In this document: positions 1 through 64,000 of the stretch, one piece after another
How the letters are laid out: each line of letters starts with the position of its first letter
Position numbering within the stretch: the stretch's first letter is position 1
DNA from: Chondrosia reniformis
Lineage: Eukaryota > Porifera > Demospongiae > Chondrillida > Chondrillidae
Assembly: GCA_947172415.1 (NCBI GenBank)
Contig: OX359189.1
Span: 5,222,501-5,286,500, forward strand
DNA: 64,000 nucleotides
Reading direction: 5' to 3'
Position numbers and translations under genes: made by a program
The notes under the pieces: model-generated
The model's database searches: none
Told to the model about the DNA's origin: nothing
What the model saw: the letters and a program-made list of their open reading frames with translations, nothing else

Positions 1-58
1 GTAATAATGTGTGGTGTTAATGTGCCTGTACTTATGTGTGTGTACTTATATTATTCAG

Positions 59-3000
59 ATTAAGGTCTGTTGCACTGAATGGATCCCCTTTGAAATGTTC
101 TTTGGCCATTAAGATAATCCTTAAGACACATGGTGATTGGTTAGTTGATATGAACATTCAGAGCAACTTATATGAGCTTTATACTTCTACTATGTATGTC
201 ATGCAAACATACTCTAGCTCTGTTGGGCATTGACACTAGGACAAATTAGTCAAACCAATAGAAATCACAGATAAACTTCACCAAGTGCATGTGGGAAAAT
301 GGGAAAATATGAAAGTTTCATTTTCTAGGAATCAAACCTAGAATTACCAGTGCTCTGCTGCTGACATACTGTATAATTGCCACAACAATGCTCCATTCAT
401 ACCTTCCTCATTATTTTCTGTACTCTGAAGGTATAGAAATTGCAGGTACTATTCAACCAAGTTGATTTAATTCAGACTTAATAATAGGAATAAGATAATT
501 CCAATCATATTAACTTGTAGCTACTGAATGACTGAATGTGAATGCAAATATGCAGATATCTTTTGAAAAATGTAGTAGGGCCTTCCTCTCCACTTATATA
601 CTTGGGCCACAAGATATATTAACAGATGTTTTACAATGTACAATGGTGTCAAGATGTATACAACACTGAATATACATACGTACGTATGTACATCCCAAAT
701 GCGGAGTCTGCAGTTTGGTAGTCTCAACCTTCCCTACTGTACATACGTACGTGGGTGATCTGGGCACAATTGCAACCTTATTTTGTTAGTGTTTCTGAGG
801 GACATCCACCAGTATCTTGGCAGACATGCTTCTCCTTTTCTCACAATGAGCATGTGAAATAGTTCCTTTGTGTAAAGATAAATCTTTAAGTACACAGAAG
901 GTGTTAGAAGGAGTTGAAGAGTGCTCTTTGTCAGCAGCTTCGAAACTTTCCTACTTTATAATGGGACTTGCGCAAGGGGAAGTTGACCTCTTTTTCTAGT
1001 TGGGATATCTTTGTTCCAGACACCGAGTCATACCTAGGCTATTGCTAGCCATGATGGTGCAAATGAGTTGCATACCTACAGCTAGTCCCTCTAATGATGA
1101 CGGTGCGACAAGCTAGCTATGTGATGTTATAGTCTCATGAACCATCCAAACCATAGGCAGTATGGCACCATGGCTTAATATTTTGATTAACTGAAAACTT
1201 TCAGTATACCATATAGTAGTGTGGACAACATGGACCACCATGTGATACCGTAATTCGGGAAATTTTCGTTGTTAAAATATTTTCGTTGTTGGCTCAAACC
1301 ACGAAAATTTATCACACGAAATATTTTTAACAACGAATAATAACATGTTGTACAATCTACGTATATGTAAATGCAACACAGCTGAGCGCGGCCAAAATGG
1401 CTCTACTGCGATACCTGCAGCGCAAGGACGGTTTACCGGACCCAAAGGGCTCACTTTCGTCCGAAGTACAAGCAGCAACAATTGTAATTACGTAACGTGT
1501 ATAAATTTTCGTGGTAATATATTTTCGTGGTAGCCCCCAGACCACGAAAATATTTTAACACGAAAATTTTTCCCACGAAAATTTCCGAACACAAAAATTT
1601 CCCGAACTACGGTATCTAATTCTTACGTATGTACCTGGCTACGAGATGAGACCACACATGGGTAATACATTAATTTATGGTTTGATATTATTATATATCA
1701 AAGGAGTCTTTGTACGTATAATGAAGTATACCTTTTATATACATGTAAACACATTTACCTGCTTTAGGTTGGAAGAACTGTCTGTTCCAATCAGTTGCCT
1801 TTCCTCTTTTGACACTCTGTCTGATGAAAGTATAGCCAGGAAGTTCAGCTCTTTAAAGTGCTTGGTTATTACCAATATAAGCTCCACAAATTTATCATTG
1901 GTGAGTCACTTGTTATCTTGCAATCCTATCAATAGAGCATGTACATACTGAATGTAGTAACTCATTTCTTAATGCAACCACCGTTCTTGTTATGAAAAAT
2001 GTACGTAGGTATGTATCACAGCATGTACGTATGTTACTTATACATAACTACCTCTGCATATTTCCAATCCACATTAAGCCCAATAAATTATGTACGTAGG
2101 TATGTATGCCCATTTAAGCCAGATCAAACTAGTCTGCATACGTACGTATGTGTGTATGTGAATGTGCTCTGTTGATGATATATACAGTCGACTCCACTTA
2201 TAACAAACTCGCTCATAACGAATGTTGGGTTATAACGAACGATTGTCAAAAAACAATTTCCTGTCCATTCAATTCCTTCTGTTTATAACAAACAAACTTC
2301 TATTATAACGAACGTGTTAACTTAAAATTATGTATGTGTGAAGCCAAAAACGGCTGTATTTGTCATTCTTAAACTGGTGAAGTGGATAAAGGGAGGAAGG
2401 AGAACGGTATTTGCGACGAATTTTTAGTTGAAGAGTTCACCCTGAGTACCATTAATACTATTTTACGTAATTTTTATTTTGTAAGCATTCTACTGTATTC
2501 ATACTGCAGTGATGAGTAGTTTATTTGTATAGTTATATACAAATAAAGTACATTTGGTTATGAAGAACTATTATGCTGGGATTTTGGTGTTCGTTATATC
2601 AGGAGTCGACTGTAGTTGATATTGTCAGTGTCAATAATATATCTCTTGTCGAGGTCGGAGATGATACCAGTGTTTTGGCAAACATGTGTCATACAACAGG
2701 CCACTCTTGCCATAATACTGTACTACGTATATACGTACGTATAATACACTTATGTTTTTCTTGTATGTAGTTTTCTTTGCATATTCTCTCTAGCCAATGC
2801 CAGGTCTGTGCAACATTTTACAAAGAGCTCCCAGGCTTGTGAGGGTATCTCTAGTGTCATCTCTGAAGTTACTAGCTGTGAGTGTATTAAAAGGGGTTAT
2901 AACTACATGTAAATTACTACTGTTGTCTGCAGTCTGAAGAAAGCAGTTTGCTATGGAACATTTTGAAACATAAGCCACAACTCAAGGAGTTGGACCTTTC

Positions 3001-3079
3001 CAAATACATTGTGGTTAACAGTCAATCTCTTCAAGGATTGGGTCACCTTCCTGATGCAGTACTTGTCATTTTGCAATAA
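59..3079 (+). CDS. 3' part of a gene with leucine-rich-repeat-like protein (partial)
   Basis: Four exons can be joined in phase: 59-193, 1768-1900, 2794-2877 and 2933-3079, each with AG before and GT after (GTATGT, GTGAGT, GTGAGT). The last ends in TAA, overlapping an AATAAA at 3075-3080. The product has short leucine-rich periods such as LEELSVPISCL, PRLVRVSLVSSL and LKELDLSK, which look like irregular LRRs of the kind seen in F-box or ZYG11-type substrate receptors. No catalytic motif is visible. The 5' part lies outside the window. The first exon is the least certain call, since it is separated by a 1.6 kb intron holding a MITE. The LRR assignment rests on pattern only; the family is not identified. 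Confidence 0.45.
320..420 (-). mobile_element. tRNA-derived SINE-like fragment
   Basis: On the minus strand an AGGTTTGATTCC stretch resembles a pol III B box, and an upstream TGGCAATTATACAG stretch sits where a degenerate A box would be. The flank reading AATGCTCCATT recurs in the copy near 40.75 kb, so this looks like one dispersed family rather than a tRNA gene; no cloverleaf can be closed. Confidence 0.35.
1248..1612. mobile_element. MITE, Tc1/mariner-like ends (about 365 bp)
   Basis: Imperfect terminal inverted repeats start CCGTAATTCGGGAAATTTTCG on the left; the right end reads back as CCGTAGTTCGGGAAATTTTTG. A TA dinucleotide flanks each end (1246-1247 and 1613-1614), as expected for a TA target duplication. 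Several ACGAAAATTT/AAATTTTCGT words inside form nested hairpins. There is no coding capacity. It lies in an intron of the LRR-like gene. A same-size element with the CCGTA start is at 59320-59680. Confidence 0.75.
2185..2612. mobile_element. MITE, pogo/Tigger-like ends (about 428 bp)
   Basis: Perfect 11-base terminal inverted repeats CAGTCGACTCC, followed on both sides by TATAAC-type words (ACTTATAACA, and TGATATAACG on the reverse strand), with TA at each flank (2183-2184, 2613-2614). The CAGTCGACTC end plus repeated TTATAACGA words is the usual look of pogo/Tigger-type Tc1-mariner elements. There is no transposase ORF inside, so it is non-autonomous. Confidence 0.75.
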
Positions 3080-6000
3080 ACATTGATGACCAACATCAAT
3101 TCAAACATGCTGGATACATGTATTCAGTAACTGTGGTACCAATATAGTTCTTTGATCACGGTGTATCCTGTTTATATATACGTATGTATGTGTGCATTAT
3201 TAACAATAATATGGTAGAAACTGGTTTAAGAGAAATCCACGGTGCAGGGCAAAGTCTTTCTCGTTTTCAGTATTTCTTGTTAAGGGGGTATGAACAATTT
3301 AGCATAATAATGAAGATATATATAAAGTTCACAAAGATATATGAAATACATGCAAAGTACAATAGTTATAAAAGAATTCATCTAGTGTCAATGTCTTCAT
3401 TGTTTTAATCTTATAAAGTCGATCGTGCAGGAGCGCTATTTCTTTGGTGAGGCCGTTTCACACAGTATTCAACACAAATGTAAGGAATACTCTTTCGTGT
3501 AAACAGTATTTCTTATTGTAAAGTGATATGTATATGGTGGTTATTGGTTCAAACATGCAGTTCTTGTGTTAACCAGTATTTTTTGTTAACCGGTTTCGAT
3601 TCAGATAACAGATATATAGATCCCCACACAATACCAACTCTTTTGAAAATCTTATTTCCACTGTAATTGACTGTGGAGCAGAAGTCTATAGGGAGTTGTG
3701 ACCCAATGTTGAATAGTAGAGATGTTTCAGAATAGAGCCATAAAGACATCCTAGGTGTAGGTATCCACCACCCCATTACAGATAGTGGTGGAGTATAATT
3801 GGATACCCGTTAGATGGAAAGTTAAAATGAAAACACATGTTCTGGCATAGGTTGATTAGGCTGTCATAGTCTGTATACTCTTAAAAATAATTAAGACTAG
3901 ATGGTACACAAGATTGATGGTATGTTATAACTGGAAGATATTCGAAATTACACTGTACATGGATTTATCAAGAAATGTGTGAAAAGAAGTTATATGAGGA
4001 GAGAATTAGCCAAGGAATGGAAGTAAACCTACAAAGTGGTAGTAAACCAAGTGGTATGATCATGAGTAGGTTATAATGAAAATGAAGTGCATGGAAGAAC
4101 CAGGGCAGACAGTATATACGTATAAGGGACAAAGAAGCCAGAAGCCAATACCTAAGCTGAGAAGTGGGACTGCGAGGTTGAGGATATGGAAGAAGGTAGA
4201 TGGGTAGGTCTAGTGAGAAGTTTGTTTAAATTGTATTACTGAGGTCTGAGATAATATGCATTTGTAAATTGTGAAAACTATAGTGGATTAGAGAAGAACA
4301 TTAATTGAAGAGACAAGCCAGGTTGATATAAACTTAATGAAGTACAGATGTTTATAAGATTCAGTCTAAAACTTGCAGGAATACCATGCAGTATCGCACT
4401 CATACTTCTAAGCCATGCATGCATATATAGATTATATAGTAGTCACCACCTCCACAGTAAGCCACCAAAGAAGGTGAGCAAAGTGTGGCAAATGCTGCTG
4501 GTATTTCCAAATGAAGCAAACAGTGGCACAGCAAAGATTGAAACCCACAAATGTATGTCTTTGCACAAGGGAAAAGAATGCATATTATAGCAATTCCATA
4601 TATGTAATTTCACATGAACTCACTGTATAGTTCCTAGCTGATAGTGCTTCATACACTGCATTCATTTGCAATTGCTCAAATTAGCTCATTACATCACTTA
4701 TGTCTGGTGTGCATCATGAGATGACTATGTTGGCACCTAAGGAGGAGAATGATTATAGGAGGCAATAACATATACAGTATACAGTACAAAGACTCTCATG
4801 CAGCTTTATAGTGCAGCTATACGTATATACACTATCAATTATATCCTAAGCTTGCATTGGTACAGTATACGCATATAGGTGGAGAATCGATTGAAAGCAG
4901 TATAGTGGGAGTTGGTAGAGGATTGAATTGATAATACACTGGAAGTTGGTAGAGGATCGAATTTATACTGAAGCAGGAGTTTGTGGAAGGTCTCTGCACA
5001 TCTCCCAGCTTGCAACAAACAGTGATATTGCAATGGAACCCACCTCTGTGCTAACATACACAATGGCATGGAGCTTGAGTGTGACACTAAAATGCTTTGT
5101 TTATTCAGTCACTTGAAACCCTCTGAAACTCAGCTTAACTGAGTGATTGTACCACATACTCTACCTCCTTGTAACAAGCCAAGTGTGCTTTCACTCGCCT
5201 CTATCCTTCACATGTACATATAGCTCACACCATAGGTTGTGCCAAAATGATATCTTCCTTTATGAATTGCTAATTAAACAATGAGTTAACTGTCTCCTCC
5301 CAGCACATTCATGCTTGTCTTGCTCCAAAAATGAAGTTGACTGTGCTTCATTTGTTGCGGGCCATCAAGAGAACTGTCATTTTGAAACATTTTTGTGGTG
5401 AGTGGAAGTGTTCCTTTTGAGGTATGCATGATAATGTATTGTACCCTCCATATACATGTGGTTACCTAAGGGCCTCAGGCTTAATGCAGAGGGCTGGTAA
5501 GATGGCAAAGGTTGACCCTTGCTCAGATTATCTGGACAAGACATTTGAACAGAAGACAACATATGTGCATTGCTTAATGAAAAGGTGCAGCTTTTGAACT
5601 GATATATAGATAAAACAGCTGTTCAATGCTATCATGTCTATAAAGATGTATTAACACTGTGAGTTGAAGAATTGAAGAATGCCGCACCAATGAGCATGAC
5701 AGGCATGCTTCTGGAGAAGTGGACAAGGTAGATTTGGGAGTGTTTGGAGTATTGTCTGTATGTGTGCATGAAGTGTCCATGTCTATATAATGGGTTGGAT
5801 AAGATGGGTGGTGCAGCTGTGTCCATTTTGTGCAAGCTCACTCTCACGGTGACAGTGACAATGAGTTACCCCAAGACAAATGTGTAACCCTTAAGACTTA
5901 CAAAGAAATAAGGATGGTGACAAAGGCTGTGTACATATATACGTGTAAAGTGTACATGTCTGTCGTGATGAAATATGGAAATACACTTCCTGCTTGGTGA

Positions 6001-6660
6001 ATATTAGAATGAAGTGAAAAATATTAGAAGACAGGAAATTCGTCAGCAATCAGTATACAGTGATCCCAGTGATGAAGTGAATACAGTAATTGTACTATTG
6101 TGTAAAAGGCAGAGCAGAGTATGTAAGTACTGTTCAAGAAAGAATATCATTAAACAGATTCAAGGATACAAAAAGATATTTTTGCAGTGCAGCTGCAAGA
6201 CAATGACAATTTCTTAATATAAACATTCATAAAGTGAGTAACAGCTTTTAGGTAGTTTACAATTCTCTAAACAGTACCAAGTTTCAATCTTGCCAGAGAA
6301 CAAAGAATGTTATTATTTTGTGACCAACCTCCTGCTAGTAGTCACTCAGTGAAAGTTAAGTTAGAATCATGCATTTAACAAATGACTAGCTTGCAATCTT
6401 TCACACAAAATGTTAACATTGGTACATTTATACTCAAATAACATCATTATAAAAGATGCCGTGATATACGTATATGTGAGTGGAGGTTATATTACCTGCC
6501 ACCTCTTACTTTACTGTGTAGTGGCCTATTATGAATGGGTTGCTCAGTACCTAAAAGTAACTGGAGCTGCTACAGGTAATAGGACTAGCCTATAGTAATA
6601 CTCTATACCTATGTATGTTAGCTTTAAGTTATGAGAAACACAGCACACTGGTAGTGATCA
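3080..6660. other. intergenic, no supported gene
   Basis: Only short shadow ORFs are present. Around 3780-4230 the plus strand has broken frames with stretches that vaguely resemble the tail of a non-LTR reverse transcriptase (WIPVRWK, KIIKTRWYTRLMVC), too degraded to call. The interval separates two convergent genes: the LRR-like gene ends at 3079 and the minus-strand fusion gene ends at 6661. Confidence 0.4.
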
Positions 6661-6855
6661 TCACTCATTGTGCGGTCTGTAGAGTGGGCGACGCTGGTGC
6701 TGCTTCTGATGCTCTGCGAACATGGCCACAAAGAAATTTGTCCAGCCACCCATGCGATTGCGGACCAAATCAAACTGCTGGAAGCGATTGTAGGACTGTT
6801 CATATGTCCAGTTATCAGCGCAGGTCACAGTGACCAAGTTGGACCCAGTCTCACT
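6661..6855 (-). other. glycyl radical loop, C-terminal exon (Gly1454)
   Basis: The last exon encodes TVTCADNWTYEQ, then FDLVRNRMGGWTNFFVAMF, then HQKQHQRRPLY and the stop. DLVRNRMGGW aligns with the DLVVRVxGY radical loop; the second Gly of MGGW (G1454, 27 residues from the end) is the predicted radical site. The loop has Trp where most family members have Tyr or Phe. Confidence 0.85.
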
Positions 6856-9800
6856 CTGTGCAGAGGTAGTGATACACACTTGCAATATTGGGAGACCAAG
6901 AATTCCTTCCTAATTAGTTCAATACTGACCTTGGCAAATGCACGAATGAATTCTTCGAGGCTTTCTTGAGGAAATGACTCAGGGATTCTGATGTCAACCT
7001 CACAGCCATTAGGAATGAACCTAAATGTGCAAAACAGTACTATTTTATGTGACATATATGACACAGCTCTACCATGCCAGGTTTCCAGCTCTAACTGGTA
7101 AGGCGAAAGAACCCTTTTCGTGGTGATTGAAACTCTGTGATAGAGAGTAGATTCTGGGTGCAAACCTCAGTTGTGGCTGATTTTCTCTCGCCTCTGCAGT
7201 TAGAGCTGTAAATTTGGACAACCTTCCTACATAAATACAGCTGGTTCTCAACCCACCTAGCTAGTATAAGTAAGTATAAACATGTATTTACGTCCTCAAT
7301 TAGACATCAACAAAAAAGCCTAATATGTACAAATTGCATACTTGCTCAAACTGCTGTAAGGTTTCAGTGTGTCAATGATGTCCAATTGCTTCTCTGGGGG
7401 GATGTGTGGAACAGGTTTGTCCTGAAATGTGAATTAATTGTTAAAGGTAAAGAACATGCACATGCACATATAACATTATACAGATTGTGAATGGCATTCT
7501 CTTAACCTGAGGGAAAGGCTGAGGACTGCAATCAGAAGCTATTGGCTGTCCACTCAACCGACCATCTGGAGTAGCACCAGAAGAAGTGCCAAGACTGACG
7601 TAGCTTTCAAAACTGCCACTTCCTGTCATAACCTGTGTACAAACAATGCAAATTCACACATGTACACTTGTTTCATCATGAGAAACAGAGCACATTACCT
7701 AAGTAACATGAATTCAATCAGACAAAGTGAGTTGAAGTACCCTTATACGTATGTACAATATTACAGGTGCTCAGTTTGTTCCGACCCTTCACCAATGTGC
7801 ACTTTGATTGGATAGCTACCATGTCTTCTGTAAGGATGTCTAGTATACAGATGCTGCATTATGCCCCAGTGTACTGTATATGTGCTGGGATGTTGCCTGA
7901 TACCATAGGCTGGTGTGAGAAAAAATGCACAGGATATCCATGCTTGTTATTTGCAAAGAATTTGAATAAAATTACGTAAAATTGCTAGCTGCCCAACTTG
8001 AAACATTAACTTGTTTCAATATTTTTATGTAGCAATCTGTAGTTATGTGTACACAATGTGTCAGACAATTGTCTGTATAGTCTCTCTAGCCCCGCTAATG
8101 CACACTTGGTTGCAATTGTGTTGACAAAATGCTGGAAAAGTAGTACCTGAAAGACAAATGGATGGTCTTTAGTGCTAAATTTTGCTCTCAGCTCCTTGTA
8201 GACTTCGGCAAGGTGTCCTTCGTAAAGTACACTGTGGGTGACAGTGTCCATCTCTTTTGCAAGCCAGACAGCAAGCTCATTCAACTACAGTTTGAAGGGG
8301 TTACAATTGATGAGTACCTGTATTAACCACTGGAATATTACTCTGCAAAACTAACCTCATCATTTGCTGTATCTGTTCCAAATTTTGGAAGCTGCAGGGC
8401 ATACTCACGAAGTTCCAAGAACTTCTGCTTTGAGATGTCGGTTTGGATCAAACCCTGTCCAGTGGTGTCAAAGAAGGGTTCAGACATGCTACAATGTCAG
8501 GTAAGTGAAAGGGATATTTGTTACTAGTTATTTATTGCAGGACCAGCCCATCTGAAGCACTATTTGTCTCATGGCCATTGCTGGTTTATTACACAAGGCT
8601 GTGATGTGAATAAGTGTACAAAGTTAGCTAAGTGCCCGAGGGGCCATGCAAAAACTGGTTTGTCTTGTTTCAAACAGAAACAATGTGCAGTTGATCAATT
8701 TTGTTTTGAATTAATTACCAACAAACTAGATTATCATTATATAGTACAGATATTTACAGTATTTTCTTTGTGAAAGACAGCTGATAACCAATAAAAGATA
8801 CATCAAAATGGTACCATTCTTCAGGTAATGTGATGTTTTCTATGCATCGTACTGTAACAGCACAACAGAATTAAACTTCCTTTAATAGTTATTGTTACAA
8901 TTACCTATGTCCCCAGTTGTTAATGAGAGCCATGGTCAATGTTTCGAGAGTGGCAACATTGTTCACATCATCAAAAACCATCTTCTTCACATTGTACAAA
9001 CTGTTGACTGCATTTGCAAACCCAACATACATGGGAGCCATGATGTGGAACCTGTGCAAAATGCAAAATAAGTTGATAGACAATTGTAAATTTGTTTATG
9101 ATTTAATATATGCAATTATACGTATATATGTATTCTTATATTATACGTATATTGGTGTGTCACATTACTCCTGACTTATTCTTTGGTCACCATGCACAAA
9201 TATTAAAATAGCCAAGTATGACCTTAATTCCTCCACAGTTACACTGTATCATTAGTTTCAATTCAATAATGCATTCAAAAGTATAGCAAGAAGGCCATGG
9301 AATGGATGTACTCCATATGTGTGACATCAGAACAATCATTCTTAATCCACTTTATTACGCTTAACAAAAGTTACCTATCCAAAACTTTCTGTAACAATAA
9401 GTGCCATACAGCAGTGACAACTGAAGGAAGTGAGAAATGATTAGTGTCTAACCTTGAACCTCCATTTGTCAAATCAGTTGCACTCTCCAAGCAGTTGGCT
9501 AGGAGGCAGGACAGCATGGGTGAGGGACAGATCTTCCATGGGTTACCATATGCTGTAAGGATAGTTCCAAACAAGTTCTCAACTAAGAGCTGGAGGTGAG
9601 CCACAAAGATATCCTGTTCACAGGAGGTAATAAAATGAGAGAACATGAATACGTCAATACATCACGTGTTGTTTATGTGTGCATAACATGTTACCTTCCT
9701 GCACATTGAGGCATGTTCAATACAGTTTGGCAATAGCCATAAAATAATTATTTGGGTGTGGTATATGGATCTAAACCCTCTTTAGAATCCTTTGAGCCTG

Positions 9801-10233
9801 ATATGGTTTTTGGGACAGTCATGGAATGTATTGGCAGTAAATTAGCGATTTCAATGATTCAAGGCAGCTGTGAAACCATGTGTATATAGTAGGAGACAAT
9901 GATTCAATTATTGAACAGTTTTGATTACTTCCGTTTCTAGCTTCAGGGTACATGCTACTTTCAATTGGAAAGCACTGTGTTGTAGCTATATGTGGCAGTT
10001 TTAGGAAGCCAAAGTTGGCTCTAAGAAGCCTCCAGCTTCATCTGTATTTTTACAGAGGGAGTCTGTGCTATGATTTAAGAATGAAAATGGCCGTATTTCA
10101 CCACATGCAAGCGTTGAAACCCTGGGATCAATCTATCAACAAGATGTTAGATCATATGACTATATTAAAGTTCACTGAGGCACCTTGCCTCCCCCCAGGA
10201 ATGTTTTCAACACGTATATATTTCTGCCTGATT

Positions 10234-10265
<32 letters not shown>

Positions 10266-13200
10266 CAGATTAGCATGACAGTACAGGCTGTGAATTTGCA
10301 TTCATGAATTGACCTGGAATTGATCAAATGTTCTGATATCTTTAGCTAGTGGGGTCCTCCAGGAGCTAGCATCTCCTGCCAAATGAAGTGGACCGGCTGC
10401 CTGGTAATCTCCACCAGCATTCAGTGCGTACATCACAGCCTGTTTGAACAATGCAAAACATCAACTATGTAATATTGTATGTATGTGAAACATTTATAGT
10501 GTCACACAGTGAGTTGCAAACCTTTAGCAGATTAATATATGCAAACTTGAATTCACTTGCTCCTGTGAACATGGGCTCGTAGCAACCATCACATGAATAA
10601 TCCCTAGCATATTCTAACAAATTGGGAGGCCTTGGCAAATTAAGCTTGTCATATGAAGAGCAAAGAACCTCATGGAGACCTACAACAGGAGTTTGGGAGA
10701 CTAAAACACACTAATCTGAGCATACACAACACACTTAGAGTTATAATTCTTGTCAGTAAAACAATTGACAGACCTTCAACCATCTTGTCATCATTGTAGA
10801 GAATGGGGTGGGCTCCTCCACTCAATATAGCCTTGGCGGCTTCCTCAACTACCAATGGTGGTGGGTTGGTGGTGAGACGCAGTGACACACATGGAGCGTT
10901 CAGTGGAAGCCTACGGCATGCCTTCAGGCACATTAAGGTAATGTCATTGTACCCTTCAGCACCGTCTCGTGTGTACCCACCAACAGTCACCTGCAGATCA
11001 AGTAAAACCATGTTAACAAACACACTACTAACAAACTTGTGCATTTTCTATTATGTTACCTGTTGAATCCACTGATTAAGGGAGTCACCTGTTGGAAAAG
11101 GACCACCACGCCCAGTGACAGCGGTACTGCCATATGTAGCATGGCCATAAGGGATATTGTACCGATTGAGGAGAACATGTTCATCAAACTTCATGAAGAA
11201 GCAATCAATGATTTCCTGGGCCTGTTCAGAGAGATCAAAGTACACTTACATATATGTATCATTTGTATCTTAATATAAAGAGAAGAATACTAAAGTCATA
11301 CCCTTTCTGGAGTGATTCTCTTCTTCTCGATGTCTCTCTGATAGTAGCCAATGAGCAGTTGATCCAACCTCCCTACTGAAACAGCCTGGCCAATTAGGTG
11401 CAGGCAACAGTGCATGCTGAAGATCATCTGAACAGCATCACTGTACATGGGATATAATACATGGACAACTGTAATTTCATAAGTGAATATACTGTTTGCT
11501 GCTCTAACCAGAATTAACATTGTTGCTTAGTTTTTGCTATACACAAACACATACGCATGCGCAAATTGTGAAAAGTAAACATAGGAATGTTGAATCTTTT
11601 TTGTAAATGCTAGCTGACAATAAAATGGTTTTCTTAGATAACGATGAAGTTATCCAGAAGTAGCCAAAATATCCAAGAGAACCAGTTTCATATTGATTAG
11701 CATTTATGAATAAGATTCAGTATGAGCTTTCCTAGCCACTCAGGACTTCACATAAACTTAGGAATACTCCAGTAGCTGTGGGCACACTGCCATGAGTGAT
11801 GCTTAGTCCTACACTTATGCTACATAGAGCTGCTGTAACCCACAGCTATAAAGCAAGTAGTATAAGTATAAATGGAAATGAACCACAAGGAGAGCAGAAT
11901 GGAAGTGGTACAGCACGAGATGTCCCAAATTGACTGTGACGGATAAATATAGCATCTTTTGCTGTGGTGGTAAAAATGCCAGTAAATGGTGCAAGACATG
12001 CTAATTTGCAAGATAAAGGTGCTTTGGGGGTGCTTGAGACACCCAAGTGAAGGCGCAGAGGGATTTTTACGGGAAGCGTAGCTGTAAGGCAGGAGGGAGA
12101 GTCGGCCAAAACTCCTTGCAAAGCGGACATTATTAATTGTATTTGTGGGAAGAATAGAGAGTCAGCAGCAAAGGACAAGAGAGACTGGATCTGTTGTGAG
12201 GGCTACATGTGTTGGTCAAATCCTTCTTGCTACCCAGTGGCTCAGGTGGTTGTTGCTAAGGATGACGTGCACTTCCTTTGCTTCTTTTGCTCGACCAACA
12301 TTTTGATGCGGTAGCAAGCCCTTTTAGACAGAGTCGAGGTCAGTTGTAAAGCAATTACAGAAGTGCAGGAATGTCTAAGCTCTTTACGGAAGGAAATGGC
12401 AGTTAGAATCCAAGAATTAACACAAAGGACCGAAGAGAGATGTGTGGAAATTCGAACTCTAATCGGCAAACTGGAGAGCACAAGCACTGAGAAGAAGAAA
12501 CAAGGAAGTTTTGTTGGTAAAGATTCTAAAGTGGAAATGGTACTGACTTTGAATTCAGCAGAGGGTATGATAAGAAAGAAGGGAATATGAAAGCTGTGGG
12601 GGACTGGCAGGCTAATAAATGTAAATTAGGTCCAAAAAGAAATTGGTGCCTACATTGGTACTGACAAAGCAAGGGGGGTAAAAGTAGAAAGAATTATTAA
12701 GAGAAGGAACGGTAAATATATATGGTGGTTTGAGCTTAATGGCTCAGAAAAGTTATTGGTGGAGGTGGAATCACTATGATACATCTACACTACCTCTTCA
12801 TGATTATTGGAGATTGAAAAGGTTAAAGAGCTGCTTTGGGACTACATAAGGGACTAAGAGGAAGATATACGTATATGTGCATTAAGTGGCATGTATGTTG
12901 TATGGGGTGATAAGCAGAACTGTTACTGTGTACAACTGGTGTCAATGTTTATTGTATAGTGCTGCATGGGGCAAAATTTAGCTCAAGTGTGCAACTGCAT
13001 ATGATGCACTTGAATCATTAATAATATAAATAATAAAGATTTATACAGATACTCGTCAACTCTAGACCACAGCTTGGCAATAAATAAATGTCTTGCTGTT
13101 ATTGTGGTCTAAGTAATTTACATTGTGAGTGCAGACGTCCGTTTCTTCAGGCTCAGCAGTGTTTAAGTACACATACAAGTAAAGGATGTCCAAATTTCAC

Positions 13201-16200
13201 ACAGGTGCACTAGGTGACTAACCAAAACCAGTGGCAAAGATAACAGAACTAAATATTGAGTAAAAGAGCAGCTGGCCTCTGGTTTAAAAGAAATTCGAGT
13301 ACACAGTATTGAACATATTTGTGGCATAATTTCACATACATATTCTGGTAAGACTTCCCCCTATCAGTATGTGCTTGCATGAGTACACAAGTGGTTATAT
13401 TACATGCATGCTGAATGCAATTTGCATGATACACGCAGCACTGTAATCATCACAATACTTCTTCTGTACACACAAACAATAATGGAAAAAGGCAGCCGGC
13501 TGACAGTTATTTTGAGCCTTCATTACAATATACTTACATATTTATACCCATTTGACTCTTAAGCGTAAAAAGCCAGTTTTAATATATTAATATATAAAGA
13601 CTGTATGTGTGTACATTAGTTGCGTGTGCTTACTGGAAAGTTAGGTCTTCTTCACCGTCATATTCTGCCAGTTTAAGCATTCGTTGGGCAACATCCTGCA
13701 AATTTTTCCGATCACTGCATTTGATTAAGTAAGAAGGTGTGTAGAATGCATTCATTAACATTACTGTTTATGAACCTACCTTGCTAAAGTGCTGTTAGGA
13801 TCCAATTTATGGTCTGTCTTAAGTGCTAGACGAGCAAACCTCAAGAGGTATAACTGCACACCCTGCAAAATGAAAATGAAAATGATAATGAAATGTATTT
13901 AATATTGCAGAGGCCCTGTACAACTTGAAAACGGAGCAACCTTATTTAGTAGAATACGCCAGTAAATGACCGGATATTTCAGCCTACACATTGAAGATCT
14001 ATATTGAGAGGGCAGGGTAGTCCCATGGCTGAAACGCCCTGTTGTTCATTGATTTATAGTACTTGACTGGCTCAAGAAGTTTGCCATGTTTTCAATTTAA
14101 ATTTACTTCATTAAATTAAGACATTATCTACTAGTGCTGAGCAATAGTATCAATTTTGCAATTATTGTCATAGTAATTTACTATCTTGATTGTGCAAGTG
14201 TCACAATAGTGGGTCTGGAAACAGTGGAAAGAACAAAACCAACCCTAATCTCTTAGTTCTAGCGCTGTGGATAGTTCATTATTTTAGATTCTCTGCCAAA
14301 GATGGCCTAGTTTCATTTAACCTCTTTTCTAATCATGGAATTCAACTTCAATTCATTCTTTGTCCATCAACTATGTACATTGCTTTAGTTTTTTTGTTTC
14401 CTTTATCAATGGGGTATTAGTTATATATAATAATTATTATATATAACTGAATAAGTAATGCAATTTACATTGTTGAAAAGAACTATTGTGATACTATTGA
14501 ATGTCATGATTATTGTCTCAGCAATTATTGTGATAGTAAAAAGCGCTATCACTCAGCCCTAAACATTACAATGAAATTCAGTGGAATTCTATCAAAGGGC
14601 ATTGTACAGAAGTGAAGTATTCATCTGCCGTACTGCATGTACAAAGTATTATTACTTCATGGTCAGGATCATATGATTCTCTTTTAAATAGGCTGACAGG
14701 GAAAGCTATAACACAGTTGATGTGCATTCCTTGCAGGAGTGTGCATGTAGATGAGGACTGTGGGTGCATGTGTATAGCATAGCTCAGCACCTTCAAGCAG
14801 GTAAAAGACAAGAAGGTGGAGATCTACACATAGTAAGAAGAGGAGGGAATGGAAAATGACAAACAACCTGAAGAGATCGAACCAGCAACCGTCTGATCTT
14901 TAGCCTATCCTTTAGCAGCTGAGGGGTCAGGTGAAGATCTGGAGGTCAGTGGTTCTGGTCTGGTTGGCTTCAGTTTTTCCAACCTTTACCATGTGTAGGT
15001 GTACACCCAGTCTATTTAGCACAGGAATAATAACTCACATAAATAATCATAATACTCACCTCATAAGCATACTCAGCTGCTTGCAAGAAAGTGATCTGAT
15101 CACTGGTCAAGCCAGATTCCCTTCTTTTGGCTTTCAAACAGTTTAGTATTCCACTGATTCCCTGTGTAAGCAAGTGAAAACAGCCACAGGTAATTAATAT
15201 TCTGCACGTGACTCTGCATATACGTAGTCTGACATGCATCGAAAGTTGTTCTATTGAATACCTTGGTCAGCACAACTTCATGGTCAGGTACAATGTGCCC
15301 CATGTTTCCAGCCTCTGTAAGCCCAAGGCTCCAAGACAAACTCATTTCTTCCTCCTTCAGATAAGGCATGACTTCCTTTCCACTGCCAAAAGACAGACGC
15401 TCAGTGACCCCAACAATTAGCTCCTGCATGTATCGGTGAAGTAAAGATATCTTGTAGCTTAAAGGTGGACACAGCATTCCTAGATGGATTTCAAGTATTA
15501 CCTTTGGATCCAGCCTGTACGTGTCAAAATTCTCTGAGGTGCCATAGGCAGTTTGACCAGGAGGGGCCCTGCAACAATCATTTGAAAATGAAACATTAGT
15601 CTAAGCTTAATCTAGCATTTTATATGACTGTAAATTTCACCTGTTTGATGTAAGGACCTCCCCAAGCATTTTCTTGTAGCTGTAACCCTTTCGTATCTGA
15701 ATGGGTTGCTCCATAATGTGAGCTTCTTTTTTTGACAGAAATGTGCTCATGTGAGGCAGGCGGGGTACATCAAATTTATGGTACCTGCAAATAGATAGGT
15801 TTAATATACGAGCAAACAATCAAATTAATGAACACAATTCTTATATGAGCTCCCGGATTAATATATTACTCAAGCAATTCATGAATTTCAGAACAAGCCG
15901 GCAATCTTTGTTACAAGTACTCAAACAACTCACCATGCAGAGTGCCAGCGAGCAAAGATGGTGCTCATGAGGTAGAGAACCCTCTTGGTGGGTGGGTCCC
16001 TGCCAGCATATTGATTGGTTGTCATGGTGTACAGGTACTGAATGTGGTTGTAGAATAGAAGTGGATTAGCACTCTTGAACTCCATCCAGAATGGAATAGG
16101 CGGATACAATTCATTGTGGGACAGTGGCTGCAAATCTAACTCTGCTGCACTTGGACAGTAAAAAAAGCATCCAAATTTTCCCATGACATGCGTAAGCATA

Positions 16201-16982
16201 CTATCCTTCATGAAGGCCGCCTCTGCCCGTCCATAGAGATTGCGGAGAATATCAAAGAATCTGGCAACGCTCTTTCCAAATCCAACAAAGAACAGCCCTT
16301 TCTCTTGAGGGCCACTGACACCGCTTTTAGGAACATAGGGCAGGGCCTGGCGCAAGATTTCAAAGTTAGTTCCATCTTTCTTGGAAATAACTCGTGCTCT
16401 CTTAACATGTGATCTCTCCTGCAGCCTGGGAAGGATTTCACCATAGACATCCCTGCCAACCATCTGTTCTTTGTTTGGCTGAGACAAATCATCTAGGGCC
16501 TCGTGATCGAATTTAAAGAACTGAGTGAAAGCAAATGTGGCCCCTTCACAGCTGTGGCCACTCTCAGATGGAATACCGGAAACAATGACCTCCCTTCAGT
16601 ATTGAGGGAAAAGACAGGCAGGAAGCCAAATAATGGCATTACTTAAAAACCAGTAACTATTATCTAAACTGTCCATATAGAACCTGTGTATGCATTAGTA
16701 TTCTAAGTGTAACCAATTAGGAAAACAGTACCTCCACAGGCTCATGGCGTCCACTGCGCTTCCAATTCCATCCAGAAACATTCCTCCAAAAACTTTTCCT
16801 TCATTCTTCTTGTATGCTTCAGTCACCTTGATTGGTTTGTCAAAGTGAGCAAACCAAGGTGCATGTGAGTCTTCAATTACCTAGGAAATATATATATACA
16901 TGTACATGTACATACAACACACATGAAGACTCATACAATGTAACAGTAGAACACAAACTCACACAGCATGCTAGCCCACACA

Positions 16983-17027
<45 letters not shown>

Positions 17028-20000
17028 CTTCTGGCCCCTCCTTGCCCTAATCCCTCCTACCTCTAGCATTGTTTGACAGTACTGACGTTCCTCTGCTTTC
17101 AGGTAGAACCACATGTCACCCTCTGAGTAGGCCAGCCTGCTGCTCTGTAGAGCAAAATTCTTGTCTGGTTTCAGTAGCTCAATAGCCTCGTCTACAGGCT
17201 GAAAGACTACTTTTCCAGTTGCCTTGCAGATATGCTTCCAAACTGTGGGTTGAAATCCCACATTAAAATCAGCATAATCAACCATCATGCCATTCTCAGG
17301 GGGGTGATCAGTATTTGCTTTGTCATTGATAGACCTGCAAGTTGCTGTAATGCATGGAGAATGGACCAGTGATCATGCACTATACTTTGTCCACAACTGT
17401 ATAACAACTTCTTTGACGTATAGACACACTTAGACTAAATTGAAAAAAATGCCCCAAATTGCCTTGCAGATCATGTGACTCATTACACAATAATACAAAA
17501 TATGGCCCTGCTGACATTCCAGCAAGGTTCTTTTTAACCCAGTTTCACCAGACCCTAGGCATGCAGTAGGGTCTGACTGTAAGTTTGAAAATAGTTTTCA
17601 ATTCTGTGTACAACATGTAGCTGAATACTGCAATTATTGAACAATGCAAGCTGAAAGACGTTTTGACCTTGAAGGTATTGTCAGTTACAAAAGTGAAGTG
17701 TTTATAAAGAGAAACATTGGCTCTTTTATGCAGTGGAATGCTGTCATAAATAGCCTAAAGTGTATGTTTTTGGTGAGGTTAAGAATAAATAAGTGGGTTA
17801 ATAGGATAGCAAAGTTAATTAATATTAGAAAGAAAATAAGGAAGACTCTGTACACATCAACACCACCGATATATACAGAGGAATTGTTAGGGTGGGTTTA
17901 GGATAGGATTCCATACTGTGGGCAGCTGCAGGCCACCGTTGATCCAAGTTCATAGTCTCACTGCTGATCTTGATCATGGACAGTGATACCATTCTTGGGG
18001 TCACCTTTCTTCACTGCTTGTTGAGTCTCACCTTGATCTCCCAATGGAATGAGGTGACCCCAAAAATGGTTTTCTTGTCCATGCTCATGAGTCTCACAAC
18101 ATGCATGAGAATTTTAAAACCAAATATTGGCAAAGAAAAGCTACAAAAGCACTCCAGTTCAAGATCAGCAGTGAGACAATGAACTTGGGCAGTAGCCTGC
18201 AGCTGCCCACAGTATAGAATACTATCCTAAACCCACCCTAACAATCCCCCCATAAGTGTGTTGATGTGAACACAATCTTCCTTATTTACTTCCTTGTATC
18301 AATAATTATCCTATTAAGTCACTTATTTATTCATTAGTCACCGGTCACCTCACTAAAAACGTACACTCCAAGCCATTTATGACATCACTCCACTGTATAA
18401 AAAAACCATGTGCTATGTTCAGAATTTACTAACCCTATATATCGCCATAGCCATGAGCCTCTACACTATCATAAACTAAATACATATTACGACAGTGTCC
18501 TACCAAATAATTGTATACATCTATACTGGTCTATATAATTACAGACACTTACCATCCACGGTGTGTACTAGCTTCAGCAAATTCTTTGCATACTTCTCAG
18601 ACACCTGTCTTTTGGCTAACTTTATTGTCACTTGGTAAGCATGGTCTGGGAAGAAGGGTAGGCCCTTCTGAAAAGGAGGATACTCAAATCCTTTTGCTGA
18701 ATCAGGTATTGGCACAAGAGACTCAATAATCCCCATTATTTGAACGTCTACCACCTGCAGAAAGCTATCCAGCTGGAACCTTCTTTGGGCACCATCGATA
18801 GAATCTGAAATGGATTTTAGAGTCTCTGGGTCAAACTCTCCTGCTGCATACTTCACTAGAGCATAGATTGCCAGGGCAGCCTGCTGTACATGAACGTGAT
18901 TGTCATCATTTATTCTACGAAGAAGATTGCTGACAACTACTCTCCGCTCCTCTTGCGTGAAATTGACATTTGTGCCCTTTCGATCTGGTCCTTGAAGCTG
19001 TGCAGTGATATCTAGTGGCTTTTGTACATGTTCCTTCTTGCTAACAGAGGCAATAATGATGGCACCAATCTCTGTTTCCCATTCATCAGCCGTGCTCTCT
19101 TGTGTACCTTTGAGAATTCCAAAGTTTCCAAGGTAGTCATGTCCTTTCTGTGAAATGCAAGAAAATGTACCCACATATTGGTCATTGCTTGACTGGATAT
19201 TACATGTTTCTAGATACTGTGACTCCTTCTAAATACAACATGCATTAGAAGCTACAGTTGCCAGATTGTGAGATTTTAACTATATTTTATGGCACAATAT
19301 ATATATGAGTAGAATAATTCAACGTAATGAAACATTATACCTGCAGAATCATAGATGTTTCTTCCGGAATCAGAGATAGTGGAATTCCCAGTACTTTTGC
19401 AACAATAGCAGTTCTCTTATCTGTTTCTTTGCCAGTAGTGTCCTGCTGCATAACAAAAGACATGCCATCCTAAGGTGTATATATAATTAAGACCTTTGGA
19501 CTCCTGTCAGGCCTTCTACCAAAGATCATACCTGGAGTTGTGGTACATCCACAAGGAGCAAGCCCCCCTCAACAGAGAGTGTGGACCACTCCCATCTGTC
19601 TACCAGGCTCTGTTAAATAGTCAGTAATTACTTAACTTCCCCTTGACTACTTATTGTTTATCATTAACCACACACAGTTGAATTGTTTTGATTTAGTTTG
19701 GTTTGAACTGGTTAACAATTCATCTTGCTAGCTATATATGTCACAACAACACTGTTTATTTCATTCCCTGATGATGATCCCTGTATAGGCATCGAAACGT
19801 TGGAGTTCAGGCTAGAGACAAATGATTAACTGCATGGAAAACCTACCTAGCCACACAAGCCTATTCAAAGATAAGACCTTGATCTGTTCTAGTAGACTAT
19901 ACATCTTCTAGAACAAAATTGAACATTTTGACCCGTAGGTCTTCATCATCAAGTAGGCACCTACCTGCCAGAATGGCTAAGAAAGGATGTAGTTGATTCT

Positions 20001-20893
20001 GTTTTGCAAACAGTCTTGCTGTCGCTTAGTTCTTAACGCATATACCTATGTTGTGTTATAGCTAGATCTATTCCTTGCATAGCGGTGTAACTAAATCCCT
20101 TCTCCACACGACTTCACAGCGAAAGAAGCCTAATATAGGCTATATTGCGAGGACAATCAAGATGAAGGTACACAGCTAATGACCTAGAGCAGTCTCCAAC
20201 GCTAAGTGTCAGATAGCCCCGAGACCAATTTAAAGGTTAGCCACATATCTTGTTGACCCCTGTTCCACCTGAATTTTAACAATGCTAATTCGATATCTGT
20301 ACATAATTTAATTAAGAAGCGGACTTGAGGGGCATGCAAAAAAGTACTTAGCACATGAGCCTGCCAAACAAAAGGGTTATATTCACTTTACAGCCGGCAA
20401 AGGCTCCTGACTGAGGGGAAGTACTATTAGCTTGTTACACGAGCACAGATAAGCCGTAACTCACTGTAACAGAACGGCTCACCACTGTCAAGCGGAAACA
20501 GGGAGGTATGGGGTACAAAAGCTACTACATATGTAGCTCCAATCTTTGCACCCTTTGTACAGCGAGCCTGGAGAATTTAAACTAATACAAATATTTCAAC
20601 TGCGAAAAACCACGCGTTGTATAGCTAATGTAGAGTGTTCCATTAATTAAAAAGGAAAAGGAGGCCCAGGATCTATATTTAATCCACAGTTGTGTGGTAT
20701 TTAGCTGCCATCTCTATCGGTAATACCGGAGCTGTCAACCCAGTCACTCAACTGTCAACTCTGATCATTCTGTGCAATACGACGTGTTGCAAGGAGCTAG
20801 GCAACTACGGGGTATAAATAAATATCTTACTGTTCTCTTTAGCTTTGTTGCTGTTTCAGGCCATCCTTTACTAGCTGATCTTTTCCTTTCCAT
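6661..20893 (-). CDS. DyP-type peroxidase / glycyl radical enzyme (PFL-like) fusion protein, 26 exons, 1481 aa
   Basis: Exons: 20893-20831, 19609-19532, 19445-19341, 19147-18553, 17344-17061, 16880-16732, 16593-15934, 15784-15641, 15568-15502, 15423-15262, 15161-15060, 13862-13780, 13714-13634, 11440-11302, 11221-11060, 10990-10774, 10679-10522, 10439-10314, 9613-9453, 9051-8905, 8488-8356, 8284-8147, 7632-7507, 7421-7342, 7020-6930, 6855-6661. All 25 introns have GT and AG ends and all phases agree: 4446 bases, 1481 codons plus stop. Domain order: about 235 residues unassigned, DyP peroxidase about 235-560, linker, then a whole glycyl radical enzyme about 636-1481. Key residues seen: D412, H487 and R506 (heme pocket); C1063 and E1065 (thiyl site); G1454 (radical glycine). 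The start is the only ATG in the first exon (MERKRSASK). An apparent stop at 13630-13632 lies inside a GTAAGC donor. There is no PTS1 tail (ends PHNE) and no clear secretion signal. The substrate is unknown. Gene structure is certain enough to act on; function is inferred from families. Confidence 0.9.
8147..8488 (-). other. two consecutive fusion-gene exons with an open intron extension
   Basis: Exons 8488-8356 and 8284-8147 encode MSEPFFDTTGQGLIQ to KFSTKDHPFVFQ. The second exon's frame stays open for 45 codons past the GTACTA donor. It is spliced here because the next exon (7632-7507, starting VMTGSGSFESY) restores the family pattern. Confidence 0.75.
10236..10260. repeat. (CA)n(TA)n microsatellite
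   Basis: Short alternating CA run followed by TA run, in the intron between the 10314 and 9613 exons of the fusion gene. Confidence 0.9.
10522..10679 (-). other. glycyl radical enzyme active-site exon (thiyl Cys1063)
   Basis: This 158-base exon encodes the loop SCDGCYEPMFTG. C1063 with E1065 two residues later matches the GC(V)E motif, in which Cys forms the thiyl radical and Glu acts as general base in glycerol/choline-type enzymes. A second Cys three residues earlier (C1060) is extra. The exon starts by completing a split Gly codon and ends with AAG before GTTTGC. Confidence 0.85.
11820..12120. other. probable 5' flank of the ORF1 remnant
   Basis: Non-coding on both strands within intron 13. 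Its base use is more GC-rich and word-balanced than the surrounding intron, so it probably belongs to the same inserted element. Confidence 0.3.
12120..12860 (+). pseudogene. retroelement ORF1 remnant with PHD-like zinc finger and coiled coil
   Basis: Inside the 2.2 kb intron 13 of the fusion gene, on the opposite strand. From about 12128 the plus strand reads INCICGKN, then RDWICCEGYMCW, then SCYPVAQVVV and FLCFFC, a PHD-type Cys/His-like spacing common in ORF1 of LINE-like elements. After a stop and frame change a coiled-coil segment follows (12363-12500: ECLSSLRKEMAVRIQELTQR), then a further broken piece near 12720 (NGKYIWWFELNG). Stops and shifts make it non-functional. The exact family is not identifiable. 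Confidence 0.55.
14132..14561. mobile_element. MITE, hAT-like ends (about 430 bp)
   Basis: Left end TAGTGCTGAGCAATAGTATC; right end reads back as TAGGGCTGAGTGATAGCGC. Both carry internal ATTATTG/CAATAAT inverted words. TAGGGCTGRG(Y)RATA is a typical hAT terminal sequence. No clear 8-base target duplication is visible. It lies in the intron between fusion-gene exons 15161-15060 and 13862-13780. Confidence 0.5.
14870..14950 (-). mobile_element. tRNA-derived SINE-like fragment
   Basis: On the minus strand GGTTCGATCTC is a good pol III B box and AGCTGCTAAAGGATAGG lies at A-box distance. The acceptor stem cannot be paired, so this is not a functional tRNA. Confidence 0.4.
16979..17025. repeat. 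(CA)n microsatellite
   Basis: Near-perfect CA run in the short intron between fusion-gene exons 17344-17061 and 16880-16732. It sits only about 35 bases from the 17061 donor. Confidence 0.95.
17690..18430. mobile_element. large imperfect inverted repeat (foldback element, about 740 bp)
   Basis: Left arm 17720-17990 and right arm 18140-18415 are reverse complements over most of their length. For example GTTAGGGTGGGTTTAGGATA at 17888 is matched by TATCCTAAACCCACCCTAAC near 18222, and GGGCAGCTGCAGG by CCTGCAGCTGCCC. A second nested pair (GGGGTCACC near 17997 and GGTGACCCC near 18053) folds the middle. It occupies intron 4 of the fusion gene, and its transcript would fold into a long hairpin. 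Confidence 0.75.
18691..20893 (-). other. fusion protein N-terminal region, residues 1-235
   Basis: Encoded by exons 1-3 and most of exon 4. It begins with a basic Ser/Thr-rich stretch (MERKRSASKGWPETATKLKR), which could be a nuclear or weak mitochondrial signal; neither is convincing. The rest is mostly helical-looking, with an alternating charged segment (residues about 140-200, containing EERRVVVSNLLRRINDD and HVHVQQAALAIYALVKYAAG). I do not recognise a domain. It may be an extended N-terminal part of the DyP fold. Confidence 0.5.
19764..19960. other. two hammerhead-like cores in opposite orientation
   Basis: Plus strand 19768-19798 has CTGATGA, a GAT..CCTGTATAGG..ATC hairpin, then GAAAC. 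Minus strand 19921-19950 has a related but decayed core (GATGATGAAGACC, TACG loop, GGTCAAAATG). Same family as the hairpins at 31.0, 37.8, 38.4 and 39.6 kb. Located between fusion-gene exon 2 and exon 1. Confidence 0.4.
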
Positions 20894-20969
20894 TCTGTAT
20901 GGGGACAGAGATCATCCGCTGATTCGGTGCTAGTACAGATTCTGTCTGGCGAATCTATACGGTGCAACC

Positions 20970-20984
20970 GGCATATATATGAAC
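20970..20984 (-). promoter_or_regulatory. TATA-like element upstream of the fusion gene
   Basis: TTCATATATATGC on the minus strand, about 80 bases before the ATG at 20893. The spacing fits a TATA box with a short 5' UTR, but TATATA words are common in this AT-rich DNA. Confidence 0.25.
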
Positions 20985-22009
20985 CACAAAATAACGGTAT
21001 TCATAACGTGGTATGCAGTTGAACTTTCACATCTACACAGCCCCATTCGTCTCATTCTCTTGTAAGTTGCTTGTTGTAACCCCCTACATGGACTGCTCTG
21101 TGCTTCCTATAACAACTTGCTCAAGGAATACATTGACCAGCATGAATCCTAGGCAACATCACCAACACCCATTTTCAGAACAATGGCCTAACCTGGGCTC
21201 AAGCTTCTCTTAATAGCTCCCATGAAGTCTGGTGGGCTGGGTATTTGAGTGCGGCACATGTACAGCTTACACTGTCTGCCTTCTTGCTTGGCATCAGGAC
21301 CAAGATTCTTGAGCTCACAGTTGAACACACAGGAAGAGAGTACATCCATCAGTTAGAGGTGGCATGCAGTACGAGGGGGTGCCAACCTACACTCCATCCA
21401 GGTTGGCTGCAAAGGTTTCACCGAAAGGACCAAGGGTAGTGATGACATCAATAATCAAAGTCACAATCAATGAATCCATATTATTATTATGCCCTCCATA
21501 ATCAGTAGGTCTTTCATTACAGCCCCCTCTCTTGCATGTCAATAGTATATACGTATACAGCTATTACAAGTCATAAAGTAGCAATCATATTATACCATGC
21601 ATCCCTCAACATGTCTGCAACAACTGTATTTTTAATTAATAAATGACTCCATTTCCTTGTCTGTTTAATAGGAAATGTTCTTCCCATTTGTGCCCGCACA
21701 CAAGCATGCACATGTAATCCCACATAACCAAGTGGCAGTCAGTGACAAAGGCAAGACCAACACTGTGGAAGCATACTTGGGAATGAGCATTAAGAAATAT
21801 ATCCTTACAGAAACAGGGGTGTGCTTATAAGCATAAACGGTTTGGTCAATATTATGTATTGTTTATATTTTCATCCCAACTGAGATAGGAGTGTGTCTAT
21901 TCAATGAATTAAATAAACAAAATAAAGGCTTACTATATACGTATACATACTACGAACATGGATGGATAGGCTAGGTATATATACATATATTTTAAGTTTA
22001 TCCAATGAG
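20985..22009. other. intergenic, no supported gene
   Basis: Short ORFs at 21013-21213 and 21245-21439 show no family features. Nothing else is recognisable. Confidence 0.4.
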
Positions 22010-22500
22010 TTGCTTATACCATACAGGCTGGCTACAGACTAAGACAGACTAAAGAGCTGGTGTACAACAAATGTCAGATCCTTGGTACTGCGACCAGGTC
22101 GATAGCCACACTGTGACTCTGGTACCACATGGGGGACTACATGTTGGAGCAATCACCTTGCAAGAATCCTCCTGAAGACTTTCCCGCCAGTTGAAAGAAG
22201 TGCAATGCCCCGATAATTGTCAGGGTCATTGATTGAACCCTTCTTATAGGTGGGTATAACTCTGCAGTCAACCCAGTCTTTGGGCACATCACCATTCAAC
22301 CCCTTGTTGCAGGCCTCCACCCAATAGTCAATAAGCTTCCATCCAACCTTCCAAACTTCAGATGGCACCGGTAGGCCATTCTGCCCCGGAACGTTCAAGT
22401 TTTTCAAAAATCTAATAGCATCTTCCACCTCCCGTCTGGTGATAGGTAGGTCCCATGCCTCAGCCACTGGGTGCTGTTTCAGTGCTTCACTAACAAGATC
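22010..22500 (-). pseudogene. non-LTR retrotransposon reverse transcriptase, N-terminal half (broken)
   Basis: The minus strand reads EDAIRFLKNLNVPGQNGLP, then PKDWVDCRVIPTYKKGS, NDPDNYRGIALLS and KVFRRILAR, the standard fingers region of LINE reverse transcriptases. After a stop it continues as VPESQCGYRPGRSTKDLTFV (22130-22060), the next conserved block. There is no catalytic palm in this piece. Confidence 0.85.
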
Positions 22501-22564
22501 ATGCTCAACAAAACGGTCCTGTCCCTGTAATTGGCACTTTGGAAAGAACGTGTTGACATCTAGG

Positions 22565-22745
22565 GTAGCCTATTCCCTAGTTTGGAAACATTAATGACAA
22601 TTTAATACTTGTATGTATCTGTGTATAAGTTCGCATGTTAGCACTAGCTCATTTAAAAAAGAAAAAAAAAGAGAAATTTCAGAATTTGGTCTTTTTCTGT
22701 TTATTAACCACTTTGTGAATGTTATAGAGCATCGTAACATGTTTT
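22565..22745 (+). mobile_element. dispersed repeat X, copy 1
   Basis: Shares TAGCCTATTCCCTAGTTTGG, a TTCG..AAAAAA stretch and TTAACCACTTTG with the copy at 61.8-62.06 kb, and in reverse with 24.28-24.74 kb. Non-coding; family unknown. Confidence 0.6.
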
Positions 22746-22859
22746 GGCATTTAGAAAAGCCTACACAAGTGACTGCAAGTGTATGCATGTGAGGCAACAC
22801 CAGTGAGTAAAACATATTGCGTGTTTGTAAGGGTAGCAGGAGTAATGGTCCTTTGCATA

Positions 22860-23290
22860 CCTGCAATAGCAGCAAAGGCTTTTTTGAATGGTGGATATCT
22901 GTGACTTCCAGCTGAGAACATGGTCAATGGTCACCCCAAGATAATTGACTGAATTTGTCTTGGGGATAGTGGTACTATTCAGCTGAACATCAACTTTTTC
23001 CATTCCAAATCTAAGAGATTGTCCTCCAAGGATCATTAACTGAGTATGCTGAGCATTAAACATATATAAAAAATCGTAATGCAGACGATAAAAGGTTAAA
23101 ATGATTAGACTCTATCCAGGAGGTAAATTAATGTTAAGGTCACAATTTAGTGCATCAGCAACTTTACTTACATCCTTACTAGCAAAGTAAATAGTGACAT
23201 TATCAGTATACAAGTTTGTGGTGCACTTAGTGACCACACCTGGAAGGTCATTGATGTAGATTAGGAACAGCAACACTCACTGGAATGCAT
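22860..23290 (-). pseudogene. non-LTR reverse transcriptase, palm and C-terminal part (catalytic motif lost)
   Basis: The minus strand reads VLLFLIYINDLPGVV, then LYTDNVTIYF, where YADD is expected, then after stops FNAQHTQLMILGG and NSVNYLGVTIDHVLSWKSQI, the usual thumb-region block. The catalytic YADD has become YTDN, so the enzyme is dead. It lies upstream (in minus-strand order) of the N-terminal piece at 22.0-22.5 kb, so the two are from different insertions or a rearrangement. Confidence 0.8.
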
Positions 23291-24280
23291 GAGATACAAC
23301 CTTGTATAAAATACACAAAGAAATGCATATTTTACATATTCTTAAAACAGAAACAAAGCAATCACCTTATCAGATTACGAGTGAAGACACAGTAGACATT
23401 TCAAGTCTCCTGCTTTCTCTGGGACCGCTAGAAGCTCTGCAATTTGTAGGCCCCGCCTAGTAGAATGTATGTATTTGGTAATGTTTATTGAGGCAAGCCT
23501 GAGTGAGCCCCACACATACGAGTTGAAGGGTGATTTTATCTGTATGTTTGGTACGTCTTTCCATATACTTCTATTTAACAGTTGAAAATGGCTGCCTCTC
23601 GCAAATGGCTTGAATGTTCGCTGTGGAAAGCTTCAAATGCTTCAGCTTCAAACAACAGCATAATAAATGATGCCTTATCCAAGTAGGTCTTCCTGCTTCC
23701 AGTTATGAAGCCATTTAGGGTTTAGCTATGTAGACTACTTCAAATCGCCCCCCTCCCTGCACCCCACCTCCAATGTACATTCCCCTCCCTGCACCCCCAC
23801 CTCCAATTGACATTCCCCTCACTCCATCCCCTCCATCAATGCTATACTATAGCTAAGTATGCATCGATCACTCTCATATATACATCATAAATGTATCCAT
23901 TCTGTACAATGTATAATAATTACATAGTAATAAGAGTGGCAATAGCAGCTGCAATGCAATGGTAATCATGCATTTGCTCTCAGATGAGTAATTTTCCACC
24001 CATGTTATACTACAATAATTATGCATATAATACATGAGCATGATATAATAACAAATAGAGAGGACAAAAGAATGTCTGTACATGTTGCAGTTAGGTCAAA
24101 GGTTAATCCTAGGCCACCTCACGTTTCTGCTACCTCACACCTTTGCTGCTTTTGTAGCATGTCTATACCTATGATCACAGCCAGCCAGTTGCCTATAACT
24201 CACTCAGGTTCACCCCCATGATGATTATCATCTGCCTAGTTACATCATAGATACCGTACTCTCTAAGTAGGATTGGCCGG
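23290..24280. other. intergenic, with a C-rich tandem duplication
   Basis: At 23745-23825 a unit of about 38 bases (CCCTCCCTGCACCCC, CACCTCCAAT, then ACATTC) occurs twice and starts a third time. No gene is supported in the rest. Confidence 0.5.
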
Positions 24281-24740
24281 AAAAAAAGATGGCCGCCCTA
24301 TCTAATGTATTACCAATTAACACCTCATAAATCATCAACGAAGCGATTTTCGGTTATATTCGGTTATTTGCAGCCATTCATGCACTCTTTTCTAAATGCC
24401 AAAACGTCTTTCGACGCTCTACAGCGTTCAAAAAGCGGTTAATCAGGAATAGGCCCATTCCCGAAATTCATTTTTTCTTCTTTTGTCAAATGGACTAGCG
24501 CTAATATGCGAACCTATGCGGGCACGTACAAGTTATAAATCGTTATAAATGTTTCCGAACTAGGGAATAGACAGCCCTAAATCTGAATGCGCTCTACAGG
24601 AAACAGGTTAATTATGAAAAGCGAAATTTGTGGTCTTCTCGGCCGCCATTTTTAGATAAGAGATCATGTTTTCGGCATATTTCTCTTGTCTAAGACGTTA
24701 TATCGAGATTTTCGCCAAGAAAACTTTCAAATCAATTTAA
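24280..24740 (-). mobile_element. dispersed repeat X, copy 2 (longest)
   Basis: In reverse orientation it matches 61.8-62.06 kb, including CCAAACTAGGGAATAG-like and AGGCCCATTCCCGAAATTC words. Both ends have GGCCGCC/ATGGCCGCC words (24288 and 24646), suggesting short inverted termini. Confidence 0.55.
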
Positions 24741-24744
24741 AACA

Positions 24745-24960
24745 AGTAATATTAAGAAGAAAAAAGGGGGAATACAAGTAAATAAAAAACATTTACAAAA
24801 ATGATGTTAGAAGTAGGAATGGCAGTGTTCACTAATACATCTGCAAAAAGTATCGAGACAAGACAGTGATTATATGATAAGGCTAATCATACAGAAGTTG
24901 CATGTATACTGAAATTTAAGTAACTTAACCATACACTTCTGTGTTTGGGCGCACCATTAT
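24745..24960 (+). mobile_element. dispersed repeat Y, copy 1
   Basis: Shares GAAGTAGGAATGGCAGTG, GACAAGACAGTGAT, GGCTAATCATACAGAAGT and the ACTGAAATTTAAGTAACTTA end with copies at 35.8 kb and (reversed) 59.8 kb. SINE-sized, non-coding. Confidence 0.65.
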
Positions 24961-25544
24961 TATTATATGACTGACGTATGTGTGATCAAATATTCCCTAT
25001 CATTTCACCTATGTATGATGTAAGCACATACATATTATGATAACAACTATTCAGGGGTCTATGCATATAAGTGTATTTGTACCTCCTATGAATGGTACAA
25101 AATATTTGGCCAATTAATGACAAGCGTTTCATCATTATATATATGCATCATTGCGAAAATGTAGCTCTCCATTTAATTTTCTCCTTGCATCTAGTGGTTA
25201 ACAGTCAACCTGATCCTCTATCCTTTACACTAAATATGCAGTTTTATTGCAAGGTGCATACATCATGATATTAAAAAGGGTAATAAATGTAGAGAATTAA
25301 TGAGATGATGTCAGAATAATAAGTAAGTACATGATGGATCTGTTAATAATTATAAATTACAATATATTTTACTCATCATATTACAGTTTGATACCATATT
25401 CACTAGTTAAATTGGTCCACTTTCTTTGAAAGCCTGTATGTACAGGAGGAGGAATTACAATTACAATCAATTCGACAACCTGAATGTGTGTCTTTAAATT
25501 TAAGCTATCTATGTGCTGCATTTAATATAGTACATGATACTGTA

Positions 25545-25915
25545 TGTGTACAAATTTTCACGGGACGTATATTTCGTAAATGCCTGTGGATAAGGATTTT
25601 TGCGATTTTATTTTCGTGTGAAGCTCCTAGTGTACATGTGCCCGTGCTATCAACATCTGCAGCCGGAGAAATCAGACATTTGCCGAATGATCAGCCTTGC
25701 TACTGGCACTTTAGAGGAGAACTGCTATGGGCTCTAGATATGCCATTGTTTTATCTATACGTAAATACTTCTACCGTCTTAAAGTAATCCTTGTTTGTTT
25801 TTGCAGGCATTCTACATCACACGAGATATGTAGGCCTGGGAATTTTGGCATTTTTATTTTTACGAACCTGTGCTGATTCGTAAAAAATTAAATCCTGCGA
25901 AAAAATTTGTACACA
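25545..25915. mobile_element. MITE with TA-flanked inverted ends (about 371 bp)
   Basis: Terminal words TGTGTACAAATTTT and AAAATTTGTACACA are exact inverses, each flanked by TA (25543-25544, 25916-25917). Inner parts also pair loosely (TTTCGTAAATGCC with GGCATTTTTATTTTTACGAA). An open frame of 99 codons inside has no recognisable content. Confidence 0.65.
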
Positions 25916-26077
25916 TATAGTATGCATAGTTTTGGGTATATAGCATGTATGTACCACCACCCCTCAATGATCTAAAAGGATACAAGATGCATACATGACT
26001 GAATTGCTCAGATTTATGTAGATGTTTATCCAAATATATCAAATATTACAGACATTGAATATACTGTAAAACTATTT

Positions 26078-28951
26078 CTATTCTAAACTAGCACATACAC
26101 TCACAGAATCCCTTAAAAGCTGTTCAGAACTAGAGCTGACCTGCCCATTGATTGGTGTATCTCCTTTAATACTGCTTTGGCGACGTATGCTGTTCTGCCG
26201 GTGGATACTGGATCTGATTCTTCTAATGGAGTTTCTAAATGACTCCCTAAACCACGAATGATTAGAACCTTCCCTTTTAAAACCTCCTGATTCCTCATCG
26301 TAGTCTGATCCCTCCTCATCTTCCTCTCTTTTAACAAGGTGATCATGAAAGCTATTTAGCTTTTCAACTAGTTGTAAGAAGGCAGGTCGATCGTCTGCAT
26401 TGTGCTGCCAGCATTGAACCATAAGATTGTAGCTGGTAAGCAAAGAGAGGAAGGAAGAGAGTGAAAGTTAACAACTATTGCAATCTAAACTTTGAGGTGA
26501 GCTAACTGCAAGAACAACACTTGACCTCATACAAGTAGCTTACATATATGTGGGACATCTGTCTGGTCTTTCATTCCTGCCACCATGAATTACAAACTCA
26601 AATACTTCATGATTTGTTCTAGCTGGATAAGGTTGAAACCCTAGAGTATAGATCTCCCATAAAGTGACTCCAAATGCCCTAAATCAAATGTAAATAAGTA
26701 TCTCAATGAGAGACTTCAAATTTAAGAGATAATTCAACTTACCACACATCTGATTTTGAGGTGAACAAGCCTTCTTGTAATGATTCTGGAGGCATCCAAC
26801 GTACAGGTAATAGGCCTTGGCCTTCCTTTCTGTAGTACTCATGACTAAAAATATACAACAAATGGTTGATGGGATAATTACACAGTATAAAACAAAGTGT
26901 GGAGTGCAAGAGCATGTAACATTATATTCTCACCTGTATAAATCCTTAGCAAGGCCAAAATCTAAACAAAGGAAGAAATTAATGTACGTAAATCTACTAC
27001 TTTAAATGGCTGAAAAAAATTCTAAAGAATAACATTATGAAGATTGAGACTATGTTGAGTGCATACCTCCAATTTTGACAACTCTGTTAGTTGATTTACT
27101 AGATACCAGACAGTTACGTGCGGCCAAGTCCCTACAAAATATCAAAACTAATGCTAAAAATAAATAAGTTTGATTCAGAGGAATGTCTATCAAATTCACA
27201 AGCATGGACACACACAATACTGAACAAGTGGGAGGTTCACCTGTGGATAAATTTTAATGCTTCTAAATATTTGCCACCCTTTGCTACATCCAATGATATC
27301 TTTGCAAGCTCTAGTGGGGTCAGGAGCTGTGAACCCTAGATAATAAGTTGATAAATAAGTACATAAATAATAATATATAAGTAAGTATGTAAATAAATAG
27401 ATAGGTAAATAGTAATAAGTTGGCTATCTAGATTAACAACATGTCACACATGCAATGCCTATTTATACACCCGTGTGTTCATAAGCAGATGAAGCATGTT
27501 TTCATTCAAAGCCAAATGTCCACAATATCAGAAAAGGTAAGCAAAAGTGAAACCAACTCACCCCTTCCCTTCTTGCACCTTTTAGAAAATCTATCAGGCT
27601 ACCCCCCTCCATCAGCTCAAGGATGATAAAGGTAGGGACATTGTTCAAGCATACACCAATTACTTTGAGGATATTCTCATGATTGAAGTGGCTACACAAA
27701 TTAGAGTTACAATTAATTTAAGTAGTACCTTAAGAATGCACTTAATAACAAATCACAATGTTTTGACCAAAGTGTTTGTATATGAGCTGGAGATGTGTGT
27801 ACACTCAAGGTTTACTTTCCTATTCTACTGCATATTTGAGCTCCTATGGTATGGTCTTGCATGTGATTAATTATAATGTGCATGCTCCTGTAAAAACTGT
27901 AAAACCAGTCTATCTCTTTGTTGCAGATGTATATGCATGTATGTTTCCAAGCTGTATGTACCTCATTATTATAGCTTCTGACAAAAATGAACGCTGCTGT
28001 TCTTCAGTGAAGTCTTTATGCAATACCTATAAAGTGAAAGATATTAGTGACTAAAACAGGATTCAGTGTCAGATGTAAAAATATCATTTGTTCTTGCAGC
28101 AGCTTGACATGACTTATGTTGTTAAGCACTATATTACAGCTCTATATGCACTAGAAGTGAGTACCTAAAAGACATTAGCCTAATGTATTAAATTAATGTT
28201 CCTAAGCAATGGAGAAGAGAAGGAGAAGGAGAAACCTCTTGTATCTTCATCCAAAGCTCTTACAAGGTTGAGTTCCCTATAGGCCTATTATTCTTAGATG
28301 CCCCTTGAGCTAGCAAATGGTCTAATCATTAGTCTGTAGGTTTACAGTCAGACAAGTATATGAATCATTTACGAGGCAGGCGAATGACTTAACTACACCC
28401 ACCTTGATGGCTACTGGTATACTAGGTTCATCACCAACAGCCACAGATCCCTTGTAAACCTCCCCAAATGCACCTTCACCTAAATGACTGAAACATAGAA
28501 GGCACAGCAATGCTAAAAGTGCAGACATGCATAAGTACGTACATTTATTGCATTTTCTCAATACTGGCCATATGACCAACCATTTAACAGCATATACATA
28601 CAGCATGTACATTTGCTTGGAGGATTGACCCAGTGTTATCTGAGGAGCAGATTTTTAAATGCTAATGACTGGCTGCATATAAATATAGACCATACAAATG
28701 ATACTAGCTTTTATTTGGACTTTAGTTCAGAAAAAGGTACACAGATAAGAATAACGTGAGCATACAATATCAGTTTCTTTGTTACCAAACATAACGTTTC
28801 TACCATTCAATGCAATAAAAGGGAAGTAAGAGCTTATGGGTATTGCTACAGCCTTTTCATTCATCCATACCTCTCCAAAGTTATCTGCTCTCTTGGTATC
28901 TTTTCCAATCTGTCTAGATCATCTTTGTTGTACACATAGTCCTGTCTTGAT
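26078..28951 (-). other. ROS1-like tyrosine kinase domain and C-terminal tail
   Basis: In order: glycine loop [13 protein letters not shown] (exon 28487), VAIK lysine (end of the same exon), LSEAIIM helix C (28026), hinge ILELMEGG (27691), catalytic loop HRDLAARN (27335/27131), [10 protein letters not shown] (26961), activation loop [15 protein letters not shown] with tandem Tyr (26844), [13 protein letters not shown] (26844/26678), and the NLMVQCW lobe (26432). All catalytic residues are present, so it should be active. The usual APE is PPE (WMPPES). The tail has an acidic patch ([13 protein letters not shown]), then a basic Ser-rich stretch with RRIRSS and RRQSSIK, resembling basophilic-kinase or 14-3-3 sites. 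Confidence 0.92.
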
Positions 28952-31900
28952 CTGTGTATATACATTTGTACACACAATATAAAACAGCTTAACCACATGT
29001 GCACGTGTATCCTTACATACGTATTAATGAACAGAAATGCATGTGTGACAACGAGGAGACCTGACAACCAAACAATACTCTCTTGATCAATGAAGATAAA
29101 CCACCAGAAGCAGGCTACCTTGTTAGCTTTGCTGAGATTTGTACAATAAAATTCACATACAAACCTGTAGTCATCTCTGTTGAACTTGAGCACTCTGAGT
29201 CTCTGCAAATCTTCATCATAATTTCTGTTTAGCATATACACTGCTATGGGAATCTTGCGATTGTAGCTACGCCACCACACACAGCAACAGCCTGGAGTGG
29301 GGAGAAGCAGAAGAGGAGAGTTGATTAGCACGTAGGAACACATTGGCCATCATTACATTTGAGGGCAAACTCACAAAGAATGACGCAAAAGGAAACCAAG
29401 AGGACAATCACAAGAGCTGCTAGGCCACCTGCAATACCAGCAATAATAGCTGGTGGAAGGGTCGTATCTGCTGTTGTATCCGTTTCCATAGCAATATATA
29501 TTAAAGAATTGCTGCGAAGAGATAATCCTTTCATATTCCTAAGAGCTACTGATACATTATACATGCTTCCATTTGAGAGGTCATTGTGGGCCAACAAACT
29601 AATCCGTTCATTGCCATCATAAGGTAAACATCTGTTTTCCTCTGGTCCATTGGGTAATCTATAGTGTGTTAGACATTTAAACTAAAGTAACCACACAGAA
29701 AAGCATAATACACTACAGTTACAGTTAGGCCATACTTTACTAAACATACAAGACAATTGCGCACTTTATGTAACACCATAAGCCAAATACTACATACGTA
29801 CGTATGTGTAATATACTAACATACAGTTAAATGTCAAGGAGAACCATCTAAAAGATACATTAAATGCAGTTTGAAGAATCCGTACTATATATAAACACCA
29901 ATGTACAAGATAGCTTCAGCTTACAAAAAATAAAAGACGCAATATTCTGTGATTGGGGCACCATTGTCTTCAAGTGACTCAGTAAACACAAGGTTATTTC
30001 CCTCAATTCCAACCACAGGCTTAGATGGAATTCCAGCTACAATCAGGAGGAGAAAGTAATGATCAAAATGCTTCAAATATTACATGAGAAAGGAAACCTA
30101 AATGCATGACAACCATAGTTTTGAAGTATGGTGTTTTAAAGTATTCATAAAAATTGCTAATATGTTTGACATCTGTGTATAACACAGTTAACTACACACA
30201 TATGTACAAATGTATAACAGATAGGTACGTAGAGTGACAGACTCAACCCACTGCTTAATTGGTACATATCATTGTGAGGTAAAAGACTACAGCAGTCTGT
30301 GCACAAATTGGGAATCACACCCACAGTAGGCTAACAGTGCTCTAATGAACTTTCACTGCCCAATAATGTTCTCTCTATGATCAATTGAGATGCAGCAACA
30401 AAGCCAATGTAATAAATCCATCCCATTTATGTGTGCACCGTAGAGGTTAAAAAACAGAAAATGTAGGAACAGGAAGCATACGTAGTCACTCGTTCACAAT
30501 AAAAACTGTTTGTAGAAAGGTTAAAACACCCACTTTATGGAACAAATTCCTAATACTATTACTGTTAAACAATGTGGTATGATTTGTACTTACGTTCAGT
30601 GGTAACATTGGTGCTGACTCCCGATGCTGAATGAGGGTTACCACCCAACATCTCATAGCTACCAAGCAACCTGAAGTAGTAGTTTGTATTGGGTTCTAGA
30701 CTAGTTACGTTGAAGGATATGTCGCCAACATTATAATCAGTCATAGTACCACTAACAATCTTCCACATCTATAAGGGAGAAATGTTAGAGATGTTACTAC
30801 ACTCATCTATGCTTTACGTTGTGCACAAACTGAATTAGAACTTTATAAAAAAGCAATTAATTGAAATTAAGACATAAAATTAAGTCTCTTACATAATTAA
30901 TAAGAGAAATACCATAGGGATTTACTAAGAAGTAACATGTGTACTAATATAAAGATGATATATGAAGTTTATTGAGCAACAGCAACATTAAATCTTTGGA
31001 ATGGAACGTTTCAACCCGTAGGTCTTCATCAGCAATATGTTGCTCAATAAACTTCATATATCATCATGATCGCAACAAATAAACCCTATCACTTAATATA
31101 AATATATACACTTATATATACTGTACATAAAGCTTACTATAAGAGAGTATACTGCAAATAAACAACAAAGTTTGTATTACAATTCCCTTACAACTATATG
31201 TGGGATATATTGAATATAGAGATGTCTAGACTAACTTCATCGTCCTGTCTCTGCTGGAGCATTACACTCTGTATCATTAAGTGTGTGGTACTGAATGTGG
31301 CCATGAGTGATACTGATGTGCTTGTCCGATTACTGGGTCTTAACGTAGGAGGCGGAGGCCAGGTAGTACCACTTCTAGTGTCTGAGAGTCCAATATGTAA
31401 ACTGTTGTATGCAGCAACCTAATTTGGTGACAGAAAATGAATACACTAAATACACAGGACAGACATGCACATCACATCCAAGATATTTAAAATATAACAA
31501 ATGTTGTAAAAGGATAAGCAATAACAATGGACCACATTATTGAACTTGACAGGCTAGTAATGATAACTTCCAAACAGTAAACAATACTAAATGACAGTCT
31601 GATAGGCATTCATGTACAAACATTCTTACAAACTAAATACAAAATTACAATAATACTTACTGTGACTTCATACTCAGTGCCTGCCTGCAAATTTTTAATA
31701 ATTGTAGTTGTTTTACCAGTAACATTTCGGACCTCTTTACCATCAACTACAATGTTGTAGGTGTCTTGAAAGTTATTAGAAAATGTTTCAGCAGGTCGCT
31801 GCCATGTTACTTGCAATCCATCAGTTCCATATGAGACAACTGACAAATCTCTTGGTTTCTCAGGTACTACGGAAAGGAGAGGCAATCATATGAACTGGTT

Positions 31901-34900
31901 AGGTTGGAATACAGTATAACTGAGACATCAATTGTGAGGGAGCAGGCAAGAGGGACATGCAGATAATACTAGTAGTTTGTTATAGTACAAGCAATCACAG
32001 ATCCATTTAAAATACATCATTTCACAAAATCTTCACTTTCCCATTGCTACAATTACATATGCGAACAGGCGTTAAGTCTGTTTGGGCAGCTTATTACTAA
32101 TATACGTAGTAATCTTCACAAATATCTAAACAAGGGTATCAATGAATTAGAATAGGATTGGCCAGGTATATCTAGGCATTCGGTTTATTTGCTACCAAAC
32201 TAATACAATCATTGAAAGGAATCATCCTTTGATCTCTTCTGAGCATGTAAATATTGCGTTTTTGGTTTTAACTTCTTGTTGTCAGTCAATTCAACCAAGG
32301 GAGTCTTCTTCATTAACTGTGTGTTGAGACATCCAAAAGAGATTAAAAAATGATTCCTTAAAAGATAGGTTGGATGTATTCAGAAGAAACTGTATCATAT
32401 CAAACGAATGTACGTAATACGTACATGCACAATACTGGAAAAATAACAAATTAGCGCCTTTTGCTTAATAAAGTACTTAGCTAGCTTGAAACACTTGAGA
32501 GTACCTATGTAAATATGGCAATAGCACTTTGGTCTAACACAGTACAAGTAGACAACCTTGGAAACACAAAGTCTCCCTCTTCATTCATTGTACTATTTAT
32601 TCCATTGGTATGAAAGATATACACTATTCAATTTGCAATATTTACCCATGCTCGCATTATATCATTATATCATGCGCATACCTCCTTCTAAAGTAACAAA
32701 TGTCTTATTAGGTCCAAACAGATTGCCCCCTAGGAGACTAAGTGGTGTGTAAACATTCACTCCAGAAACTTGAACAGCATATTCAGTGACTGGAACTAGG
32801 ACATCCATATCCAACGTTAGAGTAGTGGAGAATCCGGCATTTATCTAATTATAGGTGACAAAGAAGGGAAGGTTATTGATGTCATTTAAGTTGCAATACG
32901 TATGTACACATATATATATTCATAAATGTGAAGGTCAGCAATACATGGTGAAACATCAAATACACACTGCACTGCATATTCTATCTAAACACCAATATTA
33001 CACCAAGTGAGTGTACATATATAAAATAATACAATTAAGCTAACTATATACAAACAGATATACTAACAGATGTAAGCAATGTATTGTATTGCCTACTAAC
33101 ATCTATCACATAGTCAGGTGTATAAAGTCGCACTGTGTATAGAACCGGAGCAAGGGAAACTACTTCACTGTCACATTCAGGTGGGAGAACAGCAGCATTC
33201 CAGCTAAGCTGTGCAGTTTTATCAGCTACTGCTGATGCTGTGACGGTAGGCTGCTGAGCTTGTGGTGGATATAGACACATTTCTCCTGAAATCAGACACA
33301 AACAGAGTTCAAATAGCACACTGTGTTTAAACTAATATTTGGTGATGTACAAGCATTGCTAATAGGATATTATGCCTCATTAGCACCAAGCTACTCCAGT
33401 CGACAGAGAAAACAGAAACAGCACTCCCTCGTGTAGTACTCACTGGGAAGTGGTTGGCTGGCTGGACCAGAAACGACCACTTGATCACCTGGTGTTGTAC
33501 TTGTGAGATTTAAGACGTTAGCAGTGTCATTTTTCAATACATAATATATCACATTTGAATTTCCTAATATCCAATATACTGTGCTGTCATCAACTGCAAT
33601 AGAGGTTGGGGGTAGCCCTAAGAGAGGTATATAAAAATGTTAACTGCCATAAGGCATATACGTATATAGGTATCGGTTAAACTTTATAATAGATAATTTG
33701 TATAATCAGAGAGTGAAGTAAAATCTTTACCCATTGCTGGACTTTGCACTTCAGTAACACAGTTATTAAGATCTGTCAAGGGACATGACAATATGGCGGC
33801 AGGTGAAGACTGTCCTATCCAAATACGCTGAGGTTCAACAGTTGAATCCACAGCTAGGGCTGAGGTCAATCCTGTTGGTGCGACTCTCTTTCTTCTGCGA
33901 CTGCTTCCTCCAATTACAGAATGTTTATAGGAAACTAAATCCAACTTCTCCAGTTGCATAGACCTCACAAAGTACAGATTCCTAGGTAAACAAGATTAAA
34001 GTGACAGCACACAAGCATACAATTTGTGCTGTGTACATAGCAACAGAATTAACATATAAGGAAGAGGTGAATTATTATTTCTGCTTACCCATTGAAAGGT
34101 GATAAGCTAGTGCCAGTTATGTTGGAGTTCCATCTTCCATTGAAAACGTTTATGAAATCACTATCTGAGTATTCAGCAGACAACCTGTAGATGGCTATTG
34201 AGCCACTGTCACTTAGAGTGATGTAAAGAACCTGAGCTATCCAATCCAATGAAAGTGATTCAGCAGTCATCCCACTTGGTAGGTCTTTGCTCCAAACAGT
34301 TACACCATCAGGGTAAGTCAGTTTGACTAACGAGTTATCTAAAATTCCATATAATGCATTTCGCTTGACATCAAATGCAACAGGGCTGGCTAGCTCCATC
34401 TGCATAAGTGTGCCATCTGGGGTAACCCTGGACACCTGGCTACCAACTAACAGCACTTCAAGTGGACTTGGAGTTGCTAAAAAACAAACATACTTAGAAT
34501 AAACAATTGCTGAATATGACATTGTTGTGTTAGAGGATTCAAAATAAATCGATTTAGTTTGTGGTCCTCAGATCCTCCATCATGTGTCTCAGAGGGACCA
34601 GATCAAGGAACACCCCTCCACCTACAAAGATGTCTCACCTGACGTGATACTGCAGGAATGCAGGATCACTGTTGAGTCCTGATCCTCCACTCCTATGTAC
34701 ATTCTATCATTAACTATGCCTCATACTGTTATTTATTTGCTTGACCTAATTAGTGTGTCTATTCCACTTACTATTATCCTTTTAGTATAATATCATGATG
34801 AAAAAAAAATAGTTTGTGGCATGCCCTATCTCTCTTACTCTCTAACTGGTCAATCAAACTTGTTACCAGGTAAGTATGTACTGTAGATAGGTATACACAC

Positions 34901-36850
34901 AAGTGTGCACACTGTGTTTAGTAGCAGCTTTTAAGCTGTACGGTGTGTGCGATAGTCCACAGTAACATTTGTATACACAAATAGGTAGCCTGTGGGCACA
35001 AGTACAGTACTTAATCCTAACTGACTGACCTTGAACTGTAAAGTTAACAATGTCACTTTTGGGTGATGAACCAACTTGGTTAATAGCTTCTACCTACAAT
35101 GTGTACACAACGATAAGATACATACACACTTTTGAATATGTCCAAAGATTGTACAGTATATTTTACATCTAAAAAGCAGAAAGGAAGCAGTAAAGTCAGC
35201 GGTGTGTGACTTGAGACCTCATCGGTGGTTCCTAGAGTAAAGTTTCTAAAGGTAGGGCAATGTACTTTGTACTTTCATCATAGAAGAAAATGGTGAGTGT
35301 TCCCAAACATTTTAATCTACGTATCTACGTATACGTATACGTACACCTATCATTGATTTTGAAATCAAGATGCTTACTTGAACAGAATATGTGGCTCCAT
35401 AGGTAAACTCATCAGAGTTCAGTAGCACACTTGTCCTACCATCAGTCACAGACAAATTAAACTGTGGTGGAGTAACAAAATATGACATCAATAAAATGTA
35501 ACAAAAACATAAATGTATAAAACTGGCCAACTTGTGATACATCATTCAGCTGCATGTCCAATAATACCCAATAGACAAGGCATGACAGGTACTGTACATA
35601 CAGCAATTAGTCAGTTGGCATGTAATAAACACACAACATTATGTAGATTATTTAAAATTGTGTTAAACAATCTGAATATTGCTTTTCTAGCATTCACTAA
35701 TAACACTCCTCCATGATGCTAGTGCTCTATCTCATACTTGCTATCAGATTTTGGTACATTAAATTATATGGTACATTCTATAGTAAAAACATTCAGAGTA
35801 GGGATAGCAGTACTGCAACAGTAAGTAAGTAGCACATTTAGAAAAAAAGAGACAAGACAGGGATCATGTGATAAGGCTATCCATACAGAAGTGGCATACT
35901 TAAATTGTAAGGGACTTAACCACACATTTCTTCTATGTGTCCATGGACTGAAACATTCTATTAATTATGAACTGTGAATTGCTACGGATAAGCTCAATGA
36001 TTGCCAATAGACATAACCCGTAATATATTAAATAGGTCAGTCATGTTTTTTCAAGCCATCTACTGGGAGAGTACATACGGAAAATTACTTACATCGTCTG
36101 CAGAGTTACTAGTAAAAGTTAATAAATATGATTGCAGTTCTCCTCGCAGCTCTTCCACTGAGAGTGGTGACCATGACACAACAACTGACACATTATCGGA
36201 ACCTCTGGTTGCTTTGTACACCAGCACATTAACATCACGGACTTGGACAAGAGGAGCTACAGAAAGAAGGTATTACTTATGTACATTGACAGTAAATATA
36301 CTGGTATATACCTACATACTTACTTAATACTAGCAGCACTTTAACACCAATAACAACTAAAAGCAATGCACATTATAACTATTTTGTTTGTGTAACTAAC
36401 CAGTTGTAGAAGATCTAAACTGAAAGTTAACACTTTCAGAAGCTCCCCACAAAGACACTGCCTTTAGAGTGACATTTACAAGAACATAAGCCTGTCCAGG
36501 AATAGTCAGAGAACGATTGGGGGTCTACAAGGGAGAATCACATAGAGAGATTGATTACCATCACACCTTGCAGTTGGAATTGTATACTTTTACTACATAT
36601 TATGAATATGACTAATTAATCTACTGTCATTCCTAGCTAATATGAAATAATTGATGCCAGATCTACCGTTATTTACAGCAACCCTTTGAAAGACACACAA
36701 CTATACACACTACATACAGCTGAAATTTTACAGATTATCTATCAATAGTATCGAAAATCATTTGAGTGTATTATGCTAAACCAGCCAAGGTACCAAGGGC
36801 TCATCTTGGCTGGGGGACCAAAGTCCTATTCAGGTGTGTTAACATGTACT

Positions 36851-36897
<47 letters not shown>

Positions 36898-36926
36898 ACA
36901 CACACACACACACACAGACACACACA

Positions 36927-36969
<43 letters not shown>

Positions 36970-39900
36970 ACACAGACACACACACACACACACACACACA
37001 GACACACACACAATTACCTTCAAAGTTCCATATGATGTTGCAGTTTCATTTGTCAGTGTATACTGGCCTACATACACTAAGTCAGAGAGTTTAAATTCAG
37101 GAGTAGGACCAGTCCATTGAATGGTAATAGTGTTTGTATTATCACTTCCATCTTGAGCTATGCCCGTTGGAGCACCTGGGATAACTTGATTAGTGGCATT
37201 AAAATCTACAATAAACACGCAAATACATAATAATTAAAACATACATACAATAAATAAACATGCACATACATAACATACATACATTACACAACATGTAATT
37301 CAACATTGTTCCATGCAACCTCCGATTACTAGTACGTATTATTATTATGAGACTGAAAATGTACTCAGCATAACAACAAGCAAAGTGATAGCCAAACCAA
37401 AATGTGTATCACCTAACATTATTAAGAAATAAAAACAAAAGAAACACTGGGATTTGAACATTGAGCTGTATTCTTCAACTCTTAATGTTCTTTCATGGGT
37501 ATACTATTGCAGACTAATACAGTGATATTTGAAAGGTTCTTCATACTCTGTTCATCTATTCACCCTCACTCTAATTAGTGAATCGCAACAGAAAAGCTGG
37601 TTAACAGTGAACTGACACACCCAGCTGGTCACTCACAGTCAAATGATGATAATTACCTCTTGTTGGTAAGACAATTTGTGATACAGTCCCTACTGTGTAC
37701 AAAAAGTGTATCCAAACGTCGCGAACCCCCTCTTATGGAATTAGCATTATGTGTAATAGGTGACAAGAAGGAATAGTGAGCTTTCGGTAGCAGAGAGAAA
37801 CAATCAAATATTTCAGAATGTTTTGGTCCATAGACCTTCTTCAGCTGTTACTAATAGGTTACACTTTAAACAAACAAACTGATTTGTGGGGTTAAAAATG
37901 TGATGTAAAATGATGTCACTATTCCTTCTTGTCATAGACTCAACATAGCAATGAATCTATATTCTATGTGTAATAGGTGTGCCTAAAGGAATAGCTAAAA
38001 CTCCTTGTGTACTGTACATTAGTAAACGTACCTTGTGAAACTTCCAGTGTTTCAAACACAGCACTTGTTACTATTGCAGTATTTAGCTCGGCCTTAGTAA
38101 AACCAGCTGACGAGATTGTAGTCAGTGTATCAAATACTCTGATGTCGGTGGTCCACACTTCCTTTTGGGATCCAAACACAACTGCTAAGGTGTAGTCACT
38201 AATTGCTATAGTTACATGAGACTGGCTCCCTTCAGAGCTACAAAATACCACAGAAATGCTATAACACAACTTTATCAAATGCTTTACTGTACATGAAGTG
38301 ATAAGGGGTTTTGGTTGCGTTCATAAGTATCCTAATTTATTGAGACTCAGCAACAATTGTATTTAAAAACAAATTGGACGTTATTATGCTGATGAAGACC
38401 TCCGGGTCGAAACGTTCAATTTGTTATTACTGTACATGTACGTAGAATAGTGGACCACTACTTATGTACCAAGTGAAATGCTAAGGACACAATGCATATG
38501 ATAATGACCAAGTATTACTTACCTCAAACTAAACTGTGGAATAATGGAGGCACCTCTAATGGAGAAAAACAAATTAAGCTAAACACAAGGGGCTGTATAT
38601 ATAAAGTTACAAAATTCAGCATTTACAATTTAAGTGAGAATGGATTTACACATATGACAACCACATATGCATGTAAAGTCAATATATGTTAACTACAGTG
38701 TCTGATGAACAGAATCACACTGCTAGGATATACATATGTAAACAGACAGTTGTGTATCTCATACATGTTGATGCAGTTCTCATCGGCATAGTCTGCCCAA
38801 TTCACTATAACTTTGTCATGTGTAACAGTGGCCCAATAGACACGTTGTCTACTCAAATCAAGGGCTAGGGATACAACCTGGTCCATGTAAATGTTGCACT
38901 TGGCCATGCCCCTGGGTGTCAGTCCATTTAGCTTTGCAAAGTTAACATTGTTGTCTCCGGTAACATAAAAGAGAAGACTATTAAAGAGACCATTGAGATA
39001 TAATGACAGTGAGTTACACTTAATAAACATGACAGACACTTACCCTCTAACTGGGTCCACTGCAATGTGTTTAATACTTGTAACATTGCCTGCACTTGTA
39101 TCAAAGTTGAACTTCTTCTCATTGATATCATCAACGTTAGTGTACTTCACCTAGATACAGAAAACAGGGCATTTGAAGTCAACGTTTGCAAGGTAGTGAA
39201 TATACAGTATGTAGATATCTTGCTCCTTAAGTCTGTGGTCAACAACACAATACTGTTTGAAGAACTGAGATTGGACACTACATGTACATTTAGTATACAA
39301 GCATGTAAAGTGTATTGCGTGTGCATACAAAACAAGAGTAACTTTCAATGCACACCAACAAAACCTCTTTCAGCCTAACCAAACCTTTACTAGGCAGAGC
39401 TGCTGGGTGTTCAAGATATTATTCTGATTATGTACTGGTATAATGTAATGTGTTGAATAGCAAAGCATGGGGTGGATTTCCCATTACAGCAGGAATACTG
39501 CACATACATACGTATATATGTACGTACGAGATGAGGGTTATTGAGCTTTAGCAACATGAATCAGCAAATTCTGAACGTTTCGACCCTGAGGTCTTCATCA
39601 GCAATGTATGAAGAATGAGGAATACAAGCCATGCCTTCATGTTGCTGAAGCTTAATAACCCTTCATCTCTTATAATGATCACAACAAACACTCACAATTC
39701 CTTCATACATACGTACATACAACGATAATAAACATTTCTGAGCAATCAGCAACACTTCTTCAAAAATGTTTCAAGAAAAGTTTACTGATTACTCCTAACA
39801 TTTCTTTATCATAATGATTACAACAAGTACCCCTTATCATTTCATACAGAAAAATGTACAATATGTAATATGGAGGTATGTACGTACAATACTTCACTCA

Positions 39901-42900
39901 CCTTAGTCTGGCTTTCAATCCAATAAAGTGTATTAGATACCCAGTCTATGGAAACACTTGAGAGGTCATTGCTGGCGGTGGTGATAGATTCTATCTTTCC
40001 ATCATAAACAACAAAGACAACTTTTGATGTTGTAAAGTATGTTTTGTTCCTCAGTACATCGTGAGCAAGACCTGACAAGATCAATGAAAGGGTAGCATAA
40101 AATATATATTTATAAAATAGACACCTTTAATGATATATATAACTGCATGAAGATACCTGGGGTCTTGTCATCGTAGGGACACTTACTGGAAATGGCAGAT
40201 GTAGCTTGAAGCTCCTCAAAACTAACAGATGACTGAAGGACAGTTGCTCTCCGTAGGCCATTTGTCTGGCCAAATAATAATTTTGGTACTGTAACTTCTG
40301 TCTCAGGAATAAATACCATAAACTGTAAACAGGAAATATAACAAAAGTAAAGATTGTTACCAACCTACATACATAAATATGTACGTACAAAATACATTAC
40401 AATAATAAAAAGAGGGAGAGGGACAAAAATAGAATATCTAATTGCCAACTGGCAGAAGGTAGAGTACGTAGGACTATCTTATCCAATGTTCATGATGGAC
40501 AAAGAGGAAGAGGAAGAAAATTACATATAATGTCAAATATACTCATCATGCAGTAGTTGAGCATGTAAGTACGTACATACATACAGTAATGCAAACAACA
40601 TGTGTATCTAAGTATGTATGAATAATCAAATTGATAATCAAACCACAAGTCATTGTAATCATTTTCACATATCATGAAGAGGGAAAACAGAAAAGAAGCA
40701 ATTGCTGGGAATTAAATCCAAGGCAGCTGGTTTTGGCAACTAGTGATCTGCCAGTGAGTTAGAATTACCACAGCAATGCTCCATTTACTGTATCTTTCCC
40801 TCTTACAGCACATGTAGAACGTATACACACTAGCAAATAGCCACTCACATCTGGAGACACCTTTACGCTTGGAGGCTGGCCTTCTACAGTCACAGAGAAT
40901 GAAAATGGACCCGACGCCAGGCTGTTCTTTGATAAGCTGGTGGCAGTGATGGTCTCATCGGAGTTGTTTAGGGACAGCTGGTAAAACCACAAGGCATTGG
41001 GAGCATACATTGGTACACCTGAAAAACATCAAAAAAGAGTAAGGCACTAGAGTTAATTATCCCTCAAATGTTTAAAAGCAATAAGACTACATAGCAAATC
41101 TGCACATACAGTATGTATATGCACGTAGATAAAAACATATATGCACACCTTCACTGGGTGATATCCATGACACATTGATCGATCCAGGATTAACAATGAA
41201 CTGAAAGTTTCGTGGAGGTTCAGGGACAACTAAACAAATAGATGCCAAGAACATCACACTTGAAAGCATTTAGTACACATACATGGAAATAAAAGCAGTA
41301 ATAACCAACCACAAGCAATGCATCTAAAAGTCATTAAGAAGGAAATGGAAAGAAGTAACTATAATGAAATGAGTTAAGGAACAGTGGTTTAAGCCATCAA
41401 TGTTCCTCCTCCCCTTGCTAAAGAGTTGCCCCCCCTTGGATTTACGTACGTAGGTTGCCACTTTTATCAAGGTATGACACTGCCCCTGCAAAAATCTAAA
41501 AAGTTAATTTCCCCCCCATAAAAATTTCTGTATGAACCCATGTCAAAAATCTAGTTATATTCTGTGGGAGGGCCCACATAAACAGTAGAAAGCTAGCCAC
41601 CAATATCACAGGTACGTACGTATATTTATAAATACGTATGTAGTGAGGTTTACCAGAATGAATGTGCAAATGGATGCATGTACATAAACATAGAGTGTCT
41701 GGAGGACACTGTTTAGTCTCTATGGCATTAATATGTACATGTATGTATGTACATATAAGCTATCACTCCATATTAGTAAAAAAAACTTGCGGCGAGAATT
41801 TTATGATATACATGTGGCTCAAAAAACAATTTAAGCAAATTAGATTTGAAGTTGCCATGATTTGCATTATTTGAGAATAAAACGATCTCATATGCAGATG
41901 TGATATGGAGTATTATATTATATTTATGGGTCCTCATGTTCCCTCCTAACAGTGCCATATACGTAGGTGGACTACAGGCGCAATTAGATAATCTTTGAGA
42001 AAAGTGTGAATTAAACTATAACAATTTTAACTAATATATGGAGATAAAGTTATCATATACATATATAAATATACGTATATATCATATATGTATGTGAAGC
42101 TTTTAAAGACAGCCAAATGTCATACTTTGTATCCCTATGGTCTCTGGCAGGCTAGTGAAATAATGCAGGCTATCAAGTTACATACTTAGCTTTGGTTGAT
42201 TTCTCTCATTGAAACTGTAGCCATAGGCTAATCTTGTATTGACAGTAGAAGTATTACAGAATATAGTAAGCTCCCCGCTGTTCCACAATTCATAATAATT
42301 TCCTGGAGTTACTATGGCAATCAGGTCATCCAATAGTGATACAGCAGCCCCACTCTCATAAAAAAGTCTACGAACCTATGAAGCAGATTAATTTAGACAT
42401 TAAACAATTAAGGTGAGAAGAAATAGGAGTCAAAAACCATTTCACCACTAGACCATTGTTCACCATTTCATTTTCTCCATCCAGGTCACTGACTGAAAAT
42501 ACAGTTCTGTTCGTTCTGTACAATAATTTCTTAGTATAGTTTATGGTGAAGTCCACAACTTCTGTAATATCACCTGCTACATTGACACTGTTTTCATAGC
42601 AATCGATGTTCTGATTCATTGGACATCTCCTGACAACACCATCTGAGAGAAAGTAGAGATATCTACAAAAGGAGATGCATAAAGAAAAGTAAAGAAGCAT
42701 TGACTGCTGCAGTACTGACATTAGCTTGAGTTCCTGCTACTACAAGTAATGTATGGAATGGTACTCACAGGTATACGGGATCTATTCTGATTTGTGAAAC
42801 TTGAGTGGGCAGGGATAAAACTGTTACAACCGTGTCTGCAGTTAACACTTTCATCATCACCTGTAAATCATAAAGTAGCCACAATGGTGCTCATAAGGTA

Positions 42901-45900
42901 AGCAATGGGCACACCAAAGTAGTACTTTTATTTTGGAATAGAGTTTAGCCAAATAGATACTACTACATTAAGCTGCATGCTTCATGCTTGCTTCCAAATT
43001 ACATATGAAATAACCATTCTATTCACCTTGCCATTTTCAATCCAGTAAATATGGTCCAGTGCCCAATTGTAACTGATTGATCTCAAGTCCATACTACTTG
43101 ATGCTGCATAAAACTCTTCAGAGGCACCCACAACCTCAAAAAATATGTCACCTGGTTTTATATTTACACTTTCTATTGTCCCATTCACTGTCGTATAATA
43201 CATTCTTCTGATTGACATATCAAAATCAGCACCTAAATTGGAAGGTGATAATGATATAAAACTTATGCAGTGTGGAGATGTGCCTAAGTCTGATGAAGCA
43301 TACAAATTTTAATGCATGTACATATGTACGTACATACAGGGATAGTGAAATAGCTTACGGATATTAGAGTATCAACATAGCTAAAATGTACAGGTTGGTA
43401 TAGACCTTTATAAAGAAGGAGTAGTCCAAAGATAAAATGAGTCAAGAATTTAACCCAATAAACTCAATTGCTTGGGACAAGGCCAAGATTACAGACAAGG
43501 AAATCCACTGACAAGGGAGAAGGGTCAAAGAAGCCATCAGGATCCAGAAAAATCAGGTGAGGATGAATTTAGATCAAGGCATTGTGTTACATCAAGCCTG
43601 GAGACGATTTAAAATTCATACTTCCTGTTTTTCTCGTTCTGCTGAGGGTCACATGACAGGAAGTGGAAATTGCGGGAAAAATCCTCTATAAATTTTTCCA
43701 CTCAATCATCAGTCACTGAAGAAGATCCCCAGGGTCGAAACGTTTGACGAAGAAATGAAAACAAACTGCGTTTTTAAATGCTCAAAAGTCGAAGGATGTA
43801 CCATCCCAAGGAATCCTTATTCTATTATAAAATATAAAGTTGATCATGTATTTCACTACATGTAACTGCTTACTTGTTACAAGTCCATTTACAAGTTTTG
43901 TTGAAGCAGAGGGATGGCTGTCAGCTCTTAATGAAAATATAGTAAAAGGATCCACACCACATAGGGATTCTTTTTTAAAAGTATCACCAGTATTAATTGA
44001 AAATATTGAATTATCATGGAGTCTGAATAGTGATGTCTCTGCAGATCCTGCAAAAAAGTCCAAATCATTATGTCATACGTATATGGTTGTACATGTGATT
44101 AATTATATATGAAATTGTAAAAAGCCATTTTCTAAATAGCAGCAGCCCCACAAGTTTTCAACTCAAAGTACTTGTTTTATTCCCCTTGGGGGTATGTACG
44201 TACATAAGTACGTAGTTAACTGTACCTACATATGTATTAAGCTTAGTACAATTCTGTGAATGAATTATCAAATACTGAGTCTCTTAGTCTTACAGACGTA
44301 ACTTCTTTACTTGATCATTGCACTAGAGAATTGTTTCTCAGCAGTACATTATGTCACATTTGTTACAATGCATACACAGTACACTAAGATATATTGTATT
44401 TGTCCATATAGAAGCGGGTCTCAAATTGGGTTTGGGGTCTCCTAAACTGACATACTGGGTCAAGGTGTGTGCCAATTGCAAAGTCTAACTGGTTTAAATA
44501 GTGCCAAAGTGATAGTCCTATGATGTCTCCTTCAAGTAAAAGACTGTGAAGTACAATGTGAAGAAGACTTAGTAAGAGGGTGGTAGGAAGATGGGTGTAG
44601 ATACCAAGAGGATCATTTCATAGAAACCTGGCTCAAACAGAAGCCCAGCTCGAATTGAGACTTGGTCAAAAATGACTGGAGTGAAATGAGTGTCTATTTG
44701 AACAAATACGGCACATACAACCTTGTTTACCTTGTATAAATTAAGTACATGTAGACTGCATTCATTTAATAATTAATTATTATTAAATACTGTTCTGTTG
44801 TGCAATATACACTGTAAACACACAGTGAATCGAATGCTATAAACATACCTTCAGTTTGAAAAAGAAGGATGTCAGAGGAATAAGAGTTGGTATCATAAAA
44901 TGCTGTTACATTAGCAGTATACCACGTGGAAGGTAGCAGCTTGCCAGTTAATTCTGTGAACACATCTGGAGTACGCATAGCTAATATAGGTTCTTCATTA
45001 GAGTTGTAAACACTGTAGGAAACTTGGTAGTCCGGCTGACCATCAGCGCTGGTAGGTTGATTCCAAACAACTCGATTTGTTGAAGATTCAAACTTTGGTG
45101 CTTCAGGAACAAACTCACTTGCTGCAAAGAAACAAAAAACCTTTTCACACATTTGGAAGCAATGAATATCATAGCAATGAATATCATAGCTACATGTACT
45201 CAAGCAATATAAATAAAACAGAAACAAAGCAAACAATTACTACACAGTATACGATTCATGCAGTATTGCTGTTTATATTTCAAAAGAAAAGAGGCCCAAG
45301 GCCCTACCTGTCAACAATACCTTCTTTTACCTTACTTACACTTTACATACATATATATATATACGTATATACACATGTATGTAAGTATAGTACATATGGC
45401 TAATCAAAGTGATAATCAAACCATAAGTAATTAATAGAAAATACACTGCATTGTGGGGCAGGCCTTCACTTATGGTGTATACTTAGTTGCAGCAGTTGTA
45501 CATCTACCTCAGTTGTCAAGCGCACATCAGCTGAATTCCTTAGTTTAATCATAGTTACCAACAGTAGCAAACCCTGTTTCAATTTTTTCTGGTTGAAGTT
45601 AATAATATTGCGATTAATTGAAATTGACAAAGAGTAACACAGGATGGAAGTGGTGATGATATAAAGCTAGGCAACCGAGCGTGTTGGATCCAGAGCAAGT
45701 GATTCTGAAATAAATCAAGCCAGCTGAGCACTGGTATTACGGTGACAAAAGCAAATTAGTACTGTATAGGCAGCTTACGAAAGCAGCCATGTTGTGGCCT
45801 AAACGGCCATAAGGTGGCCCAAATGGAGGCCCTCCATTTGACTCCCTAGTGTGGGGCAAGCTTCCTTAAATACCATAAAAATACTAAAGAAGCAATTGTA

Positions 45901-48900
45901 GGGCATTGAACTCGGGACAGCTGGTTATGACCACCATTGCTATACCACCGAGGTACAATTGCCGCAGTGAGACTTCCCTCATGTTTCCCTCTTATACTAA
46001 CTACAAAGAGGTAATCAGTAACCACTCACTAATTCTCTTGTCAGAACAAGGTGATAATCAAAATGTATGTACCACTATATGTTACAGAGTAAGAATCTAT
46101 GTTGAACTTATCCCCAGGATAGTTCTCCCCTCAATACATTTTGAGCATTGAAAAGAGCTAATATATTGTATTTTTAGACACTCCAAGATATAACACGGTT
46201 CTAGATGCTCCACTGATGCTAAAAACTGACCTTTACGTACTGTAAAGATAGCACAATTACAAATGGAGTACTGCATATATGTCTTAAAAAGCATTCCGCA
46301 AATCTTCAGCTACAGAATGACATGAGATTGTACATGTACATACATAAATGAGAGCTAGATAAATATTCATATCAGATGTACATGCATGTAGAGCTGTGGG
46401 TGGCAAAATAAGGAAGGACATCTTTAAAGTCCATGCATCCATTGCTATTGAAAATTAATCAAACTAACCGTATAATTAGATGCTGTTCCGAAAAGTAGCT
46501 CATTAGAAGGCTAATATAATATAAAAGTACAGAAGTCATATACATACACAATGTATGTATCAATACATACTTGAATATGGCAAGTCCACACAATAACAAC
46601 TTGCTGAATGTCAGTACACTTACATCAAAACAATAATATACAAAATCTGTTTACTTGATTTCAGTATATATGTACGATAATACACATGTGAGAGAATGAT
46701 TGCAATACATTACAGGAACTATAAAAAAGATGCCACTTTATTATTTATCATTCTAATAATCAACTGCTGTCTTAAAGTTTGCAAAACAATTGACTTCAAC
46801 ACACCTCAGTGTTATTCTTAGTAACAGACATTTCCTGAGAATTTGCAGAGAGGTTGTAAAACACTCTAAAGTCCTCACTCATGGGAACATCAAACCAGTT
46901 CACATCCACTTTTTCATGGGACTGAATAATGTTTAGCAGACTTGTCTCCACCAAGGTAGCTTCCTGGCCACCGTTACAGGGACATTCAGTCTAACAGAAA
47001 GAGTGTTATATCACTGACAGAAGATAACCTTTACATACACATGTAATACAGTACGTACATATACACATACATATGTACATATGTACAGTATACATATACA
47101 TATACGTACAGTAGGTGTATGCTGTATGTATTAATGTATTTCTCCTGACAGTCATAAAAAGATGCAAAATAGTATGTACATATTACTGCTACAAAGTCAG
47201 TGTTTAAACATTCTCCATGTAAGGTAATTACTAAAGTGTGAACAATAACATTATATGTACATACAGTGTGACTTGTATATTATAGACACCAGAATCTAAT
47301 AATGTCCTATTTTCAGGGGTTGTTATTAAATATGGATATTATGTACCTAAATGTAATTCTAGGTTTAGCATATTGTAACAATACAGTGGAATCTTCTTTA
47401 GTGAGTGAGGTTCCGCCTAAATCTTGCTTATATGTGAATTCAACATAAACACATGTGACGACATACATGTATCACACACTGGCAATTAATCATATATACA
47501 AGTGTAGTGTTAATGTTCAATCCTTACCAAGTAAACAGAGCAGTTACTAGGCATGGGAGGACCAAGTACATTCTTGCACAGACACATCTAGAGGAACAAG
47601 AAAGAGAATATTATACATACTCCAACAATTATCACATCCTGTTTAAATTAGGAATAGATACTCAAAAGTGTGAACAAAGGAAAAACCAACATTATAAGGC
47701 TTGAAAACAGCTAAAACTTGATGCAATCACTTCCTCTTGAATGAGATAGGACTCGACAAGGAAACAGAATCACATACATATTCCACACAAGCACATTAGT
47801 CAGGCCCCCAAATGACTCAAGGCCATGGAAAAGTAACTATGAAGCAATTGAGACTAGCTCTGTGGTTAGACTTGCAATATGGTCTCCCACATTGCTCATA
47901 CGTAATTCTGTCTTCAGAGCACAACAGGCTATGACTTTAAGTACAAAGCATTTCTGTATCTGTATATTACATTTGTGACATTTCTGTCTACATCACTGTA
48001 CTTATCACTGGCACACTCATATTAAACTGTTGTGTAGGATTTGACTTTTGGGTGCCACCCATCACTGAATCAGATTGCAGAAAACATAAATTTGTGTTGA
48101 AACAAGTAATGAACCAAATTGGAAAGTTGTTTATATATAGTAACTAGTTACCTGATACCTTTAAAAACAAATTCTTCCACCAAATTGGCAAAGGTGTTCT
48201 TGCTGTAGCATTATATCTATTAATTTCTTCACTGTTATATGTACCATATATGTTTGGCTGGGGAATGTGGGGGCGGTATAATAATGGGACTGTATACGTA
48301 AGTATTGGCAAAATGCCAGAATAATCGGCGAAAATTTATAAAATTAGGCCTGCATGGGCCAAAATGGCTGCCAGCAGTGGAACGAGTAATGCTAAACCAG
48401 ATTCCTTGGACTTGGTTTCTTCTGGAAGTGTGGAAAAACAGATTCTTGGTATGCGTATAAATAATAATAGCACAATAGAGTTGGTCCAAAATCATTGCAA
48501 CTGGGTTTGCTACTATAGGTTCATCCAATAACGATTTTTACGAGCACACTTTTAAGAATAATGTACACACATACCTAGATATACTACTACAGTCAGTTGG
48601 AATGTCTACAACACTGACACTAAGTTTAACATATTGGATCTTTACTTTAAGAATTTCAGGCTTTTAACACTCAACAGACATTTTTGGCACTTCAACAGAT
48701 ACACTGTAATCCATAAAGCTCAACATTCCAGTCTAAGAACCCAAGCTCCACAAACTATGTTGCATGCTAAGTATCTAAACTTCAACATCAGAGTAGAGTA
48801 CAAAACCAGAATACACCTAATACATTATAGGTAAATTATTACAACTACGTACATACGTACGTATGCAATCATTTAAATATAATACGTATGTACACAATGT

Positions 48901-51900
48901 ATGTACATACATATGTATGTATTCTACAGGTTTTACTTGTACGTAAAACATGTAGAATACATGGTAAAAAGGATCACAAACCAAGATATATATACTTCAG
49001 TACATCCAATGCAAAGCTAATGTATACAAGAATATCAGGCCCTTGAATTGGTACAAAACAATGTCATGAGATCATTTACAGGCCTTGGTAAGACTGCTCC
49101 TCTTGTCGGACTCATGGGTGAACTAAACTGGAAGCCATTACACTGGCATACTAAATTTACCACCATTAAATTCTGGCATCACCTTTGTGATCTCCCTATT
49201 AAATGCATGCCCAAGAAGGTATTATTGTTTTTAGCCAAACTTAACCTCAAAGATACATGGTATAGCAATGTTATGGATGTAATCTCTAAATTAATTACCC
49301 CCAATGATGCTCCTTATCCTGCTATTTCTAACCCCAGTAATTTCATGAACACCATCATGTATGATAGATCACACTTCCTCAGTTATACAATGCAACTTAT
49401 AAATAAATTAGCCTTACAAGATTGGACCTTAAGACTAGACACTATAGACAAAAATAGTAGATCTGGGGGCAGGTTAGCTGACTACAGGCTCATTAAGAGA
49501 ACGCCCTCAACTGATGACTATATAAGGACTGGTAATTTTGATAAAAGGAGAGTCCTGGCAGCCCTGAGGTGTGGGTGCCTCCCTCTCGAAATTGAGAAGG
49601 GCAGATTGAGACACCCTAAGGTTGATCTGGAGAGCAGGATTTGCCAGCTGTGTAACTGTGGTGCAATAGAGGACTCCACTCATTTTATTACAACCTGTCC
49701 AGCTTTCAATCATATAAGATGTAATCTTTTTGCTGAATGCTCACTTTTATCCCCTAACTTCTACTCTTACCCAAGTATCCAAAAAAAACACTTCATCCTA
49801 ACATACCCAAATCAAAAGATCTCAAATTATATTTACAGTATGTACATTCATCGTAAATCTCTCACTCATTCTCACTAATTTTTGTTCCATAAAGGTTTTG
49901 TAATACATACACCCTCCCTGCATGGCCCTGGAAATGTATACCCCCTGCTAGTGACTTGTAAACCCACCATGGGTTGGGCTATTTCTGACTGATCTTTTTT
50001 TCAGAATAGCATGTCACATTAATAAAAATCATTATTATTATTATTACACATAGTGATGACACACATGTTCGTATGTAGGTTACCTTAGCACAATATTATA
50101 GAGCTACATATATAAATGTATAACATATAAATCACTAATGACACATATAAAGCATACTCTCATATAGTAGAGCTTCCATGCGAAGGTTCACATAAAAGTA
50201 GGTAAAGTCACGGATCAACACTATCCCTTTCTCCTTCAATTTACAGGTCACCAAACAGGAGAAACAATTAAAATGTAAGTAATCAACACATACATACAAA
50301 TGCTATTTTACAAACACTATCTCATGCTTTCACTACCTCAAAAGGAATAGTCAGTGAGGCTTCCTTTTAGAAAATATTACAAAAGAAGGTAAAATCCAAT
50401 AGAGGATATTTTGAGGTGGTAACCCAGCCAAGTGTGATGTTTGATATTACAAATCAGCAATTTGACTTTCATCAATGGTGAGAGGATAAATATATTGCAC
50501 AGGGCAGCAGGAATGCTATTTATAGTCATTAACACTCCTAAGGACTACTCACGGCTAGTAGGGGCGTACATATGTACACATTACTCATGATCTACATACA
50601 CTCTCATTTGGGTGTGTACTGTCAAGATACACAGACATGTATGTAAATCTACTAGTTCCAGATCAGTAATATATAAACGTATATATGTCAACACAGTAGA
50701 TCCAATATGGAAATGAAACCTAACCTGTACCTTTGACACACTATTCAGAGCAGGGAAAATTCCAACTGCTGAGAGACTATCTATTGCATACACAGATATG
50801 CATGAATGCACTACTCTAAAGGAATGTTATCTAGGCCAACACTTTGGTCGATTCCCCATGATGTCAGGTGGCCAGAACCAACCTCTAAATGGACACTGCT
50901 CAGTAACTCTGGAATGCCAACAGATCAAATGTATGGCTTCAATCATCTATATACATGGTTATGACATAGCGTGCCAATAGTAGTTCAAAAGGCTGCATAC
51001 ACTGTGATATACTAGTTGGCCATTCTGTCCTAGTAACAATTAGTACATATAACAATACTACAGCTGCAACTCAATGCAATATTACAACTACCCATACACA
51101 CTGTATGGAAAAAGGCAAAATGTTTAATAGTCCTTCACAGTCCAACCTAGACAACTTACAACATACGTATCTGCCAAGCAGCATCAAATGTACACATATG
51201 TACACACAGCCAATATATAAATTAGGACCTACATATACCTACGTATGTTCCTATGTATGAACATGTATGCCTGTAAGGCCAATGCATACACTATATAAGG
51301 ATTTGATATAGAAACTGCGACAAAACCAAAATAATGGCTGATGCTAGAGTTTAACTGATCAATTAATTTATACCTTATCTACATTATCCAACAAAGCTCT
51401 TGCCTATGAATATTAAAAACAAAGCTCTTGCCTATGAATATTAATAGTAGAAGTTGCTTACACAGATATGAGCTGTGTCATGTAGTACATGCTGACAAGT
51501 CAGATTTTGATTGCTGAAATTGATATACGTACGTATGTACAAAAGAAAATTTTTAAAACCAATAAAGTTTGCTTCCTTCTATAATGGAGTTTCATAAATT
51601 GACTGTATACCTAATCATGTCACCTATGTATATATTTCAAGAGGAAGAAAGTCTCTATTCTATTAAACTGCTGACACAAGGACTTGTAAAACTTCTAAAA
51701 TTCATTTTATATTCACCTTAAAAGCAAAGTCAGTATGTTTATTCAATAAACACACATAACTAGATTCATTTTCATTACTGAACCACTGGTTATTGTAAAC
51801 TTGTTATTATTATTTGTTATATTAGCTAAACAGACACAGCTTATAAAACTGCATAATAAAAGGTACATACACATATGTATGTACCTAAATGTGACAGTGT

Positions 51901-54900
51901 GTACAGAGAACACAACGCCACCTGACAATTACAAGTTGAAAGTGTGAGTACACTTACCTGAACACAAGAGAGGGTAATAGTCTCCACATTCTGAGGTAGG
52001 TAGGTATATACCACAACTCCCATATCCCATGAACTGGAGATCATGAGTTACAATACACTAGTGACTCAACACAAACATTAGTCTACAGTGCAACTAAATG
52101 ACACATTACATCACGCTTTGTATACACAACAGTAGCATTTGTAACAATATCAAGCTACAAGGATTACATCATTACAACTTCCTGTTCAATAGAACTAGGC
52201 AGTGATGTAGTACTGATAAACCTATTATCAAGCTTACTGCATCAAGATAATAACCTATAAATGATTCCAAAGGTTTCATCACAGATTTATATATATAAAT
52301 GCAACAGCCTGCTTCCTGTGTACCTCAATGTTTGCCAACTTTACTGGAAGCATCCTGAAGTGATAAACACTTTCATAATTGTACTTTAATGTATTCATGC
52401 CTCAATTTTACTATTCCTTTTAAGAAACTGAAACACTAGTGCATTCATTTTTATAACCCCCCAACACTACTCTACACACCAAATCATTTCTATTGTTTGA
52501 TGTTCAAGACATAATGATTCCCAGGGTCACCGATGAAGGGTGGGATTCCCAGGAACAGCTGTCTGGCCCAGTGGAGCAGAAGAAGAAGGAAAAGAAAAGG
52601 AAAGAAAAGGACTCCTGTATCTTCGTCCAAAGCTCTCTCCAGGTTTAGTTCCCTATAGGCTTTTTTAGAGAGTGGGCATAGCATGTAGGAAAATGGTGTA
52701 TTAGATTTTAATACAGTTGTAGAAAGCAAAAATAGAATAAGGATTCCTTATAACTGTGTCAACTTATCTTTGGGATATCCTCCCAAAGATTGTACAAAGC
52801 AATTTAGCAGACAATTCTCATGAACTTGTTCCAAATACAGCTACATACTGTATGAATTATCTGTACATTCCTGTAACTAGGGTGCTCTATGGATATAAAA
52901 AGTACTTTTACACTTCCTGTCTACATGTGCAAAGAGCATACATACAACACTATGGTAACTGCCTAACAACAGGCCATTTCACTGGAGTGCCAGAACAGAG
53001 AGTATTAATGGTAGGACAATAGTGAGCAAGAAAAAATATAATAAAATGTGCATTAGATGAAGAACTACCCAGGTTAATGAACAATGCATGAGAGGGTGCA
53101 AGTATGAGAGCCTATACAGACAACTAGACAGCACTTCATACTACATACCGTAGATGGGTCCATAGGAAGTCAATTCACACATTTGGTGCCTTTTTGAATG
53201 GCTATATTCAAAATAAAATGTGTCTTCATGGATTTTACAAGACACTTGTATATACCAGTGCCATTGTGGCATTTTAGTCTTCTCAAAGTGTGACAGCTAT
53301 TAGTAGATTGACCACAGAACATATTTGAGGTCACACTTGATCTAATCCAAAAGTAGAATCACCAAGTAATTCTAGAGGTTACTATTGCTTTACTGCAAAG
53401 GTTACATAAGAAGACAATCTATTAAAAGAATGAAATGTTTAATAGAAACATTTCTTTAAAATTGGATAATGCACAGATTAGTAAAATTTAAATAGTAGTA
53501 TAAATGTGCATGGATAGGTATGTACGTATCTATACTTGTGGGAGGAGGTCATATTAAATTGGAAAGTATACGAAAGAATATACCAGGTCATTAGAGCCCT
53601 GGGATAATCAAATTGCATATTTACAAGTAGGCCTAACTTTAAGCTATAAGTAGACCCTTTTTACAACTACCACTGTACGTGCCAAGATGCCAAATATATG
53701 TACAGACACTTTACCAAACTACTACACTGCACTATAATAAGTTAACAATAGACTGCCTGACTGTCACAATACAGTGGCAGATCCCATAACAACTTTGGAA
53801 GATGAATTACACAAAGAAGAATCTTTCCTTCTCAAAACTAACAATAGGAAAGCTGTACCCATTCATACAAGCAATCATCGTATTTCCTATAAATAGCCTG
53901 AAAGCTGAGACAATAATTAATCAAAGAAATACCAAAATTCATAATCTAAAACATTATAAAAGATTCACAATTCAGCTTGAGAACATTACACAACTCAACT
54001 TGAGAACATTACACAATTCAACTTGAGAACATTACACAATTCAACTTGAGAACATTACACAATTCAACTTGAGAACATTACACAATTCAACTTGAGAACA
54101 TTACACAATTCAGCAGAAAAAAATTGTAGAGAACAATTCCTTGTTCACTAAAGGGATGTGGAATTATATTGAATAAGAATTCCTATAATAGTTCAGCACT
54201 GATCCAGCAATTTTAACAAAAGCTAAGTAAACTGAAAGGCAGAAGGCTGATGAAGCCAGAGATATCAAGCCTAAATTCATAAACTACACCATCTGTTTAT
54301 ACACGGGTACATACGTATGTATGTGACATGTGTTAGTATATGCATACAAAACAGCTGTACCTAGCACACATAAGGAATGGTGTCTGCAAAGTACCCACCA
54401 ATCAAGCAAAGACTTTAACAAGTATTATGGATTTTTACGTGTACACCATACTACAGTTCATAAGTACGTACATACATATACAATAAAAGTGAGTATTGTA
54501 ATAGGAATAACTATAGCTCAAGCACAATCTATCTACCAAAATGTTTAGCAGTCAAGTAGGATTTAAAAGACTGATTCCACCATAAAAACTACGTATGTAC
54601 CTACGTATGTTTCAATTATTAGAATATCAAACAAGAAACGAGGATTGCAAAGCTCAACCAACTATCAATAGCTATGGATAGGTATAGCCTGTCTAAAGCT
54701 AAGGCTCGTAAGTGTATGCATATAATATATAAATGTACATGTGCCAATGAACACCAAAAGGTTAAAGGTCAAATATCCAAAGTCTTGTTATTATTGCTCA
54801 AGAAATGTACATGAAATGCCCATACCAACATACGTATACAGTATATGTAACATTTACTTCCCAAGTGAGTACACTATACAGGAGCACAAATTGTTGTTGA

Positions 54901-56149
54901 AAACAAAATGGTCAGCACACACACTGCAAGTTAAATTTGAAACATAGTAGCTTTGAATACATTCTGAAATTAAGTTAATTTCATTTAGTCGCATGACTGT
55001 AAGTATCAGTTTTGAAAATATATCTGAACCAAGAGTTTTAAAAACTGTTTCAAATCTCTAAAGAAAGGTACCGGCAGGAAATGTTATTATATATGTCACT
55101 TCAATGAGGGGCATTCCTAGACAGTTCACAAGTACTTTTGAATTATACAAGGCTAATACACACTTATACAGTAGACACTGAACATTTACAATTATAATAT
55201 GTGAATACAAGTAGTAGTATGGATATCCAGGATAGGAAATAATGCAAAAGCAATATCATGGATAGATGGACGTATATTACAACCAAAACACTCTAATAGT
55301 AAACAAAAAGACCTAGGCAAGTGAGGTTAATACACTTGTTTGTGTACACAATAAAATTAGCCCAAATATTTAAAACGTGCTAACAAATTTAATAAATGTT
55401 GAAAAACAGTTTCTTTTATCAATAAATACAGACACATACGTATGTACCTACCCAGTAAGAAATTTACAGCTAAACAAACATATCATTAGAAACACATATA
55501 TAAACATGAAAGTAATGTCAAAGTTTCAGTTTCATTCGAGTATTTCTTCACTTGTACTTCTTCATGCTGCGCTGGTTAACAAACTCGCTAGGCCGGCAAC
55601 ATTAGGGACGTGACAAATTAAATAAATACGCAAATACCACTAGGGCCAAGAAACAGTACAGCTTCTCCAACACACATCTAGAGTATCGCATTAGTAAGTA
55701 GATCTACTACACTTTAGTGTGTGAATATGCCGGTATTCATACTGAGGTAGTTGGGAGTTTCGGTTACCCGAGATATTACTGAAACCAAAGATTATAAGGT
55801 TTAATAAAGACGACTGTTTTACTTTCACTATATAGGTCTTTTAGAAAAAAAGCAACAACATTCAATGTGTAGGCCTGGGCAGACTAAACAGTGAAAACAC
55901 TCAAAGGTGACGTGCATGTGGTAACCGTATGTAAATCGTCCCTTTGCCACGCTTGTGTTAACGAGCCTGGGATCACATGGCCAAGAGGATCACGACCAAC
56001 CGTAAGAGATTCCACAAAGCGTAAAAATCACCGTAGAAATCTAACAATATATATTCACTTACTTGAGTAATGAGTCCTTGTGATTGATGTGATAGAGCAA
56101 GGAACAAGAAAAGACACACGTAGGATTGCAAGTCTCGTCTCTTAGTCAT
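26078..56149 (-). CDS. ROS1: ROS1/Sevenless-type receptor tyrosine kinase, at least 45 exons, about 2,250 aa
   Basis: Exons: 56149-56063, 51990-51958, 47587-47528, 46990-46805, 46510-46469, (one unseen), 45121-44849, 44047-43874, 43232-43027, 42860-42769, 42662-42446, 42375-42186, 41229-41149, 41018-40849, 40322-40157, 40071-39902, 39150-39044, 38977-38765, 38555-38523, 38237-38032, 37205-37018, 36524-36401, 36256-36093, 35461-35378, 35093-35030, 34476-34089, 33981-33731, 33617-33444, 33285-33101, 32844-32682, 31866-31661, 31418-31236, 30768-30594, 30036-29925, 29658-29375, 29291-29165, 28951-28871, 28487-28403, 28026-27962, 27691-27562, 27335-27241, 27131-27067, 26961-26934, 26844-26743, 26678-26544, 26432-26078. 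From 45121 on, every phase agrees (2103 codons plus stop). The start MTKRRDLQ is followed by a hydrophobic signal peptide. Kinase identity is ROS-type: [30 protein letters not shown]. One phase conflict between 46469 and 45121 implies a missed small exon. A GTGAGT lies about 25 bases before the stop, so the true C-terminus may differ. Confidence 0.9.
28195..28300 (+). mobile_element. dispersed repeat Z, short copy
   Basis: AGAAGGAGAA, then TGTATCTTCATCCAAAGCTC and GTTGAGTTCCCTATAGGC, matching the fuller copies at 52.5 and 56.8 kb in the same orientation. It lies in a kinase-domain intron. Confidence 0.6.
29165..29460 (-). other. ROS1-like transmembrane helix and cysteine-rich juxtamembrane segment
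   Basis: The exon ending at 29375 encodes [20 protein letters not shown] and continues hydrophobic to VIL. The next exon (29291-29165) opens with four Cys codons in a row, then [14 protein letters not shown] cluster right at the cytosolic face is a likely palmitoylation site. GxxxGxxGG packing motifs in the helix could favour dimers. Confidence 0.85.
30300..30360 (-). mobile_element. tRNA-derived SINE-like fragment
   Basis: GGGAATCACACCCAC followed by AACAGTGCTCTAATGA recalls the other SINE-like pieces; the B-box is degenerate. Confidence 0.25.
30959..31060 (-). other. hairpin with hammerhead-ribozyme-like core, 23-bp outer stem
   Basis: Arms 30959-30981 and 31038-31060 are exact inverses (TATATGAAGTTTATTGAGCAA and its complement). 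Between them, on the minus strand, come CTGATGA (31033-31027), A, GACC-TACG-GGTT, GAAAC (31012-31008), then CGTT...AATG, which can pair as stem III, and GTT before the right arm. This is the type I hammerhead order, with one extra A after CTGATGA. Intron of the ROS1-like gene. Confidence 0.5.
33731..33981 (-). other. third-propeller exon with a dibasic RRRKR site
   Basis: This exon encodes [15 protein letters not shown], then [22 protein letters not shown] fits a furin-type cleavage site in an exposed Gly/Ser-rich loop, inside the third propeller. Cleavage is only a prediction. Confidence 0.5.
34520..34810. other. intron segment, possible repeat insert
   Basis: Between ROS1 exons 35093-35030 and 34476-34089. 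A GC-richer block (34560-34700, with GGTCCTCAGATCCTCC and GATCACTGTTGAGTCC) ends in a CATGATG plus A-run near 34800, like the 3' end of a retroposed sequence. Family not recognised. Confidence 0.3.
35795..35935 (+). mobile_element. dispersed repeat Y, copy 2
   Basis: GTAGGGATAGCAGTACTGCA, GACAAGACAGGGATCATGTG, AAGGCTATCCATACAGAAGT match the copy at 24.8 kb. It lies in an intron of the ROS1-like gene. Confidence 0.65.
36853..37012. repeat. interrupted (CA)n array with CAGACA units, about 160 bp
   Basis: Long CA run with periodic CAGACACA units, ending only a few bases from the 37018 donor of a ROS1 FN3 exon. Confidence 0.97.
37761..37934. other. hairpin element with 19-bp perfect arms
   Basis: TGACAAGAAGGAATAGTGA at 37761-37779 is exactly inverted at 37916-37934. 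On the minus strand the centre (37820-37852) has CTGAAGAAGGTC, TATG, GACCAAAAC, a decayed version of the hammerhead-like core. Confidence 0.5.
38368..38425 (+). other. hairpin with hammerhead-like core
   Basis: AACAAATTGGACGTT (38368-38382) pairs with AACGTTCAATTTGTT (38411-38425) around CTGATGA (38389-38395), A, GACC-TCCG-GGTC, GAAAC (38409-38413). The right arm overlaps the stem III position, so this copy may not fold as a complete ribozyme. Confidence 0.45.
39530..39667 (-). other. hairpin with hammerhead-like core, about 30-bp outer stem
   Basis: Left arm 39530-39560 (GATGAGGGTTATTGAGCTTT..) and right arm 39636-39667 (..AAGCTTAATAACCCTTCATC) pair with few mismatches. The minus strand has CTGATGA (39601-39595), A, GACC-TCAG-GGTC, GAAAC (39581-39577). 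Intron of the ROS1-like gene. Confidence 0.5.
40690..40810 (-). mobile_element. tRNA-derived SINE-like fragment
   Basis: On the minus strand GGATTTAATTCCC is a B-box-like word and GTGGTAATTCTAACTCACTGG lies at A-box distance. It shares the CAATGCTCCATT flank with 390 and is overlapped by a ROS1 intron end. Confidence 0.4.
43436..43780 (+). mobile_element. Penelope-like element 3' fragment (GIY-YIG C-terminal region plus UTR)
   Basis: In the ROS1 intron between exons 44047-43874 and 43232-43027. The plus strand reads [17 protein letters not shown], then after a break [19 protein letters not shown] and HQAWRRF, the characteristic end of the GIY-YIG endonuclease of Penelope-like elements (R...EA..I......N.D.G..L...W). 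About 110 bases further come CTGAAGAAGATCC, CCAG, GGGTCGAAACGTT (43715-43744), a hammerhead-like core with CTGAAGA for CTGATGA. Frameshifted, so inactive. Confidence 0.6.
45880..45990 (-). mobile_element. tRNA-derived SINE-like element
   Basis: On the minus strand GGTGGTATAGCAATGG is a fair A box and CGAGTTCAATGCCC a good B box at the right spacing. The ends are flanked by CAATTGTA/TACAATTG. Not a tRNA gene: the acceptor and anticodon arms do not close. Confidence 0.5.
47830..47910 (+). mobile_element. possible tRNA-derived SINE-like fragment
   Basis: GACTAGCTCTGTGGTTAGAC is a near-canonical A box; the B box is not clear. Confidence 0.3.
49020..50047 (+). mobile_element. 5'-truncated LINE, C-terminal ORF2 fragment with (ATT)n tail
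   Basis: An uninterrupted frame from 49048 to 49878 (276 codons) reads [20 protein letters not shown], typical of the region after the reverse transcriptase, and ends with a zinc-knuckle [20 protein letters not shown]. The 3' UTR runs to an (ATT)n stretch at 50027-50047. It sits in ROS1 intron 2, antisense to the gene. The long intact frame suggests a fairly recent insertion. Confidence 0.8.
51393..51446 (+). repeat. direct duplication, two copies of a 28-base unit
   Basis: ACAAAGCTCTTGCCTATGAA followed by TATTA occurs twice, back to back. Confidence 0.9.
52495..52740 (+). mobile_element. dispersed repeat Z, copy 2
   Basis: GATTCCCAGGGTCACCGATG, CTGGCCCAGTGGAGCAGAAG, CTCTCTCCAGGTTTAGTTCC and GTGTATTAGATT are shared with 56.8-57.0 kb; the 28.2 kb copy has the middle part. 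In ROS1 intron 1. Confidence 0.7.
53971..54113 (+). repeat. tandem repeat, 23-base unit, about 6 copies
   Basis: The unit TCAACTTGAGAACATTACAC plus AAT repeats head to tail; the first and last copies have TCAGC in place of TCAAC. In ROS1 intron 1. Confidence 0.95.
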
Positions 56150-56528
56150 TTCGCTCACACCTTTTCTTAGAAGGAAGCGGAATAATGTGTAGAAAATTTA
56201 CGAATGAAAAATGATACTGTTTCTTAAACTTCTCCTTCTTTGAACATAGACAAAACGACAGCTGAAGGGCGTCTGACCAAATGAATGATTGTTGCGAAAG
56301 GAATTCACAGATTACCATAAGTAGTAGAATGCTCGGTTTCCTGTTTGATGATGTCATGCATAGGTGTTCTATGTAAGAAAATGGCTGCCTGTAGCCCATT
56401 TGTGTAATATTCGGAAGATCTAAATAATTTCGGGGACTGAGACACCTAAAACCATTGATATTGATATGCAATTCATTTACATGCCTGAAGCCTTTCCACG
56501 TAGTCACACTTCTTCGGCTTTCTTCCAT
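56150..56528 (-). other. ROS1-like 5' leader with an open 128-codon upstream frame
   Basis: A minus-strand frame from 56528 (MEESRRSVTTWKGF) stays open to a stop at 56142, overlapping the ROS1 start at 56149 in another frame. It has no recognisable domain and may simply be 5' UTR or promoter. Confidence 0.3.
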
Positions 56529-56794
56529 TGACTCAGCTAACCTGTTTAAATGATCGTGATTCTGAAACCTTAACGTTATGAGAAGGATCTGGAATAGTAG
56601 ATATCATTGAGGAAGAACCTTTTACACTAGAGCTAGCCACAAATCGGTTACTCTACATAAATTCATATTTTTCTCCGTTCTAAGAAATAACCACTTAAAT
56701 TGCAATATTGTCAGTTTAAACTGCAGTCTTTGAAAACCCAGCAATAGTTAAATGTAGCAATGTTAACATTGTTATGGAAAAGTACATACATGCA

Positions 56795-57010
56795 CTCACT
56801 GGCCATCGGTGATGAACATGATGATTCACAGATGCCCAGGGTCTCTGATTAAGAAATAGCTGTCTGGCCAGTGGAGCAGAAGAAAAGAACTAAAGAAGAT
56901 TCCAGAACCTGTATTTTCCCCCAAATCTCTCCAGGTTTAGTTCCTAATAGTAATAGACTCTATTTCAGAGTAGGTTAAAATAGTGTATTAGATTACAAAC
57001 TGTAATTAAT
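56795..57010 (+). mobile_element. dispersed repeat Z, copy 3
   Basis: Matches 52.5 kb: GATGCCCAGGGTCTCTGAT, CTGTCTGGCCAGTGGAGCAG, ATCTCTCCAGGTTTAGTTCC, GTGTATTAGATTACAA. Upstream of the ROS1 leader. Confidence 0.7.
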
Positions 57011-57649
57011 TTATGAAACTTCACATAATATGAAGATATACAAATGTAGTTTTCCCACAGACAACAAACGTTTCAGTTTTATATATTTGAGCCTCTTGAT
57101 TGGCTAACATGACATTCAAATGAATGCATCTTTATTTTTTAATGTCTCAATAAACTCTCTGATGATTAAAGTGGCCATTTTCCTGACGTTCATGCGTTAC
57201 ATACGTATCCGTTAATCCGTTCGTAGTAGTCTAATGGAATCCTGGCCTGACACAGATTTATAGGATGGAAATTTTGAAGATCTCCAGAGAGGAACCAGTA
57301 TGTTTCACATATAAGTAAATTCAATACTTCTAAAACTGCAGTTAGACATTTGCCAAAACTATTATTCTTTACTCCATTCGCATGCGGGTTATTACCGCGT
57401 TCACTAATCTAGAAGTAATAGGCTATGTGTGATACAAAAGTGTGTTTAAAATGCTAACTAGTTATCATAGTTAGATTGGGGCTAGAGCTTTGCTAGATAC
57501 TAGTAAGTACATGTGCATAAATATGTATGATCATGTGCCTGTCACGCAATCACAACACGTGTCCACACTTAGGTAGGTTGTGTGGACATGGGTCAGTAGA
57601 AAGTAGATGTGCTTAGCTGCACATACATACCTCGATGTACTACGTAGGT

Positions 57650-58020
57650 ATCAATCAATCAATCAATCTTATTTTAGGTGGGAGGGCCTATTAGCCAAAT
57701 TGGCTACTTTACAAGGAGCCCACCCTAACATTTACATTAAAGTTTGAGAATAAAAATAAAATTGTTTATTGATAAAAGAAATCCAAGTTAATTACATAAA
57801 TAATGTTTGAGGGATTTATTGAATAGTTGGAAATTGTTTATGGACTTGATTGCGCTGGGTAGTTGGTTCCATAGACTTGGCATCATGTATGAGTAAGCTC
57901 TCTTTCCATTAACTGTTGATGGCAGTGGAGGATGAAGATTTAGGGATGATTCTCGAGTGTTGTAGGTAAGGAGGCTTTTGACTGTATATAAGTTATAGTA
58001 GTCCATGAAAGATTTTGAGG
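57650..58020 (-). mobile_element. 5'-truncated LINE tail with (GATT)n end
   Basis: The minus-strand frame 58006-57788 ends in RAYSYMMPSLWNQLPSAIKS and NFQLFNKSLKHYLCN, the standard C-terminus of many non-LTR reverse transcriptases (LWN.LP..I). The 3' end is a (GATT)n run at 57653-57669. Different family from the 49 kb LINE. Confidence 0.8.
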
Positions 58021-59319
58021 AATTAGGAGTGCTACAATGTTCTCTGGACGTTTTTATTACAAAAGTGATTATATTTGATGTAACCCTTTATGTGGCGAAT
58101 GAAGTAAATATTCCCGTACAGTTAACTAGATTAATAATTATTTTGTTCACAAATATATATACACATATACATATTTACGTACATACCACCCAACCTGGTT
58201 ACTAAACTCGTACTGTGCATGCACACAGGGTAAATATAGACACATGTAATAGTCTCTATAATAATTAGGAACTAATTATACATTCCTAGACTAGCTCGTG
58301 AGTACCTGAGGTTAGCACTAAAATATGATAGTCAAGGAAAACCCATTAGATTAGGTTACTTCAGTATACGTCATGTTCTTACATGCAGCCTAGTTACATC
58401 TCCATTCCTATGTATGTATATATAACAAACTCATAACTTCCCTGGCAACCCTTTGATAATTAAGTGAAAAAAAGAAATGGAATTCGTTGTATCAGAAAGT
58501 ATGGTAGTGATTTTATAAACAGGTTTTCAAAGTTTGGGGCACACAACAATGTTAGTACAGTGGGTTTAAAAACATTAATGCTTCAAATATTGATCAAAGA
58601 GCTTCAAATTTTGAAAATGTAATGGAGGAGCATACCTACAGACCCCCAGAGACACCATACGTACGTACCTTTGCAGCTGTTGTACTGTATATATTATTTA
58701 GACAATTATTTGCTGTATATAGATGATGAATAAATAGATGTATATAATAAGTGATAGATGGCAGAAGATGACAGTATGTATAATTTTCAGAGGACTTCCA
58801 GCCAATCTACAAGAATTACTAATCCCGCCATCTTCACTCGACAACTCAAGAGTGCAACGTAGAACTGGAAAGAGATCAAAAATACTTTAATGTCAACTAT
58901 TCATGTAACCCAGCTAGTTTTATACCAATTTACTGACTGTACTACTCTGCAGTTCTAGCTCCATTTGCTATTTGGGTGAATTGGAGAAACAGATTTTCAG
59001 CATTAGTATATAGTCATCATATTTCTCACTGACTGTACAAGGTTGGGTAGGCAACTGAAACTTGGACTTGGTACTGGCTTCTGGGATTCACTTGTTTTGG
59101 TAGCAATGTGACATGGTGAAACTGTTTGTGGTAGTGAGATGCCCCACTGCCTTCAGGTAGCTGGTTCTCACTGTCCTTTCTGGTAAACTGTGGTTAAACA
59201 GCAATACACCCGAAATCTAAAACTCTTTGATTTTCTTATTGTTTCAAATGAACCATCACTAACATGTGAACTTACAAGGGAACATAAAGTTTTAAATCAT
59301 CAATAATTTCTCCAAAGTA
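58021..59319. other. intergenic, no supported gene
   Basis: No coding potential or known repeat recognised on either strand. Confidence 0.4.
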
Positions 59320-59680
59320 CCGTATGGCACCAAAATTTGGAGCACAATTTTCGCATTTTTCGAAGATGAGTTTTCAACCACGAAAATTGCGCTCCCCGAC
59401 CTTTTTGCAGTATTTGTCTTCGTACACATGATAGCCGCACACCATTGCCTCCAAGCTGAAGCTTTCGCTTGTCATCTCGACTTCAACACGATTTGCTCCT
59501 TCTAAATCCTTCAGCGTAGGGATGCCACCTCATTTTCACACCTAATAATACGATTACTGTTATCAACAAATATTTCAAAAGGTCACAAGGCTCTCCATCC
59601 GCAAGAATTATTTCCGTGAAAACTTAGGGAAGGCTGCAAATACACTGTATTGTGCTCCTCGAAAATTTGGTGCCATACGG
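59320..59680. mobile_element. MITE, Tc1/mariner-like ends (361 bp)
   Basis: Ends CCGTATGGCACCAAAATTTG and, reversed, CCGTATGGCACCAAATTTTC, flanked by TA on both sides (59318-59319, 59681-59682). Close in size and end sequence to the element at 1248-1612. Confidence 0.8.
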
Positions 59681-59774
59681 TAATGAATAGGCAATACTAA
59701 GTTTGAACACACTCCACATAATCCCATCCCATAAACCATCCCAGCTTAGCCATCATGATACGCCCAAATATAGA

Positions 59775-59990
59775 AGTGATATATCTGGTAAAGTCATTTA
59801 AATTTCAGTATGTCACTTCTGTATGATTAGCCTATGACATGATCACTGTCTTGTTTTCTAAATGTGCTATTTACTGTTGCATCACTGCCATCCCTACTTC
59901 TAACTTCTTTTAAATTAATTTTTACTTTTGTATTGCACCGCAATGAGAAAATTATAATATTGGACTTTTTTCCTCTTTTTCTCTCTCTCT
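59775..59990 (-). mobile_element. dispersed repeat Y, copy 3, abutting YRDC
   Basis: In reverse it matches 24.8 and 35.8 kb (GAAGTAGGGATGGCAGTGAT, ACAAGACAGTGATCATGT, GGCTAATCATACAGAAGTGA). Its A-rich end makes the pyrimidine run just before the YRDC start at 59993. Confidence 0.65.
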
Positions 59991-59992
59991 CT

Positions 59993-62610
59993 ATGAAGCC
60001 ATTGTCACCTTCCCTTAAGAAAGCTGCTACTGTACTAAAATCAGATGGTGTTGTTGCACTCCCAACAGATACCCTCTATGGAGTTGCTGCATTGGCAAGC
60101 TCTACTGAAGGGATTGGAAAACTTTATGATTTGAAAAGGAGAGATGGAAACAAGCCAGTTGCCATTTGTGTTTCCAATATAGCAGACATTCATAAGTGAG
60201 TGCAATAATAATGAAAATGTTTTTGGTAATTAGTTTGGAAAATGTTAACAAAAGAATTTAATATGTTGTGGTTTTAGGTTGGGGTTGCAAAAATTAGTGA
60301 AAATTCACCATGCTTTCGTTGTAATGCGTACTTAATAACAGTTCATCACAACTGAATATTGCTGAGGCCCCAAAAATAGATCTAGTTTCTCCGGATTGAA
60401 AGGATTTTGAAGCAAGATTAGTTGATTTAAAAATGATGAATACATTGAAATCTCAGTTTCCAGGAGTAAGGATAACTATACAGAGTTTGGTACTGACTTT
60501 GATAGTTATTGCTTTGTGCAACTTTGTGTATTTGAGTTAGCTTATCACTTGCTAAATTTGGTGACAGGGGTAAAAATTTCATGTAAGTCTTTCTATCTTC
60601 GCCTATACAAAGAGAATCAGTCTAGTGAACATGAGAACAATATGAAGTCAGACTCATTCCCATGTGTGTGTATGACTGAGACTACATAATTGAACTCTGA
60701 CTAGTTTTTTCATCTTTTTAATTGTCTCTCTATATATATAGGTATTCTAAACCAACTGTCACAGATGCTGTACTTAAGGCATTGTTACCAGGTTCAATTA
60801 CTGTAGTATTTCATCGCTCTGATTGCCTAAATAAGGATTTGAATCCTGGTGTTGATCTGGTTGGGATCAGAATACCTGACTACCCAGCTGTTGTTAGATT
60901 GGTGGAGCTGTGTGGAACACCTCTGGCACTGACCAGTGCCAATATCAGCCAAGCACAAAGCTCATTGGAAATAGAGGTAGGAACAGTAGTGTTATTGTAT
61001 GTAGATTTTTAAAAAATGTATATTCTATTTGTGATTGTTGTGAATGAATAACGCAGCTTCATCTTTGCAATGCTTTGTCTTTTACACTTTATTGAGTGAT
61101 GGAAGGTAATCCTCGATGTGTTGAAATGAAGTAACAAAAATTAGTTAAATATTTAAGCGCTGAAACTGAAAGATGAATCATCCAGCATTTCTTATTTTAA
61201 GTTTAAAGTAGTTTTGTAAAACAGATCCTCACTCCATCATTCCAGCTTCCATCCTGTAGCAGTTGTATGCATACATTTTTCCTTCATAACTAATTTCAAT
61301 GGACTTTGTTATGATATGGTCAATGTTCATACATTTCAAACAGCTGTGTTGGAACTACTCTGTATGCTGCAGGAGTTTAAAGACACTTGGTCTGATTTAA
61401 ATCTTATTCTTGATGGAGGGAGGATTGGTACAAATAGTGGTAGTGCAGAAAGTGATGACGATCGCAGAGGTTCAACAGTAGTAGACCTTAGCAAAGAAGG
61501 ATATTACAGACTTATTAGAGAAGGAACGTAAGTCAAAGGTTATTATTAAACCTCACCATGTAATGCTGCTACGTATACAGTGTCTGTTTACTGCATTTCT
61601 AGTTTTGCTAGTTTAAAAGTTAAGTAGAAATGTTTGATTTATTCTCCAAATTATGTGTTATGATTGGGTTTTGGGAGTTTAAAAGTGATCTAACATTATG
61701 TATAGTATAATATGTAAACCACATACGTCATTTTCATTTTTTTCCTCTAATATTGCTTGTTTGGGTTTCTTGGTGACAAGTCAAATAAATCATCGTAGTC
61801 AAAGAGAAAGAGCCGAAAACCTAAATCTCTTATTTTAAAATGGCGGCCAAGAAACACTTGTTTTTTTTAAATTGATATGCTTTGTGTAGAGTGCATTCAG
61901 ACTTACGGTAGCCTATTCCCTAGTTTGGAAACATTTAGAACTTGTATTTGTAGGCATAAGTTAGGGCTAGTTCGTTTGAAAAAAGGAATTTTGGAATTGG
62001 GCCTATTGCTGCTTAACCACTTTGCTAACCTTGTAGAACAAGAACATTAAAGCACAATTTGGTATTTAGACCAGCATGCATATATGACTGCAAATATGTG
62101 AATGTAACTTAAAATCGAATTGTTGCTGTGTTAATTGATAATACATTGACTATGTAGCCAGTAGCAAGCGGAAGGTGATGGATACTCTCTCTGTTGCCTT
62201 TTTATGTAGCTAGTAGCAAGCGGAAGGTGATGGATACTCTCTCTGTTGCCTTTTTATGTAGCTAGTAGCAAGCGGAAGGTGATGGATACTCTCTCTGTTG
62301 CACTTCTTTTTTTATTTGCACAACCAACAGCAGTGCCGACATTTAGTATGGTGGTCTCTAAGATGGGAGGTGGCTGATTTAACCACATCCTCTACCAGAG
62401 AGACATAGGAATAGAATCATTAACATATAAATTAGGTGTAAAGTAACTGGTTTGGTAGCTGGTATTTCTGATTACCATTCCATTATCTGAATTGCTAGTA
62501 ATGAGTTTGAAGATCACCTTGCATCAAAATCCTTTGCTTTTCACAGGAATTCTGGCAAGATTATTGATATATTACAGGATGCTGGTCTGACAGAAGTAAA
62601 AGATAATTAA
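59993..62610 (+). CDS. YRDC: YRDC threonylcarbamoyl-AMP synthase, 4 exons, 218 aa
   Basis: Exons 59993-60195, 60742-60976, 61373-61527 and 62547-62610 join in phase (657 bases). The enzyme makes threonylcarbamoyl-AMP from threonine, bicarbonate and ATP, the first step of t6A37 in ANN-reading tRNAs, in cytosol and mitochondria. Family motifs: VVALPTDTLYGVA and KRRDGNKPVAICV (exon 1), LLPGSITVVFHRS and DLVGIRIPDYP with PLALTSANIS (exon 2), GSTVVDLS and YRLIREGT (exon 3), ending KDN. It lacks the C-terminal Sua5 domain, as in animal YRDC, and is shorter than human YRDC at the N-terminus. An upstream ATG at 59864 lies in repeat Y, so 59993 is chosen. The CTCTCTCTATGAAG run could instead be a 3' splice site for an unseen first exon encoding a targeting peptide. 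Confidence 0.92.
61800..62060 (+). mobile_element. dispersed repeat X, copy 3
   Basis: Contains TAGCCTATTCCCTAGTTTGG, AGGGCTAGTTCGTTTGAAAA and TTAACCACTTTGCTAACC, shared with 22.57 and (reversed) 24.3-24.7 kb, and begins near AAAATGGCGGCC. In the last intron of YRDC. Confidence 0.6.
62157..62301 (+). repeat. tandem repeat, 52-base unit, nearly 3 copies
   Basis: Units start at 62161, 62213 and 62265 (GTAGCAAGCGGAAGGTGATG..) and are almost identical, so the array is young. In the last YRDC intron. Confidence 0.95.
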
Positions 62611-62758
62611 AAACCATTGCTTGCATAAACACTCTGATTGATGACCTATTTCTGTACATACATGTACGTACTTGGTCTTGTATTTATATTCTATATACGT
62701 ATATATATATTTAATTATATTCCGTAATGTATAACCGATTCTTTGATTTTAGCGGTAC

Positions 62759-63877
62759 ATGTTGAGAGAATTTCACCAGACGCTTTTATATGTCGGCAGT
62801 GGTTCGCTAATTAATCCTCCCAAGGAGGCCGACGAAATGCCTTGGAAACGTTGCTCAATACGTAGGTCAATAACAATGGCGACGAATCCCTGGGTTGGGT
62901 CGGCGTCAGACACATTTCCTGGAGCTTCAAATTTACATGAGCATGATGTACAGTTAGACCAAAATAGCGAGGATGACAGAAGTAACAGCGACAGTTCGTC
63001 GGCCGTTAGGTATCAAGCAGAATCAAGACAACGACGGTCCGTCTACCCGAACACCAAGCGATACTATTTGAGTTTTATTTCGTTTTGCACTTCATTTTGC
63101 CTAATTTATGCAGCCTTCTTTCCTCTTCAATCACTTCAAGGATCACTTAACGCTACAGTAGGGTTTGTTTCTTTGGCTTCCCTTTACGTATGTTTTCAAT
63201 TATCATCCACGGTTGCTCCCATTTTCAACAAAATCTTTGGCCCGAAGTATGTCATAGTGACAGCGTACTTCTTCTTTGTATTGTACACGGCTTGTAACTA
63301 TTACCCTGAAACGTATACCCTTATACCGAGCTCGGTGGCACTCGGATGTGCCCATGGACCTCTCTGGGCAGCAGCCAATTTTTATACTGTGTCTCAGGCC
63401 AAGAAAGTAGCTGCTGTCTTACGAAAGAAACCCGAGGCATATATAGGAAAATTTACTGGAATTTTCTTTATGTTTTTCTTTGTTGGTGGATGTATTGGTA
63501 ATGCTATAGCCAGTAGTATACTCTTGCCAGACTCGGGAGGACTGAACATTCCCAGCAGCAACAGCAGTAATGGAAGTGGAGTGCAGTGCAATATTGACCC
63601 ATCACTGACAGCTGAAGTGTCGCCATGGGCCCGCTATACCTTGCTTTCCATCTATCTTAGCTTTGATATTGCAGCTATTGTGACTGCTGCGTTTGGAATG
63701 AAGAAAATAGGAGAAACTTCATATACTGAGAAAAGTTTGAAAATGTTTGTTAGAGAGGGTAAATCTAATGCTAAGACATTAATAAAGATGTTTTTCAACT
63801 GGAAATACATGCTAGTGATGCCAGTTATCTGCTATCAAGGACTACATAGTGCTTTCATTTCAGGAGCTTTCAATAAG
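62759..63877 (+). CDS. UNC-93-like membrane protein, first exon (gene continues past the window)
   Basis: The open frame runs to a GTGAGT donor at 63878; the remaining exons lie outside the window. A hydrophilic N-terminus is followed by membrane spans of the MFS-like UNC-93 family: FCTSFCLIYAAFFPLQSLQG, SLASLYVCFQLSSTVAPIF, YFFFVLYTACNYYPETY, ALGCAHGPLWAAANFYTVS, FTGIFFMFFFVGGCIGNAIA, a glycosylatable loop (SSNSSNGSG), then YLSFDIAAIVTAAFG. The ASN.. LQSSL-like and GPLWAAQG-like segments are typical of UNC93A/UNC-93, which modulate K+ channels or traffic receptors. Starts possible at 62759 or at 62876 (MATNPWVG, with the stronger ACAATGG context). Which paralogue it is cannot be said. Confidence 0.88.
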
Positions 63878-64000
63878 GTGAGTATGGTTGCACATTGTAT
63901 AGGTACGGCTACATAAGTACAATGCTAACTTTATGTTATAGTGTTATTCCAAAGTGCAGTCTTTTAGGAATTGCCACTCCAGTGTGTTTTCATTACTTTG

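Follow-up and report, generated by a model that had tools for sequence, protein, structure and literature searches.

A locus of the sponge Chondrosia reniformis almost certainly encodes, judging by its gene model, one protein in which a DyP-type peroxidase domain precedes a PFL-like glycyl radical enzyme (GRE) domain. Sequence comparison places the GRE half in a distinct clade, whose members are fused to, or encoded directly upstream of, a DyP peroxidase wherever the pairing could be judged; by profile search, no canonical radical-SAM activase was found in the sponge or in most carriers of the clade. Glycyl radical chemistry is, in its textbook form, anaerobic, needs such an activase and dies in oxygen.

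The gene was rebuilt from a window of 64,000 nucleotides, the whole stretch of DNA analysed, as 25 exons joined on the minus strand from 20893 to 6661, with all borders GT-AG; the first ATG lies at 20893 and the stop codon ends at 6661. The spliced coding length is 4,449 nt including the stop, or 1,482 codons with no internal stops, so that the in-frame join of the original prediction held while its counts (26 exons, 1481 codons) had to be revised. G+C content is 45.8% in exons versus 37.6% in introns. In the protein, some 235-239 N-terminal residues are followed by the DyP peroxidase and then by the GRE domain, with its Cys, Glu and Gly in place. The window also contains a UNC-93-domain ORF at 62753-63913. 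Features of the gene are as follows.

6661..20893, minus strand: DyP-GRE fusion gene, 25 exons, 1,482 codons (spliced model, all GT-AG)
18680..20893, minus strand: N-terminal extension, residues 1 to ~239, encoded by exons 1-2 plus the greater part of exon 3; bacterial counterpart not recognised
16116..18679, minus strand: predicted DyP heme peroxidase domain spanning residues ~240-585, from the end of exon 3 through exons 4-5 and across most of exon 6
16770..16772, minus strand: distal Asp413 (GGMFLDG, GxxDG-like); an acid in 54/54 fused rows
16407..16409, minus strand: proximal heme-ligand candidate His488 (ERSHVKRA); His in 54/54 fused rows
16350..16352, minus strand: distal Arg507 (EILRQALPY); Arg in 54/54 fused rows
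15934..16593, minus strand: exon 6, residues 426-645, DyP core and conserved linker together, bridging both halves in one transcript (gene model)
6661..15784, minus strand: exons 7-25, linker remainder, then the GRE domain (residues 717-1482, starting at 15423)
11441..13633, no strand assigned: intron 12, 2,193 nt (spliced model)
10576..10584, minus strand: predicted catalytic Cys1064, with Tyr1065 and Glu1066 (DGCYEP); C, Y and E in 69/69 clade rows
6742..6747, minus strand: predicted radical Gly1455 and Trp1456 (RMGGW); Gly and Trp in 69/69 clade rows

Exon 6 holds both DyP core sequence and part of the linker, and a gene border between the two halves therefore does not fit; two genes read as one were rejected on account of this exon spanning the join together with the same domain order in single bacterial ORFs. 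The original call of a single gene, DyP first and PFL-like GRE second, was thus borne out by the gene model, exon 6 and the bacterial single-ORF fusions. The linker (residues 586-716) is 29% identical to that of Andreprevotia L019 over 119 residues. Intron 8, 78 nt long and in frame, was kept as an intron, since the sequence of relatives continues across it without a break; around this point the relatives' consensus is YRIxPEELIVG and the sponge reads YRLDPKELIVG. No homologue supporting exons 1-2 (residues 1-56) was found, and that stretch is predicted; a single-sequence fold of exon 3 was uninformative (mean pLDDT 38.8). By eye, plus-strand ORFs in intron 12 resemble retroelement remnants, with no confident Pfam match.

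The start of the DyP domain was placed by eye, guided by the QKGLPFFP/QRGLVYPSP match between the sponge and its relatives. Pfam PF20628 (Dyp_perox_C) matched residues 429-576 with 57.2 bits (E 2.3e-15, cut-off 20), and NCBIfam TIGR01413 (Dyp_perox_fam) matched residues 278-577 with 111.8 bits (cut-off 100.5); over 253 aligned residues, identity to the DyP domain of Andreprevotia L019 is 31%. Of the 54 fused rows, 9, the sponge included, have Asp as the distal acid and 45 have Glu. On the family model together with the distal Asp, proximal His and distal Arg, this half is assigned to the DyP-type peroxidases, and it is predicted to bind heme and to have peroxidase activity. Compared with the DyP peroxidases YfeX, KpDyP, DtpB and DypB, the DyP domain of the sponge and its relatives differs in being fused to a GRE, and the GxxDG motif is altered in most of the relatives.

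In the C-terminal half, PF02901 (PFL-like) matched residues 747-1285 with 303.3 bits (E 5.5e-90). Both halves thus returned domain matches, as had been anticipated (PF20628 and TIGR01413 in the one, PF02901 in the other); of the three Pfam models originally named, PF02901 was recovered, and PF04261 and PF01228 (Gly_radical) had no match in the sponge protein at E<=0.1. One relative, L059, gave a weak PF01228 match (E 0.027). In a profile of 42 bacterial fusions, their RMGGW fell opposite the loop that reads RVAGY in solved GREs, and their Cys and Gly lined up with those of the solved dehydratases 1r8w and 5i2a. Identity of the sponge GRE half to Andreprevotia L019 is 45% over 725 aligned residues. 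Taken with PF02901, the Cys loop and the Gly loop support assignment of this half to the PFL-like GREs. Evidence on the fold comes from a bacterial relative rather than the sponge protein: a model of Andreprevotia sp. L022, predicted from 42 sequences (mean pLDDT 81.0, pTM 0.85), resembles DyP structures in its residues 6-308 and 1,2-propanediol dehydratase in its residues 349-1171 (Foldseek). The GRE reaction is likely an elimination of dehydratase or lyase type, which we propose because of the Cys-x-Glu motif and a fold like that of dehydratases, closest to 1,2-propanediol dehydratase.

GTDB contigs were scanned with GRE patterns, yielding 68 loci, 67 of them in the clade; the other, L086, was dropped as a 93-aa ORF without the motifs. 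ORFs were taken stop to stop, and their N-termini may be overlong. By this measure 51 of the 67 loci are intact fusions of 1,173-1,592 aa and a further 13 encode a stand-alone GRE (835-913 aa); L065 and L073 start within the GRE, and L085 has a fused DyP with a broken GRE frame, for which it was excluded from alignments. A DyP profile built from fused rows matched 54 loci other than the stand-alone ones (the 51 intact fusions, L085, L087 and Asticcacaulis L017). With a Hymenobacter DyP query, 12 of the 13 stand-alone loci, and Hymenobacter itself, gave a match in an ORF that overlaps the end of the GRE or comes immediately after it; the thirteenth locus, L070, sits at a contig end. With L065, L070 and L073 left outside the pairing count (they are inside the GRE alignments), 52 fused loci and 12 with a directly following DyP gene of another subfamily mean that the GRE is paired with a DyP in 64 of 64 judgeable loci. 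The two DyP groups barely cross-match (one stand-alone locus, 20.9 bits), and Pfam DyP domains were found in examples of both (fused L019, L024, L028 and the sponge; stand-alone P0004, L067 and L068). By tblastn against plasmids, Asticcacaulis sp. AND118 encodes a 1,326-aa protein, annotated as a Dyp-type peroxidase, with 36% identity across 99% of the GRE half; on a Hymenobacter cellulosilyticus plasmid the GRE is divided between two ORFs, and a DyP gene comes next. The 67 GTDB loci of this clade, and their constant DyP pairing where judgeable, are new here.

Alignment of 69 clade rows (66 GTDB loci, L087, Asticcacaulis and the sponge) showed the DGCYE and GGW motifs in every row. Cys1064, Arg1452 and Gly1455 are common to all 12 canonical GREs compared, and Glu1066 is present in 6 of them; Tyr1065 occurs in none (Val in 10, Ile in 1, Thr in 1), nor does Trp1456 (Tyr in 11, Phe in 1). 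In the alignment, then, the clade is marked by a Tyr next to the catalytic Cys and a Trp next to the radical Gly, both invariant. The solved 1,2-propanediol dehydratase (5i2g/5i2a) and B12-independent glycerol dehydratase (1r8w), with low identity of 20-23%, have Val after the Cys rather than Tyr. Canonical members are activated by a radical-SAM protein; we know of no canonical dehydratase GRE with a peroxidase partner.

The bacterial relatives (Andreprevotia, Azohydromonas, Massilia, Pseudomonas cichorii, Pedobacter and others; L019-L085) share with the sponge protein the linker, the DGCYE and GGW motifs and the heme-pocket His and Arg, and those that are fused also share the domain order, which the original prediction had proposed to seek in other genomes; unlike the sponge gene they have no introns, and their distal acid is mostly Glu. 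Ahead of the column of sponge residue 281, six of eight relatives measured have 51-105 residues, and Actinophytocola L028 and L032 have about 355, poorly alignable. The stand-alone GREs (Hymenobacter, Sphingomonas, Ensifer, Flavobacterium and others) likewise share the clade, the motifs and a DyP partner, but are encoded in two genes with the other DyP group, read DGCYET in 12 of 13 GTDB loci as opposed to DGCYEP, and at some loci have PLD, trypsin or nuclease-domain neighbours. A recurrent gene cluster was seen at 9 of 14 stand-alone loci (the Hymenobacter plasmid included) and at the fused loci L031 and L036; cluster members at L079 and L081 are PLD-like (Pfam), and single examples of neighbours carry VOC, Trypsin_2, Endonuclease_NS, AAA_16, CHAT, KAP NTPase and cytidine deaminase domains. 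Such sets are reminiscent of bacterial conflict islands. PADLOC returned no matches for three GRE/DyP proteins and only weak matches for five of seven neighbours, and we do not claim a fixed defence-island setting for the stand-alone loci. At the fused loci examined, a conserved pathway was ruled out by the varying neighbours.

The architecture itself is already known. In PMC5041501, a DyP-PFL fusion (dyprx) is described from the fungus Chaetomium cochliodes and is said to occur in other prokaryotic and eukaryotic genomes; together with the 51 intact fused ORFs, this counts against any idea that the arrangement is without precedent. Compared by description, the fungal and sponge proteins both have an N-terminal DyP and a C-terminal PFL-like domain in one chain; the sponge differs in its animal host, its 25 exons and some 235 extra N-terminal residues, and in that no activase was detected in its genome. 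Within the literature searched, and with the terms used, DyP-PFL was treated only in PMC5041501; passages searched in PMC4420034 and PMC13253662 have nothing on it, nor was it found in the main text of PMC4784904, PMC13342648 and PMC9524095. In the same literature, no animal DyP-PFL fusion or animal GRE was found described.

The activase was sought by profile, with the TIGR02493 cut-off as the test, in 67 carrier genomes (50 in a first set and 17 in a second). It exceeded the cut-off in 4 of 50 and 0 of 17, thus 4 of 67, a count based on profiles, which may overlook a radical-SAM activase that has diverged; draft genomes or MAGs make up many of the carriers. The eighteenth genome of the second set, G068, carries the dropped L086 and was also without TIGR02493 over the cut-off. 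A canonical PFL (PF02901, 690-725 bits) was present in exactly those 4 carriers and in 0 of the 63 others, with the activase match 0.4-1.1 kb from it (one-sided Fisher 1.3e-6, overstated because the carriers are related and not phylogenetically independent). In the other carriers PF02901 matched the clade GRE, with more than one match in Archangium G021 (a second ORF of 1,219 aa), G050 (two frames) and G062 (one further 58.5-bit piece). In 17 of 50 and 2 of 17 carriers, TIGR02493 matched only weakly and below the cut-off (36-62 bits); G015 carries an activase-like remnant with a broken frame (116.6 bits), and Chromobacterium G019 has its canonical PFL and activase about 6-8 kb from the DyP-GRE. 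TIGR02494, covered in 50 of the 67, exceeded its cut-off in two carriers, both among the 4, and matched 39 of 50 at E<=0.001, many over ferredoxin positions.

Among 14 known genomes used as controls, PF02901 matched E. coli, Bacteroides ihuae and Lactococcus lactis, and TIGR02493 matched 7, including those three, and exceeded its cut-off in 3, which we infer to be the same PFL-bearing genomes. At annotated canonical GRE loci the activase gene is adjacent in 6 of 7; in the flanks examined around clade loci, a CxxxCxxC scan of ORFs >150 aa, read by eye, gave one plausible radical-SAM ORF, at L078, the remaining matches looking like chance frames or zinc sites. The sponge genome (117,379,552 bases, 15 contigs) gave no TIGR02493 match at E<=10 in an exon-by-exon search, a procedure by which a divergent, split activase gene could escape; its TIGR02494 match (E 0.043) reads as a ferredoxin domain, and by eye its radical-SAM exons belong to LIAS, CDK5RAP1, CDKAL1, TYW1 and MOCS1. 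In that genome the GRE half matched this locus alone (17 matches, E<=0.001), and contig C5 holds a second, ordinary DyP gene.

Given the constant DyP pairing and the usual lack of a recognisable activase, we reasoned that the peroxidase may be the switch. As our best, still tentative, explanation, the DyP domain would be an activating module whose heme, supplied with H2O2, generates or restores the GRE radical and so stands in for an activase. Peroxide would convert the heme to Compound I; the oxidising equivalent would travel via Tyr/Trp relays into the GRE barrel, where Tyr1065 and other aromatics might carry it to Cys1064; the thiyl/glycyl radical would be made, or remade after damage, without S-adenosylmethionine; and the barrel would then run its dehydratase- or lyase-type elimination. 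In aerobic (class I) ribonucleotide reductase a tyrosyl radical feeds a Cys, with a di-iron or other metallo-cofactor and two subunits; the proposed likeness is a Tyr-to-Cys radical relay under oxygen, in an analogue and not a relative. The fuller claim, that in this clade the role of the radical-SAM activase has passed to a heme peroxidase acting via Tyr1065/Trp1456 and that the GRE works in oxygenated cells, those of an animal included, we regard as doubtful. Weighing against activation by the peroxidase are the sub-cut-off matches in part of the carriers, the G015 remnant and the G019 activase, as well as the putative PFL activase of Chaetomium cochliodes, which PMC5041501 views as the activator.

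That fungal activase, and the peroxide induction of the fungal gene given in the same paper (PMC5041501), would favour a rather unlikely reading in which an unrecognised radical-SAM protein, encoded at another locus, activates the GRE and the DyP merely clears H2O2 or organic peroxides close to the oxygen-sensitive radical. The weak radical-SAM matches in part of the carriers, and the radical-SAM genes of the sponge, point the same way; yet each of the four activases over the cut-off lies beside its own canonical PFL, L078 alone had, in the motif scan of the flanks, a plausible radical-SAM ORF near a clade locus, and an invariant Tyr1065 and Trp1456 would be needless for guarding.

It is improbable that the GRE domain has lost its radical function and now provides the peroxidase with a scaffold or a barrel that binds the substrate. 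The 63 of 67 carriers without an activase over the cut-off and the unmatched PF01228 would suit such a loss, but Cys, Glu and Gly are invariant in all clade rows, across several phyla, and in the sponge protein the GRE is better conserved than the DyP (45% versus 31% to L019).

Tandem catalysis, with a substrate (often a phenolic one) first oxidised by the DyP and the product then cleaved or dehydrated in the GRE barrel, strikes us as more improbable still. Fusion and operon-like pairing would fit it, as would the VOC/glyoxalase proteins or cytidine deaminase at some stand-alone loci; against it, one GRE clade is served by two different DyP groups, the activase gap is left unexplained, and no conserved substrate-pathway gene was seen at the fused loci examined. 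Peroxide scavenging and sequential action had both been suggested originally, and both survive at these low probabilities while leaving the lack of a recognisable activase in most carriers and the invariant Tyr and Trp unexplained; the accompanying suggestion of use during low-oxygen periods found weak support, the bacterial carriers being largely of genera that we take to be aerobes.

In the GRE tree the 13 stand-alone loci form one clade and the sponge falls among the fused proteins on a long end branch (2.46); its grouping with Andreprevotia has support of about 41, and placement with the stand-alone GREs was not rejected (p-AU 0.219). The simplest reading is bacterial transfer followed by intron gain; descent from an early eukaryotic copy is possible. 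A viral source was rejected, as the IMG/VR scans gave only L087, whose GRE shows no difference from that of Burkholderia cepacia L034 in the region compared. The original assignment to an animal genome was upheld by the UNC-93-domain ORF and the intron structure. Although the sponge is rich in bacteria, as stated in PMC12181767, an assembly artefact or bacterial contamination is exceedingly improbable given the 24 GT-AG introns, the UNC-93-domain ORF in the same window, an identity of at most 44-45% to the bacterial rows compared (11 of 68 relatives) and, according to the same paper, a 117.37 Mb assembly of 14 chromosomes and the mitochondrion with chromosome scaffolds stated to be Hi-C-confirmed.

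Intact radical residues, DyP pairing and the usual lack of a recognisable activase together point to a second route by which a glycyl radical may be started, in a clade kept in an animal genome. The sponge gene is thus a candidate animal GRE, of which the literature searched held no description. If the proposal is true, a GRE would be active in oxygenated cells, an animal's included, with DyP chemistry replacing radical-SAM activation.

The first ~235 residues of the sponge fusion protein (window 18680-20893) were without any match, and the N-terminal extensions of the Actinophytocola relatives (L028 and L032) are likewise long and align poorly. Intron 4 of the fusion gene contains a simple repeat:

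window 16977-17025, (CA)n microsatellite

Judged by eye, ORFs at window 11846-12600 (intron 12) and 49021-49875 have the look of retroelement remnants, with a Cys-rich finger and coiled coil and a reverse-transcriptase-like end; Pfam gave no confident match to these ORFs. The sponge genome carries, on contig C5, a second DyP gene with no GRE match nearby:

G000:C5:8725253-8725776 (stretches L120 and L121), DyP gene split by introns, with a GFVDGTENP motif

Among the bacterial carriers, Trinickia terrae (G015) holds an activase-like remnant with a broken frame (L092) and an intact DyP-GRE ORF; in Chromobacterium (G019, contig C157) the DyP-GRE lies ~6-8 kb from a canonical PFL and activase; and Archangium (G021) encodes, in addition to its DyP-GRE (L039), a second PF02901 ORF of 1,219 aa (C291:145706-147259).

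Stand-alone GRE-DyP pairs at L018, L059, L064, L067, L071, L075, L078, L079 and L081 have in common a nearby PLD-like gene cluster. Genes of VOC, trypsin, nuclease, CHAT, AAA_16 or cytidine deaminase type also occur, each at individual loci. At the Hellea locus, two further ORFs lie a few kb upstream of the pair:

L078 3268-5909, LodA_N-domain ORF and CxxxCxxC radical-SAM-like ORF

The former is of the lysine epsilon-oxidase type, an H2O2 producer. The gene sets surrounding the stand-alone pairs are reminiscent of bacterial conflict islands.
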